A model generated the notes under the pieces. That model worked only from the letters and a program-made list of their open reading frames with translations. It had not been told where the DNA came from and searched no databases. A stretch of DNA of 64,000 bases. Source: Empedobacter falsenii. Its GTDB lineage: Bacteria; Bacteroidota; Bacteroidia; Flavobacteriales; Weeksellaceae. This document shows, one piece after another, positions 1 through 64,000 of the stretch; position 1 is the first letter of the stretch, and the number at the start of each line of letters is the position of its first letter. The stretch is taken from contig NZ_JAAGKM010000011.1 of NCBI RefSeq assembly GCF_019308355.1, positions 1-64,000 on the forward strand, in the 5' to 3' direction. Both the position numbers and the translations under genes were made by a program.

Positions 1-52
1 CACGCTTTAGCACACAATTTAAGAAAGAAAGTTGCCTGAAGAGAACAACTTT

Positions 53-1372
53 TCACTTTTTCTTAAAATATTGAAAAACTTTTATAACAAAAAAATCCGC
101 CTCAAATTTTGTTGTGAGACGGATTCTTTTTGTATAATGTTCACCAATATTTTTTAATTCGTCATTAGTCAAACTCCATAAGAAACTGAGTAACTTTTGC
201 TTATTAATATTTTTATCATTTGCATCAACTTGAGCAACATGTTTATTAAACTTCAACGATTTTCGACTTTCATATAGTTTACTGAAAATCATTCCAATAT
301 ATTTGTCTAAATATGTTCTATTCGAATGATTTTGCTTCTCATACATCAACTCCAAAAGTGCAGTTGTATATTCTTTATTGTGAATATAATTTTCGTAATA
401 ATTTTGGATTACTTTTGCTTTAATATTTTCAAATTCTGCCGAAGGAGTTACATTTTGTTTCGTAAAATCTTCTTGAAAATTATTCTGAATCCAATCTAAT
501 CGATCTTTCAAATTTGGATGTGTACGAATAGAATCTTTATCAATATATTCAGTAAAATTTAATCCTTCGAACAATGAGTTTTTTTCTATTTTAATCGATT
601 TAGGATTGAATTTTTGTTCAGGCAAATCAAATAAATAAGCATAGATAGAATCATCAAGTATAAATTTATCGCTTTGATCAAATTCTTCAATTTTCTTTAA
701 AAGATGAAAATATTCGCTTTTAGGATAATTAAGATTTTTATATAAAATGTATCCCAAACTATCAGCAGAAATCTCTTTCTTGCGTGATTGTTCTGCTAAA
801 TCATATTTTTTTTGAATAACTTCATTTTGAGATTTAATCAATTTTAAAAAATCTTGTCGCTTGATTGACTTAATTTCACGTTTAAAATCTTTCTCAAATT
901 CAGCATCTTGTTCTATTGCTAATCTTGTGTGATTTAATTGATTGTGAGCAATCTCATGACAGATTACTGCTGCAAATTGAAATTGATTATCTAACAAATT
1001 AAACAAACCAGATTCTATAAAATATACATTAAAACCAAGTGAAGAAGCATTTGGAATATTAGATTTTATGATATAAAATTTATTTTTATTTATTTGTAAT
1101 TCAGCGTTTTTAGAAATGATTTGATTAAAAATATTTTGAGTAAATTTCTGATAATCATTATCTAATACGTAATTATTTTTAGTATAATTAAGAGAAATTC
1201 GATGTTCTAAAAATTCAAAATAATTTTCATATTCTTTTCTTTCTTCTTTTGAATTGAAATTACTAAGAGTTGATTTTATATTTTTAATATACTTAGAATC
1301 TAATTCCTTTGTTTGTGGATAAACAGATTGTATTAATAATAAGTAAGAGAAGAAAAGTATAAAGTATTTCAT
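53..1372 (-). CDS. M48-family metallopeptidase, exported
   Basis: Zinc metallopeptidase, probably acting in the periplasm or at the envelope on misfolded proteins. The 439-residue product starts with a hydrophobic signal peptide (about residues 1-19, ending VYPQ). The HEIAH zinc-binding motif lies at residues 139-143 and a likely third ligand, Glu200, is in EISAD (200-204), as in M48 peptidases. The remaining C-terminal half has no domain I recognise and contains no clear TPR repeats. It is transcribed alone, divergent from the carbamoyltransferase gene. A terminator-like hairpin sits inside the last 30 codons (see separate entry), so the exact C-terminus is uncertain. Family call is firm; the substrate is unknown. 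Confidence 0.85.
   Translation of the reverse strand: MKYFILFFSYLLLIQSVYPQTKELDSKYIKNIKSTLSNFNSKEERKEYENYFEFLEHRISLNYTKNNYVLDNDYQKFTQNIFNQIISKNAELQINKNKFYIIKSNIPNASSLGFNVYFIESGLFNLLDNQFQFAAVICHEIAHNQLNHTRLAIEQDAEFEKDFKREIKSIKRQDFLKLIKSQNEVIQKKYDLAEQSRKKEISADSLGYILYKNLNYPKSEYFHLLKKIEEFDQSDKFILDDSIYAYLFDLPEQKFNPKSIKIEKNSLFEGLNFTEYIDKDSIRTHPNLKDRLDWIQNNFQEDFTKQNVTPSAEFENIKAKVIQNYYENYIHNKEYTTALLELMYEKQNHSNRTYLDKYIGMIFSKLYESRKSLKFNKHVAQVDANDKNINKQKLLSFLWSLTNDELKNIGEHYTKRIRLTTKFEADFFVIKVFQYFKKK
88..130 (-). terminator. Terminator-like hairpin inside the 3' end of the M48 gene
   Basis: On the minus strand AATCCG(T)CTCA pairs with TGAG(G)CGGATT, giving a 10-bp stem with one mismatch, followed by a run of seven T. 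This is the form of an intrinsic terminator for the M48 gene, but it lies about 40 bases before the stop codon of the open frame rather than after it. Confidence 0.5.
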
Positions 1373-1449
1373 TCTATTTTTTGAAAAAGATTAGTATATA
1401 ATTCTCACAAAAATATACAAATAATTCTTTAAACCTCGATTGTTTCAAC

Positions 1450-1457
1450 TAATTTTG
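1450..1457 (+). promoter_or_regulatory. Possible -7 promoter element for argF'
   Basis: TAATTTTG matches the Bacteroidetes -7 consensus TAnnTTTG and lies 33 bases before the ATG. No convincing TTG -33 element is found at the usual spacing, so the call is modest. Confidence 0.35.
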
Positions 1458-1490
1458 CAGAACAAATAAAACAAAAGATTCTTCTCAATT

Positions 1491-2462
1491 ATGAAACAAT
1501 TTACTTCGGTTTATGATGTAGAAAACATCGACGAATTACTAAAAACAGCCTTAGAAATTAAAGCAAATCCTTTTGCTCAACAAGAAGTTGGTAAAAATAA
1601 AACAGTTGGTTTAATTTTTTTTAATCCAAGTTTACGTACACGTCTAAGTTCTATTAAAGCGGCTTATAATCTTGGAGCAAATGCTTGGGTTTTGAATGCT
1701 GGAGCAGATTCTTGGACATTGGAAATGGCTGATGGTGCTGTGATGAACGGAGATTCGCAAGAACATATCAAAGAAGCAATTCAGGTAATGAGTGCGTATT
1801 GTGATGTTTTAGGCGTTCGTACTTTTCCGAAATTAGTAGATCGTGATGAAGATTATAACGAAATCATGTTCAATAAAGTAAAAGAATTATCTTCTGTTCC
1901 TGTTGTGTCTTTGGAAAGTGCAACATTACATCCATTACAATCTTTTGCTGATTTAATTACAATTGCAGAAAAAACGGGTTATACGCCTGGGACAAAACCT
2001 GAAAAGAAAGTGAAAGTTGTGATGACTTGGGCGCCGCATCCACGTCGTTTGCCACAAGCTGTTCCGAATTCTTTTGCGCAATGGTTTTCTAAAGTAGATT
2101 GGGTAGATTTTACAGTTGTACAACCAAAAGGTTTGGAGTTAGATCCAAAATTTACTGATGGAGCAACGATTGCTTATGATCAAGATAAAGCGTTGAAAGA
2201 TGCTGATTTTGTTTATGCAAAAAACTGGTCTTCTTATGAAAATTATGGTGAACCGAATGAAGGTGATAAGGATTGGGAAGTGACAATGGAAAAAATGAAT
2301 TTGACAAATAACGGAAAATTTATGCATTGTTTACCTGTTCGTCGCAATGTAGTAGTATCTGATGAAGTTTTAGATTCTGATCGTTCTATCGTAATTGATG
2401 AAGCAACGAACCGAATTTTCTCAGCTCAAACTGTTTTCCACGAGATTTTGAAAAATAAGTAG
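1491..2462 (+). CDS. argF': N-acyl-ornithine carbamoyltransferase (ArgF')
   Basis: Carbamoylates N-acetyl- or N-succinyl-ornithine in the Bacteroidetes arginine pathway, in the cytosol. The 323-residue length and family motifs fit: carbamoyl-phosphate site SLRTR (47-51), HPLQ (147-150), TWAPHPR and HCLPVRR (279-285). In recalled structures of this family the residue in the motif GDxxEH decides the acyl group: Pro90 in the Bacteroides succinyl enzyme and Glu92 in the Xanthomonas acetyl enzyme. Here the position is Gln90, so the substrate cannot be assigned from sequence. The gene is monocistronic between a -7 element and a bidirectional terminator. No arginine leader peptide is visible upstream. 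Confidence 0.92.
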   Translation: MKQFTSVYDVENIDELLKTALEIKANPFAQQEVGKNKTVGLIFFNPSLRTRLSSIKAAYNLGANAWVLNAGADSWTLEMADGAVMNGDSQEHIKEAIQVMSAYCDVLGVRTFPKLVDRDEDYNEIMFNKVKELSSVPVVSLESATLHPLQSFADLITIAEKTGYTPGTKPEKKVKVVMTWAPHPRRLPQAVPNSFAQWFSKVDWVDFTVVQPKGLELDPKFTDGATIAYDQDKALKDADFVYAKNWSSYENYGEPNEGDKDWEVTMEKMNLTNNGKFMHCLPVRRNVVVSDEVLDSDRSIVIDEATNRIFSAQTVFHEILKNK

Positions 2463-2474
2463 TAAACTACAATT

Positions 2475-2510
2475 AAAAAAGGCTTAAAAATTAATTTTTA
2501 AGCCTTTTTT
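2475..2510. terminator. Bidirectional intrinsic terminator
   Basis: A perfect hairpin, AAAAAAGGCTTAAAAA with its complement TTTTTAAGCCTTTTTT, lies between the convergent argF' and GH2 genes. It has A/T tracts on both sides and can serve both transcripts. Confidence 0.9.
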
Positions 2511-2527
2511 AATGATATTATTTCTCA

Positions 2528-4747
2528 CTAAAGTCCAACATGAATATCTTTCGTAGTGGCTTCTTTTTGAGAAGTTTTATATTTTGAATCATAGTTCCAA
2601 ATAATCTTATCTGAAATGGTTTTTCCATTAAGATTAGTTTCTGCAATGATTATGTTTTCACCTTTTTGCAATTGAACATTTTCAGCAACGAAATGAATCT
2701 TATTATAGCCATTTTTTACATTTTCAATCTTTTTACCATTGACAGTTAACGTTGGCGTTCCTTGATTAGAGAAGATTGTAACAGTTGTAAATTCATTTCC
2801 TCTATTTACCATTCTACGTTGCGTTAAATAAACAACAGGTTCTTTGCTCCAATTTGCTTTATACCAATAAAAAGGATCTTTTTTAATTTTTCGATCAAAT
2901 GAAACCAAACCTTTGAAATTTCTTGGATTAACATTCAATCGTGTAATAGGCGTTGCAAAATCGAAAGTATTCCAAACATAAGATCCCAAAAATATTGGAT
3001 GTTTTTCTATTGTTGCCCAATGAACAATATGAAATTTAGTTGCAAATTCTTCTGGAAAAAATGCAGGATCACTCCATTGATTTCCATAGTTCCCAGCAAC
3101 TTCAACTTGATCTTCAGGTTTTGCTTCTGCGCCATATTCAGAGAAAATAATTTTATAATCTTTAAATTTTTTTGAAATATCATTTGCCCAAGTTTCAACA
3201 TCTTCTTTGTCAGATAAATTTTCTACTTCGCCATTGTACCATCCAAAATAATGATTAATTCCTTGTATATCTGCGTTGTTATTCACAGGATGATCTACTG
3301 TGTTGTATCCATTTACTTGAACTGTGTAACGGTATGGATCTTCTGTTTTAGCTAAATCATTTAGTTTTGTTGTTAATTCGGTTGTGTAATTATTTGGTGT
3401 ATAAACTTCGTTGTGTAATCCCCAAGTATAAATTGATGGATGATTGTAATTCTGACGAATTAATTCTTTTAATTGTTGTAATGCATTATTTTCTTCTAAA
3501 GTTGTTACTTGATTAACAAAAGGAATTTCTGCCCAAATAATTAATCCTAAACTATCACATTTAGAGTAAAAATAATCAGATTGTTGGTAATGAGCTAATC
3601 GAATAGAAGTTGCACCAATTTCTTTTATAATTGCTAAATCTTCATCGTGATCTTCATTTGATAAAGCCGAACCTTTTCCCCATCGATCTTGATGTCTTGT
3701 CACGCCATAAAGTGGATATTTTTTGTCGTTTAAGAAGAAACCTTCGTTCGCTTTTAGTTCAAATTTACGAATACCCAAAGGTTGTGTTACTTCATCTAAA
3801 ACTTGATTATTTTGTTTGATTTGTGTCACTACTTTATATAAATATGGATCTTTTAAACCATTCCATAAACGTGGATTATTAACCTTAATATCTTGAATAA
3901 TTTCTTGTCTTCCTTGTGGATATAGAGTGTAAGGAGTGCTGATAGATTTTACAGTTTTATTGTTATGATCGATGATCGAAGTGAAAATTTCGATGTTATT
4001 TGTTTGAGCTGATTTATTATCAACTTTGACTTTAACATGAATATCAGCCGATTTTTTACTAACATTTTTCTGAGAAATAAAAATTCCAGCCGAAGCAAAA
4101 TCATTTACAGCAATATTGATAGGATCAGTAACAATCAACGAAACAGGACGATAAATTCCGCCATAAACAGGAAATAAAACATGATTAACAGGAATTACTG
4201 CCGGATTTGACTCGTTGTTGGCTTTGACTAAAATTTCATTTTCTTGATCAAATTTTAGCATTCCAGTCAATTCCAATACAAAAGCAGAATATCCACCTTG
4301 ATGACGACCTACAAAATTGTAATTTCCGTTAATTGCATCATTTTGGTAACTCACTTTGTTTTTTGTTTGTGTCGATTTTAGTGGAGTATTATTAATGTAA
4401 ACTTCTGCGTTTGCACCAACTCCTTCAAATTTTATAAAGATTCGTTTACCTTTCCAGTCTGCTTTTGGCGTAATGGTTTTTCTGTAATATGAATCACCAA
4501 CATAAAAGCGTTCATTTGTGCTGTAGAATCCAGCTGTTATTTCGTTGGTTTGCATATCTGTCGCATTCCAAGTGTGCGGAATTTGTACTAATTGCCAATC
4601 TCCTTTAAAAATAGAATTGTAGTTGATTTCTGTGGTAGTAAATGGTCCTTTTTTGAAGCTCCAATTAGAATTAAAATTTACTATTTCCCTTGCATGCGCT
4701 ATTTGCAAATTTAGGATTAGTAAAATAAGAGTAGTTAAATTTTTCAT
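2528..4747 (-). CDS. Glycoside hydrolase family 2 (beta-galactosidase-like), exported
   Basis: Retaining glycosidase of the GH2 clan, likely periplasmic, acting on beta-linked galactosides or related glycans. With the start at 4747 the protein has 739 residues and begins MKNLTTLILLILNLQIAHA, a signal peptide. The frame is open to 4807, but that extension runs back into the terminator of the upstream gene, so it is rejected. The N-terminal sugar-binding and Ig-like domains (about 20-330) are followed by a TIM barrel with acid/base Glu447 in HNE and nucleophile Glu537 in FSEYGAE. A C-terminal DUF4982-like tail may follow. The exact sugar (beta-galactoside or beta-glucuronide) is not decided by what I can see. 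Confidence 0.88.
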   Translation of the reverse strand: MKNLTTLILLILNLQIAHAREIVNFNSNWSFKKGPFTTTEINYNSIFKGDWQLVQIPHTWNATDMQTNEITAGFYSTNERFYVGDSYYRKTITPKADWKGKRIFIKFEGVGANAEVYINNTPLKSTQTKNKVSYQNDAINGNYNFVGRHQGGYSAFVLELTGMLKFDQENEILVKANNESNPAVIPVNHVLFPVYGGIYRPVSLIVTDPINIAVNDFASAGIFISQKNVSKKSADIHVKVKVDNKSAQTNNIEIFTSIIDHNNKTVKSISTPYTLYPQGRQEIIQDIKVNNPRLWNGLKDPYLYKVVTQIKQNNQVLDEVTQPLGIRKFELKANEGFFLNDKKYPLYGVTRHQDRWGKGSALSNEDHDEDLAIIKEIGATSIRLAHYQQSDYFYSKCDSLGLIIWAEIPFVNQVTTLEENNALQQLKELIRQNYNHPSIYTWGLHNEVYTPNNYTTELTTKLNDLAKTEDPYRYTVQVNGYNTVDHPVNNNADIQGINHYFGWYNGEVENLSDKEDVETWANDISKKFKDYKIIFSEYGAEAKPEDQVEVAGNYGNQWSDPAFFPEEFATKFHIVHWATIEKHPIFLGSYVWNTFDFATPITRLNVNPRNFKGLVSFDRKIKKDPFYWYKANWSKEPVVYLTQRRMVNRGNEFTTVTIFSNQGTPTLTVNGKKIENVKNGYNKIHFVAENVQLQKGENIIIAETNLNGKTISDKIIWNYDSKYKTSQKEATTKDIHVGL

Positions 4748-4800
4748 GTGAGTTTTGATAAGAAGTAAAATTAAGTAATCTATTTTTATAAGCAAAAAGA

Positions 4801-4824
4801 AAGCCACTCAATTGAGTGGCTTTG
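4801..4824 (-). terminator. Intrinsic terminator after the cyclophilin-FKBP gene
   Basis: AAAGCCACTCAA is followed directly by its exact complement TTGAGTGGCTTT, and on the minus strand by a T-rich tail (TTTCTTTTT). It separates the nrnA-gldI-PPIase transcript from the GH2 gene and supports the shorter GH2 start. Confidence 0.85.
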
Positions 4825-4844
4825 TATTATATATTGATGATAGA

Positions 4845-5924
4845 TTATTTATCTAAAACTTCCATATCAAAATATAAAGTTGCATTTGGTGGTACAACAC
4901 CTCCAGCACCTCTTGATCCGTAACCTAATTCGGCAGGGATAATTAAGAAAACTTTAGAACCTCTGTTGAACATTGTTAATGCTTCCATCCAACCTTGGAT
5001 TAATCCTGTAACACCAACTGTTGCGTCTAGTGGTTGATTGCGATCGTAAGATGAATCTAATTTTTCACCATCATTTAAACGTAAAGTATAATGTACTTGA
5101 ATTGGATCTCCTTGTACAGGTTTTGCTCCGTTTCCTTCTTCTAAAATTACATATTTTAATCCAGAAGGAGTTGATTGAGCTTTTGCTTCTAATTCTTTTT
5201 GACGAGCAATTTCTGCATCTTTTTCAGCTTTTGCTTTCGCTTCAGCTTCAGCTTGTTTTTTTGCGTGATTTGCTTTTGCAGCTTCAAATGCTTCAGCTCC
5301 GTTGTATTTAGCATATTTATCACCTTTACGAGCGATTTCTACTTTTTCAATTACAACAGGAACAACTGGTTTATCACTTGGTGTTTTTTCTACATTTGCA
5401 ATAGAATCAACAACATCTAAACCTTCTACAACTTGTCCGAAAATAGTGTGACGCCCGTCTAACCATGGTGTAGGAACTTCTGTGATGAAGAATTGAGAAC
5501 CGTTTGTAGCAGGTCCTGAATTTGCCATAGATAAAACACCTTTTTTATCGTGTTTTAAAGTTGGTTCAAACTCATCTTCGAAATCGTAACCAGGTCCTCC
5601 TGTACCAATTCCGTCTGGATCACCTCCTTGAATCATGAAATCTTTGATCACACGGTGAAAAATGATTCCATCATAAAAAGGAACTCCTTTTGCTTTTGCT
5701 TTATTTTCTTTTGTACCTTCTGCTAATCCAACAAAGTTAGCAACCGTCATTGGTGCTTCTTCTTCGTATAATTTGATTGTCATTGCACCATGATTTGTTG
5801 TCATTTTTGCATACAATCCATCTTCTAAACTTTTAAATTCTTCTTTACTCATCGATTTTGGAATTTTAACGCCACAACTAACAAGGGTAGTGATGACAGT
5901 TAAGATTAATAATATTTTTCTCAT
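4845..5924 (-). CDS. Dual peptidyl-prolyl isomerase: cyclophilin-FKBP fusion lipoprotein
   Basis: Prolyl isomerase/chaperone anchored in the envelope. The 359-residue protein has a lipobox LVSC (Cys17) and a cyclophilin domain at about 36-200, with FHRVIKDFMIQGGDP (89-103, Arg91), GSQFFIT (142-148) and WLDGRHTIFG (154-163). A charged Ala/Lys/Glu-rich linker, probably helical or coiled (about 205-250), joins it to an FKBP domain (about 255-359; GLIQGW, IPAELGYGSRGAGG). Fused cyclophilin-FKBP proteins (CFBP) are known in Flavobacterium, so the architecture is rare but not new. It follows gldI by 25 bases, so two or three envelope PPIase domains are co-expressed. Confidence 0.93.
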   Translation of the reverse strand: MRKILLILTVITTLVSCGVKIPKSMSKEEFKSLEDGLYAKMTTNHGAMTIKLYEEEAPMTVANFVGLAEGTKENKAKAKGVPFYDGIIFHRVIKDFMIQGGDPDGIGTGGPGYDFEDEFEPTLKHDKKGVLSMANSGPATNGSQFFITEVPTPWLDGRHTIFGQVVEGLDVVDSIANVEKTPSDKPVVPVVIEKVEIARKGDKYAKYNGAEAFEAAKANHAKKQAEAEAKAKAEKDAEIARQKELEAKAQSTPSGLKYVILEEGNGAKPVQGDPIQVHYTLRLNDGEKLDSSYDRNQPLDATVGVTGLIQGWMEALTMFNRGSKVFLIIPAELGYGSRGAGGVVPPNATLYFDMEVLDK

Positions 5925-5949
5925 TTTAACTTTACATTCTTTGTGTTTA

Positions 5950-6477
5950 TTAGTGTTTTTTTATTTTTAAAACTTTTACATCCATAATAATAGGCGAGTC
6001 TGGCGCAATTTTTTGCGTATCACCATAACCTCCATAAGCTAAAAACGAAGGTAACAATAATTTAGCAGTTTCACCTTCAGGAATTAATTGTAAACCAGCT
6101 TGTAAACCTCTCACAACATCAGCTTTTCCTAAAATTATTTTCTGAACTTTATTATCGTTAAGCGAATATAAAATGTTGTTTTCAAGATCAGTTACTTGGT
6201 ATTCAAATTCGATGTAGTCTCCATTATTTGCTGTAGAAGCTGTTCGTTGACCACTATTTGAAATCCAAAAGCCCGAACTCGTTTTAACAAATTTTAGGTC
6301 AGATGTTTTCATATAATCATCAAACCATTGTAATTCTTCTTGATGCAATAATTTTCCACGTTCTTGCGAACGTTTCATAAAATCGTCATTGGAATATGAA
6401 ACGGGATATTGTATGACTTTTTGATCACAACTCATTAACGCAAAAACAGCGAAAGTGAATAAAATAACTTTTTTCAT
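5950..6477 (-). CDS. gldI: GldI-like FKBP-type peptidyl-prolyl isomerase lipoprotein
   Basis: The 175-residue lipoprotein has an MSC lipobox (Cys17) and an FKBP domain in its C-terminal half, with GLQAGLQLIPEGE and a PSFLAYGGYGD segment. Length and layout match gliding-motility protein GldI, an FKBP lipoprotein that in Flavobacterium assists folding of gliding/type IX secretion components. Its start codon overlaps the stop of nrnA by one base (TAATG). Several FKBP aromatic binding-site positions look weak, so enzymatic activity is inferred from the family. No other gld genes are in the window; whether the organism glides cannot be told. Confidence 0.8.
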   Translation of the reverse strand: MKKVILFTFAVFALMSCDQKVIQYPVSYSNDDFMKRSQERGKLLHQEELQWFDDYMKTSDLKFVKTSSGFWISNSGQRTASTANNGDYIEFEYQVTDLENNILYSLNDNKVQKIILGKADVVRGLQAGLQLIPEGETAKLLLPSFLAYGGYGDTQKIAPDSPIIMDVKVLKIKKH

Positions 6478-7502
6478 TAGATAACGATACTAGCTAATTT
6501 TTCTTGATATTCTGGTAAAAGGGATTGGAAATAAGCAATTGTTTCTTCCATATTCATATCCGAACGACCTCCAGAAGCATTCATATGACCGCCGCCATTG
6601 AAATGTTTGCGAGAGAATTCATTCACATCAAAATCACCTTTCGAACGTAACGAAATTTTAATGAAATTATGATGTGTGTCTTCAATAAAAATTACAGAAA
6701 AGATAAAATTTTCTACACTCAAACCATAATTTACAAAACCTTCTGTATCTCCTTTTTGAAAACCATTTGCTAGTAAATCTTCACGTTTTAAAAACATGAA
6801 AGCTGTTCGATATTCTGGTAAAAAAGTTAGATTATTTAGAGTTAATGATAATAACTTTAATCGTCCTTGTGTTTGTGAATCGTTTACATAAGAAGTAACT
6901 TTATCTACTTCTACACCTTTATCAATTAACTCTGCTACAATTCTATGCGTATCTGCCGATGTATTACGAAAACGGAATCCGCCTGTATCCGTCATTATTC
7001 CAGTATAAATACATTCAGCAATGCCTTTATCAATTTTATCTAAATCATTCATCGCTTCGATAAAATTATAAACCATTTGACAAGTCGCAGGCATTTCGAT
7101 ATCCGAATACATAAAATCAAATGTATCTGGTTCGCGGTGATGATCGATTAATATTTTTGGAGCTTTCGAACGTTCAACCCAGTTTCCTAAGTCATCAATT
7201 CGTTTTATAGTATTGAAATCTAAGATAAAAATCAACTCAGCTTGATGTATAATTGCTTCAGAAACTTTTGGTCGGTAATCTGCAATTACAATATCTTTTG
7301 CTGAAGGCATCCATTTTAGGAACTTCGGAAAATCGTTTGGTGAAACAATGTTACACGTATGTCCCAATTTATTCAAATAATGAAACATCGCCAATGTAGA
7401 ACCTATCGCATCTCCATCAGGATTTTTGTGCGGTAGAATTGCAATTTTCTTTGGGGTTGATTTTAACAGAGCTTTTAGCTCTTCGAAATTTGTCATTTGC
7501 AT
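6477..7502 (-). CDS. nrnA: DHH/DHHA1 phosphoesterase, NrnA-like (oligoribonuclease/pAp phosphatase)
   Basis: A 341-residue DHH-family phosphoesterase that degrades short RNA oligonucleotides and/or pAp in the cytosol. Motifs are HKNPDGDAIGS (motif I), LDFN, DHHREPD (the DHH motif) and the DHHA1 signature GGGHMNASGG near the C-terminus. The start MQMTNFEEL at 7502 is chosen because the open frame upstream runs through the terminator of the ABC genes; a second in-frame ATG is two codons later. First gene of the nrnA-gldI-PPIase operon. Confidence 0.9.
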   Translation of the reverse strand: MQMTNFEELKALLKSTPKKIAILPHKNPDGDAIGSTLAMFHYLNKLGHTCNIVSPNDFPKFLKWMPSAKDIVIADYRPKVSEAIIHQAELIFILDFNTIKRIDDLGNWVERSKAPKILIDHHREPDTFDFMYSDIEMPATCQMVYNFIEAMNDLDKIDKGIAECIYTGIMTDTGGFRFRNTSADTHRIVAELIDKGVEVDKVTSYVNDSQTQGRLKLLSLTLNNLTFLPEYRTAFMFLKREDLLANGFQKGDTEGFVNYGLSVENFIFSVIFIEDTHHNFIKISLRSKGDFDVNEFSRKHFNGGGHMNASGGRSDMNMEETIAYFQSLLPEYQEKLASIVI

Positions 7503-7547
7503 AGTTGCAAAGATAAACAAACAAGTGATATTGTAAATTGCTTTGAA

Positions 7548-7580
7548 CAAGAAAACCTCCAAATTTGGAGGTTTTCTTGT
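7548..7580 (-). terminator. Intrinsic terminator of the ABC transporter operon
   Basis: ACAAGAAAACCTCCAAATTT pairs with its complement as a long near-perfect palindrome. It lies just downstream of the permease stop and upstream of nrnA. Confidence 0.85.
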
Positions 7581-7600
7581 TTTTATGAAATATTTATAAT

Positions 7601-8431
7601 TTATAAATCTCTTTTTTTGATAATTAATAAGGATAAACCAAGAAATAAAATGATGTAGAAAACATTTGCAGCAAAATATTCCCATTGTACATGATCCGCA
7701 ACAAATAATTTTCCTTCCATAATTGCTTTTTGTATATCTACAGAAGGATAATCAATTATTTTTCCGTTCGAGTTAAGTGGTAAATAATTAGTTAAGATTT
7801 TAATTTCATTAGGATTTTTTGGAGGATTTTTACCAAAACGAACTAAAAATTCAACAACTTTAGCAACAGATTCTATAATATTCAAAACAATTAAAGATAA
7901 AATCGCAAAAGCACTTTTCTTTAATAGGAATGATAAAAACATGGCGAATACAATATAAGCGAAGATTTCGACGAAATATCCTCCTAAGAATTCGATTCCG
8001 TTTACAAAATCAAACTTTTCGCTAAAAATAGAACCTAATGCAAAAACTAAAACGCCAACTAAAAGTGTAGAAATCAAAGTTATCACAACGTTCATCAAAA
8101 CTTTTGTGTTTAAAAATTCAGTTTTAGATAAACCATCAATTGTATTTTGCTTGAAAGTTCCGAAAGAGTATTCGTTTGTAATATTATTAATAACAATAAT
8201 AGCTAAAAAGAATTTTCCAAAACCAATTAACCACGTGATATTATGCCAAATTACAGGAAACTCTAATGCACCTAATTTGATTAAATCAATTTCGATTCCA
8301 TTCATATTTGGTTTGAAATTCGGCAACGTAATTCCCATTAACAGAATCATCACAAAATATAAAATGATGAAAATTCGTGTTCCTTTGTTGTAGAATAATT
8401 TATTCCATTCTATGCTAAATAATCTTTTCAT
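7601..8431 (-). CDS. ABC transporter permease (ABC-2 type)
   Basis: A 276-residue integral membrane protein with about six hydrophobic segments (first at about 18-35, last at about 253-270 before a KKRDL tail). It starts one base after the stop of the ATPase gene, forming a two-gene exporter. The pair resembles bacitracin/lantibiotic-type or Na+ export ABC-2 systems, but the sequence does not show the substrate. Confidence 0.85.
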   Translation of the reverse strand: MKRLFSIEWNKLFYNKGTRIFIILYFVMILLMGITLPNFKPNMNGIEIDLIKLGALEFPVIWHNITWLIGFGKFFLAIIVINNITNEYSFGTFKQNTIDGLSKTEFLNTKVLMNVVITLISTLLVGVLVFALGSIFSEKFDFVNGIEFLGGYFVEIFAYIVFAMFLSFLLKKSAFAILSLIVLNIIESVAKVVEFLVRFGKNPPKNPNEIKILTNYLPLNSNGKIIDYPSVDIQKAIMEGKLFVADHVQWEYFAANVFYIILFLGLSLLIIKKRDL

Positions 8432-8432
8432 G

Positions 8433-9329
8433 TTAGTTCTGTTTTTGGATTAATTGGAAAAATTGTTGCTCTAAAGATTCTTTACGTTTTACCAAATGAT
8501 TCACGATAATTCCTTGTTCATAAAGCATTTTGTTAATTTCTGCTGGATCTTTCTCTTCTGATAAAACAGCAAAAAGTTTGTTGTTTTCTTTGGTAACTTT
8601 TGAAACGAATGAGAACGTTTTTAGTGTATATTCCAAACTTTCCATATTTTGCGCAGCAACTTCTATACTTCCAAAACTTGAATTCATTTGATCTACAGAA
8701 CCCGCATAAAGCATTTTTCCTTGATTCAGAACCACTACATGCGAACATACTTTTTCGACTTCGTCTAATAAATGACTTGCTAGAATAATTGTAGTTCCTT
8801 GTTGAGCAATTTTAATAATCAATTCACGAATCTGAATAATTCCTTGTGGATCTAAACCATTAGTAGGTTCGTCTAAAATCAGCACTTCAGGATCATTTAA
8901 TAACGCAGCCGCAATTGCCAAACGTTGTTTCATTCCCAACGAATATTGTTGAAATTTATCTTTTTTACGAGAAAGTAATCCAACTAATTCAAGTTTTTCG
9001 TCAATTTTTCCATAATTAACTTCTTTAATATCAGCAACAATTTCAAGATTTTTTTCTGCTGATAAATAAGGATAGAATTTTGGGCTTTCGATAATTGCAC
9101 CAATTTTTTTTAATGAATCGTTATCTGGTTCTTGATCAAACCATTTCCACGAACCCGCTGTAGGATTGATTACATTAAGAATCATTCCTAATGTTGTCGA
9201 TTTTCCACTTCCGTTTGGACCAAGTAATCCATAAACGTTTCCTTTTTCTACCGAAAAAGAGACATTGTTGACCGCTGTAAAACTGCCAAATTTTTTAGTA
9301 AGTTGATTAATTTCAAGAACTTTATTCAT
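8433..9329 (-). CDS. ABC transporter ATP-binding protein
   Basis: A 298-residue ABC ATPase that powers the adjacent permease. It has Walker A GPNGSGKST (about 37-45), signature YSLGMKQRL, and Walker B VLILDEPTNGLD. The C-terminal about 80 residues form the regulatory extension common to ABC-2 exporters (CcmA/DrrA-like). First gene of a two-gene operon and divergent from the ChaN-like gene. Substrate unknown. Confidence 0.92.
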   Translation of the reverse strand: MNKVLEINQLTKKFGSFTAVNNVSFSVEKGNVYGLLGPNGSGKSTTLGMILNVINPTAGSWKWFDQEPDNDSLKKIGAIIESPKFYPYLSAEKNLEIVADIKEVNYGKIDEKLELVGLLSRKKDKFQQYSLGMKQRLAIAAALLNDPEVLILDEPTNGLDPQGIIQIRELIIKIAQQGTTIILASHLLDEVEKVCSHVVVLNQGKMLYAGSVDQMNSSFGSIEVAAQNMESLEYTLKTFSFVSKVTKENNKLFAVLSEEKDPAEINKMLYEQGIIVNHLVKRKESLEQQFFQLIQKQN

Positions 9330-9403
9330 AGTAGTTGAATTTGTTTTCTTTATATGTAGAGTTTTTTGTTAATTTGTTACAATTTAGAATTAATTTAAAT
9401 AAC

Positions 9404-10288
9404 ATGAGAACGATACTTTATACCTTATTAATTGTACTAACAATCCAGGCTAAAGCGCAAAACGGAAAAACTTATCAAATTTATAATCAACAAGAAAAGA
9501 AAGTTGATTTTGATAAAATGATTAAAGAATTAGCAAAATATGATGTTGTTTTATTTGGTGAACATCATAATAATGCGGTAAATCATTGGTTGCAATTGCA
9601 AACGACAAAAGAATTGTATAAGATAAAAGGAAAACAACTGATTCTTGGAGCAGAAATGTTCGAGCGTCATCAACAAAATGATTTAACGAATTATTTGAAA
9701 AGCAAAACGACGGATGATGAGTTTCAAAAGAGTACAAAGCTTTGGAATAATTACAAAACAGATTACAAACCGCTTGTTGATTTTGCGAAAGAAAAGAATT
9801 TAGATTTTGTAGCAACTAATGTATCACGCAAATATGCTTCGTATGTCGCTAAGAATGGACTTGAAGCTTTGGATACAGTTCCAAATAATGAGAAAGTCTT
9901 TATTGCGAAACTTCCTATTACGATAGATTATGATGCGCCTGGTTATCCTGAGATGATTAAAATGATGGGAGATCATGCTGGAGTGAAGGCAAAACAGTTT
10001 GTTGCAGCACAAGCTACAAAGGATGCAACAATGGCAGAATCAATTTTGAATAATTTGAAGAAAAATAATCTATTCATTCATTACAATGGTGATTATCATT
10101 CTAAAAATTATGGCGGAATTTATTGGTATTTGAAATTTTTTCGACCTGAGCTCAAAATCGCTGTAATTGAAATTCTAGAAAGTGAAGATTTAAATGAAAA
10201 ATTATCTGCAATTAAATCAAAAAACGAAAATGTTACTACGACAGAATTTATTATAGTATTTCCTAAGGATTCGCCTAAAACCTACTAA
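9404..10288 (+). CDS. ChaN/DUF399-family protein, exported
   Basis: A 294-residue protein with a signal peptide ending about IQAKAQ. The domain starts with VVLFGEHHNNAVNHWLQ, the DUF399/ChaN signature, and has further conserved blocks LGAEMFERHQQ and HYNGDYHSKNYGG. ChaN-family lipoproteins in other bacteria bind heme and are iron regulated; here there is no lipobox. The frame is open from 9335 but that extension is not signal-like, so the ATG at 9404 is preferred. Its role in this organism is an inference. Confidence 0.75.
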   Translation: MRTILYTLLIVLTIQAKAQNGKTYQIYNQQEKKVDFDKMIKELAKYDVVLFGEHHNNAVNHWLQLQTTKELYKIKGKQLILGAEMFERHQQNDLTNYLKSKTTDDEFQKSTKLWNNYKTDYKPLVDFAKEKNLDFVATNVSRKYASYVAKNGLEALDTVPNNEKVFIAKLPITIDYDAPGYPEMIKMMGDHAGVKAKQFVAAQATKDATMAESILNNLKKNNLFIHYNGDYHSKNYGGIYWYLKFFRPELKIAVIEILESEDLNEKLSAIKSKNENVTTTEFIIVFPKDSPKTY

Positions 10289-10350
10289 TTTTACTGATAA
10301 GCAGAAAGTTTTATTGATTATTTTTCATATTTTGCATTTTTAAAAAATAA

Positions 10351-12652
<2,302 letters not shown>

Positions 12653-12658
12653 AATATA

Positions 12659-13690
12659 ATGGAGAAAATATTAAAACATTATTTCGAAAATATAGATCAA
12701 GTTAGTATTAATCCAATCAGTTCTGGTTGGATTAATTCTACTTATGAAGTTGAGTATGAAGGAAAAAAATATATTTTACAAAAAATAAACACGCACGTTT
12801 TTCCTCAACCAGAAGTAATTTCGAACAATATTGACATCATTTCTCGCCATCTAAAAGCAAAGAATTATCAAAATTCGGTAATCGAAATTGTAAAAGATTT
12901 GCAAGGAAATTTATTAGCAAAAGAAGATAGAGAAACTTGGAGAATGACTTCTTTTATTCCAAATTCTATTTGTTTTGAGAAAGTGGAATCTGCGGAACAA
13001 GCGTATGAAGCGGCGAAAACAATTAGTGAATTTCATTCGTATTTGTTAGATGTTAATGTTGATGAAATTTATCCTTCGATTGTCGGGTTTTTAGATTATC
13101 ATAAACGTGTAAATGATTTCAAAAATGCATTGAAAAATGCTTCAACAGAGCGTTTAGAAGAAACGAAAGAAGAAGTTGCTTATATTTTGGATAATCTGTA
13201 TCAAGTTGAAAAGTATTTAGAAATAGATTTCCCAAAGCGTGTCGTTCATGCTGATGCTAAAATCAGTAATTTCTTATTTAATAATGATAATCATTCGCAA
13301 GCAATCGCTGTGATAGACTGGGATACAATAATGCCAGGGAATATTTTGTGCGATTTTGGAGATATGATTCGTACATACGCAAACCTGAAAGCTGAAGACG
13401 ATCCTAATCCTGAAAAATTGTTTGAACCTGATTATTATAAAGCGGTTAAAAATGGGTTTTTAGAACATTTAAAATATGATTTACAACCAATAGAGATCGA
13501 AAATATGGATTTTGTTGCGTATATTGTGATTTATATTCAGGCGGTTAGATTTTTGGCAGATTATTTAGAAAACGATATTTATTATTCGATTTCTTATCCA
13601 AAACAAAATCTAAATCGTACGATTAATCAAATCAATTTATTAAAAGCATTAACAAAATTTCATGAAGAAAATTCGGTTCGAAAAATATAA
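12659..13690 (+). CDS. NahK-like sugar-1-kinase (APH fold)
   Basis: A 343-residue aminoglycoside-phosphotransferase-fold kinase. The catalytic block HADAKISNFLF and metal block VIDWDTIMPG...DFGDMIR closely resemble the N-acetylhexosamine 1-kinase (NahK)/'mucin desulfatase' group rather than drug kinases. Likely reaction: anomeric phosphorylation of GalNAc or GlcNAc by ATP in the cytosol. It lies six bases after the nucleotidyltransferase and overlaps the next gene by 29 bases. Family-level call is good; the sugar is inferred from the GH109 neighbour. Confidence 0.8.
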   Translation: MEKILKHYFENIDQVSINPISSGWINSTYEVEYEGKKYILQKINTHVFPQPEVISNNIDIISRHLKAKNYQNSVIEIVKDLQGNLLAKEDRETWRMTSFIPNSICFEKVESAEQAYEAAKTISEFHSYLLDVNVDEIYPSIVGFLDYHKRVNDFKNALKNASTERLEETKEEVAYILDNLYQVEKYLEIDFPKRVVHADAKISNFLFNNDNHSQAIAVIDWDTIMPGNILCDFGDMIRTYANLKAEDDPNPEKLFEPDYYKAVKNGFLEHLKYDLQPIEIENMDFVAYIVIYIQAVRFLADYLENDIYYSISYPKQNLNRTINQINLLKALTKFHEENSVRKI

Positions 13691-14150
13691 ACCTATAGAT
13701 TTTAATAACTTTTTTAAACTTGTTCAGGACGACGAAGTGATGAAATATATCTCTGGAAAAGGTTTGAATGAAGAGCAAGCAAATCACAAATTTACATCAA
13801 TCTTAGAAAAAGGTAGCGTTAACGAAAACCTTGGTTTTTTTAAGGTTTATGACGAAAACGACACACTTTTAGGTGATTGTAAATTGGTGTATAACAAACA
13901 TATCGAAAATTCACTTGAAATAGGTTATTTATTGAAAAAAGAATTTTGGAGAAAAGGTTTTGGATCAATGATTTGCGAACATTTATTAGCAGAATCAAAA
14001 GAAAAATTTCCTGATTTGCAAGTAATGGCTGTCATCGATCCTGATAATGTTGCTTCAAGAAAGTTGTTAGAAAAGTTTAATTTTGAATCGTATTGGAAAG
14101 GCATCGAAAATGATTTGCCTACAGAAAAATTGCTTTTAAAAGAGAAATGA
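13662..14150 (+). CDS. GNAT N-acetyltransferase (RimJ/RimL type)
   Basis: A 162-residue GNAT-fold acetyltransferase. It has the IGYLLKKEFWRKGFGSMI segment (acetyl-CoA pyrophosphate-binding R/QxxGxG/A region) and VIDPDNVASRKLLEKFNF, typical of RimJ/RimL-like members. The start overlaps the kinase gene by 29 bases and the stop overlaps nif3 (ATGA), so it is translationally linked. Substrate unknown. Confidence 0.85.
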   Translation: MKKIRFEKYKPIDFNNFFKLVQDDEVMKYISGKGLNEEQANHKFTSILEKGSVNENLGFFKVYDENDTLLGDCKLVYNKHIENSLEIGYLLKKEFWRKGFGSMICEHLLAESKEKFPDLQVMAVIDPDNVASRKLLEKFNFESYWKGIENDLPTEKLLLKEK

Positions 14151-15244
14151 TACGAGTAAAAGATGTCGCTTTGGCGATGGAAGAAATAGCGCCTTTGGCG
14201 TATGCAGAGGATTTTGACAATGTTGGATTGCTAGTTGGTGATTACAATAATGAGGTAACAGAGATCTTGGTAACGTTGGACACAACACCAGAAGTTGTGG
14301 AAGAAGCGATTGAGAAAAATTGTAATTTGATTGTGAGTTTTCATCCAATTATTTTTTCTGGTTTAAAGAAATTGAACGGAAAAAATTATGTTGAAAAAGC
14401 TGTGATGACAGCAATCAAAAATGGAATTAATATTTATGCAACGCATACAGCTTTAGATAATTCGAAAGTTGGAGTTAATTTCAAAATTTCTGAACAATTA
14501 GCTTTATTGAATACGAAAATTCTTATTCCAAAATTGCAAACTATCAAACAATTAATTACCTATGTACCAACAGAACATGCTGAGCAATTGAAATTTGCGT
14601 TGTATGAAGCGGGTGCAGGAAAAATTGGGAATTATGATTCGTGTGGTTTTGCGATAGAAGGCGAAGGAAATTATCGACCAACTGCTGGTGCAAATCCGTT
14701 TATTGGCGAAATAGGGAAATTGGAAGCAGTAAACGAAACGCGAATAGAGGTTATTGTTCCGCAACATTTGGAAGGTGATGTGATGAATGCTTTGTTCAAA
14801 AATCATCCGTACGAAGAAGTTGCTTATTCTGTTATTTCGTTGAATAATCAAAATAATTATATTGGAATTGGAATGATTGGAGAGTTGGAAAATGAAATGG
14901 AAGAACTCGATTTTTTCAATTATCTAAAAACTCAAATGAATACACCCGTTATTCGTCATTCGAAATTATTAAACAAAAAAATAAAGAAGGTTGCTGTACT
15001 TGGAGGTTCTGGCGCATTTGGAATAAAAAATGCAATTTCGGCTGGAGCGGACATTTATATCACGGCAGATTTGAAATATCACGATTTTTTTACTGCTGAA
15101 AATAAGCTTGTTTTGGCAGATATTGGGCATTTTGAATCGGAACAGTTTACAAAAAACTTAATAACTTCGTATCTTAAAGAAAAATTTACTAATTTTGTGG
15201 TCTTTAATTCTGGAATTAATACCAATCCTGTTAATTATTGTTAA
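14147..15244 (+). CDS. Nif3-like dinuclear metal centre hexameric protein
   Basis: A 365-residue Nif3/DUF34 protein. The family's N-terminal AYAEDFDNVGLLVGD, metal-ligand region SFHPIIF and C-terminal DIGHFESEQ are all present. At 365 residues it is the long form with the central PII-like insertion. Function is unresolved in the family (a GTP cyclohydrolase-like or metal-handling role has been suggested). Overlaps the GNAT gene by four bases; the zinc-ribbon-family gene follows after two bases, a common pairing. Confidence 0.92.
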   Translation: MIRVKDVALAMEEIAPLAYAEDFDNVGLLVGDYNNEVTEILVTLDTTPEVVEEAIEKNCNLIVSFHPIIFSGLKKLNGKNYVEKAVMTAIKNGINIYATHTALDNSKVGVNFKISEQLALLNTKILIPKLQTIKQLITYVPTEHAEQLKFALYEAGAGKIGNYDSCGFAIEGEGNYRPTAGANPFIGEIGKLEAVNETRIEVIVPQHLEGDVMNALFKNHPYEEVAYSVISLNNQNNYIGIGMIGELENEMEELDFFNYLKTQMNTPVIRHSKLLNKKIKKVAVLGGSGAFGIKNAISAGADIYITADLKYHDFFTAENKLVLADIGHFESEQFTKNLITSYLKEKFTNFVVFNSGINTNPVNYC

Positions 15245-15246
15245 CT

Positions 15247-16032
15247 ATGTCTGAAACAAAAAATATCAAAGAACTAAGCGTAGAAGAAAAACTTCGCGCG
15301 TTATACGACTTGCAATTAATTGATTCACGTTTAGATGAAATCAGAAACACAAGAGGTGAATTACCTTTAGAAGTTGAAGATTTGAGCGACGATGTTGCAC
15401 AATTAGAAACGAGAATCCAAAAAATAGTTGACGAAACTAAAGGTTTGGATGAAGAAATTAAATTGAAGAAAGAAGCAATCAAAAATGCTGAAGCTTTAAT
15501 TAAAAAATACACGAAACAACAAGATAACGTACGAAATAACAGAGAATTTGATGCTTTAGCTAAAGAAGTTGAGTATCAAGGTTTGGAAATTGAGTTATCT
15601 GAAAAACGTATTCGCGAGTTTACAGTTAAAATTTCTCAAAAAAATGCACAAGTTGAAGAATTTAATGCAAAATTAAATTCAATGAAAGAGCATTTATCTC
15701 ACAAACAAGCTGAGTTGGATACAATTGTAAAAGATACAGAAAAAGAAGAAAGTAATTTATTGAAATTATCTTCTGAATATTCTGCTAAAATCGAACAAAG
15801 ATTATTAGATGCTTACAGCCGTATCAGAAATTCTGTGAAAAATGGTTTAGCTGTTGTTCCTGTACAACGTGGAGCTTCTGCGGGATCTTTCTTTACAATT
15901 CCACCACAAAGACAGATGGATATCGCTCAACGTAAAAAAATTATCGCTGATGAACATTCAGGACGTATCTTGGTTGATTTGGAATTGGCTTTAGAAGAGC
16001 AAGAAAAAATGGAAATCGTTATCAAAGGATAA
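15247..16032 (+). CDS. C4-type zinc-ribbon family coiled-coil protein lacking the cysteines
   Basis: A 261-residue protein of the DUF164/zf-RING_7 family. A long coiled coil (about 25-180) is followed by the family's C-terminal block FFTIPPQRQMDIAQRKK and HSGRILVD. In most members two CxxC pairs flank these blocks; here they read GASAGS and ADEHSG, and the whole protein has no cysteine, so it should not bind zinc there. The ATG at 15247 is preferred over an upstream start at 15238 that would overlap nif3. Last gene of the operon; function unknown. Confidence 0.82.
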   Translation: MSETKNIKELSVEEKLRALYDLQLIDSRLDEIRNTRGELPLEVEDLSDDVAQLETRIQKIVDETKGLDEEIKLKKEAIKNAEALIKKYTKQQDNVRNNREFDALAKEVEYQGLEIELSEKRIREFTVKISQKNAQVEEFNAKLNSMKEHLSHKQAELDTIVKDTEKEESNLLKLSSEYSAKIEQRLLDAYSRIRNSVKNGLAVVPVQRGASAGSFFTIPPQRQMDIAQRKKIIADEHSGRILVDLELALEEQEKMEIVIKG

Positions 16033-16063
16033 TTTTCTGTTAAAAAATATTTTATTTAATATC

Positions 16064-16095
16064 AAAGTGTTGCACGTTTGTGTGACACTTTTTTT
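16064..16095 (+). terminator. Intrinsic terminator
   Basis: AAAGTGTTGCAC, loop GTTT, then GTGTGACACTTT forms a 12-bp stem with two G-T pairs, followed by a T run. It ends the GH109-to-zinc-ribbon operon. Confidence 0.85.
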
Positions 16096-16175
16096 ATGCC
16101 AAAACTGGTTGTTGTTATTTTTTAGCACGCTATTTGTAATATTGGCATTATAATTAGTTTGAAAATTTAGAAATT

Positions 16176-16829
16176 ATGAAAAAAATTATATTTTTAGCAA
16201 TGTTAACGGTCTCGTCTATATCATTAACATCTTGTGTGAATAATGATGATGGATACTATGACAACGGACCAGAAATTGTAAATGTTGGACAAATCAATTA
16301 TGATGGCGTTTCTTTTCCGCTTCGAAATGCAGTTGTAGCTGATATTGAAAAAGCAGATGGAGGATATTATTATAGTGTAGAGTTATCGACGAATCCGGTT
16401 CCTAAAAATGGAAAATTATATGGCTCTTATTTGTATTTAGAAATCTTTCAAAGAGGTGATTTAAATTTTAATGGAACTTACGTAACAGAAAATAATGATA
16501 GAGGATTGGATTATATCGAATATTACGAAGATCCTATTATGCAAAATTATGTACCAGTTCTTAATTCAGGAACATTTGCATTATTAGATACAGATTTCTC
16601 TTCAGGATCTATTAACTTAAAAAATTATTTTGATCCTTATAACAGAAGTTTATTGTCTACAAACTTTGCTTTGAGAGTTTCGAATGGTAAAACATTGACG
16701 GGTGATTTTGACGGATTGTTTGATTTCATTCAATTATACAACAAATCTGCAAAAGGTGCTGTAAATGCAAAATCAGCAACAACAGAAAGAGTAAAAACAG
16801 GAGTGAGAAGACCTTCTGCAAGAAAATAA
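16176..16829 (+). CDS. Hypothetical lipoprotein
   Basis: A 217-residue protein beginning with a signal peptide and an LTSC lipobox (Cys20) followed by acidic residues (NNDDG). The mature part looks beta-rich, with a basic C-terminal tail (RVKTGVRRPSARK). I do not recognise the family. It stands alone between two terminators, so it is probably an independently expressed surface or periplasmic lipoprotein. Confidence 0.7.
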   Translation: MKKIIFLAMLTVSSISLTSCVNNDDGYYDNGPEIVNVGQINYDGVSFPLRNAVVADIEKADGGYYYSVELSTNPVPKNGKLYGSYLYLEIFQRGDLNFNGTYVTENNDRGLDYIEYYEDPIMQNYVPVLNSGTFALLDTDFSSGSINLKNYFDPYNRSLLSTNFALRVSNGKTLTGDFDGLFDFIQLYNKSAKGAVNAKSATTERVKTGVRRPSARK

Positions 16830-16856
16830 AATTTCAATTTATAGATAAAAAAAACT

Positions 16857-16880
16857 CCGCTAAATTTTTAGCGGTGTTTT
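16857..16880. terminator. Bidirectional intrinsic terminator
   Basis: CCGCTAAA and TTTAGCGG form an 8-bp stem flanked by A and T tracts, between the convergent lipoprotein and ndh genes. Confidence 0.85.
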
Positions 16881-16900
16881 TTATTGATATACTTTTTTGA

Positions 16901-18235
16901 TTAAGCTTCTACTTCTTTATCACGATTCTTTGGGAAACGGCGATAACCTTTCAAATTAAATCTAAAATCTTTTTTCGTTGGACGAACAATAATACGTAAT
17001 GATGAATCATTTGTAAAATAAGTTTGTGCCCAGTTTAAGAAAATAGCTAATTTGTTACGTACAGTCAAGATTAACATCAAGTGCAAAAACATCCATGTAA
17101 ACCATGCCAAACGTCCAGAGAAAGAGAATTTAGGTAAATCGACAACTGCTTTGCGTTTACCAATTGTTGCCATAGAACCTGGATCTTTGTATTCGAACAA
17201 TGTCAATTTATCTTCAGATAAACCTTGTCCTAATTTGTCAAAGTTTTTCGCCAATTGTTCAGCTTGATCTCCTGCAACACGTGCTAATTGTGGATGTCCA
17301 TGAGGATACTTCGGTGTTTCCATCGAAGAAATATCTCCAATTGCATAAATGTTTTCAGTTCCTAAAACTTTAGAAGTACGATCTACTTTCAAACGATTTC
17401 CTCGTTGCAAATCTTCTTGTTTTACTGCTCCTTCAGGCACATTTCCCATAACTCCAGCAGCCCAAATCAAATTTCGAGTATTGATTGTACGACCATCAGC
17501 CAAAGAAATTGTTTTTCCATCGTAGTCAGTTACGCGACCTTCTGTCCAAACATTTACGCCCATATTTGTCAAATATTCATAAGACTTTTTGTGCGCCAAT
17601 TCAGACATTGGACCTAATAAATTTGGACCTCCTTCAATCAAATAAATATTCAATTTAGAGAAATCTAAATCTGGATAATCTTTCGGAAGAATGAATTTTT
17701 TCATTTGCGCAATTGCACCTGAAAGCTCAACTCCTGTTGGTCCTCCACCTACAACGACAATATTCATAATTTCTTCCAATTCTTCTGGAGATTCTGCAGA
17801 ATATGCACTCTCGAAGTTTGTTAATAATCGATTTTTAAGCGTTAAAGCTTCATTTGTCGATTTCATTGGGAATGATAATTCCTCAATTTGTTTGTTCCCG
17901 AAGAAATTTGTGGTACATCCCATGGCAACAACCAAATAGTCGTAGGAAAAATCCCCGATTGTGGTTTCAACAATATTTTGATCTTTCTTAATTGCTGTAA
18001 CTTCGGCTAAACGAACGCTCACATTTTTACTCCCTTGAAATACTTTTCGAATAGGGAACGAAATATCACTTGCGTTAATCGCTGCAGTTGCAACCTGATA
18101 AAATAAGGGTTGAAATTGGTGGTAATTATAGCGGTCAATAAGTGTAACAGAAAAGTGTGGGTTATTATTTAATTTACGGGCTAATTTAAGTCCGGCAAAT
18201 CCAGCACCTAAAATGACAATCTTTTTCTTTTCCAA
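16901..18235 (-). CDS. ndh: Type II NADH dehydrogenase (NDH-2)
   Basis: A 444-residue membrane-associated flavoprotein that passes electrons from NADH to quinone without pumping protons. The FAD-binding GAGFAGL (9-15), the second Rossmann motif VVVGGGPTGVELSGAIAQ and the FAD-closing YAIGDISSM are all present. A hydrophobic C-terminal segment (about 377-400) fits membrane attachment. Monocistronic, between the bidirectional terminator and a 297-bp non-coding gap. Confidence 0.92.
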   Translation of the reverse strand: MEKKKIVILGAGFAGLKLARKLNNNPHFSVTLIDRYNYHQFQPLFYQVATAAINASDISFPIRKVFQGSKNVSVRLAEVTAIKKDQNIVETTIGDFSYDYLVVAMGCTTNFFGNKQIEELSFPMKSTNEALTLKNRLLTNFESAYSAESPEELEEIMNIVVVGGGPTGVELSGAIAQMKKFILPKDYPDLDFSKLNIYLIEGGPNLLGPMSELAHKKSYEYLTNMGVNVWTEGRVTDYDGKTISLADGRTINTRNLIWAAGVMGNVPEGAVKQEDLQRGNRLKVDRTSKVLGTENIYAIGDISSMETPKYPHGHPQLARVAGDQAEQLAKNFDKLGQGLSEDKLTLFEYKDPGSMATIGKRKAVVDLPKFSFSGRLAWFTWMFLHLMLILTVRNKLAIFLNWAQTYFTNDSSLRIIVRPTKKDFRFNLKGYRRFPKNRDKEVEA

Positions 18236-18532
18236 AATTCACTTTTTTGTAAAATTACGAACAAATTAAGAAACAATGAAAGATTTATTAAAAATTATTC
18301 TGAACCTTAGATATTTACTATGATATCGGATTGATTATTAGATTTTTTTAAATTTATGTTTTTTGTCAGTTTTAAATAAATTGTTAAAATTATTTATGAT
18401 TTTGTGTATTTCGACGCTTTTTTAATTTTTCTGAAAGATTAGAATTTAAACTATTTTTAAGCTGAATCATTTTAAGAAATCAATCAAATTCACGAATTTT
18501 ATTCCAAATTAATCAAGTCAAAAAAACAAGTA
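18236..18532. other. Non-coding gap between divergent ndh and OYE genes
   Basis: AT-rich 297 bp that should contain the promoters of both flanking genes. I find no ORF, hairpin or RNA gene I can support, and no exact TAnnTTTG element. Confidence 0.5.
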
Positions 18533-19612
18533 ATGAGCAAATTATTTGAATCAATCAATATAAATGAATCTATTTCATTAAAAAATAGAATTATTATGTC
18601 GCCAATGTGCCAATATTCTTCGGAAGATGGTTTTCCAAATGATTGGCATTTTCAGTATTATGTTTCGCGTGCTGTGGGCAATGTTTCGGCAATTATACAA
18701 GAAGCTACCGCGGTTGTTGCAGAAGGTCGAATTTCATATGGTGATTTAGGAATTTGGAAAGATGAGCACATTGAAGTGTATCAAAAATTAACTTCCGAAA
18801 TCAAAAAATACAATTGCGTTCCTGGAATTCAGTTAGCGCATGCAGGACGAAAAGCAAGTACAGAAAAGCCTTGGTTGGGACACAATCAAATAAAATCTAA
18901 CGAAAAAAATGGTTGGAAAACAGTTTCGAGTTCTAATTTACCTTTTAATGAATCAGATGAAATTCCACATCAATTAACAATTTCTGAAATTGAAAATGTT
19001 ATAATAGAATGGGGAAAAGCAACTGAACGTGCCATAAAAGCTGGTTTTGAAATTTTAGAAATTCATGGAGCGCATGGTTATTTGGTTCATCAATTTCTTT
19101 CGCCTTTAATTAATAATCGAACTGATGAATATGGTGGAAGTTTCGAGAATAGAATTCGTTTTGTGTTGGAAATTGTTGCTGAAATGCAAAAAAATATTAC
19201 AACTCAAACGCTTTGGGTTCGTTTGTCAGCTTCGGATTGGGCAGAAAATGGTTGGAATTTGGATGAAACGATCAAATTATGTAAGATTTTAAAACAAAAT
19301 GGAGTAGAAGTGATTGATGTTTCGTCTGGAGGTGGAGTAAGTCATCAAAAAATTGATGTCAAAAAAAATTATCAAGTTCCATTCGCAAATGAAATTAAAA
19401 ATCAAGTTGAAATAATTACTGGAGCTGTTGGATTAATTTTTGAACCAAAACAAGCCGAAGAAATTCTTCAAAATAATGAAGCTGATTTAATATTTTTAGG
19501 AAGAGAATTATTACGTGATCCATATTTTGCGTTGCGTGCTGCAAAAGAGTTAAACGAAGATATTAAGTGGTTGCCACAATATGAAAGAGCAAAAAATAAT
19601 CATTACGCATAA
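18533..19612 (+). CDS. Old Yellow Enzyme, NADPH dehydrogenase (YqjM/NamA type)
   Basis: A 359-residue FMN ene-reductase that reduces activated C=C bonds. The N-terminal MSPMCQYSS carries Cys26, the redox-tuning cysteine of YqjM-type enzymes. HGAHGYLVHQFLSPLINNR and DEYGGSFENR are the family's substrate/FMN-binding blocks, and FLGRELLRDPY lies near the C-terminus. First gene of a tight three-gene operon with a VOC protein and an MFS exporter, which suggests handling of reactive electrophiles (inference). Confidence 0.93.
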   Translation: MSKLFESININESISLKNRIIMSPMCQYSSEDGFPNDWHFQYYVSRAVGNVSAIIQEATAVVAEGRISYGDLGIWKDEHIEVYQKLTSEIKKYNCVPGIQLAHAGRKASTEKPWLGHNQIKSNEKNGWKTVSSSNLPFNESDEIPHQLTISEIENVIIEWGKATERAIKAGFEILEIHGAHGYLVHQFLSPLINNRTDEYGGSFENRIRFVLEIVAEMQKNITTQTLWVRLSASDWAENGWNLDETIKLCKILKQNGVEVIDVSSGGGVSHQKIDVKKNYQVPFANEIKNQVEIITGAVGLIFEPKQAEEILQNNEADLIFLGRELLRDPYFALRAAKELNEDIKWLPQYERAKNNHYA

Positions 19613-19615
19613 ACC

Positions 19616-20005
19616 ATGTTAGCATTAAAAAAAATCCATCATATTGCAATTATTTGTTCAGATTATAAAAAATCAAAACATTTTTACACAGAAATTTTAG
19701 GTTTCGAAATTGTGCAAGAAGTTTATAGAAAAGAACGTGATTCTTATAAATTAGATTTAGCTTTGCAAAATTATTACTGCATCGAATTATTTTCTTTTCC
19801 TAATCCACCAAAACGTGTTTCTCGACCAGAAGCTTCTGGATTGAGACATATTGCTTTTGCTGTGGAAAATATAGAAAATGAAGTAGAAAAACTAACGCAG
19901 TTAAATGTAACGGTAGAGCCAATTCGTGTGGATGAATACACGCAAAAGAAGTTCACTTTTTTTGAAGATCCCGATGGTTTGCCGATAGAATTATACGAAG
20001 AATAG
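19616..20005 (+). CDS. VOC-family metalloprotein, YaeR-like (glyoxalase fold)
   Basis: A 129-residue single VOC domain protein, the same length as E. coli YaeR and very similar by eye: HHIAIICSDYKKSKHFY at the start, IELFSFPNPPKR, RPEASGLRHIAF and DPDGLPIELYEE at the end. Putative metal ligands are His9, Glu57, His77 and Glu126. It starts three bases after the OYE gene. The substrate of YaeR-type proteins is not known; a glyoxalase-like detoxification role is inferred. Confidence 0.9.
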   Translation: MLALKKIHHIAIICSDYKKSKHFYTEILGFEIVQEVYRKERDSYKLDLALQNYYCIELFSFPNPPKRVSRPEASGLRHIAFAVENIENEVEKLTQLNVTVEPIRVDEYTQKKFTFFEDPDGLPIELYEE

Positions 20006-20013
20006 AAGAATAA

Positions 20014-21168
20014 ATGGTAAAAAAGAGTTTACTTGCCTTAGCAATGGGAGGTTTAGCCATCGGAATGACGGAATTTTCGATGATGGGAGTTTTAGAAGAT
20101 TTTGCAAAAGATTTGAATATTTCAATTCCAACAGCAGGGAATTTTATATCAATGTACGCAATGGGCGTAATGGTTGGAGCTCCAACATTGATCATGGCTA
20201 CAAGTAAATATTCGCCTAAAAAAGTATTAATCTTTTTTATGTTATTGTTTACCATTTTTAATTCACTTTTTGTCATTGCGCCAAGTTACAATACCTTATT
20301 AATTGCTCGTTTTATGTCTGGTTTACCTCACGGAGCATTTTTTGGTGTAGGATCTGTTGTGGCTGCACAATTAGCAACAAAAGGAAAAGAAGCGCAAGCC
20401 ATTTCGATTATGTTTGCAGGATTAACGTTTGCGAATTTGGTCGGTGTTCCATTAGGAACAAAATTAGGACAAGTATTCTCGTGGCGATTAACGTTTGGGA
20501 TTATTGCGAGTTTAGGATTAATCACGATGTTAGCAATTTCGCTTTGGGTTCCAAATCTTAAAAATACAAACAAAGGAAGTTTAGTAGAACAATTAAGTTT
20601 CTTCAAAAAATGGGAAGCTTGGGTATTAATTGTGATGATTTCTATTGGAACTTCAGGATTATTTGCGTGGATAAGTTACATTTCTCCATTAATGACAAAT
20701 GTGGCAGATTTACCTAAAACAAAAGTTCCAATAATTATGACTTTGATTGGTTTAGGAATGTTTGTCGGTAATTTTATAGGTGGAAAATTGGCAGATACCA
20801 TGTCGCCAAATAAAGCTGCAATCATCTCTTTTGCGTCGATGGCGGTTTGTTTAGTGATTGTTTATTTCACTTCTCACATACAAATTATGGCGTACATCAT
20901 GTCATTTATTACAGGATTAATTGCGTTTACAATTGGTTCGCCAATTCAAATGATGTTGATTAATAATGGAAAAGGATCAGAAACTTTAGCAGCAGCGGCT
21001 GGTCAAGCAAGTTTTAATATCGGAAATGCTTTAGGTGCATTTTTAGGAGGAATTCCAATTGCAATGGGATTAGGATTTAATTCGCAATTATGGGTTGGCT
21101 TTATTATGGCTTCGGTCGGATCAATAATTGCAGCAATCTTTTTACAATTAAAATCGAAAAGAGTTTAA
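20014..21168 (+). CDS. MFS transporter, AraJ-like
   Basis: A 384-residue twelve-helix major facilitator. The GMTEFSMMGVLEDFAKDL opening and the GLPHGAFFGVG and GVPLGTKLGQ motifs match the AraJ/YdhP-type drug and sugar efflux subfamily. Last gene of the OYE-VOC-MFS operon, eight bases after the VOC gene and followed by a terminator. Probable efflux of a small organic molecule; substrate unknown. Confidence 0.9.
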   Translation: MVKKSLLALAMGGLAIGMTEFSMMGVLEDFAKDLNISIPTAGNFISMYAMGVMVGAPTLIMATSKYSPKKVLIFFMLLFTIFNSLFVIAPSYNTLLIARFMSGLPHGAFFGVGSVVAAQLATKGKEAQAISIMFAGLTFANLVGVPLGTKLGQVFSWRLTFGIIASLGLITMLAISLWVPNLKNTNKGSLVEQLSFFKKWEAWVLIVMISIGTSGLFAWISYISPLMTNVADLPKTKVPIIMTLIGLGMFVGNFIGGKLADTMSPNKAAIISFASMAVCLVIVYFTSHIQIMAYIMSFITGLIAFTIGSPIQMMLINNGKGSETLAAAAGQASFNIGNALGAFLGGIPIAMGLGFNSQLWVGFIMASVGSIIAAIFLQLKSKRV

Positions 21169-21190
21169 AAATATTACTTCAATCATAATC

Positions 21191-21220
21191 AAAGGATGTT
21201 CGCTTAGAGCATCCTTTTTT
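21191..21220 (+). terminator. Intrinsic terminator
   Basis: AAAGGATG and CATCCTTT form the stem, followed by a T run; ends the OYE operon. Confidence 0.85.
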
Positions 21221-21250
21221 AGTTTATATTTGTAACAAATTAAACTCAAA

Positions 21251-22045
21251 ATGAATCATTACAAAGCTCTTATTATAGACGATGAACACTTTGCTCAACA
21301 AGGTTTAAAGAAAATTATTCAACATGCTTTGCCAGATTTTTTTGTTTCCATTGATACTGCGAATTCTGTAAAAGAAGGTGTAGAAAAAATTAAGGAAAAT
21401 CAACCAGATATAGTTTTTTTGGATATTCAGATGCCAGAGGAATTTGGGTTTAAATTATTTGATTATTTTGATGATATTACGTTTGATGTCATTTTTACAA
21501 CAGCTCATTCAGATTATATTTTAGAAGCCGTAAATCAATGGGGATGTTTGGGTTATTTGATGAAACCTATTTCAATTTCTGACTTAAAAGTATTATTGAA
21601 TCGTTTTGTAGAACGTCAAAATCAAACAAAAACAACAAAAAAGATTGTCAATATTGCAGATGATTTTGAAGATGAAGTTGAAGCTGATAATCTGAAAGAT
21701 GTTTTCAAAAACGAGCATGGAATTATTTTTATTCCATCTATAACAGAGGTTTTGGTACTGAAAATTGAAGATATTATTTACTGTAAAGCAGATGATAGTT
21801 ATTGTACAATTTTTACCGAAAAAGAGGCGTACATGGTAACTAAAACACTGAAAGAGGTAGAAAATTTGATTGATCAAACCAATTTTTTCCGTGTCAATAG
21901 ATCATATTTAGTCAACATTAATTTTGCTAAAAAATTTGATAAACGAAACAATTTATTGATTCTTAATTGTCATCCAAAAGACGGCGAATCAAATCTTCCT
22001 GTGACTTCTTTGGGGTATAAAATCTTATCGAATGTGGTTGCGTAA
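21251..22045 (+). CDS. LytTR-family response regulator
   Basis: A 264-residue DNA-binding response regulator. The receiver domain (about 1-125) has acidic pair Asp10-Asp11, phosphoacceptor Asp58 in VFLDIQMP, Thr84 and Lys105 in LMKPIS. A LytTR DNA-binding domain (about 160-264) follows, with CKADDSYCTIF and FFRVNRSYLVN. The next gene, a sensor kinase, overlaps its end by 14 bases, so the two form a cognate pair. Confidence 0.93.
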   Translation: MNHYKALIIDDEHFAQQGLKKIIQHALPDFFVSIDTANSVKEGVEKIKENQPDIVFLDIQMPEEFGFKLFDYFDDITFDVIFTTAHSDYILEAVNQWGCLGYLMKPISISDLKVLLNRFVERQNQTKTTKKIVNIADDFEDEVEADNLKDVFKNEHGIIFIPSITEVLVLKIEDIIYCKADDSYCTIFTEKEAYMVTKTLKEVENLIDQTNFFRVNRSYLVNINFAKKFDKRNNLLILNCHPKDGESNLPVTSLGYKILSNVVA

Positions 22046-25000
22046 CTTCATTTTTTTACTTGTTTTATTTCTTTGTTCACATCAACTTTCTGCGCAATAT
22101 GTTTTGACAAAACAATACACGTACGAAAATGGTTTGCCTGCCAATGAGATTTTGAGTGTCTACAAAGATTCTCGCAAAATTTTATGGGTTGGAACTCGTT
22201 TTGGCGTGTTTGTGAAGGACATGGATAATTTCAAAATGATGAAACGCTTCGAGAAAGTACAATACAATAATGTTTGGACAATAATAGAAGATAGTCAGCA
22301 TAATATTTGGTTTGGAAGTTATGGACAAGGAATATTGAAATTTACTGGTCAACGTTTTGAACAAATTAATACAGCGAAAGGGTTGGTTTCGGATCGTGTT
22401 CGAAATTTATTTTACTTAGATGATTTAATATATGTTGCAGCGCAAGGAGGCGTTTCGATTATTGATACAAAATCAAAGAAAATTTACAATCCTTCTTTCG
22501 AAAAAAATAACAATATTGTGTTCGAAACGGTATCTTTTTTCGAATATCAAAATAAGGTTTATGTTGCAACAATCGATCATGGTGTTTATGAAGTTCATCG
22601 TGATAAGTTGAAGTTGGTCAATCCTTTCAATCGAATTAACTATAGTTTTTTGTATAATAATGATTTGTATTTGTCATCGTCTAAAGGTCTTAATGTTATT
22701 CCGATAAACGATTTCTTGAATAAAAAATTGAATTTTAAAACGTATGATTTTCCAGTTTTTAGAAATCACAACATTTCAGATAAACGTCATTCTCTTTTAT
22801 TAGCTGGTTACGAAACGGGTGCGGGAAATGGTATGGTTGCGGAGTTAAAGAATAATAAAATAACAGATCAAACAGAAAATTTTAAAATCACTTCGGATTA
22901 TCCATATCGAGTTTTTAGTAGTAAAACCGATGATTTAATTTATGTTGGAAGTGCTGATAAAGGACTTTTTGAAGTTCATTTTAATCATTTCTTAGATTTT
23001 TATACGATTGATAATAAAAGGGTTATTGAAATTTTAAAAGTTGCGAATACACAATATTTTTTAACGCCAGATGGACTTTATTTTCAGGAGAATAATATAT
23101 TCAATAAGCAGATAAAGAGAGATGCTTTTTATCAATATATGCTTAGAAATAAGTCAAAATTCAAAGATTTTTTAAGTCAATCAAATAAAGATTTTTATGA
23201 AATTGATTTTGATTTGAAAGAAAAAAACCTTCGTTTTTATAAAATGATTATCCGTCACAATTCGTTCATTATAGCAACTAATTTAGGACTTTTCGAGTTA
23301 GATTTTAATGGAGAATTCAAAGATTATTTACCTAATCGAACAAGTCAATTTACGTATTTTAATAATCAATTTATTCAAACAAATCCTTTTGGAGGAATTT
23401 TGGTTTTTGATGATTTGAATAACCTAAAATATCACGCATATTCCGCTGCGCAAGCCAATGTTCCGAAAGATGTTGTTTCGATTTGTCAAAATAAAAAAGC
23501 TGTATTTTTTGGATCTTCTTTAGATGGATTATTCAAGTATGAAAATGGAAATTTTATTTCGTATTTGCAAAATAATCAGTTTAAAGAATCTAAAATTAAA
23601 ATGATAAAATGTGTTGGAGATAATCAGTTGTTGGTTGCAACAGAATTTGCGAAAGTTTATATTTTAGAGATAAAGGGAGATGAGTTAATCACAAAAAAAG
23701 TAATTAATATTCGTGAAATTGGTGGAGAAAATATTAGTTCAATTGACATTTTTGGGAACTCAATTTTAATTGGAACCAATCGTAATTTACTCGTTTTCAA
23801 TAATGGTAAAACATATATGATTGGCAATGAACAAGGTTTTGTGAATAAGGATATACATTCGTCTATTTTTGACGGAAAAACGGCTACAATTGGTGTTGAA
23901 AATGGTTATTATAAGTTAAATCTCGAGAATTTATTAAAGCAAAAAAATCAGTCGAAAGAGATTATTATTACAAGTTTTAAAATTAATGATGAATCTTTTG
24001 GGATAGATAAATTTATGTGGTTTGATTTGATTGATAAAGATTTGAATTTAAAAAATAATGAGAACAATATTACACTAAATTTTGCTGTCGTTGATGCTAA
24101 TTTCGCTCAAAGTTATAAGTACAGATATCGTGTAAATCCTGATGAAAAGTGGAATGAGTATTTTTATAACCCATCTATTTATTTGCGGAATATACCATAT
24201 GGTAAATATCGTATTCAATTAGAAATAACAGATACAAGCAATGGACAAAAACAAATTATTGATTTGGTTTCGTTGAATGTTGACGAACCTTTTTACTTGA
24301 ACATTTATTTTATTTTGTTGTCAGTCTTAACTTTAGGTTTGATTGTTTATCGTTATAATACAAATAAAATCAAGACGTTAAATAAATTTAATCAATTAAA
24401 AATTAGTCAATTAAATGAGAAAAATACACAAGAAAATCAACGTTTGCAATTAGAGCGACAATTAACCGAAACGAAGTTAACAGCCTTACAATCTCAAATG
24501 AATCCGCATTTTATTTTCAATGTGTTGAATTCTATTCAGTTTTATATTTTGGATAATGATATTGATAATGCGTTAAATTCGTTGGGACGTTTTTCTCATT
24601 TGATTCGTCAGATGTTAAATCTTTCAACAAAAGATGAAATTAGTTTGAAAGATGAAATTGATTTTTTGAAATTATATGTTGAAGTTGAGAATTTTAGATG
24701 GAAAAATAAAATAGAATTTGATGTTCAAATTGATAGCCAATTGGATATTTATCGTATCAAAATTCCGCCAATGTTGATTCAGCCAATTATCGAAAATTCT
24801 TTTGTTCACGCATTTGATCAAAACCATTTGCAACCGATTATCAAATTGATTATTAGAATAAAAATTGATTATTTAGAAATAATTATTGAAGATAACGGAA
24901 AAGGAAATACAACACAAATTACGCAAAATAAAACTCACGATTCGAAAGCACTTAAAATTATTAATGAGCGTTTACAATTGCTTAATCATAATATTGAAGA

Positions 25001-25064
25001 AAATATTTTTATAGATTTTCATGAAAAAGGAACAAAAGTTCGAATGATTTTGAAAGTTGATTAA
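22032..25064 (+). CDS. Two-component sensor kinase with beta-propeller sensor (LytS-type kinase)
   Basis: A 1010-residue membrane sensor. A signal peptide (ends LSAQ) precedes a large periplasmic region of two-component-regulator propeller repeats (for example ILWVGTRFGVF, NIWFGSYGQGI, TLNFAVVDANF), then a Y_Y_Y domain at about 640-745 and a membrane helix at about 752-772. A coiled linker leads to a His_kinase domain with His826 in QMNPHFIFN, the N-box PPMLIQPIIENSFVHAF and the G-box EDNGKG. Hybrid versions regulate glycan use in Bacteroides; this one is split from its regulator and lacks linked SusC/D genes, so the signal is unknown. Confidence 0.92.
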   Translation: MWLRNFIFLLVLFLCSHQLSAQYVLTKQYTYENGLPANEILSVYKDSRKILWVGTRFGVFVKDMDNFKMMKRFEKVQYNNVWTIIEDSQHNIWFGSYGQGILKFTGQRFEQINTAKGLVSDRVRNLFYLDDLIYVAAQGGVSIIDTKSKKIYNPSFEKNNNIVFETVSFFEYQNKVYVATIDHGVYEVHRDKLKLVNPFNRINYSFLYNNDLYLSSSKGLNVIPINDFLNKKLNFKTYDFPVFRNHNISDKRHSLLLAGYETGAGNGMVAELKNNKITDQTENFKITSDYPYRVFSSKTDDLIYVGSADKGLFEVHFNHFLDFYTIDNKRVIEILKVANTQYFLTPDGLYFQENNIFNKQIKRDAFYQYMLRNKSKFKDFLSQSNKDFYEIDFDLKEKNLRFYKMIIRHNSFIIATNLGLFELDFNGEFKDYLPNRTSQFTYFNNQFIQTNPFGGILVFDDLNNLKYHAYSAAQANVPKDVVSICQNKKAVFFGSSLDGLFKYENGNFISYLQNNQFKESKIKMIKCVGDNQLLVATEFAKVYILEIKGDELITKKVINIREIGGENISSIDIFGNSILIGTNRNLLVFNNGKTYMIGNEQGFVNKDIHSSIFDGKTATIGVENGYYKLNLENLLKQKNQSKEIIITSFKINDESFGIDKFMWFDLIDKDLNLKNNENNITLNFAVVDANFAQSYKYRYRVNPDEKWNEYFYNPSIYLRNIPYGKYRIQLEITDTSNGQKQIIDLVSLNVDEPFYLNIYFILLSVLTLGLIVYRYNTNKIKTLNKFNQLKISQLNEKNTQENQRLQLERQLTETKLTALQSQMNPHFIFNVLNSIQFYILDNDIDNALNSLGRFSHLIRQMLNLSTKDEISLKDEIDFLKLYVEVENFRWKNKIEFDVQIDSQLDIYRIKIPPMLIQPIIENSFVHAFDQNHLQPIIKLIIRIKIDYLEIIIEDNGKGNTTQITQNKTHDSKALKIINERLQLLNHNIEENIFIDFHEKGTKVRMILKVD

Positions 25065-25164
25065 AATTTCACCTGAATAAATTTACAATTCACCTTGCTG
25101 AAACGTGAATTAACGAAATCTAAACTCTATTTTAATGATAGATATTATTCAGTATATATATTTG

Positions 25165-25313
25165 CAGTATCGATTTCAAACTAAGTATTAAACTTTGATG
25201 CTTTGTTTTCTAAACCTATGAAGACACCATAAAGTATCTTAAAAGTTACATTTTTCGACGTGTGAGTCAAAAAATTTTACAACAAGAAGCTACTGCAAAG
25301 TAGCTTTTTTTTT
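25165..25313 (+). ncRNA. Candidate small RNA between kinase and aldo/keto reductase genes
   Basis: TATATTTG at 25157-25164 matches the -7 consensus and an intrinsic terminator ends at 25313, with no ORF between them, so a transcript of about 145 nt is possible. No TTG -33 element is seen at the usual distance. The alternative is that the terminator simply ends the kinase mRNA with a 240-base 3' UTR. Confidence 0.3.
25287..25313 (+). terminator. Intrinsic terminator
   Basis: AAGCTAC, loop TGCAAA, GTAGCTT, then nine T. Confidence 0.85.
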
Positions 25314-25325
25314 ATCTTTATACCC

Positions 25326-26279
25326 ATGAAAAATGTACAATTAGGAAATACAGATTTAGAGATAAAACCAATTTTTTTCGGAGGAAATGTTTTTGGTTGG
25401 ACATTGAATGAAGAAGAATCTTTTCGAATTTTAGATGGATTTTTGGACAGAGGATTTAATGCGATAGACACTGCAAATAACTATTCGTATTGGGTGGATG
25501 GTAACGTTGGAACAGAATCTGAACGAATTATCGGAAATTGGATAAAATCGAGAGGAGTGAGAGATCAAATCGTTTTGGCAACGAAAGTTGGTGGACGAAA
25601 TATGATTCAAGATAAGCCAAATACTACAAAAGCTCATGTCTTAAAAGAAGTAGAAGAATCACTTATCCGTTTACAAACAGATTATATTGATTTGTATCAA
25701 ACACATTATGATGATGTAAATACACCTGTTGAAGAAACTTTATCCGCTTATAATCAATTGATAAAAGAAGGGAAAGTGAGATATATTGGTGCGTCTAATT
25801 TTTCTTCGGAGCGATTGATTGAATCGTTGGATAAATCAGAACTTTACAATTTGCCGCAATACAAAACCTTGCAACCTGAATATAATTTGTATGATCGTCA
25901 GCATTTTGAAGAATTTTTGCAACCTGTTGCTGAGAAATACAATTTAGCTGTTATTCCTTATTATAGTTTAGCGAGTGGATTTTTATCAGGTAAATATAAA
26001 ACTGAAGAAGATTTACAACAAAGTTTACGAGGAGAAGGAATCAAAAAATATTTGAACGAAAGAGGATTCAAAATTTTGGACGCTTTACAAACTATTTCTA
26101 CGCGATATAATATTTCTTATTCAGCAGTTGCTTTGGCTTGGTTAATGGATCAGAAAACAGTTGTAGTTCCTATTGCGAGTGCGACTAAGGAACAACATCT
26201 TGATGCTTTTGTAGAAGCTGTAAATGTGCAATTATCTCATGATGATGTGAAACTTTTGACCGAAGCAAGCGAATATTAG
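25326..26279 (+). CDS. Aldo/keto reductase
   Basis: A 317-residue NADPH-dependent oxidoreductase of the AKR superfamily. It has the DTANNYSYW catalytic Asp/Tyr block, LATKVGG with catalytic Lys, YQTHYDD with His, and a C-terminal cofactor segment PIASATKEQHLD. It lies two bases before the MFS gene in an AKR-MFS-ArfB operon. Substrate unknown. Confidence 0.9.
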   Translation: MKNVQLGNTDLEIKPIFFGGNVFGWTLNEEESFRILDGFLDRGFNAIDTANNYSYWVDGNVGTESERIIGNWIKSRGVRDQIVLATKVGGRNMIQDKPNTTKAHVLKEVEESLIRLQTDYIDLYQTHYDDVNTPVEETLSAYNQLIKEGKVRYIGASNFSSERLIESLDKSELYNLPQYKTLQPEYNLYDRQHFEEFLQPVAEKYNLAVIPYYSLASGFLSGKYKTEEDLQQSLRGEGIKKYLNERGFKILDALQTISTRYNISYSAVALAWLMDQKTVVVPIASATKEQHLDAFVEAVNVQLSHDDVKLLTEASEY

Positions 26280-26280
26280 A

Positions 26281-27462
26281 ATGGAAAATTTACAAATGAA
26301 ACCCAAATTAACTCCAATCATTTTATGGATAATGATCATTGGGAGTGGTTTGGTTGTGGCGAATAATTATTACAATCAGCCCTTATTGTCATTAATTGCA
26401 AAAGATTTTAATGTTTCCGAAAGTAAAGTCTCTAATATTGCAATGCTAACACAAATAGGTTATGCCTGTGGATTGTTATTTATTATTCCTTTAGGAGATT
26501 TATTGAAACGAAAACGAATGATTTTAATCGATTTTGTTTTTATTATTGCAGCTCTTTTGGGAATGTATTTTGCACCATCTGTAAGTTGGCTTTTTCCATT
26601 AAGTTTCCTTATCGGTTTCACTTCAGTTATTCCGCAAGTTTTTGTGCCAATGGCATCTGAATTAGCAGAACCTCAAAACAAAGCACAAGCTGTCGGAATG
26701 GTTATGAGTGGTTTGCTTGTTGGTATTCTACTTTCTCGCGTTTTTAGTGGCTTTATTGGCGAATATTTAGGATGGCGAGAAGTTTATTTGATAGGTGCAA
26801 TTTTAATGTTTGTACTATGGATATTCATCTATATATTTTTACCAGAAATACAGCCAAATTTCAAAGGAACTTATGGTAATCTGATGAAATCTATTGTGGA
26901 ATTAGTGAAAACTCAACCGCAATTAAGATTAGCTTCTTTTCGTGGAGCAACAGGTTTTGCAGCATTCAGTGCATTTTGGACAACATTGGTTTTTCATTTA
27001 GAAGAAGCTCCATTTTTTGTAGGAAGCGATGTTGCTGGCGCATTTGGATTAATTGGAGCTGTAGGTGCTTTGGCTGCAGCGTTAGTTGGAAAAGTTTCGA
27101 AAGTATTATCAACCTCGAAAATTATCTTTTACTCCATCATGATCATGCTAATTTCTTGGGGATTTTTCTATGAATTTGGCTATACATATTGGGGATTAAT
27201 TGTTGGTGTAATTTTGATCGATTTAGGTTTACAAGCAATGCACGTTTCTAATCAAACCATTATTTTTGGATTAGATGCCAAAGCAGGAAATCGAGTGAAT
27301 ACAGTTTATATGACGAGTTATTTTATTGGCGGATCTTTAGGAACATTTATTGCAGCAAATGCGTGGGATAAATTTCAATGGAATGGAGTGGTTGCTGTTG
27401 GCGTTTTTTTTACTTTAATCTGTTTGATTTCTCATATTTTATTCAATAAAAATAATAAGTGA
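26281..27462 (+). CDS. MFS transporter
   Basis: A 393-residue twelve-helix major facilitator. The opening VVANNYYNQPLLSLIAKDF and the loop motif GDLLKRKRMI are characteristic of the small drug/sugar efflux group often annotated YgaY/NepI-like. Its stop overlaps the ATG of the next gene by one base. Substrate not evident. Confidence 0.9.
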   Translation: MENLQMKPKLTPIILWIMIIGSGLVVANNYYNQPLLSLIAKDFNVSESKVSNIAMLTQIGYACGLLFIIPLGDLLKRKRMILIDFVFIIAALLGMYFAPSVSWLFPLSFLIGFTSVIPQVFVPMASELAEPQNKAQAVGMVMSGLLVGILLSRVFSGFIGEYLGWREVYLIGAILMFVLWIFIYIFLPEIQPNFKGTYGNLMKSIVELVKTQPQLRLASFRGATGFAAFSAFWTTLVFHLEEAPFFVGSDVAGAFGLIGAVGALAAALVGKVSKVLSTSKIIFYSIMIMLISWGFFYEFGYTYWGLIVGVILIDLGLQAMHVSNQTIIFGLDAKAGNRVNTVYMTSYFIGGSLGTFIAANAWDKFQWNGVVAVGVFFTLICLISHILFNKNNK

Positions 27463-27854
27463 TGAAAGATTTTTCTTATGAAATAACATATAAAACAGCG
27501 AGAAGTAGCGGTGCAGGAGGGCAAAATGTAAACAAGGTTGAAACGATGGTTTTAGCAAAATGGAACGTTGAAGTTTCCCAATTTTTTTCTGATGAAGAAA
27601 AAGCATTAATCACAGAAAAGCTAAAAAATAAGATTAATTCAGAAGGATTTTTACAAATCAATTCGCAAGAATCTCGCTCTCAATTGGACAATAAAGAATC
27701 TGCAACAAAGAAAATGTTAGAATTAGTTGAAAAAGCATTGATTATTCCAAAGTTTAGAAAAAAGACTAAACCTACTAAAGCTTCTCAACAAAAAAGACTG
27801 AATCAAAAGAAACAACAAGCTGAGAAAAAAGACGGTCGTAGATTTAAATTTTAG
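27462..27854 (+). CDS. arfB: Alternative ribosome-rescue factor (peptidyl-tRNA hydrolase) ArfB
   Basis: A 130-residue class-I-release-factor-like hydrolase that frees peptides from stalled ribosomes. The GGQ motif is at 19-21 within SSGAGGQNVNKVET, and the basic C-terminal tail (KKTKPTKASQQKRLNQKK) is the part that enters the empty mRNA channel in ArfB/YaeJ. The ATG at 27462 overlaps the MFS stop. Confidence 0.93.
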   Translation: MKDFSYEITYKTARSSGAGGQNVNKVETMVLAKWNVEVSQFFSDEEKALITEKLKNKINSEGFLQINSQESRSQLDNKESATKKMLELVEKALIIPKFRKKTKPTKASQQKRLNQKKQQAEKKDGRRFKF

Positions 27855-27859
27855 AACAA

Positions 27860-28129
27860 TTAAATTCGATCAACTAAAAAAAATAATAAACTACATTGTA
27901 TTGCTATAATCATTACTATTTTAAAAATAAAAGACTTTTTTCTTATTTTATGACGATAAATCTGCATTGACATAAGAGAACCAATTGTTCCACCAATCAA
28001 AGTCACAAAACAAAGTGCTAATTCAGATACACGTCTTTTACCAATAATTGAGTTTTTTTTATCTATTTTAAATAAAAAAAAAGAGAGAACGTTGATAAGG
28101 AGTAGAGTAAAAAATAAATATTTATCCAT
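27860..28129 (-). CDS. DUF1294 small membrane protein
   Basis: An 89-residue membrane protein with two or three hydrophobic segments. The conserved DUF1294 layout is recognisable: INVLSFFLFKIDKKNSI, GKRRVSELAL, GGTIGSLMSMQIYRHK. In other bacteria the domain may stand alone or follow a cold-shock domain; function unknown. Convergent with arfB, five bases apart. Confidence 0.85.
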   Translation of the reverse strand: MDKYLFFTLLLINVLSFFLFKIDKKNSIIGKRRVSELALCFVTLIGGTIGSLMSMQIYRHKIRKKSFIFKIVMIIAIQCSLLFFLVDRI

Positions 28130-28204
28130 TCAGTGTGTGATTAAGTAGTAAAAATACTTATAATTAAGTAGATAAAAAATATTTTTTTAGAAATCTGTGT
28201 TGTT

Positions 28205-28212
28205 TATCTTTG
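28205..28212 (+). promoter_or_regulatory. -7 promoter element for the SDR gene
   Basis: TATCTTTG is an exact match to TAnnTTTG, followed by a 63-base AT-rich leader before the ATG at 28276. A T-rich stretch lies at the -33 distance but has no clear TTG. Confidence 0.5.
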
Positions 28213-28275
28213 TACTTCAAAATCATAAAAAATCTTCAAAAAAATAAATTGTAAAATTTTAATTATAAAATAATT

Positions 28276-28995
28276 ATGCAAGATTTAAAAGGGAAAAATG
28301 CTTTAGTCACAGGAGGTAGTAGAGGTTTAGGAAAAGCTGTTGCTTTGGCATTGGCTAAAGAAGGTGTTAATGTAGCTGTGACAGGACGAAATACAAAGAC
28401 ATTAGAAGAAACTGTAGAAGAGATCAAAAGTTTTGGAGTAAAAGCGGATTATTCGATTTTTAATGTAGTCGAAAAAGTTGAAGTGAAAATGCAACTTGAA
28501 CGATTAATTGAGAGTTTTGGAGCGTTTGATATTTTGATTAATAATGCCGGTATTGCGGCTTTCGGAAGTTTTTTGGAAATGCCAGAAAATGATTGGGAAG
28601 AGATTGTGCGTACGAATTTATTTGGACCATATTATGTTTCTAAAGCAGTAATTCCTTCGATGGTAGAGTTAGGAAGTGGTGATATTATCAATGTATCTTC
28701 AACAGCAGGATTAAAAGGAAACGCAGTAACTTCTGCTTATTCAGCTTCAAAAGCGGGATTGATAGGTTTATCAGAATCATTAATGTTTGAATTGAGAAAG
28801 AAAAACATTCGTGTTACGACTTTAACTCCAAGTACAATTGCATCTGAGATGTCAAAAGATGTGTTGAAAATCACAGATGGAAATCCAGAAAAAGTGCTTC
28901 AGCCTGAAGATTTTGCTCAATTAATTGTCGATTTATTAAAATTAGATAAACGCGCAATGCTGGCTTCAGCTTCTTTGTGGTCTACAAATCCTTAA
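28276..28995 (+). CDS. Short-chain dehydrogenase/reductase (3-ketoacyl-reductase-like)
   Basis: A 239-residue classical SDR. It has the cofactor motif TGGSRGLG (12-19), NNAG (89-92) and catalytic Ser142-Tyr155-Lys159 in YSASK. It is often annotated FabG-like, but this monocistronic gene is not near fatty acid genes, so the carbonyl substrate is unknown. It has its own -7 element and terminator. Confidence 0.9.
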   Translation: MQDLKGKNALVTGGSRGLGKAVALALAKEGVNVAVTGRNTKTLEETVEEIKSFGVKADYSIFNVVEKVEVKMQLERLIESFGAFDILINNAGIAAFGSFLEMPENDWEEIVRTNLFGPYYVSKAVIPSMVELGSGDIINVSSTAGLKGNAVTSAYSASKAGLIGLSESLMFELRKKNIRVTTLTPSTIASEMSKDVLKITDGNPEKVLQPEDFAQLIVDLLKLDKRAMLASASLWSTNP

Positions 28996-29020
28996 AAATT
29001 GATTAATTAATCATATTTAT

Positions 29021-29055
29021 AAAATCCAATTTCATTTAGAAATTGGATTTTTTTT
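29021..29055 (+). terminator. Intrinsic terminator
   Basis: AAAATCCAATTT and AAATTGGATTTT form a 12-bp stem, followed by T run; ends the SDR transcript. Confidence 0.9.
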
Positions 29056-29065
29056 GAAAAAATAT

Positions 29066-29112
29066 TTTGAGGAATCATTTTTTATATTAACTTTGAATTA
29101 CAAAGTACTTTT
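29066..29112 (+). promoter_or_regulatory. Promoter and operator copy 1 (CreD locus)
   Basis: A TTTG at 29066-29069 and TAACTTTG at 29088-29095 are separated by 18 bases, a good Bacteroidetes -33/-7 pair. Overlapping the -7 box is an inverted repeat ACTTTG-N5-CAAAGT (29090-29106), immediately followed by ACTTTT, so AAAGTACTTT (29102-29111) is itself a palindrome. The same arrangement recurs at 30074-30096. Confidence 0.7.
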
Positions 29113-29115
29113 GAT

Positions 29116-29748
29116 ATGAGCACAAATAATCCTGTAGAAAGTTTAAACGAAATCAAATCAATGATGCAACGCACATCAAAATTCACAAGTATTAGTGGAT
29201 GGAGTGGTGTTTGGGTTGGAGTAGTGGGAATGATTTCTGCTTTTATCGCTTATGTTTTGATTCTACAAGATGCACTTCAAGTAAATTATAGAGGGACATT
29301 GACACCTATTTTAATGAATAATTTAGAAATTAAATTATTCATTTTAGGAATTGTAACTTTAATGGTTGCATGTATTGGAGGTTTCTTTTTTATGACCAGA
29401 AAATCGACAAAAGATGACGTTAAATTTATAAATCCAGTTACAAAACGAATATTGCGTAAATTTCTTTTTGTTTTAATCGTTGGAGGAATAGTAAGTTTGA
29501 TTTTTATCAATAATTTTAGTTTTGCTTATGTAGCTCCAGCAACGCTTTTGTTTTACGGCTTAGCTTTGTATACGGTAGAACGTGACACAATTGTAGAAAT
29601 AAAATATTTGGCAATGTGCGAAATATTTTTAGGGTTATTGGCTTTCTATTTTATTTTCAATGGTTTATTGTTTTGGTTTATCGGTTTCGGGCTTTTACAT
29701 CTAATTTTTGGGATTTGGATGGTACGAAAATATGATTACAAAGCTTAA
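29116..29748 (+). CDS. Hypothetical membrane protein in the CreD locus
   Basis: A 210-residue protein with about six hydrophobic segments (about 33-53, 74-94, 115-135, 139-155, 165-183, 185-200). I recognise no named family. It starts four bases after the operator and lies nine bases ahead of the winged-helix regulator, so the two are co-transcribed. Such small multi-span proteins often precede this type of regulator in Flavobacteriia, which suggests it may be a signal or target of the regulator (inference). Confidence 0.75.
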   Translation: MSTNNPVESLNEIKSMMQRTSKFTSISGWSGVWVGVVGMISAFIAYVLILQDALQVNYRGTLTPILMNNLEIKLFILGIVTLMVACIGGFFFMTRKSTKDDVKFINPVTKRILRKFLFVLIVGGIVSLIFINNFSFAYVAPATLLFYGLALYTVERDTIVEIKYLAMCEIFLGLLAFYFIFNGLLFWFIGFGLLHLIFGIWMVRKYDYKA

Positions 29749-29757
29749 ATTTGCAAC

Positions 29758-30057
29758 ATGGATTTTAATCTTAATAAATTAAACAAAGTCTTTGATAATC
29801 GTATTCGTGTGGGAATTATGAGTGCTTTGGTCATGAATGAAGAAATTTCTTTTAAGGATTTGAAAGACTTTTTAGATTTGACTGATGGTAACTTGGCTTC
29901 GCACTTAAAAAACCTAGAAGAAAACGATTATATTACTGTACACAAAGGATTTATAGGTCGAAAAACGAATACAACTTATTCGATAACAGCACTTGGAAAA
30001 CAAGCTTTTCAGGAGCATTTGAACTATCTTGAAAAATTAATAAAGAATATAAAATAA
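29758..30057 (+). CDS. Winged-helix transcriptional regulator (HTH_34 type)
   Basis: A 99-residue single-domain winged-helix DNA-binding protein. FKDLKDFLDLTDGNLASHLKNLEENDYI is the helix-turn-helix region, followed by the wing VHKGFIGRKTNTTYSIT. It has no sensor domain. Copies of one operator lie in front of its own operon and in front of the creD gene that follows it, so it probably represses both (inference). It has no Cys ligands for metal and no phospho-site. Confidence 0.88.
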   Translation: MDFNLNKLNKVFDNRIRVGIMSALVMNEEISFKDLKDFLDLTDGNLASHLKNLEENDYITVHKGFIGRKTNTTYSITALGKQAFQEHLNYLEKLIKNIK

Positions 30058-30073
30058 TTTTTTTTGCATTTAA

Positions 30074-30096
30074 ACTTTGAAAAACAAAGTACTTTT
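30074..30096 (+). promoter_or_regulatory. Operator copy 2 upstream of creD
   Basis: ACTTTG-AAAAA-CAAAGT-ACTTTT, identical to the copy at 29090-29112 except two central bases (TT to AA). It overlaps an AAACTTTG element that resembles the -7 box and lies 26 bases before creD. Confidence 0.7.
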
Positions 30097-30122
30097 TAAA
30101 ATAAATAATAAAATTCAAACTT

Positions 30123-31526
30123 ATGGAAAACAATGATTTAAAAAATGAATATCAACCTGAAAATCAATCAGTTTATTCACAAAACAAAACAATGATAAAA
30201 GGATTTTTGGTATGTCTTTTAGTTTTAGGACTTTTAATTCCGATTCCGTTCATATTAAATTTAATTGAAGAACGACAAGGAAACAAGGAAAAAGTAATTA
30301 CCGAAATTTCAGATAAATGGAGTGGGAAACAGACGATTTATGGTCCTTTTATCGAGGTTACTTACATGGAAAATGTAAATGATGGACAAGGAAAAGTTGT
30401 GAAGCAACAAGTGAAAAAGTATATTTCTGCTAATGATTTAAATATAAATGGAACGATTGATACGCAGTTAAAAAGTCGTAGTATTTATGAAGCAGTAGTT
30501 TACAATTCGAAACTGAATATCAATTCGAAATTTAAGAATTATAGCGATATGCTTAATGAAGTGGAAGTAAGTGCAGAAAATGTAGTTTCGACTAAAATTG
30601 TTTTTGGAATCTCTGATTCTAAAGGATATGAGAACAAAGTAATTGTACAATCTAACAACAAAAATTATCCATTGAATATGGATAATATAACTTCTACAAT
30701 TACTATTCAACCAAAAGTTAGAGTAGAAAATGGAGAATATTTGGAACAAGTGAGTACCACTAAAAAAGTGATGCCTGTGCAAATGATGTCTCAAAAAATA
30801 GATCCTTCTACATTCGATTTTAATCAAGTTTCAATCAATTTGGTGATGAAAGGTTCACAAATGTTGAATATCATTCCATCGGCGATTAATACAAAAGTTG
30901 ATTTGACTACAAATTGGAAAGATTTGAAATATGATGGAAATTTTTTACCTAATTCTGATCCCGAAACAAAGAATGGAAAAACCAATGTAAAATGGTCTAT
31001 TTATCAACAAAATCCTTTGCAAGGACAGATTTGGCAAGACGCTTCTAACTTTTCTGATTATAGTTTTGGCGTTAATTTCTTACAGATGAACGATCATTAT
31101 GACAAAACATATCGTTCGACAAAATATGCGATTCTGTTCATTGGATTAACATTTGTGGCATTTTTCTTTATCGAAAGTCGAAATAATTTTAATATTCACT
31201 TGGTACAATATGCGTTAGTTGGATTTGCAATCTGTGTCAATTTTGTGTTATTGTTATCGTTGTCAGAATATTTAGGATTTGACATCGCTTACTTTATTTC
31301 ATCTGGTGCAACTATTTTATTGATTACATTTTTCGTTAATTCTTTCCTAAAATCCTTTGGTTTCACATTCAAAATTACATTAATGTTAATTTTATTATAC
31401 ACATTTATTTACAGTGTTTTACAACTCAAAGAACACGCGTTATTAGTAGGAAGTATAGGATTATTTATCATTGTTGCAATCCTAATGTACTATTCAAAAA
31501 ACATCGAATGGAACAAAACAAAATAA
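30123..31526 (+). CDS. creD: CreD-family inner-membrane protein
   Basis: A 467-residue CreD protein. A first membrane helix (about 30-50) is followed by a large periplasmic domain with the family's IYGPFIEVTYMEN and by a cluster of about five helices from residue 335 to the end. In Proteobacteria CreD belongs to the CreBC regulon and affects envelope integrity and beta-lactam response. Here no CreBC is present; instead a winged-helix protein and shared operators suggest a different control. The next gene overlaps by 19 bases. Confidence 0.9.
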   Translation: MENNDLKNEYQPENQSVYSQNKTMIKGFLVCLLVLGLLIPIPFILNLIEERQGNKEKVITEISDKWSGKQTIYGPFIEVTYMENVNDGQGKVVKQQVKKYISANDLNINGTIDTQLKSRSIYEAVVYNSKLNINSKFKNYSDMLNEVEVSAENVVSTKIVFGISDSKGYENKVIVQSNNKNYPLNMDNITSTITIQPKVRVENGEYLEQVSTTKKVMPVQMMSQKIDPSTFDFNQVSINLVMKGSQMLNIIPSAINTKVDLTTNWKDLKYDGNFLPNSDPETKNGKTNVKWSIYQQNPLQGQIWQDASNFSDYSFGVNFLQMNDHYDKTYRSTKYAILFIGLTFVAFFFIESRNNFNIHLVQYALVGFAICVNFVLLLSLSEYLGFDIAYFISSGATILLITFFVNSFLKSFGFTFKITLMLILLYTFIYSVLQLKEHALLVGSIGLFIIVAILMYYSKNIEWNKTK

Positions 31527-32107
31527 CATTTGCACACTTATTTTTTGGGATTTTTGTCATCGGTCTTGTACTGATGGCAATTTCCTTTACGGATATTGTG
31601 ATTAAAAATAATGATACAATTTTCAGCTTTTCTATTCTTATTTTAGAGCTTGTGATTTGCTTATTTGCAATGTCATTTTATTTGAAAATTGATAAGATTT
31701 CGGAGTTGTTTTTAGGAAAAATTTTCTCTAATTCTGGACAAATATTTGTTTGGACCAACATTACATGGCTTTGTATTCCAGTAGCTTTTGTTTTGGATGT
31801 AACAATTATTCGAGGATTTCATGATTTAAGTTTTTATTTGCCGCTTTTAGGTTATTTATTGTTTCTTTTAATTATAGTCGATTTTTTTGCAGCAATATTC
31901 TACACTAATTTTGATGATGAAGAAACGATAGGTTTTAATTATCTTAATTATTTTTCGATTTTTTTAGCGGTAGTTTTAATACTATTTTTTAGTTTGATTA
32001 TAATACTTTTCGCTGTTTTTGAGTATCCTTCAATATCAATCTGTTTTATGATGTTTAATATTTACCTCATAAATATTATTACAAAAATTTTAAAATTAAA
32101 AGCTTAA
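31508..32107 (+). CDS. Hypothetical membrane protein following creD
   Basis: A 199-residue protein with six likely membrane helices (about 9-30, 38-57, 78-100, 108-132, 143-168, 170-190). It overlaps creD by 19 bases, so expression is coupled to it. I do not recognise the family. It may be the second partner of CreD; nothing further can be said from sequence. Confidence 0.7.
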   Translation: MEQNKITFAHLFFGIFVIGLVLMAISFTDIVIKNNDTIFSFSILILELVICLFAMSFYLKIDKISELFLGKIFSNSGQIFVWTNITWLCIPVAFVLDVTIIRGFHDLSFYLPLLGYLLFLLIIVDFFAAIFYTNFDDEETIGFNYLNYFSIFLAVVLILFFSLIIILFAVFEYPSISICFMMFNIYLINIITKILKLKA

Positions 32108-32118
32108 AAATTTTTGTT

Positions 32119-32253
32119 ATGAATGTTTACTTTGAAACTATGAAGATAGATATTCAATATTTTCAGCCAAAAGGAGAAGGTTATACACCAACGAATCGAA
32201 TTATCACTTTAGATAAAATTTCAAATCAATTAAGATTTGATATTGATGATTAA
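32119..32253 (+). CDS. Possible small ORF, 44 residues
   Basis: ATG at 32119, stop at 32251-32253; an alternative start at codon 8 gives MKIDIQYFQPKGEG. The composition is protein-like (Pro, Gly, charged residues, few repeats) and it follows the creD operon by 11 bases. It resembles no family I know. It may be a gene remnant or a real small protein. Confidence 0.35.
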   Translation: MNVYFETMKIDIQYFQPKGEGYTPTNRIITLDKISNQLRFDIDD

Positions 32254-32429
32254 AACATTCATAATATATAAAGATTAAATTCTGATAAATATAAAAATTA
32301 TTATTCAATTCTGTCAAATTTATAAATTAGCTGTGTGATTATCGAATAATTCTACTAAGTTTAAGGCTTGAAAATGCAATTGTAGTAATTTGCGAACCGT
32401 TTTTTAAAACAGATAGAATTATTAAATAT

Positions 32430-33719
32430 ATGAAAAGTAAAAAGTTAACCAATGTATTAACACTTGGATTTGCGTTGTTTGCGATGTTTTTTGGTGCAGG
32501 AAACCTTCTTTTACCTCCTTTGATAGGATTAGAAGTGGGCTCAAATTATTTCGTCGCGATGATAGCATTTGGGTTAACTGGTATTTTATTGCCATTTACT
32601 GGTATTTTATCTGTTGTTTTTTCGGGTGATAATTTTAATGATTTAGGGCATCGTGTGAACAAACATTTGGCGGCTATTTTAGGTACAATTATTATGATTT
32701 GTATCGGACCGTTAATTGCGATTCCTCGTACTGCTGCAACAACATTCGAAGTGGGATTGAAACCATTTTTTCCAACATTGGATCCGATGTGGGGATCGTT
32801 ACTATTTTTTGCAGTAACACTTATTTTAGCGATTCGTCCCTCAAAAGTGGTAGACGTTATTGGAAATTATTTAACACCAGTATTATTGATTTTATTGACC
32901 TTATTAATAGTCATTGGAATTATATACCCAACCGCTGATTTCTTACCTTCAGACTTAACGATGATGCAATCTTTTTCGAAAGGTTTTATAGAAGGTTATC
33001 AAACATTAGACGTTTTGGCTTCTGTTATTTTTGCTGGAATTATTATTTCAGCAGCACGAGATAAAGGGTATATTGATACAAAAAGTAAATCTCAAATTGT
33101 AATTATATCAGGTTTATTGTCTACAACTTGTTTGTTATTTGTATATGGTGGATTGATTTATTTAGGTGCTACTTCTGGAATTACAAATCCAGAAATTTCT
33201 CGTGCAGAATTATTAATAGAAATCTCTCGAAATACATTAGGACAGTATGGGTTAATTGCAATTGCGTTATGTATGGCGTTTGCTTGTCTTACAACTTCAA
33301 TCGCATTAACATCTGCGGTAGGTACATTTTTTGGACGTTTAACAAATGGAAAAGTAAGTTACACTGTTTTAGTGATTTTATGTACAGTAATATCGTTTGG
33401 TTTATCAATAAAAGGTGTAGACGAAATTATTAATTTTGCATATCCACCTTTGGCTTTCGTATATCCAATTACAATCACATTAGTTATTTATATAGTGTTG
33501 TTTGGAAAAACAATTAAAAGTAAAACACCTTATATTTTTGCATTAATAGCGTCTACAATCATCGCAATTTTAGGATTATTGAAATTATTAGGAAAGTTAG
33601 ATGAATCGACTATAGAGAATCTGAATAAAATTCCATTTTTCGAATACGATTTAGGTTGGATTGCACCTTCGATTATCGGTTTTGTAATTGGTTTATTAGT
33701 TGATAGATTAAGAAAATAA
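32430..33719 (+). CDS. brnQ: Branched-chain amino acid transporter (BrnQ, LIVCS family)
   Basis: A 429-residue twelve-helix cation-coupled importer for Leu, Ile and Val. The opening GFALFAMFFGAGNLLLPPLIG and IGPLIAIPRTAATTFEVG are signature blocks of the family. It is monocistronic, preceded by a 176-base non-coding gap that holds no branched-chain leader peptide I can find, and followed by a hairpin oriented for the opposite strand. Confidence 0.95.
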   Translation: MKSKKLTNVLTLGFALFAMFFGAGNLLLPPLIGLEVGSNYFVAMIAFGLTGILLPFTGILSVVFSGDNFNDLGHRVNKHLAAILGTIIMICIGPLIAIPRTAATTFEVGLKPFFPTLDPMWGSLLFFAVTLILAIRPSKVVDVIGNYLTPVLLILLTLLIVIGIIYPTADFLPSDLTMMQSFSKGFIEGYQTLDVLASVIFAGIIISAARDKGYIDTKSKSQIVIISGLLSTTCLLFVYGGLIYLGATSGITNPEISRAELLIEISRNTLGQYGLIAIALCMAFACLTTSIALTSAVGTFFGRLTNGKVSYTVLVILCTVISFGLSIKGVDEIINFAYPPLAFVYPITITLVIYIVLFGKTIKSKTPYIFALIASTIIAILGLLKLLGKLDESTIENLNKIPFFEYDLGWIAPSIIGFVIGLLVDRLRK

Positions 33720-33836
33720 AAAAAAATCCTCGGAAAATTATTCCGAGGATTTTAACCAATCAAAACTACTATAAAAACACTAATTGAATAATGATAATGT
33801 CTATCTTTTATTCTTTTACAAATTTCTTAAAGTTTT
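33718..33836 (-). ncRNA. Candidate small RNA, copy B of a shared 3' module
   Basis: On the minus strand a GTTTTTATAGTAGTTTTGAT segment followed by TGGTTA runs into an intrinsic terminator at 33723-33753 with a T tract. The same arrangement occurs in copy A at 34333-34463. A near-match to the -7 box (TAGATTTA, complement of 33842-33849) would start a transcript of about 120 nt. There is no ORF. It converges on brnQ. Confidence 0.5.
33723..33753 (-). terminator. Intrinsic terminator (mainly minus strand)
   Basis: AAAATCCTCGGAA, loop AATTA, TTCCGAGGATTTT. The long homopolymer tail (A run at 33719-33726) lies on the side that gives a T tract to minus-strand transcripts; the plus side has only four T, so brnQ could use it weakly. 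Confidence 0.8.
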
Positions 33837-33996
33837 GACTTTAAATCTATTATTCTTAAATGATTTCTTTTATGTCTAGATAGAATTAATTTATAACTAT
33901 TTATTTATGATGGTTATAGAGAATTTCAATCACATGATTTAAGATAAGTTTATGAATTTTTCGTATTTTGAAAAATCAAAAAAATAATCCAAAAAA

Positions 33997-34335
33997 ATGA
34001 TCGAAAATTGTTCGCGTTGTAACGAAACAATGGAGTGTAAGGTAGATGATATTTCGAATTGTGCTTGTACTACAATTGTTATAAAAGATGAAATAAAAGA
34101 GTTTTTGAAGAAAACGCATTACAAATGTTTGTGTAATTCTTGTATAGAAAAACTGAATTATTTTGTAGAATTAGATCAAGAATATCCACATCCAACAATG
34201 CCTTCGGAGTTTGTTCCTCATATACATTATTATATCGAAAATGGGTATTGGGTTTTTACAGAATTTTTCCATTATCAGAAAGGAAAATGTTGCCAAAATG
34301 GTTGCAGACATTGTGCTTATGGTTATAAGAAATAA
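33997..34335 (+). CDS. Cysteine-rich CWC / DUF5522 two-domain protein
   Basis: A 112-residue protein with 12 cysteines. The N-terminal half (CSRCNETMEC ... CLCNSC) matches the Cys-rich CWC domain. The C-terminal half (YYIENGYWVFTEFFH, KCCQNGCRHCAYGYKK) matches DUF5522, usually a separate short protein. Two metal-binding sites are likely. The function of either domain is unknown. It stands alone between two minus-strand RNA candidates. Confidence 0.85.
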   Translation: MIENCSRCNETMECKVDDISNCACTTIVIKDEIKEFLKKTHYKCLCNSCIEKLNYFVELDQEYPHPTMPSEFVPHIHYYIENGYWVFTEFFHYQKGKCCQNGCRHCAYGYKK

Positions 34336-34463
34336 AAAATGGTTCAACTTACATTGAACCACTAACCAACCTAAAAATACTATAAAAAACTCTATTTGAT
34401 TAAGGATATTCTTCTTCAGAAAATCAACTTCATTATCCTTAACAACTATGAATAAATTATTTA
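34333..34463 (-). ncRNA. Candidate small RNA, copy A of a shared 3' module
   Basis: On the minus strand a TACCTTTG -7 box (complement of 34469-34476) is followed by about 130 nt without an ORF. It contains a hairpin AAGGATA...TATCCTT (34398-34444), then GAGTTTTTTATAGTATTTTT and AGGTTGGTTA, then the terminator at 34340-34361 with a T run. The last two elements match copy B. Good support for an independent RNA; identity unknown. Confidence 0.55.
34340..34361 (-). terminator. Intrinsic terminator (minus strand)
   Basis: TGGTTCAA and TTGAACCA form an 8-bp stem. The A tract lies on the low-coordinate side, so the T tract follows the hairpin only on the minus strand. Confidence 0.8.
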
Positions 34464-34468
34464 TGGTA

Positions 34469-34476
34469 CAAAGGTA
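34469..34476 (-). promoter_or_regulatory. -7 promoter element of small RNA candidate A
   Basis: CAAAGGTA on the plus strand, so TACCTTTG on the minus strand, an exact TAnnTTTG match. A -33 TTG is not evident. Confidence 0.45.
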
Positions 34477-34625
34477 GGTAGATTTCTTAATTTGATAAAT
34501 AAATTTATATTTATTTTTTTATACTCAAATAGATAGAATTTATATTAATGTTAAGAAAATATTAAATTTACCTATTTATGAATATTTGCTAAAAAATCAA
34601 TACTACATTTCCGAATGTTGTAATT

Positions 34626-35396
34626 CTAAGAAAAATATTGCATTATTTTTTTTGAAATTTTTTCAGCAGTTGTTTTATCTTCAGTTTCTTCCAAAGTTGT
34701 TACATAATCCTCTAAGAAACTTTTGATTTCTTGTTGATTAGAACCTTCAAAATTAGCTAAATAATCTTCGAAATCGATATTTCCTAAAACACGATCAAAG
34801 TAAGTTTTGGCTTCATCATATTTTTTCATGCTCACTAACAAAGGCGCAATGCTATGACTAATATAAAACTCGTTTACAGCAGCTTGTTCAGCATTTTCTT
34901 CTTTTTTGAAATGTGCAAAATTTAAGTAACTATTATAAGCTTCCACAGCTTTTTCATTTTCACCTAAAACCTCATAACAACGTGCTTTGAAGAATTTAAT
35001 TTCGTAAAATTCGTCTTCATTCAGTTTATTGAAAAATGTAATACTTTCTTTGGGATTTGAATAAAATTTTCGGTATCCAATAATAAAATCTTCTACAAAT
35101 TCTGTATCTGTTTGTTCAATAGCGAAATTCAATAAGTTTTGAGATTGTTCTTCTGTTAATTGTCCAATAAAAGCTTCCCAATAATTCACCAAAGTATTGA
35201 AATCATACGCCAAATCTTCCACAAAAATTTGTGCAGCAATTCGTAGAAATTTATCACCCAATTGATCGATTATTTCATGGTCTTCATCAGAAAAATCAGT
35301 TGAATTATACAATAGATTTTCGATAATTTCTGACGCCTTATCTTCTGAATAATCATTATTTAATTGTTTCAAAGCATTGCTAACATTGAATTCCAT
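34626..35396 (-). CDS. Hypothetical helical (TPR-like) protein
   Basis: A 256-residue acidic, soluble protein when started at MEFNVSNALKQL (35396). The frame is open further upstream, but the extension is hydrophobic and not conserved-looking. Helix-rich segments such as FKARCYEVLGENEKAVEAYN and LVSMKKYDEAKTYFDRVL are TPR-like pairs. No enzyme motif is seen. Monocistronic; function unknown. Confidence 0.7.
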   Translation of the reverse strand: MEFNVSNALKQLNNDYSEDKASEIIENLLYNSTDFSDEDHEIIDQLGDKFLRIAAQIFVEDLAYDFNTLVNYWEAFIGQLTEEQSQNLLNFAIEQTDTEFVEDFIIGYRKFYSNPKESITFFNKLNEDEFYEIKFFKARCYEVLGENEKAVEAYNSYLNFAHFKKEENAEQAAVNEFYISHSIAPLLVSMKKYDEAKTYFDRVLGNIDFEDYLANFEGSNQQEIKSFLEDYVTTLEETEDKTTAEKISKKIMQYFS

Positions 35397-35576
35397 TTGT
35401 GTAAATTTTAAATTAAAAATCAACACAAAGGTAACTGATTTACTGCAAAAAAAACTTGATAATTTCAAAAGTTAATCGTCAATTCTAATGAGAATTTAAT
35501 GAATAGTTTTTTTGAGAAAGTAGAATTTTAGTTATCTTGTGGTAGTTTTTATTAGTTTATTTAAAATAAACGTTTT

Positions 35577-36698
35577 ATGTTACGAATCTATTCGATAGTA
35601 CTAATTATATGTGGTTTTTGTTTTACAAAAGCTCAAAATTTGAATGTTGGCGCTCAGTTTCCGATTAATAAAATTGAAAATATCAATCAATCTTCAAACT
35701 TTAAAATTATTGTATTTACGCCAAGTTTATACAAAACGAATCCGTATGCGAGCATGATGACAACTTCGCTGAATTATTATTTTGTGAAGAATTTGGCATT
35801 TTCGTCTCAAAATCCACCAAAAATTGATGTGATTTATATTGTAAATGAAGATAATAAATGGAGTAAAGAACCGCAGCAAACGTTTGCTTTTAATGAAACG
35901 ACTAATCAAAATAAGTTGGATGGAACGAAGGTAATTTATGATGAAGTTGGAAAAATTTACAATGCAATAGGGTTGAAACCTTTTAAGCAAAATTCAATTT
36001 CGAGTATAATTCCAACGTCAAATTCTAACAATGTTTTAGTAGAAAGTTCGATTCTTTTTCTAGTGGATCAAAACAATAAAATTTTGATGCGAGATAATGA
36101 TTATCGTGCGCAAGGCGAACATCTGAAACCTTTGGAAAGATTGATTAAAAGAACGTCTAAAATCGATAACATAGAAGTAAATATCACAGAAAATAAAACC
36201 TTGAAGGTTGGTGATAAAGCACCAGATTTTATTTTGAATGGACCGAATTATAAGACTAATTCGACAGATAAATTTTTGGATGATAAATCGACTTTTAAAG
36301 TTTTAACGTTTTATCCTGCGGCGTTTAGTGGACAAATTTTGCCTGATTTTACGTCAATTGATACGAAAGCAGCAATGACTTGTGCTGCTCAAATTCAATT
36401 AATCGATCATAATCCATTGTTACAAAATGTAAAAAGTTACGCAGTTTCTAGTTCTACAAATCCGTTGTTAGAATTATGGAAATCAGCTTTGCGAACAAAT
36501 AATATTACGTATCTGAATGACGAAAACTATGCAATTTCGTTGATGTATAATTCTTATAATCGTTTAGGTTACAATAATAGAGCAACTTATGTGATTGATA
36601 AAAATGGAATTATTGTGTATGCAAATCCAGATTTGACGTTTGAAGATGAAGCAAAATTTCCAACTATTTTAGAAAAAATCATTCTGAATAGTAAATAA
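35577..36698 (+). CDS. Exported protein with two thioredoxin-fold (redoxin-like) domains
   Basis: A 373-residue protein with a signal peptide (ends KAQN). The second domain (about 210-373) opens LKVGDKAPDFILNG and has FYPAAFSGQ, as in AhpC/TSA redoxins, but the usual peroxidatic Cys site in PxxxCT is absent; a Cys occurs later in MTCAAQIQ. The first domain (about 22-195) has the same overall beta-alpha layout (NVGAQFPI, VVFTPSLY-like) with no Cys in place. Peroxidase activity is doubtful. Convergent with ybaK, one base apart. Confidence 0.65.
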   Translation: MLRIYSIVLIICGFCFTKAQNLNVGAQFPINKIENINQSSNFKIIVFTPSLYKTNPYASMMTTSLNYYFVKNLAFSSQNPPKIDVIYIVNEDNKWSKEPQQTFAFNETTNQNKLDGTKVIYDEVGKIYNAIGLKPFKQNSISSIIPTSNSNNVLVESSILFLVDQNNKILMRDNDYRAQGEHLKPLERLIKRTSKIDNIEVNITENKTLKVGDKAPDFILNGPNYKTNSTDKFLDDKSTFKVLTFYPAAFSGQILPDFTSIDTKAAMTCAAQIQLIDHNPLLQNVKSYAVSSSTNPLLELWKSALRTNNITYLNDENYAISLMYNSYNRLGYNNRATYVIDKNGIIVYANPDLTFEDEAKFPTILEKIILNSK

Positions 36699-36699
36699 A

Positions 36700-37191
36700 T
36701 TATGAATCAAATTGTGTAATATCTTCAAATTTAGCCTCAATCAAATTTCTTAAATCTTCGGGGTTTAGAATAATTTGTAAACCTCTTTTTCCTGCACTAA
36801 TACAAATCTGATCTTGCAAAACAGCCAGTTCTTCTATGTAAGTAGGAAATTGCTTTTTCATTCCGATAGGTGAGCAACCACCACGAATATAACCTGTAAC
36901 ATTCAGCAAATCTTTCAAAGGAAGCATTTCGCAGTTTTTATTACCAGAAATTTTCGCAAATTTTTTCATATCAAGATGTGTGTTTGCAGGAATTACGGCA
37001 ACTAAAAATGGTTCTATATTTCCTTTCAAAACCAAAGTTTTATAAATTCCTTCCGGATTTACGTTCAATGAATTTGCAACATGCAAAGCATCAATATGTT
37101 CTTCATCAACTTCATATTCGCGCAATTCGTACGAAATATTGTGTGTGTCTAAAATTCGTACTACATTTGTTTTAGCAGTTTTATTGCTCAT
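36700..37191 (-). CDS. ybaK: Cys-tRNA(Pro) deacylase YbaK
   Basis: A 163-residue YbaK/ProX-family trans-editing enzyme that hydrolyses Cys mischarged on tRNA(Pro). Conserved features include IYKTLVLKG, VAVIPANTHLDMKKFAK and GYIRGGCSPIGMKK, which match YbaK. It ends next to the redoxin-like gene and is divergent from the tyrS leader region. Confidence 0.92.
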   Translation of the reverse strand: MSNKTAKTNVVRILDTHNISYELREYEVDEEHIDALHVANSLNVNPEGIYKTLVLKGNIEPFLVAVIPANTHLDMKKFAKISGNKNCEMLPLKDLLNVTGYIRGGCSPIGMKKQFPTYIEELAVLQDQICISAGKRGLQIILNPEDLRNLIEAKFEDITQFDS

Positions 37192-37303
37192 TCTATAATA
37201 ATTTACACAAAGTTATTACGAAAAACTTTTATAAAGGTTTTTCTATAGAATTATTGTCTAAGATAATTTTTTGAACGAAAATTTCTATTCTCAAAACTAT
37301 TCT

Positions 37304-37311
37304 TACCTTTG
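37304..37311 (+). promoter_or_regulatory. -7 promoter element of the tyrS leader
   Basis: TACCTTTG matches TAnnTTTG. Its last base lies only eight bases before the ATG of the leader ORF at 37320, so transcription would start within about 1-4 bases of that ATG. A TTG at 37271-37273 is farther than the usual -33 spacing. Confidence 0.5.
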
Positions 37312-37319
37312 CATTATAA

Positions 37320-37415
37320 ATGAAGTTTTTGCAACACATATTACGTTTACCGTTTTTTAGCACTTATTATCGTACAATATTTGCTCGGGTAGACTATGTG
37401 TATACTTCGTATTAA
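37320..37415 (+). CDS. Tyrosine-rich leader peptide of tyrS
   Basis: A 31-codon ORF with Tyr codons at 16, 17, 26, 28 and 31 (all TAT), the last directly before the TAA stop. An in-frame stop (TAA at 37317) precedes the ATG, so this is the only start. It sits between a -7 element and an intrinsic terminator, in front of the tyrosyl-tRNA synthetase gene. This is the form of a leader peptide for ribosome-mediated attenuation: ribosomes slow at Tyr codons when charged tRNA(Tyr) is scarce. The peptide itself (basic, hydrophobic) probably has no other function. Confidence 0.75.
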   Translation: MKFLQHILRLPFFSTYYRTIFARVDYVYTSY

Positions 37416-37478
37416 TTTTGTACGTCAAAAATTTAATCATAATCTACAAGCCCGAGCAGTTTTGCTCGGGCTTTTTTT
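37382..37478 (+). promoter_or_regulatory. Terminator/antiterminator switch of the tyrS attenuator
   Basis: The 5' arm of the terminator contains CCCGAGCA (37451-37458). It can pair either with TGCTCGGG (37463-37470) in the terminator or with an identical TGCTCGGG at 37382-37389 inside the leader ORF (codons 21-24), extended by TAGA with TCTA across a bulge. The leader copy lies 12-24 bases beyond the Tyr16-Tyr17 codons, so a ribosome stalled there would leave it free to form the antiterminator. Confidence 0.7.
37449..37478 (+). terminator. Attenuator terminator before tyrS
   Basis: AGCCCGAGCA, loop GTTT, TGCTCGGGCT: a perfect 10-bp GC-rich stem followed by seven T. It ends 17 bases before the tyrS ATG, where a terminator makes sense only as an attenuator. 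Confidence 0.9.
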
Positions 37479-37494
37479 ATTTAAAAAAAAAATC

Positions 37495-38697
37495 ATGGAA
37501 AATTTAAAAAGTTTAAAGGAAAATGTAGCTATTTTTTTACCAGAAAATGGATTGGAAGAAAAATTAAAATTAGCTGAAAAAGAAAATCGACCATTACGAA
37601 TCAAATTAGGTTTTGATCCTACCGCACCAGATTTACATCTTGGTCACGCCGTTGTATTGAAGAAATTGAAAGAATTTCAAGATTTGGGACATCAAATAGT
37701 TATTTTGGTTGGGAGTTTTACAGCTCAGATTGGAGATCCAACAGGAAAAAATAAAAGTCGTCAACCGCTGAATGCAGAACAAGTTCAGAACAATGCGGAA
37801 ACCTACATTAATCAATTGTCAAAAATTATTGATGTGAATAAGGCTGAAATTGTGTTTAATTCAGACTGGTTAGATCATTTACCTTTTTCGGATATTATTC
37901 AGTTGTTGTCAAAAGTTACGGTTGCACAACTGATGCATCGAAATGATTTTAATAAACGCTTCACCGAAAATACGCCGATTGCAATGCATGAGTTGGTTTA
38001 CCCGATTTTACAAGCATACGATTCTGTTCAGATAAGTGCTGATATCGAAATGGGAGGAACGGATCAATTATTTAATTGTACAATGGGACGACAATTGCAA
38101 GAAACCAATGGAGAAGCTGCTCAGATTGTAATGTGTATGCCACTTTTGAGAGGAACCGATGGAAAAGAAAAGATGAGTAAATCGTTGAATAATATTATTG
38201 GTTTGACGGATGAACCAAATGAAATGTTTGGGAAAACAATGTCTATTCCAGATGATTTATTAGAAGAATATATTGCGTTAGCAACGGATTTTTCTATTGA
38301 AGAAAAAATGAATTTGAATGAGCGATTAAAAACAGATAATCCAATGTTAATTAAGAAATTAGTTGCAAAAAATATTATTATTCAATACCATTCTGTAAAT
38401 GAAGCTGAACAAGCAGAAGAATTTTTTAACAATCAATTTCAGAAAAGAAATGATGAAAATAGAGTTTTCGAAGTTGTTAAAATTAGTTCTTTAAACTTTG
38501 AGAATGATAATATTACATTGTTAGATGTTTGTCATCAATTAAAGAAAGATTTATCGAGAAATGCAATCAGACGTTTGATAGAAAGCGGTGCAGTACAAAT
38601 TAATGGAGAGAAAAAAATGGATGCTTTTGATGATTTTGAATTAAAAACCGAAACTAAAATTAAAATAGGAAAACGAGATTTCTTCGAGTTGAAGTAA
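37495..38697 (+). CDS. tyrS: Tyrosyl-tRNA synthetase
   Basis: A 400-residue class I synthetase that charges tRNA(Tyr). HIGH-type motif HLGH (48-51), KMSKS (226-230), and a C-terminal S4-like RNA-binding domain (about 335-400; IRRLIESGAVQINGEKK). The overall motif spacing is of the TyrZ-like type. The frame is open upstream to 37396, but that runs through the attenuator hairpin, so the ATG at 37495 is chosen. Expression is probably controlled by the leader region just upstream. Confidence 0.97.
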   Translation: MENLKSLKENVAIFLPENGLEEKLKLAEKENRPLRIKLGFDPTAPDLHLGHAVVLKKLKEFQDLGHQIVILVGSFTAQIGDPTGKNKSRQPLNAEQVQNNAETYINQLSKIIDVNKAEIVFNSDWLDHLPFSDIIQLLSKVTVAQLMHRNDFNKRFTENTPIAMHELVYPILQAYDSVQISADIEMGGTDQLFNCTMGRQLQETNGEAAQIVMCMPLLRGTDGKEKMSKSLNNIIGLTDEPNEMFGKTMSIPDDLLEEYIALATDFSIEEKMNLNERLKTDNPMLIKKLVAKNIIIQYHSVNEAEQAEEFFNNQFQKRNDENRVFEVVKISSLNFENDNITLLDVCHQLKKDLSRNAIRRLIESGAVQINGEKKMDAFDDFELKTETKIKIGKRDFFELK

Positions 38698-38702
38698 TAG
38701 TG

Positions 38703-38736
38703 AAAAGATGATTTACTATTTAGTAAATCATCTTTT
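38703..38736. terminator. Bidirectional intrinsic terminator
   Basis: AAAAGATGATTTACTA and TAGTAAATCATCTTTT form a 16-bp stem between the convergent tyrS and TPR-HTH genes. Confidence 0.9.
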
Positions 38737-38751
38737 TTATCTCCTATTTTC

Positions 38752-40464
38752 TTAATCTTGAAAAATTTGATCAAAATTTTTATATTTCTTTTTTAAGCGT
38801 TGTTTCGCTTTTTTGACTGAATCAGCCGAAATTCCTAAGATTTGCGAAATTTCTAAATTGTTCAAGCCTAATTTTAACAAATAAATAGTTCTCAAATTAG
38901 ATTCGGTTAAAGATGGAAAATTTTGAGAAAGATATTTTACAAAATCGTTTTGCTCATGAGCAAAAATATTTTTGAAATTCCCCCAACTTTCGTCTGTCAT
39001 TAAATGCGAATCTAAGAGATTAACTAATTCGTTATATTGTTTTTCTTTGTTTATGGTACTTGAATTAGAAATAGAATTGATTTCATTTTTTAATGTAATT
39101 ATTTGTTTATTCTTTTCAGACAAATAAGTTTTATAAGATTCTAAAGTTTGAGCGGTCTTATTTAATTTATTTTCAGATTTAAGTTTTTCATTTTGAATAG
39201 ATAATATTTTATTGTCGTAAGTAGAATTTTGTATTTTTATTTTTCGACGATAAGAAATAATTACAAATAAAATGATGATGATTAATAGAAAAGAAATAAG
39301 AAATAATGCATTTTTTAGGATGGTTGTTTTCTCTTGTTCTGCTTTTTCTGCTTCATATTTAAAGTTGAAATTATCTTGTTGAATTTTCCAATTAATTTCA
39401 TTAATCACATTTTGACCATCTGTTTTTTGCAACTCTATTTCCAATTCATCCAATTTTCTTCGACTAATTAACTCCTCATTGGTGTTATTGTTTTTTACAG
39501 CAATTTCTAATAAGATTTTATAAATGTCATATTCAAAACTGTTCAAATAAATTTTCTGAGAAGCATATTCTTTTGCTTCATTCAAAATTATTTTAGCATC
39601 ATCAATTCGATTTAATTGCAAGTACAATTTTCCCAATTGAATATTAGCGTACATTAAATTTCGAGCGTTTTTTAATTTTTTAGAAATTTCAATATCTTTT
39701 TTCAAATTATCAATCGCTAAATTGTACTGTTTGTTGAGAATATTTATAGAGGCAATATCACCTAAAGCTTTTGCATATCGAATTTCGTCCTTATTTTGAA
39801 TTGCATATTCTTTTGTTAATTCGAAGTAATTATTTGCTTTATTAATATTATTTTTATTCATAAAAACATGACCAATCGCATTCAGAATTGTTCCATATTC
39901 GTGGTCCTTTTTGTTGGTATATTTTAAAGCTAACAAAAGATATTTTTCACTTTTATCAAATTCTTTTACATTCATAAAGTAAAATGCATTCTTTTTGTAA
40001 ACATCACTTTTAGAAAAAATATCCTCATCTTTTGTTAAGTCGAGAAGTTTTGATGCTTCCATAAAATATGGATAAGCATTTTGATATTGGCTAAAATTAT
40101 AATAGTAATACCCGTATTGTGTGTTCACCCAAATTTGTAATTCTGGTGAGTTAACATTTTTTGAAACTTTTAATGCAGACTCAAATAACGAATTACTTTT
40201 TTTGTTTAATTTATCGTTGGTTTGTGCATAAAGATTAGCTAAATAAACTTGATAAATTGATTTTAGACTTTTTGATAAAAAAGAAGTTGATGAGATATCT
40301 AATTTCTTGAAATTATTTTGCAATTGAATAGAATCTGTCACATTTTTATTCTGTTCGATGATTTTTTCAATAAGAATATGTTCATCATTTTTACTAATAG
40401 AACTAAATGATGATAAAAATAAAAAAGGAAAGAGTAGGAGCGTAAAAAAAATAGAAACTTTCAA
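38752..40464 (-). CDS. Membrane-anchored TPR protein with LuxR-type HTH
   Basis: A 570-residue regulator of the Bacteroidetes TPR-HTH type. A signal/anchor at 1-22 is followed by TPR-like helical repeats (about 60-350), a membrane helix (about 392-412, LFLISFLLIIIILFVI), a coiled coil and a C-terminal LuxR-like HTH (about 515-565; LNNLEISQILGISADSVKKA). TPRs outside, HTH inside, so it may relay an envelope or extracellular signal directly to DNA. A C-rich double repeat lies 113 bases upstream. Confidence 0.85.
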   Translation of the reverse strand: MKVSIFFTLLLFPFLFLSSFSSISKNDEHILIEKIIEQNKNVTDSIQLQNNFKKLDISSTSFLSKSLKSIYQVYLANLYAQTNDKLNKKSNSLFESALKVSKNVNSPELQIWVNTQYGYYYYNFSQYQNAYPYFMEASKLLDLTKDEDIFSKSDVYKKNAFYFMNVKEFDKSEKYLLLALKYTNKKDHEYGTILNAIGHVFMNKNNINKANNYFELTKEYAIQNKDEIRYAKALGDIASINILNKQYNLAIDNLKKDIEISKKLKNARNLMYANIQLGKLYLQLNRIDDAKIILNEAKEYASQKIYLNSFEYDIYKILLEIAVKNNNTNEELISRRKLDELEIELQKTDGQNVINEINWKIQQDNFNFKYEAEKAEQEKTTILKNALFLISFLLIIIILFVIISYRRKIKIQNSTYDNKILSIQNEKLKSENKLNKTAQTLESYKTYLSEKNKQIITLKNEINSISNSSTINKEKQYNELVNLLDSHLMTDESWGNFKNIFAHEQNDFVKYLSQNFPSLTESNLRTIYLLKLGLNNLEISQILGISADSVKKAKQRLKKKYKNFDQIFQD

Positions 40465-40576
40465 TATATTATTTTTTCAAATATAGACCGAAAAAATTGT
40501 AAATCTTAACAAAAAATTGAATTATTTTTATGTTTCACTTTATTTTCAAAATATTGATATTTAGATAAATATGAAA

Positions 40577-40596
40577 TGTCCCCCCAGTTGTCCCCC
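40577..40596. repeat. C-rich direct repeat upstream of the TPR-HTH gene
   Basis: TGTCCCCCC, three bases, TGTCCCCC: two copies of TGTCCCCC with a 12-base period, striking in about 30% GC DNA. It lies in the 362-base gap between the divergent TPR-HTH and LLM genes. Possible binding site for a regulator; no assignment. Confidence 0.5.
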
Positions 40597-40627
40597 TCTA
40601 AATTGAGTATTTATTTTTTTAATTATC

Positions 40628-40635
40628 TATTTTTG
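40628..40635 (+). promoter_or_regulatory. -7 promoter element of small RNA candidate
   Basis: TATTTTTG matches TAnnTTTG; a TTG at 40603-40605 lies 22 bases upstream, close to the -33 spacing. Confidence 0.45.
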
Positions 40636-40640
40636 AATTA

Positions 40641-40777
40641 AGTATCTCGAAAGATTACTAATCTATCATCAAACTATTAATTAAAAATTTTAGACTCTTC
40701 AACTACTTAAACCTATTTATAAATCCAATTACAAAATTATCTCCTCCATAATGTATGTTATGGGGGAATTTTTTTTG
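40641..40777 (+). ncRNA. Candidate small RNA or leader before the LLM gene
   Basis: From the -7 box at 40628-40635 to an intrinsic terminator (stem TCCTCCATAA / TTATGGGGGA with G-T pairs, 40742-40767, nine T) there is no ORF. The terminator follows no plus-strand gene, so it must end either a small RNA of about 135 nt or a leader transcript of the downstream LLM gene (a riboswitch or attenuator is possible). I recognise no known class. Confidence 0.45.
40742..40777 (+). terminator. Intrinsic terminator
   Basis: TCCTCCATAA, loop TGTATG, TTATGGGGGA, then a run of T. It lies 50 bases before the LLM start. Confidence 0.75.
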
Positions 40778-40826
40778 AATTTTTTTCTTTGTAATTTAGT
40801 TTAATATTTTAATTAGAAAAGAACGG

Positions 40827-41816
40827 ATGAGAAAAATAAACTACTCAGTGTTGGATTTGGCTTATGTAAGAGAAGGAGATACATTAAATCAAACGTTCAA
40901 AAACACGTTAGATAACGCAAAATTTGTAGACGAAATAGGGTATAGCCGTTATTGGTTATCTGAACATCATAATATGCAGAATGTAGCGAGCGCGGCAACT
41001 TCTTTATTAATAGGCTATGTAGCAAATGGAACTTCAAGAATTAAAGTTGGTTCGGGAGGAATAATGCTACCTAATCATACTGCTTTATCAGTTGCAGAAC
41101 AATTTGGGACTTTGGATGCGCTTTATCCAAATCGTATCGATTTAGGTTTAGGTCGTGCGCCAGGAACTGATCAATTAACAGCTTCTATTTTGCGTAGAGG
41201 AGATAATTTTATGAATTACGATTTCGAAGCTGAAATCAAAAATCTACAAAACTATTTTAGTTTAGATAATAAAGAAAGTAAAGTGCGTGCGATTCCTGGA
41301 GAAGGAGCAAATGTGCCGATTTATATTTTGGGATCAAGTACAGATTCTGCTTTTTTGGCGGCTAAATTAGGTTTACCTTATGCATTTGCGGGGCATTTTG
41401 CGCCACAACAATTTTATAATGCGGTAGAGATTTATCGTTCTCAATTTCAACCTTCAGAATTTTTGCAAGAACCTTATACGATTGCTTGCGTCAATGCAAT
41501 TGCGGCGAATACAGACGAAGAAGCGCATTATTTATCGATGTCGATGTACCAAGGATTCTTGAATATTATTACCGATAAACGCCAACCAATTGTTCCACCC
41601 GAAAAAACACAGTTAGAATTGGCTTCGCCTGAGCAAAAATATATGCTAAAAGGAATGACAGCTTTGTCTTTTATTGGAAGTAAAGGTGCTCTGGCGCAGA
41701 GTTTAGATGAATTTATTTTTGAATCTAAAATTGATGAAATTATGGTTTCGACGAATGTTTTTGATCAAAAAGCAAAACGAAAATCGTATCAAATTGTAAG
41801 TGAATTATTTCGTTAA
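40827..41816 (+). CDS. LLM-class flavin-dependent oxidoreductase (MsnO8 type)
   Basis: A 329-residue luciferase-like oxidoreductase. The opening YSVLDLAYVREGDT and the blocks RYWLSEHHNM, IKVGSGGIMLPNH, PNRIDLGLGRAPG are characteristic of the YhbW/MsnO8-type branch. Substrate unknown. It lies one base before the next gene, with which it is probably co-transcribed. Confidence 0.92.
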   Translation: MRKINYSVLDLAYVREGDTLNQTFKNTLDNAKFVDEIGYSRYWLSEHHNMQNVASAATSLLIGYVANGTSRIKVGSGGIMLPNHTALSVAEQFGTLDALYPNRIDLGLGRAPGTDQLTASILRRGDNFMNYDFEAEIKNLQNYFSLDNKESKVRAIPGEGANVPIYILGSSTDSAFLAAKLGLPYAFAGHFAPQQFYNAVEIYRSQFQPSEFLQEPYTIACVNAIAANTDEEAHYLSMSMYQGFLNIITDKRQPIVPPEKTQLELASPEQKYMLKGMTALSFIGSKGALAQSLDEFIFESKIDEIMVSTNVFDQKAKRKSYQIVSELFR

Positions 41817-42314
41817 ATGAAATCAAAGAAATCAATCTCAAAGTTCAAGTATTATTCAATGTTTGTTGATCAATTCAAAGATCAATTGACGATTGTTTTG
41901 ATGCTAAATCTTGTTTTATTTTTTATTGCAAACCATTGGAGTTATCTTGTTCCTGAAGAATTTTTGTTTGTAAGTCACAAAGATATTTTTGGCTTATTTA
42001 GAGAACAATTTGTGCTGAATGAATTTTTTGAGGTATTGGCTTATACTTTTTTGGGCGCTTTATTTATCCATTTCGGAACATATAAAATGAATAAAATCTG
42101 GATTTTTAGGCTTAATGCGTTGCTTTTAGTAATTGTTTCCACTTATTTTTGGACAATTCCTTTGCTGCAAAGTGCTGAGATTGTTTTACAAAAAGGTCAT
42201 CCTTATTTTATTGCGGCGATTATTGGTCAAATTCTTTTGTATTTGATTGTCGGAAACGAATTTTTAGGTTCAATCAAAAATAAAAGAAAACAACCCAAAA
42301 TCAATCATTCTTAG
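41817..42314 (+). CDS. Hypothetical membrane protein
   Basis: A 165-residue protein with about four hydrophobic segments (about 24-42, 67-85, 92-112, 128-146) and a basic C-terminus (NKRKQPKINHS). No named family recognised. Begins directly after the LLM stop. Confidence 0.7.
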   Translation: MKSKKSISKFKYYSMFVDQFKDQLTIVLMLNLVLFFIANHWSYLVPEEFLFVSHKDIFGLFREQFVLNEFFEVLAYTFLGALFIHFGTYKMNKIWIFRLNALLLVIVSTYFWTIPLLQSAEIVLQKGHPYFIAAIIGQILLYLIVGNEFLGSIKNKRKQPKINHS

Positions 42315-42315
42315 T

Positions 42316-42323
42316 TATATTTG
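42316..42323 (+). promoter_or_regulatory. -7 element for the polyprenyl synthetase gene
   Basis: TATATTTG; the ATG at 42354 follows 31 bases later. Its position rules out an upstream alternative start at 42321. Confidence 0.5.
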
Positions 42324-42353
42324 CCAAAACTTAATTTTTACAAAAATCAAACT

Positions 42354-43325
42354 ATGTACTCATTTGATAAATTTCACGAATTAATTGCCGAAACAATCGA
42401 TAAAAATCCATTTTCTAAAAATCCAGAAGAATTATACGAACCGATGGATTATATTTTGAATATTGGTGGTAAAAGAATTCGTCCAATTTTGACTTTATTG
42501 GGAACTGATTTGTTTGATGGTGAAGTTGAAAAAGCGTTGAAACCTTCGTTAGCGATTGAGTTTTTTCATAATTTTTCGTTGATGCACGACGATATTATGG
42601 ACAATGCTTCATTAAGAAGAAGTAAACCAACAGTTCACGAAAAATTTGGATTAAATACAGCGATTCTTTCTGGTGATGCGATGTTGGTAAAAGCATATCA
42701 ATATTTAGAAGATTTAGAACCAGAATTATTTAAACGTTCGACAAGATTATTTTCTAAAACTGCTTTAGAAGTTTGTGAAGGACAGCAATTGGATGTGAAT
42801 TATGAAACAAAATTGAATGTTTCATACGAAGATTACATCAAAATGATTTCTCTAAAAACGAGTGTTTTACTTGGTTGTGCTTTGAAATTAGGCGCAATGA
42901 TTGGAAATGCTTCGGAGGAGGATTCAGATAAATTGTACCAATATGGTTTGAATTTAGGAATCGCGTATCAATTGAAAGATGATTATTTGGATGTTTTTGG
43001 TAGCCTTGAACATTTAGGTAAAAAACACGCTGGAGATATTTTCGAGAATAAGAAAACGATTCTTTACATTTCTGCTTTAGAAGCGGCAAACGAAGAAGAA
43101 AAAGAGGAATTATTATATTGGTATAGTTCAAATACAGATAATATCGATAAGGTATATGCGGTAGAAAAATTATTCAGAAAACTGAATGTTAACCGTAAAC
43201 TTTCAACGTTAATTAGAGAATATACGAATAAAGCGCATAGCTATTTGGATCAAATTGATGTTCCAGAAGAACGTAAATCTTATTTGAGAGAATTAAGCGA
43301 AGTTTTAATTGATCGACAAAGATAA
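42354..43325 (+). CDS. Polyprenyl (geranylgeranyl/octaprenyl-type) diphosphate synthase
   Basis: A 323-residue trans-isoprenyl diphosphate synthase that condenses isopentenyl diphosphate with allylic diphosphates. First Asp-rich motif HDDIMD, second DDYLDVFG, plus the GGKRIRP opening block. The product chain length cannot be read. In Bacteroidetes one such enzyme supplies the menaquinone or carotenoid side chain (inference). First of three genes with GSCFA and TatD. Confidence 0.93.
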   Translation: MYSFDKFHELIAETIDKNPFSKNPEELYEPMDYILNIGGKRIRPILTLLGTDLFDGEVEKALKPSLAIEFFHNFSLMHDDIMDNASLRRSKPTVHEKFGLNTAILSGDAMLVKAYQYLEDLEPELFKRSTRLFSKTALEVCEGQQLDVNYETKLNVSYEDYIKMISLKTSVLLGCALKLGAMIGNASEEDSDKLYQYGLNLGIAYQLKDDYLDVFGSLEHLGKKHAGDIFENKKTILYISALEAANEEEKEELLYWYSSNTDNIDKVYAVEKLFRKLNVNRKLSTLIREYTNKAHSYLDQIDVPEERKSYLRELSEVLIDRQR

Positions 43326-43328
43326 AAA

Positions 43329-44315
43329 ATGCAATTTCGAACGTCTTTTCAAATTCAATCTTCTGATTTTAAACTCAATCATCAACACAAAATATTGACG
43401 ATAGGTTCTTGTTTTTCAGATGAAATTGGAAAGCGTTTGACCGATTTAAAGTTTGATGGATTAATTAATCCTTTTGGAGTGATTTTTAATTCATATTCCA
43501 TTCAAAATTTAATAGAAAGAAGCATTCATAAAAAATATTTTACAATAACTGATGTACATCAAAACGGAGAAGAATTTTTCTGTTTCGATGTACATTCGTC
43601 GTTTAATGCGTTGACGAAAGAAGCTGTTTTAGAGGAATTAAATTCAACAATCAATCAGGTTCATGATTACATTCATTCTTGTGATGTGTTGATGATTACA
43701 TTGGGAACATCGTGGATTTATGAATGGAAAACTTCAAATCAAGTTGTCGCGAATTGTCATAAAGTTGAGGCAAAACAATTTGAAAAAAGATTATTAACAA
43801 CAGAAGATAATCTAAAATCGTTGAAATTGATTGTTTCAGATTTGAAGAAAATTAATCCAACTATTCGCATCATTACAACAGTTAGTCCTGTTCGTCATAC
43901 AAAAGATGGAATGATCGAAAATAATGTAAGTAAAGCTAGACTGTTGGATGCTTTATATCAATTAAGTCTTCAAAATAATCAAGTTGAATATTTCCCGTCA
44001 TATGAATTAGTTTTAGATGATTTGAGAGATTATCGTTTTTTCAAAGAAGATTTGATTCATCCATCGAAACAAGCCGTTGATTATATTTGGGAAAAGTTTT
44101 CAGAAACTTATTTCGAGCAATCAACGCAAACAATTATTCAAAAAATAAATAAAGTTATTTCAGCAATTAATCATCGCCCTTTTAATGAAGAATCAGACAA
44201 TTATCAACAATTTTTAGTAAAAACGATTACATTGATGAATGAATTAGAAAAAGGAAATCAACTTGATTTTTCAGTTGAAAAATTAACTTTTGAAATCAAA
44301 AATAAAACATGTTAA
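43329..44315 (+). CDS. GSCFA-domain protein
   Basis: A 328-residue protein with the family-naming GSCFSDEIG near the N-terminus, in ILTIGSCFSDE, and a second block TLGTSWIYEW. The fold is SGNH-hydrolase-like, but no substrate is known. Located between polyprenyl synthetase and TatD, its usual neighbourhood in this class; it overlaps tatD by seven bases. Confidence 0.9.
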   Translation: MQFRTSFQIQSSDFKLNHQHKILTIGSCFSDEIGKRLTDLKFDGLINPFGVIFNSYSIQNLIERSIHKKYFTITDVHQNGEEFFCFDVHSSFNALTKEAVLEELNSTINQVHDYIHSCDVLMITLGTSWIYEWKTSNQVVANCHKVEAKQFEKRLLTTEDNLKSLKLIVSDLKKINPTIRIITTVSPVRHTKDGMIENNVSKARLLDALYQLSLQNNQVEYFPSYELVLDDLRDYRFFKEDLIHPSKQAVDYIWEKFSETYFEQSTQTIIQKINKVISAINHRPFNEESDNYQQFLVKTITLMNELEKGNQLDFSVEKLTFEIKNKTC

Positions 44316-45076
44316 TTGATACACATACACATCTATATTCGGAGCAATTTGAGAATGATATAGATGAAGTAATTGCGCGAGCAAAGCAAAATGGAGTAGA
44401 GCGATTTTATTTGCCAGCAATTGATAAAAGTTACACGGATAGAATGTTGGCGTTAGAAGCTGCTCACCAAGATTCGATGTTTGCGATGATGGGTTTGCAT
44501 CCGTGTTCGGTTCATCCAGATACAATAGAAGACGAATTGGCTCATGTGCGCGAATGGATTGATAAACGACCATTTAAAGCAATTGGCGAAATCGGAATTG
44601 ATTTGTATTGGGAAAAAGAATTTTTACAAACGCAACAAGATGCATTTAAAATGCAAATTGAATGGGCAAAAGAAAAGAATTTACCAATTGTCATTCATTG
44701 TCGAGATGCATTCAACGAAGTTTTTGAAGTGTTAGAAGAAGTGAAAGATGAAAAATTATTCGGAATTTTTCATTGTTTTTCAGGAACAAAAGAAGATGCA
44801 CAACGCGCAATTGATTTCAATTTGAAATTAGGAATTGGTGGAGTTGTAACCTTTAAAAATGGTATAATAAATCAATTTTTAGGTGATTTTGATATCAAAC
44901 ATATCGTTCTCGAAACAGATTCACCTTATTTAGCGCCAGTTCCGTTTCGTGGAAAACGAAATGAAAGTAGTTATTTGACACATGTTTGCGATAAGTTGGT
45001 TGATATTTACCATCAAACACCAGCTGAAATTGCAGCAATTACAACAAAAAATGCGTTTGACATTTTCGAACGTTAG
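44309..45076 (+). CDS. tatD: TatD-family metal-dependent hydrolase/DNase
   Basis: A 255-residue amidohydrolase-fold nuclease. Metal ligands are seen in IDTHTHL (His6, His8), GEIGID, IVIHCRDAF and DSPYL. TatD proteins act as 3'-5' exonucleases on DNA or RNA. Overlaps the GSCFA gene. Confidence 0.93.
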   Translation: MLIDTHTHLYSEQFENDIDEVIARAKQNGVERFYLPAIDKSYTDRMLALEAAHQDSMFAMMGLHPCSVHPDTIEDELAHVREWIDKRPFKAIGEIGIDLYWEKEFLQTQQDAFKMQIEWAKEKNLPIVIHCRDAFNEVFEVLEEVKDEKLFGIFHCFSGTKEDAQRAIDFNLKLGIGGVVTFKNGIINQFLGDFDIKHIVLETDSPYLAPVPFRGKRNESSYLTHVCDKLVDIYHQTPAEIAAITTKNAFDIFER

Positions 45077-45097
45077 GATAAATCAGAATAGAAAAAT

Positions 45098-45105
45098 TAT
45101 ATTTG
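45098..45105 (+). promoter_or_regulatory. -7 element for pyrH-frr
   Basis: TATATTTG, 21 bases before the ATG at 45127. It coincides with the alternative TTG start at 45103, which is therefore rejected. Confidence 0.55.
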
Positions 45106-45126
45106 CAAAAGAAAACCTTTGACAAG

Positions 45127-45837
45127 ATGAAATACAAAAGAATATTACTTAAATTGAGTGGTGAAGCATTAATGGGAGATTTACAATATGGTATTGATCC
45201 AAATATGCTGAAACAATATGCGCAACAAATTAGAGAAGTTGCTGAACTTGGTTGCGAAGTGGCAATCGTAATCGGAGGTGGTAATATTTTTAGAGGTGTA
45301 CAAGGTGTTGCTTCTGGTATGGATCGTGTACAAGGAGATTATATGGGAATGTTGGCAACTGTGATTAACAGTATGGCATTGCAAGGAGCTTTGGAAGATG
45401 CTGGTGTTAATACACGTTTACAAACGGCTATTCGTATGGAGCAAATCGCAGAACCATTTATCAAAAGAAGAGCTACGCGTCATCTAGAAAAAGGTCGTGT
45501 CGTAATTTTTGGTGCAGGAACAGGAAATCCATATTTTACAACAGATACAGCAGCCGTTTTGAGAGCAATTGAAACGCAAGCTGATGTTATTTTGAAAGGA
45601 ACTCGTGTTGATGGAATTTATACTGCAGATCCAGAAAAAGATCCAACAGCAGAGAAATTCGAAACAATTTCTTATCAAGAAGTTTACGATAAAAACTTAA
45701 AAGTAATGGATATGACAGCTTTTACTTTGAGTGAAGAAAATAATTTACCTATTATTGTATTTGATATGAATACAGATGGTAACTTGAAAAAATTAATTTT
45801 AGGAGATAACGTAGGTACTCTAGTAACAAATAAATAA
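45127..45837 (+). CDS. pyrH: UMP kinase
   Basis: A 236-residue hexameric bacterial-type UMP kinase for pyrimidine nucleotide synthesis. It has [15 protein letters not shown], the GGGNIFRG site, and [16 protein letters not shown]. Followed by frr after eight bases, the classic pyrH-frr pair. Confidence 0.97.
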
Positions 45838-45845
45838 ATCCCGAA

Positions 45846-46400
45846 ATGGAAGAATTAGATATTATTTTAGAAACGGCTAAGGAGCAAATGCAGGGAACTG
45901 TAAGTCACTTAGAGGTTGCATTCGACAAATTAAGAGCAGGTAAAGCTACTCCTGCAATGTTAAGTTCAGTTCGTGTTGATTACTACGGAAGTTTATCTCC
46001 GTTAACTCAAATTGCAAATGTAAATACACCAGATGCAATGACATTGAGCATTCAACCATACGAGAGAAATTTAATTCATGAAATTGAAAAAGCAATCATC
46101 AATGCTAATTTAGGTTTTGCACCTTCTAACAATGGAGATACAATTATTATCAGTATTCCTCCAGTAACAGAAGAACGTCGTAAAGAGTTGGTGAAAATGG
46201 CCAAATCGGATATGGAAACTGCTAAAATTTCTCTTCGTAATGCACGTCAAGATGCGAACAAAGCGTTAAAAGCTGTAAAAGAAGCTTCTGAAGACATGGT
46301 GAAAGATTACGAAACACGTGTTCAAGGATTAACAGACAAGTTTTCTAAGAAATTAGAAGAAGCTTTAACGAAAAAAGAAGCTGAAATCATGAAAGTTTAA
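45846..46400 (+). CDS. frr: Ribosome recycling factor
   Basis: A 184-residue RRF that splits post-termination ribosomes with EF-G. The whole length matches the family: KLRAGKATPAML, VDYYGSLSPLTQIANV, PPVTEERRKELVKMAK and the charged C-terminal helix. Second gene of pyrH-frr, followed by a terminator. Confidence 0.97.
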   Translation: MEELDIILETAKEQMQGTVSHLEVAFDKLRAGKATPAMLSSVRVDYYGSLSPLTQIANVNTPDAMTLSIQPYERNLIHEIEKAIINANLGFAPSNNGDTIIISIPPVTEERRKELVKMAKSDMETAKISLRNARQDANKALKAVKEASEDMVKDYETRVQGLTDKFSKKLEEALTKKEAEIMKV

Positions 46401-46424
46401 TCTTTCTTGAAAAAAAAATATTTT

Positions 46425-46449
46425 AAGGCAGCGTTTCGCTGCTTTTTTT
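46425..46449 (+). terminator. Intrinsic terminator
   Basis: GCAGCG, loop TTT, CGCTGC, then seven T; ends pyrH-frr. Confidence 0.9.
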
Positions 46450-46476
46450 ATTTATTTGCATAATCAATTTCAAAAG

Positions 46477-48888
46477 ATGAAGAACTATATATTCCTGCTA
46501 AATTTCTGTATTTCAATTGCCACATTTGCTCAAATTAAAGTGAGAGTATTCGATGCTCAAGACGAATTTCGTTTAACTGGTGCTAATGTTTACAGCGATA
46601 CCAAACAATTTCTTGGTCAAACAGACGAATTAGGAGAATTGGATATCAATGATTCTGTTCATTTTATTGATATAATCAAAAACGGATATTTCTCAGAAAG
46701 TATTCAGACTGATGGTAAAAAGTTGGTGGAAATTATGATGAAACCTTCTTTCATTAGTTTGGATGAGGTTAGTTTTACGACAAATGATTCTGTTGGTCGT
46801 AATTTGATTATCAAAGCAATTCGCAATCAATCCAAAAATACAATCAGAAACGGAGGAAATATTTTCCTAAAATCATACACTAAATTTTGGAGTACAGTAA
46901 ATAACGATTCGATTCCGTTTATCATTCAACCTCAAAATCACAAAGATTCTGTCAATAATCAATGGAAAAAATTGTTAGACAACAGTCATTTATTTTTGGG
47001 AGAACGTGCAATGGATCATAAAGTTTCGAAGCGTTTTGGACTAAAAAATATCGTGCAATCTTCTCGTATTTCTGGAATGCGTTCGCCTTTGTACGAATAT
47101 TTGGCGATGCAACCAATTGCGTTCAATTTTGATCAAGATAAAATCAATTTTTTCTTCAAAGGAATTATTAATCCAGTAAGTCGAGAAGGTCTTTCGCATT
47201 ACCGTTATGGTTTCAAAGAGGATATTTTTATTGATGGGCGAAAAACGGCTGTTATTAGCTTTTTCCCTTCAATCAAAACGGATAAAAGACAAATTAAAGG
47301 AACACTTTGGATTGATGATAGAACGTATGCTTTAATCAAAATTGAAGCAGAAAATACGATTTCAAATTATGTTGCAGAATTAGAAGCAGATTGGAAATTG
47401 AATAATGGTTCTTGGATTCCAAATCAACAAAAATATCGCATGGAAGCTGGTAATTTTAAGATTACAGAGAAATTATCCGATGATGATTTTATTGATAAAA
47501 AAGAAAAAATTTGGATTAATCTTGAAACAACTTTCAAGGATATTCAAAATCCAGCACATTTCAAACGCAACGAATTTTTAGGTTACGAAGACGAAATTTC
47601 TTTTCAAAATATGAACGAAAAGAAATGGGACAATGTGATGGAAGATTACCGCGATTCATCATTATCGAACAAAGAACGAAATACTTATACGACAATTGAT
47701 AGTATTGGCGATAAATATAAGTTAGAACGTCAAATGAAATTGATGAGAATCATCAATTCTGGTGGGAAATTATCATTAGGAAAAGTTGATTTAGATTTAA
47801 CAAAAATCTTAGCGTTTAATGATTACGAGGGTTTTAGACTTGGTGCCGCGTTTAATACAAACGAAAATTGGAGCGATAAATATTCGTTGAATGCGTATTC
47901 AGCTTATGGTTTCAAAGATGAAACATTCAAGTTTGGATTTGGTGGAGATTATTATGTAAATAAGCCTTATTCGGGTCGAATTTTTGCAAAATACTCGCAA
48001 GATGTTTCGGCTTCTGGGAAAACGCCAATTTTATTACAATCGAATTATACACGTCTAATTTCTGGAGCTTTTAGTAATATTTATAATCACGAATATTTTT
48101 CGTATAAACATTATTCTTTTGGATATGAGCAAGATATTTTTAAGAATGTAACCTTCAATATTTCGGCAAATTATGAAAAACAACAAGCAGAATTTGATTA
48201 TTCTTTCCTGAATAATATAGGTTGGTACGATTTGTATAATACGCAATTAGCGATCCGTTTTGCGCCAAAAGACAAGTTTATCCGCACGCCTTACGGAAAA
48301 GTGACGGTGAATAGCGGGAAATCTGTTTTCTATGCAATGTTGACGAAATATTGGGATATTTTCAATTCTGATTATGATCCACTTCGTTTCAATATTTCTT
48401 ATTTTGATGTGTTCGATACGCGAGTTGGTAAAACAAATTTCAATGTAAATGCGGGTTGGGTTGAAGGAAAAATGCCGTTGATGAACTTGTTCGAAGGACA
48501 AGGAAACGCAAAACGCAATGATTTTGCAAACTTTGGAGTAGGAGGTTTAACAAATTTCGAAACAATGCGTCCTGGAGAATTTTATTCGGATCGATTTGTA
48601 TCCTTTCAATTGAAACATATTTTTGCTGGCGTTAAAGTCGGAAACAAAATTATTTTCCCACAATTCGTTTACCGTGGAGTTTTAGGTGATATGAAAGATA
48701 AAACAGATCATCAAAATTTAGATTTCAAAACATTGAATCATTATTACCACGAAACAGGAGTTGAAGTAAATAATTTAATTTTCAAAACATTTGGATTGGG
48801 AGCATTTTACCGTTTAGGTGCTTATTCAGAAGAAAAATTCCAAGATAATTTCTATTTAAAATTAACTGTAAATTTGAATTTTTTGTAG
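46477..48888 (+). CDS. DUF5686 outer-membrane protein with carboxypeptidase-like regulatory domain
   Basis: An 803-residue exported protein with a signal peptide (ends ATFAQ), a CarboxypepD_reg-like beta domain (about 20-95; KVRVFDAQDEFRLTGANVY) and a long DUF5686 region ending in a predicted beta-barrel with a C-terminal aromatic residue (LTVNLNFL), typical of outer-membrane insertion. The ATG at 46477 is preferred over an upstream TTG. Common in Bacteroidetes, function unknown; possibly transport or adhesion. Confidence 0.88.
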   Translation: MKNYIFLLNFCISIATFAQIKVRVFDAQDEFRLTGANVYSDTKQFLGQTDELGELDINDSVHFIDIIKNGYFSESIQTDGKKLVEIMMKPSFISLDEVSFTTNDSVGRNLIIKAIRNQSKNTIRNGGNIFLKSYTKFWSTVNNDSIPFIIQPQNHKDSVNNQWKKLLDNSHLFLGERAMDHKVSKRFGLKNIVQSSRISGMRSPLYEYLAMQPIAFNFDQDKINFFFKGIINPVSREGLSHYRYGFKEDIFIDGRKTAVISFFPSIKTDKRQIKGTLWIDDRTYALIKIEAENTISNYVAELEADWKLNNGSWIPNQQKYRMEAGNFKITEKLSDDDFIDKKEKIWINLETTFKDIQNPAHFKRNEFLGYEDEISFQNMNEKKWDNVMEDYRDSSLSNKERNTYTTIDSIGDKYKLERQMKLMRIINSGGKLSLGKVDLDLTKILAFNDYEGFRLGAAFNTNENWSDKYSLNAYSAYGFKDETFKFGFGGDYYVNKPYSGRIFAKYSQDVSASGKTPILLQSNYTRLISGAFSNIYNHEYFSYKHYSFGYEQDIFKNVTFNISANYEKQQAEFDYSFLNNIGWYDLYNTQLAIRFAPKDKFIRTPYGKVTVNSGKSVFYAMLTKYWDIFNSDYDPLRFNISYFDVFDTRVGKTNFNVNAGWVEGKMPLMNLFEGQGNAKRNDFANFGVGGLTNFETMRPGEFYSDRFVSFQLKHIFAGVKVGNKIIFPQFVYRGVLGDMKDKTDHQNLDFKTLNHYYHETGVEVNNLIFKTFGLGAFYRLGAYSEEKFQDNFYLKLTVNLNFL

Positions 48889-48946
48889 GTATTTAGATTT
48901 TGTCATTCTGGACTCGTTTCAGAATCGTATATATTGATTTAAATTT

Positions 48947-49390
48947 ATGAATAAAGAGTTTGAACTTAAAAAATATAGAGATTTAGTACTTGCGACTTTA
49001 GATTATTATATTGTTCATCTTGCGTTTAATAATGAAATGAAAGATGAATTTATTCGTTTAAAAATTCAAACAGAGGAGTATTATTCAAAAAGAAAATTAA
49101 CTATTTTAAAAAACTGGTTTAAAGATTTAACGTCTGATTTTATAGAAGATAGAGATTTTGGTTTTAATAAATATTTAAAGCAAACAACACATTATGAAAT
49201 TGATATTTTTGAATCATATTTCAAAAGAATTAAAAAATTAGTTGAAAAAGGTTTTATCAAAACAGAGAGTCAATTCCATGAATTAAAAAATTATGTAGAT
49301 TATTTAGTTCAAGATAATAATTCTGATAAAGATCTTATTCAAAGAATAAATGAAATTCTTTTGCGTTTTGAATCTAGAAAAATAGAATAA
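48947..49390 (+). CDS. Hypothetical protein
   Basis: A 147-residue, Lys/Glu/Phe-rich, helical protein with no signal peptide or motif that I recognise. It has its own terminator. Function unknown. Confidence 0.65.
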   Translation: MNKEFELKKYRDLVLATLDYYIVHLAFNNEMKDEFIRLKIQTEEYYSKRKLTILKNWFKDLTSDFIEDRDFGFNKYLKQTTHYEIDIFESYFKRIKKLVEKGFIKTESQFHELKNYVDYLVQDNNSDKDLIQRINEILLRFESRKIE

Positions 49391-49417
49391 TTTTACTTCA
49401 AAAAATAAACTAAAATC

Positions 49418-49458
49418 AAAAATCCTTTACATTTTCATTGAAATTGTAAAGGATTTTT
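49418..49458 (+). terminator. Intrinsic terminator
   Basis: AAAAATCCTTTAC pairs with GTAAAGGATTTTT over 13 bp; ends the hypothetical gene upstream of asnS. Confidence 0.85.
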
Positions 49459-49548
49459 AGGTTGGTTGAAAAATATTCGCAAAAATTATGCCTATAATTT
49501 TTATAACTTTAAATAATAACTAAATTTGTAAGGATAAATTAAAAAATT

Positions 49549-50997
49549 ATGCAATCGTACGGAATTAAAGCCTTATTAGAAAAAGGCAAGGATTTGTTGC
49601 TACAGGAAGTAGTTGTAAATGGATGGGTAAGATCGTTCAGAAGTAATCGTTTCATCGCGTTGAATGACGGTTCTACAATTAATAATATTCAAGTAGTAGT
49701 AGATTTCGAAAATTTTGACGAATCAATTATAAAACAAATTTCTACAGCAGCTTCTTTACAAGTAAAAGGAGAAGTGGTAGAAAGTGAAGGAGCTGGTCAA
49801 GAGATTGAAATTGTTGCGAAAGAAATCAAAATTTTAGGAACTGCGCCATCTGATGATTTAAAAGGAACAATTTTACAACCAAAACAACACAGTTTAGAGA
49901 TTTTGCGTGAGCAAGCACATTTACGTTTCAGAACAAATGTTTTTGCTGCAACTATGCGTGTTCGTAACGCGTTAATGTTCGGGATTCACAAGTATTTCAA
50001 CGAAAATGGATTCGTTTACATCAACACGCCAATTATTACAGGATCTGATGCTGAAGGAGCAGGAGAGATGTTTCATATCACAAACTTGGATATGGAAAAC
50101 TTACCTAAAAATGAAGAAGGTAAAGTAGATTATACACAAGATTTCTTTGGTAAATCGACTAACTTAACGGTTTCTGGACAGTTAGAAGGAGAAACTGCAG
50201 CAATGGGATTAGGAAAAATTTATACATTTGGACCTACTTTCCGCGCAGAAAACTCGAATACTTCTCGTCACTTAGCTGAATTCTGGATGATTGAGCCAGA
50301 AGTTGCGTTTTTCCGTTTAGATCAAAATATGGATTTGGCTGAAGATTTCATGAAATCTGTTATCACTTATGCAATGGAAACTTGTAAAGATGATTTGAAA
50401 TTCTTAGCTGAACGTTTTGACAAAGAACAAAAACAAAAACCAGAAGCTGAACGTTCTGAATTAGGATTAATAGAGCGTTTAGAATATGTTTTAAATAACA
50501 AATTCATTCGTTTAACTTATACAGAAGCAATTGATATTTTAAAAGAATCTAAACCAAATAAAAAAGGTAAATTCAAATATCCAATTGAAGGTTGGGGAGC
50601 AGATTTACAATCTGAACATGAACGTTATTTAGTTGAAAAACACTTCAAAACACCAGTTATTTTATTTGATTATCCAGCAGAAATCAAAGCATTCTACATG
50701 CGTATGAATGACGATGGAAAAACAGTTCGCGCAATGGACGTTTTATTCCCTGGAATCGGAGAAATTATCGGAGGCTCTGAGCGTGAAGAACGTTTAGAAG
50801 TTTTAGACGAAAAAATGGAAAAATTCGGAATCGATAAAGAAGAATTATGGTGGTACCGCGACACAAGACGTTTCGGTTCTGTGCCACATTCTGGTTTCGG
50901 TTTAGGTTTAGAGCGTTTGGTATTATTCGTTACTGGAATGGGTAACATTCGTGACGTGATTCCTTTCCCTAGAACACCGAATAACGCTGAATTTTAA
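49549..50997 (+). CDS. asnS: Asparaginyl-tRNA synthetase
   Basis: A 482-residue class II synthetase. It has an N-terminal OB-fold anticodon-binding domain (about 15-100), motif 2 [20 protein letters not shown], and motif 3 [10 protein letters not shown] near the C-terminus. [11 protein letters not shown] is the Asn-specific flipping-loop region that separates it from AspRS. Starts about 90 bases after the upstream terminator. Confidence 0.97.
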
Positions 50998-51078
50998 TCA
51001 AAATATTTTTACGGATTTATGCTTAAAAATTGTAACTTTAAGCTAAATCCGTTTTTTATATAAGCCAAACCCAAAAAT

Positions 51079-52551
51079 ATGTTAAAGCAGGAATTAAATT
51101 TAAAATTACAACAAAAACTATCGCCACAACAAATCCAATTAATGAAGTTGGTTCAGCTTCCTACGGTTGCTTTTGAACAACGCGTAAAGGAAGAGTTGGA
51201 AGAAAACCCTGCTTTGGATGATCAATCTTCTGAATATGATGAAGATTACGGAGGAGAGCAGGATGAATGGGACAATCAGAGTGATGATTTTGGAGACGAA
51301 AAAGTTATTGATACAAGTGATATCAATATTGATGATTATTTGAGTGATGATGATATCCCAAATTATAAAACGTATACGAATAATTATAGTGATGATGATG
51401 AAGATAAATCTGTTCCTTACGCGCAAGGAGAGAGCTTTATCGAGTTTTTGACATCACAATTATATACGAATCGATTAACTTCGGAACAATTTCAAATTGC
51501 TGAATTTATTTTAGGAAATATTGACGATGATGGTTATATGCGTCGTGATATAAAATCGTTGGTTGACGATTTAGCATTCTCGCAAAATATTTACACTTCG
51601 CCAGAAGAGGTTGAAAATTTGTTGATTAATTATATTCAACGAATGGACCCAGTTGGAGTAGGTGCCCGTGATTTACAAGAATGTTTATTGATTCAATTAG
51701 AAAATAAAAATCAAACAGAAGCAGTAGAGTTAGCCAAAAAATTAATTTCAGAATCGTTTGATGCATTTACGAAAAAGCATTATTCTAAATTGATGGCAAA
51801 ATATGATGTGGATGATGATGAGTTGCGTGATGCAATTTCGGAGATTGAACGTTTGAATCCAAAACCAGGAAAATCATTTTCTAGCAGTAGTAAAATTGTA
51901 GAGCAAATAACGCCAGATTTTACAATTCATATCAACGATGGCGATTTAGAATTGTCGTTAAATGGACGTAATGTACCAGAATTGAAAATTTCGAGTGCGT
52001 TTGCAGAAATGTTAGATACATACAAAAAAACCGAAAATAAATCGAATCAACAGAAAGAAGCTGTAATGTTTGTCAAACAAAAGCTAGATTCTGCGAAATG
52101 GTTTATTGACGCGGTTCAGCAACGTCGTAATACGCTTTTGTACACGATGGAAGCGATTATGAAATTTCAAAAAGAATATTTCTTAACAGGAGATGAAACG
52201 AAAATCAAACCGATGATTTTGAAAGATATTTCAGACAGAATTGGAATGGATATTTCGACAGTTTCTCGTGTTGCGAATTCAAAATATGTGACAACGCCTT
52301 ATGGAACATTTTTGATAAAAGATTTGTTCTCAGAATCGTTAACAAATGAGGAAGGTGAGGAAGTTTCGACACGTGAAATCAAACGAATTTTGCAAGATGT
52401 AATTGCAGATGAAGACAAACGTAAACCTTTGACAGACGAAAAATTAACTGAAATTTTAAAAGAAAAAGGTTATCCAATTGCTCGTCGTACAATTGCAAAA
52501 TACCGTGAACAATTAAATATTCCGGTTGCAAGATTGAGAAAAGAAATCTAA
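51079..52551 (+). CDS. rpoN: RNA polymerase sigma-54 factor
   Basis: A 490-residue sigma-54. Region I is Gln/Leu-rich (LKLQQKLSPQQIQLMKLVQL), an acidic segment (about 45-115) forms region II, and the core-binding region and a HTH follow. The RpoN box ARRTIAKYREQLNIP is at the C-terminus. Its enhancer-binding partners are not in this window. Ends at a bidirectional terminator. Confidence 0.97.
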   Translation: MLKQELNLKLQQKLSPQQIQLMKLVQLPTVAFEQRVKEELEENPALDDQSSEYDEDYGGEQDEWDNQSDDFGDEKVIDTSDINIDDYLSDDDIPNYKTYTNNYSDDDEDKSVPYAQGESFIEFLTSQLYTNRLTSEQFQIAEFILGNIDDDGYMRRDIKSLVDDLAFSQNIYTSPEEVENLLINYIQRMDPVGVGARDLQECLLIQLENKNQTEAVELAKKLISESFDAFTKKHYSKLMAKYDVDDDELRDAISEIERLNPKPGKSFSSSSKIVEQITPDFTIHINDGDLELSLNGRNVPELKISSAFAEMLDTYKKTENKSNQQKEAVMFVKQKLDSAKWFIDAVQQRRNTLLYTMEAIMKFQKEYFLTGDETKIKPMILKDISDRIGMDISTVSRVANSKYVTTPYGTFLIKDLFSESLTNEEGEEVSTREIKRILQDVIADEDKRKPLTDEKLTEILKEKGYPIARRTIAKYREQLNIPVARLRKEI

Positions 52552-52574
52552 AATTTTTAGAAATATAATCAAAC

Positions 52575-52607
52575 AAAAAAAGAGCTTTTTATAAAGCTCT
52601 TTTTTTA
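52575..52607. terminator. Bidirectional intrinsic terminator
   Basis: AGAGCTTT, loop TTAT, AAAGCTCT with A and T tracts outside. The stop codon of the minus-strand DUF4303 gene lies in its loop. Confidence 0.85.
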
Positions 52608-53143
52608 TTTTTACCCCAAGTTGTCATCCATTCAAAATAATCTTCTTTGTATGAATTATCATTCAATTGAGTAATAATTTTTTGTTGTTTTTCTTTGTTC
52701 AAATCATCATCAATTACAGAAAAGTTTAAGAAAATATCTTTACCGATTAATTTAGAAAAGAAATTTTCATTCTTTAATTCTTCCAACACTTCGATGCATT
52801 TTTCGTTAATTTTATTCTGAAATTGATAAAACCAATCTTCGTCATCGTCGTGTTCATCAACTATTTGTTTGCACATTTGATTGATTTCTTGAAAAGAATT
52901 TTCAGCTCCTAAATAATCATATTTCCATTCAGAAGGCTCGTATTTGTAGTAACAAAAATCGTCTTCATCCGATACTTTTTCCAAATGTTCGATAGAATTT
53001 GCCGAAGGATGAATAGCTATTTTCGTGTCGTTATTGCACAAGGCAAAAGCGTAAAGGTCTTGGGAAGGATTTTCGTTATAAATTTTCAAAAAGGCTTGTT
53101 TGGTTGATTGCACTAATTTGTTTTTTAATACATTAAAATCCAT
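52589..53143 (-). CDS. DUF4303 protein
   Basis: A 184-residue acidic protein. YAFALCNNDTKIAIHPSANS and EPSEWKYDYLGAE match the DUF4303 pattern. Members occur near polymorphic toxins and in unrelated contexts, but no toxin gene is adjacent here, so no function is claimed. Monocistronic, convergent with rpoN. Confidence 0.78.
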   Translation of the reverse strand: MDFNVLKNKLVQSTKQAFLKIYNENPSQDLYAFALCNNDTKIAIHPSANSIEHLEKVSDEDDFCYYKYEPSEWKYDYLGAENSFQEINQMCKQIVDEHDDDEDWFYQFQNKINEKCIEVLEELKNENFFSKLIGKDIFLNFSVIDDDLNKEKQQKIITQLNDNSYKEDYFEWMTTWGKNKKRAL

Positions 53144-53307
53144 TCATTTATATTTTTTTAATCAGTTATAATTATTTTTTGAAATGTAGTAAAATTCTTT
53201 AAATATTAAATCATTGTTAATTTATTTTTTTAAGACAAATTCTGTTATTCTTCATTTTCCATGTAACTTTTCTGTAATTCGTACGTCATATAGTAAACAA
53301 ACCTAAT

Positions 53308-55692
53308 ATGTCTAAATTATATATTCCAATTCTATTATTTGCGTCGACCTCTATTTTTGCGCAACAACAATATAAAGGAAGTTTACAATATACGAATCAA
53401 ACACCTGTTAGTCTAGCAGATGTGATTATTCTGAAAGATGATCAAATTATCGATGAAATTTCAACTGATGATAAAGGAAGTTTTACAGTTGATTTAGCCG
53501 AAGGAAGTTATATGTTTCGAATAGAAGAAGCTGGTGTTTTGCTTCATACTCAAACGATTTTATGTGGAAAAAATCAGGATTTAGGCGTTATTATTCTTCC
53601 TAAAACTGAAAATATTACATTAAATGAAACAGTTGTAAAGAGTCAGAAAAAATTAATAGAAAAGAAAGTTGATCGACTTGTTTTTAATGCTGATTTAGCG
53701 GAAGGAGCAAAAGGTGGAGATGCATTAGATTTGCTAAAATTGGCGCCTCGTGTAAAGGTTGATAATGATGTAGTTTCGATAATTGGTAAAAGTAATTTGC
53801 GTGTGATGGTGGACGATCGTTTATTGGAAATGTCTGGTGATCAATTGACAAATTATTTAAAAACGCTTCGTGCAGATGATATTGAGAAAATTGAAGTAAT
53901 TACAAATCCACCCGCAAAATATCAAGCAATAGGAAATAGTGGAATTCTCAATATTGTACTGAAATCAGGCAAAAAAGACTCGTGGAATGGGAGTTTGTCA
54001 TCTTCATTGCAACATTATAACAAACCATATTGGAACAATAGTGCATCGTTTAATTACCGAAAAAATAAATGGACTTTAGTTTCGAATATTTTTGGTGGTT
54101 TTGGTGAATATGATGGAATTGGACAATCTGATATTTATTTTAGAAAGACTAATGAAGTTTGGACTGAAAGAGAAAAAAATAGTGGAAAAAATAGAAATAT
54201 TGGCGGAAAATTAGGATTGGATTATAAAGTTTCAGATAAATTGACGACTGGTTTTACGGTTGATTTATATGCTGGAAATCGAAAAGGAACTGGTGGCACG
54301 AAAACAACGATAAATAGTTTGGATAAAAATGAATTGTTGAGTTATATTCTGAATGATCGAAATGGAAGCAAAGGAAACACGAAATACAATACGCTGAATT
54401 ATCATGTGATTTATAAAATGGATACGATCGGAAAAAAACTGACATTTGATTTTGATTGGGTAAATTTTAATAATAACAATACAAGTGTAACTTCAAACCG
54501 ATTTTTTAATTCAGAAGATGTTGAAAATAAAACAGAATATCAAGGAAATAAAAGTTTGTCCGACCAAAAAGCAAATAATTATAGTTTGAATATTGATATG
54601 GAACATCCCGTTAATACTTGGAAACTAAATTATGGTGGACGTTATAGTTGGACGAAAAATAATAGCGATAATTTATTTTACAACACATCTTCTGGGTCGC
54701 CTGTTTATGATGAAAAGTTGAGTAATGGTTTTTATTATGACGAAAATATTTTGGCTTTTTATGCGAGTATTGAAAAAGATATTTCAGAAAAATGGTCTGC
54801 AAAAGTTGGTTTGAGATACGAAAATACAGATGCAAAAGGTTTTTCTCCGCAAGAAAATCAACATGATACCTATAAATATGATGGATTATTTCCAACCGCT
54901 TATTTGATGTATAAACCTGCTGAAAATCATTCGTTAAGTATTAATGTTGGGCGTCGTATTGATCGACCTTTTATGGGACAATTGAATCCGTTTCGTACCA
55001 TTTATTCTCCTTATTCTTTTGCCGAAGGAAATCCGAAATTAAAACCTTCTTATTCGTATAATTATGAGTTGGAATATGCATACAAAGATTTGGCAGTTAC
55101 AACATTATATTACAGAAATTCTACGGATGAAATCAATCAAATTGTGGTTGTAAATCCAACAGAAAATACACAAAATTGGATTCCATATAATTATGCTGAT
55201 TCGGAGAGTTTTGGAATTAGTGAAAATCTAAATTTCAAGCTTGTAAAATGGTGGAAAGTCAATGGAACGATTGATTTGTATTACAAGAAAACAAAAGGAA
55301 TTATTCCTGAATACAATTATGTATTGGATGGATTTAATGGAGAATTTCGTTTGACAAATAATTTGGAACTGAATAAATCAAAAACATTATTATTTAATCA
55401 TACCACAAATTATACAACAAAAACGATTGATGCCATGTCAAGAAGTCGCGCTAATTGGAGTACAGCTTTTGGTTTGAGAGCGTTATTTTTGGATAAAAAA
55501 ATCGAAGTTTCGTTTAATGTAAACAATGTATTTAAAGATAGAGCTTGGCAAGATCAAAGCTTTAGTAACGATACAAAATTTGTTTATACAGGACAATCCG
55601 CTCGCTATTATCGTGTTGGAATTCGATACAATTTCGGAAAATCATTTACGATAGAACAATCAAAAAGTAGTTCGGAAAAAGGAAGATTATAA
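53308..55692 (+). CDS. TonB-dependent-receptor-like outer-membrane beta-barrel protein
   Basis: A 794-residue exported protein: signal peptide (ends SIFAQ), CarboxypepD_reg-like domain (about 20-95), a plug domain (about 115-220; VNDVVSIIGKSNLRV-type region, IEVITNPPAKYQA) and an OMP_b-brl_3 barrel to the end. This is the small-barrel group of TonB-dependent receptors. No SusD partner is adjacent, so it is more likely a receptor of another kind than a glycan importer. Confidence 0.88.
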   Translation: MSKLYIPILLFASTSIFAQQQYKGSLQYTNQTPVSLADVIILKDDQIIDEISTDDKGSFTVDLAEGSYMFRIEEAGVLLHTQTILCGKNQDLGVIILPKTENITLNETVVKSQKKLIEKKVDRLVFNADLAEGAKGGDALDLLKLAPRVKVDNDVVSIIGKSNLRVMVDDRLLEMSGDQLTNYLKTLRADDIEKIEVITNPPAKYQAIGNSGILNIVLKSGKKDSWNGSLSSSLQHYNKPYWNNSASFNYRKNKWTLVSNIFGGFGEYDGIGQSDIYFRKTNEVWTEREKNSGKNRNIGGKLGLDYKVSDKLTTGFTVDLYAGNRKGTGGTKTTINSLDKNELLSYILNDRNGSKGNTKYNTLNYHVIYKMDTIGKKLTFDFDWVNFNNNNTSVTSNRFFNSEDVENKTEYQGNKSLSDQKANNYSLNIDMEHPVNTWKLNYGGRYSWTKNNSDNLFYNTSSGSPVYDEKLSNGFYYDENILAFYASIEKDISEKWSAKVGLRYENTDAKGFSPQENQHDTYKYDGLFPTAYLMYKPAENHSLSINVGRRIDRPFMGQLNPFRTIYSPYSFAEGNPKLKPSYSYNYELEYAYKDLAVTTLYYRNSTDEINQIVVVNPTENTQNWIPYNYADSESFGISENLNFKLVKWWKVNGTIDLYYKKTKGIIPEYNYVLDGFNGEFRLTNNLELNKSKTLLFNHTTNYTTKTIDAMSRSRANWSTAFGLRALFLDKKIEVSFNVNNVFKDRAWQDQSFSNDTKFVYTGQSARYYRVGIRYNFGKSFTIEQSKSSSEKGRL

Positions 55693-55698
55693 TTTTAA

Positions 55699-55740
55699 AA
55701 AACAAACCCCAATATCATCGAATATTGGGGTTTGTTTTTT
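55699..55740 (+). terminator. Intrinsic terminator
   Basis: A long stem (AAAACAAACCCCAATAT with its complement) followed by T run. It isolates the receptor from the R-M system. Confidence 0.9.
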
Positions 55741-55795
55741 TATAATTTTTTCTTTGAAATTCTATTTTTTTTCTTTTATTTTGTAACCAATGTCT

Positions 55796-55812
55796 AATGT
55801 TGTATAATTTGG
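55796..55812 (+). promoter_or_regulatory. Possible operator/promoter box of the methyltransferase gene
   Basis: TTGTATAAT at 55800-55808, just upstream of the ATG at 55815, recurs upstream of the restriction gene (57802-57810). Upstream a TTTG (55753-55756) and TATTTTG (55777-55783) are spaced as -33/-7. Confidence 0.45.
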
Positions 55813-55814
55813 TT

Positions 55815-57053
55815 ATGAGTGAATATTTAACTATTTCAGAAACAGCGAAATTACTTAATAAAAGTACAAAAACACTTCGTCGTTGGGATGAAGAAGGGAA
55901 GTTATCGGCTGTTCGAGAACCTATAAGTTATTATAGAGTTTATAGGAGAAGAGATGTAGAGACGTTGTTTGCTGAATTTTTGCAGACAGATATTGAAGAA
56001 ACTGTTTCAAATTTTGTAAAGCCAACGCAAGATTTTCATGTCTTAGAATTATTTGCTGGAGCTGGAGGTTTGGCAATTGGTATGGAAAAAGCAGGGTTGA
56101 AATGTGTTGCATTAAATGAAATTGATAAACACGCTTGTGAAACTTTAAGAAAAAATAGACCAAATTGGAATGTCTTAGAAGGTGATATTAAGAATTTTAA
56201 TTTTTTTGAATATTATAATAAAGTTGATGTTGTAACAGGAGGATTTCCTTGTCAAGCTTTTAGTTACGCAGGAAAAAGACTTGGTTTAGAAGATGCAAGA
56301 GGAACTTTATTTTATGAATTTGCAAGAGCTGTAAAAGAAGTTAATCCACCTATTTGTATTGGAGAAAATGTAAAAGGTTTATTGAATCATGATAATGGTA
56401 ATACTTTACGTGGAATGATTTCAATTTTAGATGAAATTGGGTATAAAGTAGTTCCAGTAGAGGTTTTGAAAGCAATTAATTATAATGTTCCACAAAAAAG
56501 AGAACGATTAATTTTAGTAGGAATTCGTAAAGATATTCCAATAGATTATCATTATCCAACGCCGTATAAAAAAATATATAATCTTTCTGATGCATTGAAA
56601 AAAGGAGAATTGTTCGATTGTAATGTTCCGAAATCTACTGGAGCTAAATATCCTGAAAGCAAGAAAAATGTATTAGATTTAGTTCCTCCAAAAGGCTATT
56701 GGAGAGATTTACCTCTTGATATTCAGAAAGAATTTATGGGAGCAAGTTTTTATTTAGGTGGAGGAAAAACAGGAATGGCAAGAAGAATAGGCTGGGACGA
56801 ACCTTGTTTAACTTTAACATGCAGCCCTGCTCAAAAACAAACAGAGCGTTGTCATCCAGATGAAACTCGTCCTTTTACAGTAAGAGAATATGCTCGTATT
56901 CAGACTTTTCCTGATGAATGGGAATTTTCAGGGCCTATGGCACAACAATATAAGCAAATTGGTAATGCAGTTCCCGTTAATTTAGGAAAAGAGGTTGGTT
57001 ATTCAATAATTAATTTTTTGAATCAATATTATAGTTTGTCAAAACCTGAATAA
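55815..57053 (+). CDS. DNA (cytosine-5) methyltransferase with N-terminal HTH
   Basis: A 412-residue m5C methyltransferase, modification half of a type II R-M system. An N-terminal MerR/excisionase-like HTH (about 5-52; LTISETAKLLNKSTKTLRRW) precedes the catalytic domain with motif I FAGAGG (80-85), catalytic PCQ (145-147), ENV (184-186), QKRER and GNAVPV. By its restriction partner the site is probably GGNCC. The HTH may regulate transcription, as do N-terminal extensions in some other methyltransferases. An upstream alternative start at 55797 would take in the operator-like box. Overlaps the endonuclease gene tail to tail by 25 bases. Confidence 0.93.
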   Translation: MSEYLTISETAKLLNKSTKTLRRWDEEGKLSAVREPISYYRVYRRRDVETLFAEFLQTDIEETVSNFVKPTQDFHVLELFAGAGGLAIGMEKAGLKCVALNEIDKHACETLRKNRPNWNVLEGDIKNFNFFEYYNKVDVVTGGFPCQAFSYAGKRLGLEDARGTLFYEFARAVKEVNPPICIGENVKGLLNHDNGNTLRGMISILDEIGYKVVPVEVLKAINYNVPQKRERLILVGIRKDIPIDYHYPTPYKKIYNLSDALKKGELFDCNVPKSTGAKYPESKKNVLDLVPPKGYWRDLPLDIQKEFMGASFYLGGGKTGMARRIGWDEPCLTLTCSPAQKQTERCHPDETRPFTVREYARIQTFPDEWEFSGPMAQQYKQIGNAVPVNLGKEVGYSIINFLNQYYSLSKPE

Positions 57054-57793
57054 TAAGAATAATTATCAAAGGAAATTTGATCAAGAATAGAACGTTTTGA
57101 ATTTTCGGTTTCTGAAGTAATTTCTTCTAAAGCCGAATTTTCATTTTCGTTTTGTTCTTTTTTTGTGGTTTCTAAAAAATCATTTATTGCAATAGGAAGC
57201 GCTTTATAAAGTTGATAGAAAGCATCTTCTTCTCCAGTTAGTAAAGCATAAAATTGATCTCCAGAGATTTTAAAAACTCTTGAATGACTATATTCTTTGC
57301 TATTAATTTCGCCTTTCCAATTTTCGTTAAAACTATTTTTCGCTAAAATCTGAACCCAATAACATTTAGCTTTCTTGTAATCATCTGCATATCGAGCCAA
57401 TTTTTGAAAAAGAGCTTCCGAAGAACTGCTATTCATTGTATTATGTTTGTTTTTGATATCTGCAAATAACGTGTCATCATTTGCTTTTATATCAAATCCA
57501 CTTAAATTTCCAATTTCATAACCTTTTATTCCACCTAAAATTTGTTCATGAAAAGTTCCGATAGAATTGTTTATAGATTTATCAATTTGTCTAAGAATCT
57601 CAGATTGTATCAAATCTTCTTCATCAATATTATTAAATTTTGAATCAAAAGTTAATTTAATAGTGTCAACTTTATTTGTATAAAAACTTTTTTTAGAAAT
57701 CTTACTTTTAGCTTTTTGATAAGATTTATATAAATTTTTAATGCAATTTAATAAATGCTCATCTGAAATAAAGTTTACATATTTATTTTTCAT
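57029..57793 (-). CDS. Eco47II-like type II restriction endonuclease (GGNCC)
   Basis: A 254-residue type II endonuclease of the Eco47II/Sau96I family. NFISDEHLLNCIKNLY at the start, INNSIGTFHEQILGGIKGYE, GFDIKANDDTLFADIKNKHN (PD-(D/E)XK-like acidic/Lys cluster) and MNSSSSEALFQKLARYAD are the recalled family blocks. The recognition sequence GGNCC is inferred from the family. Convergent with, and overlapping, the methyltransferase gene. Confidence 0.9.
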   Translation of the reverse strand: MKNKYVNFISDEHLLNCIKNLYKSYQKAKSKISKKSFYTNKVDTIKLTFDSKFNNIDEEDLIQSEILRQIDKSINNSIGTFHEQILGGIKGYEIGNLSGFDIKANDDTLFADIKNKHNTMNSSSSEALFQKLARYADDYKKAKCYWVQILAKNSFNENWKGEINSKEYSHSRVFKISGDQFYALLTGEEDAFYQLYKALPIAINDFLETTKKEQNENENSALEEITSETENSKRSILDQISFDNYSYYSGFDKL

Positions 57794-57798
57794 TACCA

Positions 57799-57814
57799 GT
57801 ATTGTATAATATTG
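57799..57814 (-). promoter_or_regulatory. Possible operator/promoter box of the restriction gene
   Basis: AGTATTGTATAATATT on the plus strand is an imperfect palindrome and shares TTGTATAAT with the box before the methyltransferase gene. It lies directly upstream of the endonuclease ATG (57793). Confidence 0.45.
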
Positions 57815-57861
57815 CTAAGTTAGAATAATTATCTGATTATTTAAAAAATGTAATTATGACT

Positions 57862-59145
57862 TTACCTCTTCTCCATTTTATAGAACAATAAAATCACAAA
57901 ACTAATCGCAAATGAAACGCCCATTGCAAGAGCCGAAGCTTTCATTCCGCCAGAATATTCAATCAATAATCCATAAATAACTAAACCTAAGAATAAGGCA
58001 AATTTTTCGAAAACATCGTAGAAGCTAAAATAGGTTGTTGTGTCTTCTGTTTCTGGTAATAATTTGGCGTATGTAGAACGTGATAAAGCTTGCAAACCTC
58101 CCATTACAAGACCAACCATTGCAGCCATTACGTAAAATTGAGTTTTTACATTAGGATCATTTTTATTAATTAAATAACCAATAATACATGTAATAATCCA
58201 GATAAAAATACCGATTAATAAAGTTTTCTTATTTCCTATTTTTCCTGATAGAAAAGAGAATAACCATGCACCTAAAACAGCTTCAATTTGGATCAATAAA
58301 ATGGTCATAATCAATTCTGAAGATTCCATTCCAATTTCTGAACTTCCAAACATTGCAGCCATCAAAAAGATAGTTTGCATTGCTAAACTGTAAAAGAAAA
58401 ATCCAGCCAAAAAAACACGAATATTTTTGTATTGATTCAGATCTTTGAAGGTATGTTTTAAATTTCTAAAACTCGATTTGATAATATCTTTCGGAATTTC
58501 GCGATCATATTTGTGATTTGGTAATTTACTTAATGCAATTTGTCCAAATCCTAACCACCAAATTCCTGTTAATAAGAAACTTATTCGAGTAAACATTGCT
58601 TGTTGTTCTTCTGGAGCGAATTGTATCATCGCCAAACAAATTGTCAATAAAATGACAGAACCAATGTAACCAAACATATAACCTTGCGCTGAAACTTTGT
58701 CCATTTTTTCGTCTGAGACAATTTCTGGTAAATAGGCGTTGTAAAAAACTAAACTTCCCCAAAAGCCTATGCTTGCGGTGATATTGAGTAATAAAGCTAA
58801 CCAAACTAAATCGCTCGATGTGAAGAAAAACATTCCGATACATGAGAACGATCCTAAGTAACAAAAAAAACGAAGAAATTTTATTTTATTTCCGATTAAA
58901 TCTGCAATTGAAGATAAAACAGGAGACAAAACAATCACAAAAAAGAAAGCAATTGCTAATGAAAAATTGAATGCGGATTCTGGTAATAATCCTAAGAATT
59001 TGATCGGTTCATGATTCGCATCATAGGTCATTAGAGTATAATAAACCGGAAAAATAGCAGAGGCAATAACTAAAGAATGAACAGAATTTGCCCAGTCGTA
59101 AGAAATCCAAGCTCGTATTAGTTTGGGATTATCTTTTGTATTCAT
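57862..59145 (-). CDS. MFS transporter, UMF1 (Atg22-like) family
   Basis: A 427-residue twelve-helix transporter. The opening IRAWISYDWANSVHSLVI and the loop GLQALSRSTYAKLLPE are the typical marks of the UMF1/BtlA-type family (PF11700). Substrate unknown. Monocistronic. Confidence 0.92.
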   Translation of the reverse strand: MNTKDNPKLIRAWISYDWANSVHSLVIASAIFPVYYTLMTYDANHEPIKFLGLLPESAFNFSLAIAFFFVIVLSPVLSSIADLIGNKIKFLRFFCYLGSFSCIGMFFFTSSDLVWLALLLNITASIGFWGSLVFYNAYLPEIVSDEKMDKVSAQGYMFGYIGSVILLTICLAMIQFAPEEQQAMFTRISFLLTGIWWLGFGQIALSKLPNHKYDREIPKDIIKSSFRNLKHTFKDLNQYKNIRVFLAGFFFYSLAMQTIFLMAAMFGSSEIGMESSELIMTILLIQIEAVLGAWLFSFLSGKIGNKKTLLIGIFIWIITCIIGYLINKNDPNVKTQFYVMAAMVGLVMGGLQALSRSTYAKLLPETEDTTTYFSFYDVFEKFALFLGLVIYGLLIEYSGGMKASALAMGVSFAISFVILLFYKMEKR

Positions 59146-59226
59146 AAATTTTTTATAGTAATGTTGGTTAAACTTAAGAATAATTTATCAAAAATAATGT
59201 TTCGTAAAAATTAATTGTTCAATCTT

Positions 59227-60264
59227 CTATTCTTTCAGTTCAAATTTGGTCAGTTTATTGTCTTTGTAACAATAAAACTCATAACTATCTTCTCCAATTC
59301 TGAATACTTTTTCGAGATGGATTTTATCGTAATTAGGTAAAATCTCATTGTATTTCTTTAATAAATTTTCAGGTAATTCATTCGGTTGAATTGGACGTTC
59401 AATCTCAAATTCACCATCTAACGAATATTTCATCACAAAATCGCTGTTTCGCCATTTTAAAGTTGTTTTATTTTCGTCACCTTTACTTGTTGTTGTAAGT
59501 TGAACTTTATCTTCTTGAATGATTTTTTGGGAACTTGTATAAAAAAGTGTAATTCCAGAAATAACCATCGCCGCATAACCAACTTTTCTGAAAATAAAAT
59601 CGCTAAAATAAGGTAAAATATATTTGACCGTATAAGAAGAAATAATTGAAGCAACTGCAATCGTCAATCCAAGTAATAACGCGTTTTTTGAATATAAACC
59701 AAGAACAATATAAATGATTAATTTTATGATATGAAGTATAATTTCGTTGGCAGCTCGCGTTGCAATAATTTCTTCTTTTGTTAATCCATATTTTAAATAA
59801 AATCTATTGAATAATAAACCTATTGCTCCTGTTATTCCAGAAACGAATCCAGCTAAAAAACCAACAATGGCTAAAATATATTTTGGTGAAGGTTTTTCTT
59901 CATTATCTTGTTGTTTTTTGTTTAGAAATAATTGTGGAACATTTGAAATCAATAATACAGCTACAATAATTTGTAAATAAATTGGGTTGATAAATTTGAT
60001 TAAATAAGCGCCCATTAAAACTGCTGGAATCGAAAATGGCACAAACCAAAAGAAGATTTTCCAATGTACATATTTTCTGAAAGCCGCTATTCGAGAGGCA
60101 GAACTTGTAAATGTTCCGATTGTTAACGAAAAAGGAACTAACGAAGTTGGAATAATAAGATTGAGGATTGGAATTAAGATTAAACTTGCGCCACCGCCAC
60201 AAATTGCACTTATCCAAAATGCTAAAATAGCTCCAATAAATAGGAGAAAAATAGTAAAAATCAT
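59227..60264 (-). CDS. TauE/SafE-family membrane protein with C-terminal extension
   Basis: A 345-residue integral membrane protein of the sulfite-exporter TauE/SafE type. It has about eight helices; ICGGGASLILIPILNL near the N-terminus and GFLAGFVSGITGAIGLLFNRF are typical repeats. A soluble tail of about 95 residues (about 250-345) follows the last helix and is not seen in standard members. Substrate (sulfur oxoanion or other) unknown. Confidence 0.88.
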   Translation of the reverse strand: MIFTIFLLFIGAILAFWISAICGGGASLILIPILNLIIPTSLVPFSLTIGTFTSSASRIAAFRKYVHWKIFFWFVPFSIPAVLMGAYLIKFINPIYLQIIVAVLLISNVPQLFLNKKQQDNEEKPSPKYILAIVGFLAGFVSGITGAIGLLFNRFYLKYGLTKEEIIATRAANEIILHIIKLIIYIVLGLYSKNALLLGLTIAVASIISSYTVKYILPYFSDFIFRKVGYAAMVISGITLFYTSSQKIIQEDKVQLTTTSKGDENKTTLKWRNSDFVMKYSLDGEFEIERPIQPNELPENLLKKYNEILPNYDKIHLEKVFRIGEDSYEFYCYKDNKLTKFELKE

Positions 60265-60343
60265 GACCAGAAATTTTATTCTGTTACAAAATTAGGACGA
60301 TGATTTTAGAAATAAATGTCTAAAGACTTATCTTAAGTAAAAC

Positions 60344-60831
60344 TTAAGAATAAGTAAATCTTAATTGAAAAAGATGATTTTTCGGATAAATTGTTTGCGA
60401 AATCTGTTGAAAATTATTTTTTAATAAGGCTTTAGACGAGGCGATATTTTCTTTTTTCACCCAAGCTTCAATCAGCATATATTTTCTCAATTTCAACTCT
60501 TTCGAAATCAGATTGATGATTCGTGTTGCGTAACCTCTGTTCCAAAATTGTTCATCAATGGAATAGCCAATAATCGCTTTGTCATGAACAGGTTGAAACA
60601 TTACAGTACCAATCAAGGTTTCAGAAGATTTTTCGATAACAGCAAAGCGAAATTCATATCCAGAATTCTTTTTTTCTTTATCTCTTTCTAGCATTTTGTA
60701 CGAATCTTTGATCGTTTTCATTGATGCGGTTTCGCGGTATTTCATGGCTTTTGCATTCGAATAAATTTCGAAAAGCCGTGTGCTACATCAGTGTCCAAAA
60801 GTTCTCTGAAATAAATTAATTCGTCTTCCAT
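60344..60831 (-). pseudogene. GNAT acetyltransferase gene with a single-base frameshift
   Basis: The open part (60344-60745) encodes a RimJ/RimL-like GNAT domain (IGYSIDEQFWNRGYATRI) but starts in the middle of the family fold. Upstream, an ATG at 60831 opens a frame MEDELIYFRELLDTDVAHGF which runs to a stop. Adding one T to the T run (A run at 60771-60774 on the plus strand) joins the two frames through GFFEIYSNAKAMKYRE. So the gene has lost one base in a homopolymer, or the read has an error. The intact gene would be about 163 residues. It follows the AAA ATPase gene by nine bases. Confidence 0.8.
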
Positions 60832-60840
60832 ATTTTGGTT

Positions 60841-61554
60841 TTAAGAATTTGCTTGACGTTCTAATTTTTCAATCAATAATGCTTTTGCGTTTGTAAGAGC
60901 ATAATCTTTAGCTTCGGCAAAAGAAACATTATATTGTCGTTTAAGTGATTGAATATCTTTTGGTAAATCGTTTAAAAGTTTATCGTAATAAACATCTAAC
61001 ATTTCGGAAGTTGGCATTTTGAAATCAATTTTTAACTGAAATCTTCTCAACAATGCGACATCAATAATATGTGGATGATTTGTAGCAGCAATCAACAATG
61101 AGTTTTGCGGTAAATAGTCAATTAATTGAATTACAGTGTTCACCAAACGACGCATTTCGCCAACATCTTTGTCATCATTTCCACGCGCTTTTCCGATTTG
61201 GTCAAACTCATCCAAAAATAAAATTGCTTTTTCACGAGCAGCTTTATCAAAAAGCATTCGAATATTTTGTGAAGTTTCACCGATTCTTGACGAAACAATA
61301 TTACTTAAATTCAGAATCAATATAGGTTTTCCGATTTCATTTGCAATTGCTTTTGCAGTTGTTGTTTTTCCACAACCTGAAAAACCATGCAACAAAATTT
61401 TATTATTGACAGGTAAATTATATTTATTCAATTCCTCTATATATCTATGTTCTTTGATAAGTTGTTTTACTTGCTCAAGATTTTGCTCATCTAAAAAAAC
61501 ATCATTCAAAGAAATTTCTTCCTTATCGTCAACAATTAAATCGTAAATATTCAT
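60841..61554 (-). CDS. Single-domain AAA ATPase
   Basis: A 237-residue AAA protein: Walker A GFSGCGKTT (57-65), Walker B ILFLDEFD (111-118), sensor 1 AATNHPH and arginine-finger region RRFQ. Without a protease or substrate domain it resembles FtsH/spastin-type ATPase modules standing alone. Upstream of the broken GNAT gene in one transcript; the target is unknown. Confidence 0.9.
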   Translation of the reverse strand: MNIYDLIVDDKEEISLNDVFLDEQNLEQVKQLIKEHRYIEELNKYNLPVNNKILLHGFSGCGKTTTAKAIANEIGKPILILNLSNIVSSRIGETSQNIRMLFDKAAREKAILFLDEFDQIGKARGNDDKDVGEMRRLVNTVIQLIDYLPQNSLLIAATNHPHIIDVALLRRFQLKIDFKMPTSEMLDVYYDKLLNDLPKDIQSLKRQYNVSFAEAKDYALTNAKALLIEKLERQANS

Positions 61555-61613
61555 ATCAATTTTACTTCAAGACTCAAAATTAAACTATTTTAGTCCGAAA
61601 GCCGATTTTTAGC

Positions 61614-61641
61614 ACAAAAAAAGCTTCAGATTTCTGAAGCT
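61614..61641 (-). terminator. Intrinsic terminator
   Basis: AGCTTCAGA / TCTGAAGCT stem with the T tract on the minus side; ends the Crp/AhpD-like operon. Confidence 0.85.
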
Positions 61642-61647
61642 AAAATT

Positions 61648-62082
61648 TTAAACCATTATATGAGAACTGATCGCAATTCTATTCCAAGCATTAATCGTGG
61701 TAATTGCAATAATGATGATCGCAATATAATTTTCAGAAAAAAGTGTCAATGCTTTTTGATACGTTTCTTCTGATAAACCATGTTGACTAATATTTGTAAT
61801 TTCTTCGGTCATCGCTAATATTACACGTTCTTCTTCTGTAAAAAGTGTCGTTTCTCGCCACGCATTCAACAAAAAAATACGTTGATTTGTTTCGCCTAAT
61901 TTCATCGCGTCTTTGGTGTGCATATTGATACAAAAAGCGCAACCATTGATTTGTGAAGCTCTGATTTTGATAAGCTCTAAATGCAATTTGTCTAATTCAG
62001 AATTTGCTAAAAAATTCTCTAAACCATACATCGCTTCGTAAGCTTTTGGTTCTAATTTTTGAATGTTTAATCGTGATTTCAT
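61648..62082 (-). CDS. Carboxymuconolactone decarboxylase / AhpD-like protein
   Basis: A 144-residue AhpD-like protein. The redox motif Cys48-x-x-Cys51 with His55 in GCAFCINMHTKDA is the active site of AhpD-type peroxidase/reductase helpers. It follows a Crp/Fnr regulator by about 55 bases on the same strand, a common regulator-target pairing. Confidence 0.9.
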   Translation of the reverse strand: MKSRLNIQKLEPKAYEAMYGLENFLANSELDKLHLELIKIRASQINGCAFCINMHTKDAMKLGETNQRIFLLNAWRETTLFTEEERVILAMTEEITNISQHGLSEETYQKALTLFSENYIAIIIIAITTINAWNRIAISSHIMV

Positions 62083-62136
62083 TTCTTAATTTTTAACAAA
62101 GTTCGTCGATTATTTATTCAATAAAATTAAACTGGT

Positions 62137-62721
62137 TTAAGAAAACTCTTTCTTTCGGATTTCGCTTAAATATTCGGGTGTGAAACCTAAATAAGAAGCC
62201 AATAAATATTGCGGAACACGTTGTAAAAACTCAGGAAAATTTTTCTTGAAATGAAGATAAAACTCCTCTTTCGAAAACTCTTTCAAATATTTGGAACGCA
62301 TTTGAGCAGCAGCATTTGCTTTTTGATAAATTTGTTTGAAATACGAATTGAAAATAGGATTTTTTTCGCATAAAATTTCTTCGTTCGTTTTACTCATTTT
62401 CATAATAATTGCATTTTCTACAGCTTGAATATAAAACTCAGAACTTTGTTGATTAATGTAAGAAAACAAATCTGTCAACCACCAATTTTCGATAGCAAAA
62501 TCAATGGTTTGTTCTACACCTTTTTCATTGATGAAAAATAATCGAATACATCCAGAAATAATAAAATAATTGTACGTACAAACTGTTCCAGCTTTATGAA
62601 TCATTTCTTTTTTCTTCACCGAAAATTTCTCAAAATATTGGACTGAATCGTGAAATTCTTCTTCAGAAATTGAAGTGAAAATTTGAATATGTTTCTTTAA
62701 CTGACCGAAAGAATTTTCCAT
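62137..62721 (-). CDS. Crp/Fnr-family transcriptional regulator
   Basis: A 194-residue regulator with an N-terminal cyclic-nucleotide-binding-like beta-roll (about 20-120) and a C-terminal HTH (YLLASYLGFTPEYLSEIRKKE). It lacks the four Cys of Fnr, so it is not an Fe-S oxygen sensor. It probably controls the downstream AhpD-like gene. Confidence 0.9.
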   Translation of the reverse strand: MENSFGQLKKHIQIFTSISEEEFHDSVQYFEKFSVKKKEMIHKAGTVCTYNYFIISGCIRLFFINEKGVEQTIDFAIENWWLTDLFSYINQQSSEFYIQAVENAIIMKMSKTNEEILCEKNPIFNSYFKQIYQKANAAAQMRSKYLKEFSKEEFYLHFKKNFPEFLQRVPQYLLASYLGFTPEYLSEIRKKEFS

Positions 62722-62918
62722 TTTATAAGCTTAATATATTTCTCTTTAAAATTAATGATTAGTTTCCGAAAGGACTTAATTTAGTTTAAAATTAATCAGG
62801 TTTATAGTCAGAATTTGGAGTGCAATTTACTTGAAATGAATCGTCGAAAGAACATAAAAATAATCTATAAAGATTTGACATTATTTTTTACTTTTACGAA
62901 CCAAAAAATAACAATAAT

Positions 62919-63794
62919 ATGGCTTCAGGAATATTTGCAATTTTAGATGATATTGCAGCATTGATGGATGATGTAGCGGTTACAAGTAAAGTAGCAGCGA
63001 GTAAAACAGCAGGGATTTTAGGAGATGATTTGGCTGTAAATGCTGAGAAAGCAACGGGATTTTTATCTTCGCGCGAAATACCAGTTTTATGGGCAATAAC
63101 AAAAGGCTCTTTTATCAATAAATTGATCATTGTTCCAATTGTTTTGACACTAAATCATTACATGCCAGAGGTCATAAAATATGTTTTGATTTTGGGAGGT
63201 TTTTATTTAGCTTTTGAAGGTGTAGAGAAGATAATCGAGTTTATTTTTCACCGTCCAAAAAAAGGTTCAGAAGTTATTCATGAAGATAAAGTAGAAGATA
63301 AGAAGCAAGTCTCGGAAAAATCAAAAGTGAAATCTGCAATTATTACGGACTTTATTCTTTCGATAGAAATTGTGATTATTGCATTGAGTACAGTTTTGGA
63401 ACAACCAATGTTGACACAAGTTTTTACAGTTTCGTTTATTGCAATTTTAGCAACCATTGGTGTTTACGGGATTGTAACCTTAATTGTTCGTATGGATGAT
63501 GCAGGTTTTAAACTGATAAAAGCATCACACGACAAAGGAGCTGTTTCTAAATTAGGACATTTTTTGGTTGACGCATTACCTTATGTGATCAAAATTTTAG
63601 GATTTGTAGGGACTGTTGCACTTTTATTGGTTTCAGGTGGGATATTTGTTCATAACATCGATTATATTCATCACCATTTACCTACAGCAATTCCAATGAT
63701 GATTAGTGAAGCTTTGATTGCTTTGATTGCAGGATTATTGGTTGTGGTACTTGTCACAATAGTTAAGAAAATAATAGGTTTAGCTAAAGGTTAG
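62919..63794 (+). CDS. yedI: DUF808 membrane protein (YedI-like)
   Basis: A 291-residue membrane protein matching YedI: SGIFAILDDIAALMDDVA at the start, GILGDDLAVNAEKATGF, and SREIPVLWAITKGSFINK. About seven hydrophobic helices from residue 70 on. Function unknown; sometimes linked to stress. It has a 197-base upstream gap with no obvious element. Confidence 0.92.
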   Translation: MASGIFAILDDIAALMDDVAVTSKVAASKTAGILGDDLAVNAEKATGFLSSREIPVLWAITKGSFINKLIIVPIVLTLNHYMPEVIKYVLILGGFYLAFEGVEKIIEFIFHRPKKGSEVIHEDKVEDKKQVSEKSKVKSAIITDFILSIEIVIIALSTVLEQPMLTQVFTVSFIAILATIGVYGIVTLIVRMDDAGFKLIKASHDKGAVSKLGHFLVDALPYVIKILGFVGTVALLLVSGGIFVHNIDYIHHHLPTAIPMMISEALIALIAGLLVVVLVTIVKKIIGLAKG

Positions 63795-63834
63795 GAGATA
63801 GAATAGATTTCGAAAAGAATTGTTAACTATTTCG

Positions 63835-63842
63835 TATCTTTG
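63835..63842 (+). promoter_or_regulatory. -7 element for the tsaC-like gene
   Basis: TATCTTTG, 15 bases before the ATG at 63858, so the 5' UTR is very short. Confidence 0.5.
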
Positions 63843-63857
63843 AATAAAGATTTACAA

Positions 63858-64000
63858 ATGGCAGATTATATCAGAATTCATCCAGAAAATCCACAAGAAA
63901 AAGCGATTGATCAAGTGGTTAAGATTCTACAAAATGGAGGTTTAATTATTTATCCTTCCGATACTGTGTATGGATTAGGATGTGATATTACGAATATTAA
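63858..64000 (+). CDS. tsaC: L-threonylcarbamoyladenylate synthase (TsaC/YrdC/Sua5), 5' part
   Basis: The window ends inside this gene; 47 residues are visible. GGLIIYPSDTVYGLGCD is the N-terminal signature of the YrdC/Sua5 family, which makes threonylcarbamoyl-AMP for the t6A tRNA modification. Only the start can be judged. Confidence 0.88.
   Translation, partial: MADYIRIHPENPQEKAIDQVVKILQNGGLIIYPSDTVYGLGCDITNI

Follow-up and report, generated by a model that had tools for sequence, protein, structure and literature searches.

The accessory tyrosyl-tRNA synthetase (TyrRS) gene of Empedobacter falsenii is very probably controlled by a ribosome-mediated attenuator, which would induce this auxiliary enzyme when charged tRNA-Tyr is in short supply. 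The argument is a comparative one. Alignment with related leaders supports the leader open reading frame (ORF), its Tyr codons, their spacing and three alternative RNA helices, and the leader is absent from the housekeeping tyrS that this genome also carries. From these features we infer a response to tyrosine. The parts of a classical attenuator are all present, namely tandem cognate codons in an ORF that shows the marks of translation, an intrinsic terminator, an arm located past the stall site and a competing 1:2 helix. In addition, the controlled gene specifies a second enzyme of the same specificity, as judged by family assignment, alongside the housekeeping gene, which is what defines an auxiliary synthetase.

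Results

Organization of the leader

The window is a 64,000-nucleotide stretch of E. falsenii DNA, whose nearest relatives are Empedobacter tilapiae, stercoris, brevis and sedimenti. All parts of the proposed attenuator lie on the forward strand. A match to the Bacteroidota -7 promoter box TAnnTTTG (TACCTTTG, 37304-37311) is followed after a predicted 5' untranslated region of about 4 nt by an ORF of 31 codons plus stop (37320-37415), encoding MKFLQHILRLPFFSTYYRTIFARVDYVYTSY, with Tyr at codons 16, 17, 26, 28 and 31. Strand 1 of the 1:2 hairpin (ACACATA and GTTTACC, 37334-37351) spans codons 5-11 and is paired in the minimum free energy (MFE) fold. The putative regulatory codons Tyr16-Tyr17 (TAT TAT) occupy 37365-37370. 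Strand 2 contains the candidate antiterminator arm TGCTCGGG (37382-37389), which is identical to the terminator 3' arm and has 37451-37458 as its partner, and also the segment GGTAGACTATGTGT (37388-37401), which is the partner of strand 1 in the MFE fold and by co-evolution of the pairing. Strand 3 is the terminator 5' arm AAGCCCGAGCA (37448-37458), whose pairing is conserved with compensatory changes, and strand 4 comprises the 3' arm TGCTCGGGCTT with the T tract at 37472-37478 (37463-37478 in all). The terminator stem (37448-37473) has 11 pairs including a closing A-U, a loop of 4 and then seven T residues that end at 37478. The first-pass annotation of this DNA had recognized the box, the ORF with its five Tyr codons and the 8-base repeat of the terminator arm, all of which were recovered as described; it had also placed the terminator with its seven T residues 17 bases before tyrS, a distance that is in fact 16 bases, a trivial correction. 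The whole leader, about 160 nt long and consisting chiefly of the ORF and the terminator, folds with an MFE of -43.7 kcal/mol, compared with -25.2 +/- 3.4 for shuffled sequences (z -5.4).

Downstream is the accessory TyrRS gene (37495-38697, 400 aa), with matches to TIGR00234, PF00579 and PF01479, the HLGH motif at residue 48, KMSKS at 226 and an S4 domain. Upstream, on the opposite strand, is the gene for an aminoacyl-tRNA editing-domain protein (36700-37191, minus strand, PF04073) and because of this divergent arrangement the terminator serves no upstream gene. In genera other than Empedobacter the PF04073 gene is not found beside the accessory TyrRS gene, and one genome of the genus Empedobacter (G413) has neither the accessory TyrRS nor a relative of the neighboring editing-domain gene.

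A model for attenuation

In the proposed mechanism, transcription would begin about 4 nt upstream of the leader ATG and the ORF would be translated as the transcript is made. With enough charged tRNA-Tyr the ribosome would clear the Tyr codons, the 1:2 helix would form, and strand 3 would be left free to pair with strand 4, so that transcription would terminate before tyrS. With charged tRNA-Tyr scarce, the ribosome would halt when Tyr16 or Tyr17 occupies the A site; it would then cover the 1:2 hairpin on its loop side and end a few nt short of TGCTCGGG. The freed TGCTCGGG would then pair with strand 3, blocking the terminator and allowing RNA polymerase to enter tyrS. The geometry of the leader is compatible with this scheme. 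From what is generally known of toeprints, the front of a ribosome holding either codon in its A site lies at about nt 58-61 of the ORF, and the arm begins just beyond, at nt 63.

Conservation of the tandem Tyr codons

A leader is present 5' of all 80 related loci, in the genera Empedobacter, Chishuiella, Weeksella, Vaginella, Chryseobacterium, Flavobacterium, Arenibacter, Gelidibacter, Winogradskyella, Sphingobacterium and Rufibacter. A survey of the family found it at 75 of 75 matches; the peptide pattern was recognized in 71 of the 72 regions fetched, the exception being G439, and three further genomes were already known to be positive. In a survey of the Flavobacterium group all five matches carry a leader, four with the peptide pattern, while the fifth (locus L207 of G970, 1327-1425), MKILNNILHLTFFSTYYY (MKILNNILHLTFFSTYYYRIVSVRKDYVYMSK), has diverged and carries R9H and P11T but keeps its Tyr codons and terminator. 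A phylum-wide search with covariance model R1 and an exact pattern returned few matches, because the accessory TyrRS gene is itself rare. The other R1 matches examined in the window genome were ordinary terminators with no similar leader.

Of 121 distinct leaders, 120 have Tyr-Tyr at codons 16 and 17. The sole exception, L148 in G439, reads Tyr-Leu as the result of a 1-nt deletion, with arm and terminator remaining, and is a natural test case for sensing through a single codon. Past codon 17 there are from 0 to 4 Tyr codons, which are not conserved, and 18 of the 121 leaders have none. Tyr26, Tyr28 and Tyr31 of the window therefore lie outside the conserved design, in which only Tyr16-17 matter. 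The first-pass annotation had proposed attenuation by stalling at Tyr16-17, and comparison bears this out, with the tandem codons, the arm, the terminator and the spacing all kept; a hairpin retained after loss of the ORF or of its Tyr codons, which that annotation had named as evidence to the contrary, is not what the relatives show.

The leader peptide and the transcript start

The peptide ahead of the Tyr codons, MKxLNxILRLPFFSx, is conserved and strongly selected at the amino-acid level. Among 76 leaders with equal spacing, pN/pS is 0.089 at codons 2-15 and rises to 0.71 at codons 18-21 and to 0.77 past the arm. The value remains 0.08 for codons 2-4 and 12-15, which lie outside the strand of the 1:2 helix, and it is 0.052 at codons 2, 4, 8, 12 and 13 in a diverse set. 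This selection on amino acids implies that the leader ORF is translated and that selection maintains the chain preceding the Tyr codons as a protein sequence; translation in vivo is thus predicted from the pattern of substitutions.

Simple sensing of Tyr codons leaves the conservation of residues 2-15 unexplained. It is possible, although we would hold to it only tentatively, that MKxLNxILRLPFFSx acts from within the exit tunnel to set or strengthen the stall at the Tyr codons, or to sense a ligand. Such assistance from the nascent peptide would be an elaboration of the attenuation model and not its opposite. It would account for the low pN/pS at codons 2-15, inside and outside the 1:2 strand and in the diverse set, and for the jump to 0.71 right past the Tyr pair; moreover, the conserved part is the entire nascent chain of a ribosome stalled at Tyr16-17. 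However, codons 5-11 owe some of their conservation to the pairing of strand 1 as RNA, no likeness to known arrest peptides, such as those of the TnaC or ErmCL type, emerged, and the R9H and P11T changes are tolerated by L207 of the Flavobacterium group.

Of the 121 distinct leaders, 72 have TAnnTTTG 4-9 nt before their ATG and one more has it at 15 nt, whereas among control ATGs in the same loci it is found at 4-12 nt in 93 of 6566 (1.4%). Relaxed forms of the box are visible in many of the remaining leaders. In Flavobacterium johnsoniae the box is located at -12 to -5 (PMC6847099), and this placement predicts that transcription starts at about 37316 in the window. The leader ORF is accordingly predicted to begin some 0-5 nt from the 5' end. 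Such a nearly leaderless arrangement would be unusual for the group, since 87% of F. johnsoniae transcripts have leaders of more than 10 nt (PMC6847099), and in Flavobacterium psychrophilum leaderless mRNAs amount to 5.5% (PMC9723704).

Three alternative helices

The arm, G(C/T)TCGG, starts 12-16 nt past codon 17 wherever it is found (114 of 121 leaders). By reading frame, these 114 arms divide into groups of 75, 38 and 1; in the remaining 7 leaders the pattern was not found. The codons of the arm show almost no synonymous change (0.027). Since the spacing does not depend on the frame, selection acts on the arm as RNA, holding it at a set physical distance, and does not act on the amino acids that it encodes.

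The 3:4 terminator is paired in 98.5% of alignment cells, with compensatory changes at 5 pairs, and the 2:3 helix, formed between the antiterminator arm and the terminator 5' arm, in 89.5%, so that the antiterminator postulated in the first-pass annotation is conserved. At arm base 2, a varying position whose partner in the 5' arm also pairs with the 3' arm, the combinations of arm, 5' arm and 3' arm bases are T-A-T in 82 leaders, C-G-C in 22 and C-G-T in 13, and all 117 of 117 can pair. On the TyrRS tree the two sides of the 2:3 pair change together three times, with no mismatched row; the covariation of 2:3 and 3:4 thus derives from a few events, of which one lies on well-supported branches.

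The 1:2 helix, which the first-pass annotation missed while listing the arm, terminator and ORF correctly, was found by folding and pairs 37334-37351 with 37388-37401. For 91 distinct pairs, strands 1 and 2 fold with their own partners at -12.96 kcal/mol, compared with -10.74 +/- 0.23 when partners are exchanged, and none of 5000 permutations was as good. When partners were exchanged within one arm type the value was -11.11 +/- 0.21, and again none of 5000 was as good. By this comparison of leader sequences the 1:2 helix co-evolves and completes the switch.

Folding in the presence of a ribosome

To model the decision, the portion of the RNA covered by a ribosome at a chosen codon was masked and helix probabilities were calculated for 118 leaders. 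With the ribosome at Tyr16 or Tyr17, the mean probability of the antiterminator is 0.99 and it exceeds 0.5 in 118 of 118 leaders; the mean is 0.42 with no ribosome and 0.30 with the ribosome at the stop codon. Before strand 3 has been made, the 1:2 helix forms with a mean probability of 0.74, and of 1.0 in the window. For the window transcript ending in strand 3, however, the equilibrium probability of the antiterminator is 0.96 with no ribosome and 1.0 with a ribosome at the stop codon. As the antiterminator wins here even in the absence of a ribosome, the window can reach its OFF state only through the order in which the helices form or through displacement by strand 4. Either the equilibrium model falls short at this point or Empedobacter genuinely differs. 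In full-length RNA the terminator, which is more stable than the antiterminator, forms almost always, as expected if the decision is taken during transcription.

The last result raises the question of whether a constitutive terminator merely lowers tyrS transcription, with the ORF incidental to it. The terminator is indeed the strongest single feature of the leader and it prevails in the full-length folds, but conservation and co-variation extend to the ORF, the Tyr codons, the frame-independent spacing, the arm and the 1:2 helix, a pattern that makes this simpler reading very unlikely. We consider it similarly improbable that the leader reports general translation stress or the presence of a ribosome-targeting drug in place of charged tRNA-Tyr. 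From the geometry, a halt anywhere from about codon 10 to codon 17 would free the arm, and upstream ORFs that act as sensors of this kind are known, that of TopAI-YjhQ being one (PMC12121999); yet the codons that are strictly kept are Tyr-Tyr and the gene controlled encodes a TyrRS.

The controlled gene is an accessory TyrRS

The window genome contains two TyrRS genes. The second (G000:C33:115191-116483, minus strand; L002:1405-2700) matches the same NCBIfam model and encodes an enzyme of the E. coli TyrS type. Its plain promoter and short 5' region contain no leader ORF, terminator or attenuator. An E. coli-type TyrS is present in exactly one copy in all 80 genomes searched, 52 with the window-type gene and 28 without it. 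The window-type enzyme carries HLGH and KMSKS in 80 of 81 relatives. It occurs in 75 of 246 genomes and 5 of 33 genera of the family, in 5 of 121 genomes of a genus with Flavobacterium leaders (the genus name being deduced), and in 1 of 395 genomes of an even class-wide sample. The gene under control, which the first-pass annotation had called tyrS, is thus a second, patchily distributed accessory TyrRS gene and not the housekeeping tyrS.

In the TyrRS tree Vaginella groups with Sphingobacterium (95% support), Chryseobacterium tagetis stands apart from the other Chryseobacterium, and Arenibacter and Gelidibacter are split. No gene family next to tyrS recurs when genera are compared, and with no neighbor common to different genera an explanation in terms of an operon or gene cluster was ruled out. 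Patchiness, tree and neighbors fit a horizontal movement of the accessory gene together with its leader, of which the tree by itself is no proof. Searches of plasmids returned distant TyrRS only, with about 50% identity at best, and the leader peptide had no match in plasmids or phages. At 27 distant TyrRS loci of the same type from other classes of the phylum (L104-L130, mostly 43-47% identity) there was no comparable Tyr-rich leader, and no terminator by the same scan that detected one 5' of 77 of 80 relatives. One accessory copy (G584:C2:78413-79594) has a single in-frame TAA, with an intact housekeeping TyrS alongside, and is perhaps decaying.

Most of the class manages with the housekeeping TyrS, so a need for the accessory enzyme probably arises only as charged tRNA-Tyr declines, which might happen when tyrosine runs out, when a compound inhibits the usual TyrRS or when D-Tyr is misused. 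Under other conditions the accessory TyrRS would be silenced by the attenuator, whose physiological trigger would be either tyrosine starvation or a housekeeping enzyme that fails, is poisoned or misuses D-Tyr. Taken one step further, leader and gene might constitute a mobile unit of control plus enzyme, in which a near-leaderless peptide combines codon sensing with control by the nascent chain and switches on a back-up TyrRS; the conserved chain would either render the ribosome unusually sensitive at the Tyr-Tyr codons that follow it or sense a ligand, a proposal that we regard as speculative.

Discussion

Classical attenuators have been described for trp and his (PMC1183508). Those of trp, his, leu and pheA (Rfam Leu_leader and Phe_leader) resemble the present leader in having an ORF with tandem codons, the 1:2, 2:3 and 3:4 pairings and a terminator before the gene. 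They differ in that here the gene encodes an aminoacyl-tRNA synthetase, the codons are for Tyr and the organisms are Bacteroidota; in addition, the leader peptide is conserved ahead of these codons, and its ORF begins almost at the predicted start of the transcript. Rfam has no family for this leader, and its leader families (Leu_leader, Phe_leader and others) gave no match at the gathering score.

Attenuation of an aminoacyl-tRNA synthetase gene has a precedent in E. coli pheST with its leader peptide PheM, although in that case the codons are for Phe, the synthetase is the housekeeping one and the organism belongs to the Gammaproteobacteria. Ribosome-mediated attenuation also controls TrpRS1 of Streptomyces, which is likewise an auxiliary synthetase beside a housekeeping one and is induced by way of a leader peptide of its own. 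That system concerns Trp and Actinobacteria, and TrpRS1 is indolmycin-resistant (PMC9437257), whereas for the present TyrRS neither a drug nor a resistance is known. Alike in function and in the logic of control are Bacillus subtilis tyrZ, a second TyrRS under T box antitermination (PMC9437257), and the tyrS of the Enterococcus durans tyramine cluster, where a T box directs tRNA- or tyrosine-responsive antitermination (PMC3315439); in these cases sensing is done by a T-box RNA, to which uncharged tRNA binds, and here it would be done by a translating ribosome. Despite this likeness, the chance that the present leader is itself a T box or another ligand riboswitch is slight enough to neglect, as no Rfam family reaches the gathering score in the window, no T box is found in the leader at E values up to 10, the sub-threshold Rfam matches are weak look-alikes of terminators, and the leader is short and made up chiefly of ORF and terminator.

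In the same phylum, structures and transcript maps of F. psychrophilum have led to proposals of leader-peptide attenuation in its amino-acid biosynthesis operons, along with structured 5'UTRs on aminoacyl-tRNA synthetase genes (PMC9723704); the text consulted names no tyrS leader. The Bacteroid-trp motif RF01692, listed as a candidate cis-regulatory RNA (PMC2864571), is from this phylum as well but again belongs to amino-acid biosynthesis operons. Our literature search found no paper on this tyrS leader, although the survey of attenuation of aminoacyl-tRNA operons by Lopatovskaya et al. (2010) might mention it. The tyrS attenuator thus seems to be undescribed, as the first-pass annotation had supposed, but attenuation as such is not wholly new to Flavobacteriia.

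If the model is correct, tyrosine and an auxiliary TyrRS join the list of ribosome-mediated attenuators, and the Bacteroidota, whose mRNAs lack Shine-Dalgarno sequences, would gain a well-defined attenuator with known strands. A spare synthetase would be joined to its own sensor of starvation, as it is by T boxes in Bacillus, and this similar pairing suggests that the same logic has been reached by a different mechanism. Conservation of the peptide before the stall codons is unexpected for a pure codon sensor. Finally, the distribution of the gene suggests that the bacteria that carry it meet something that disables their usual TyrRS.
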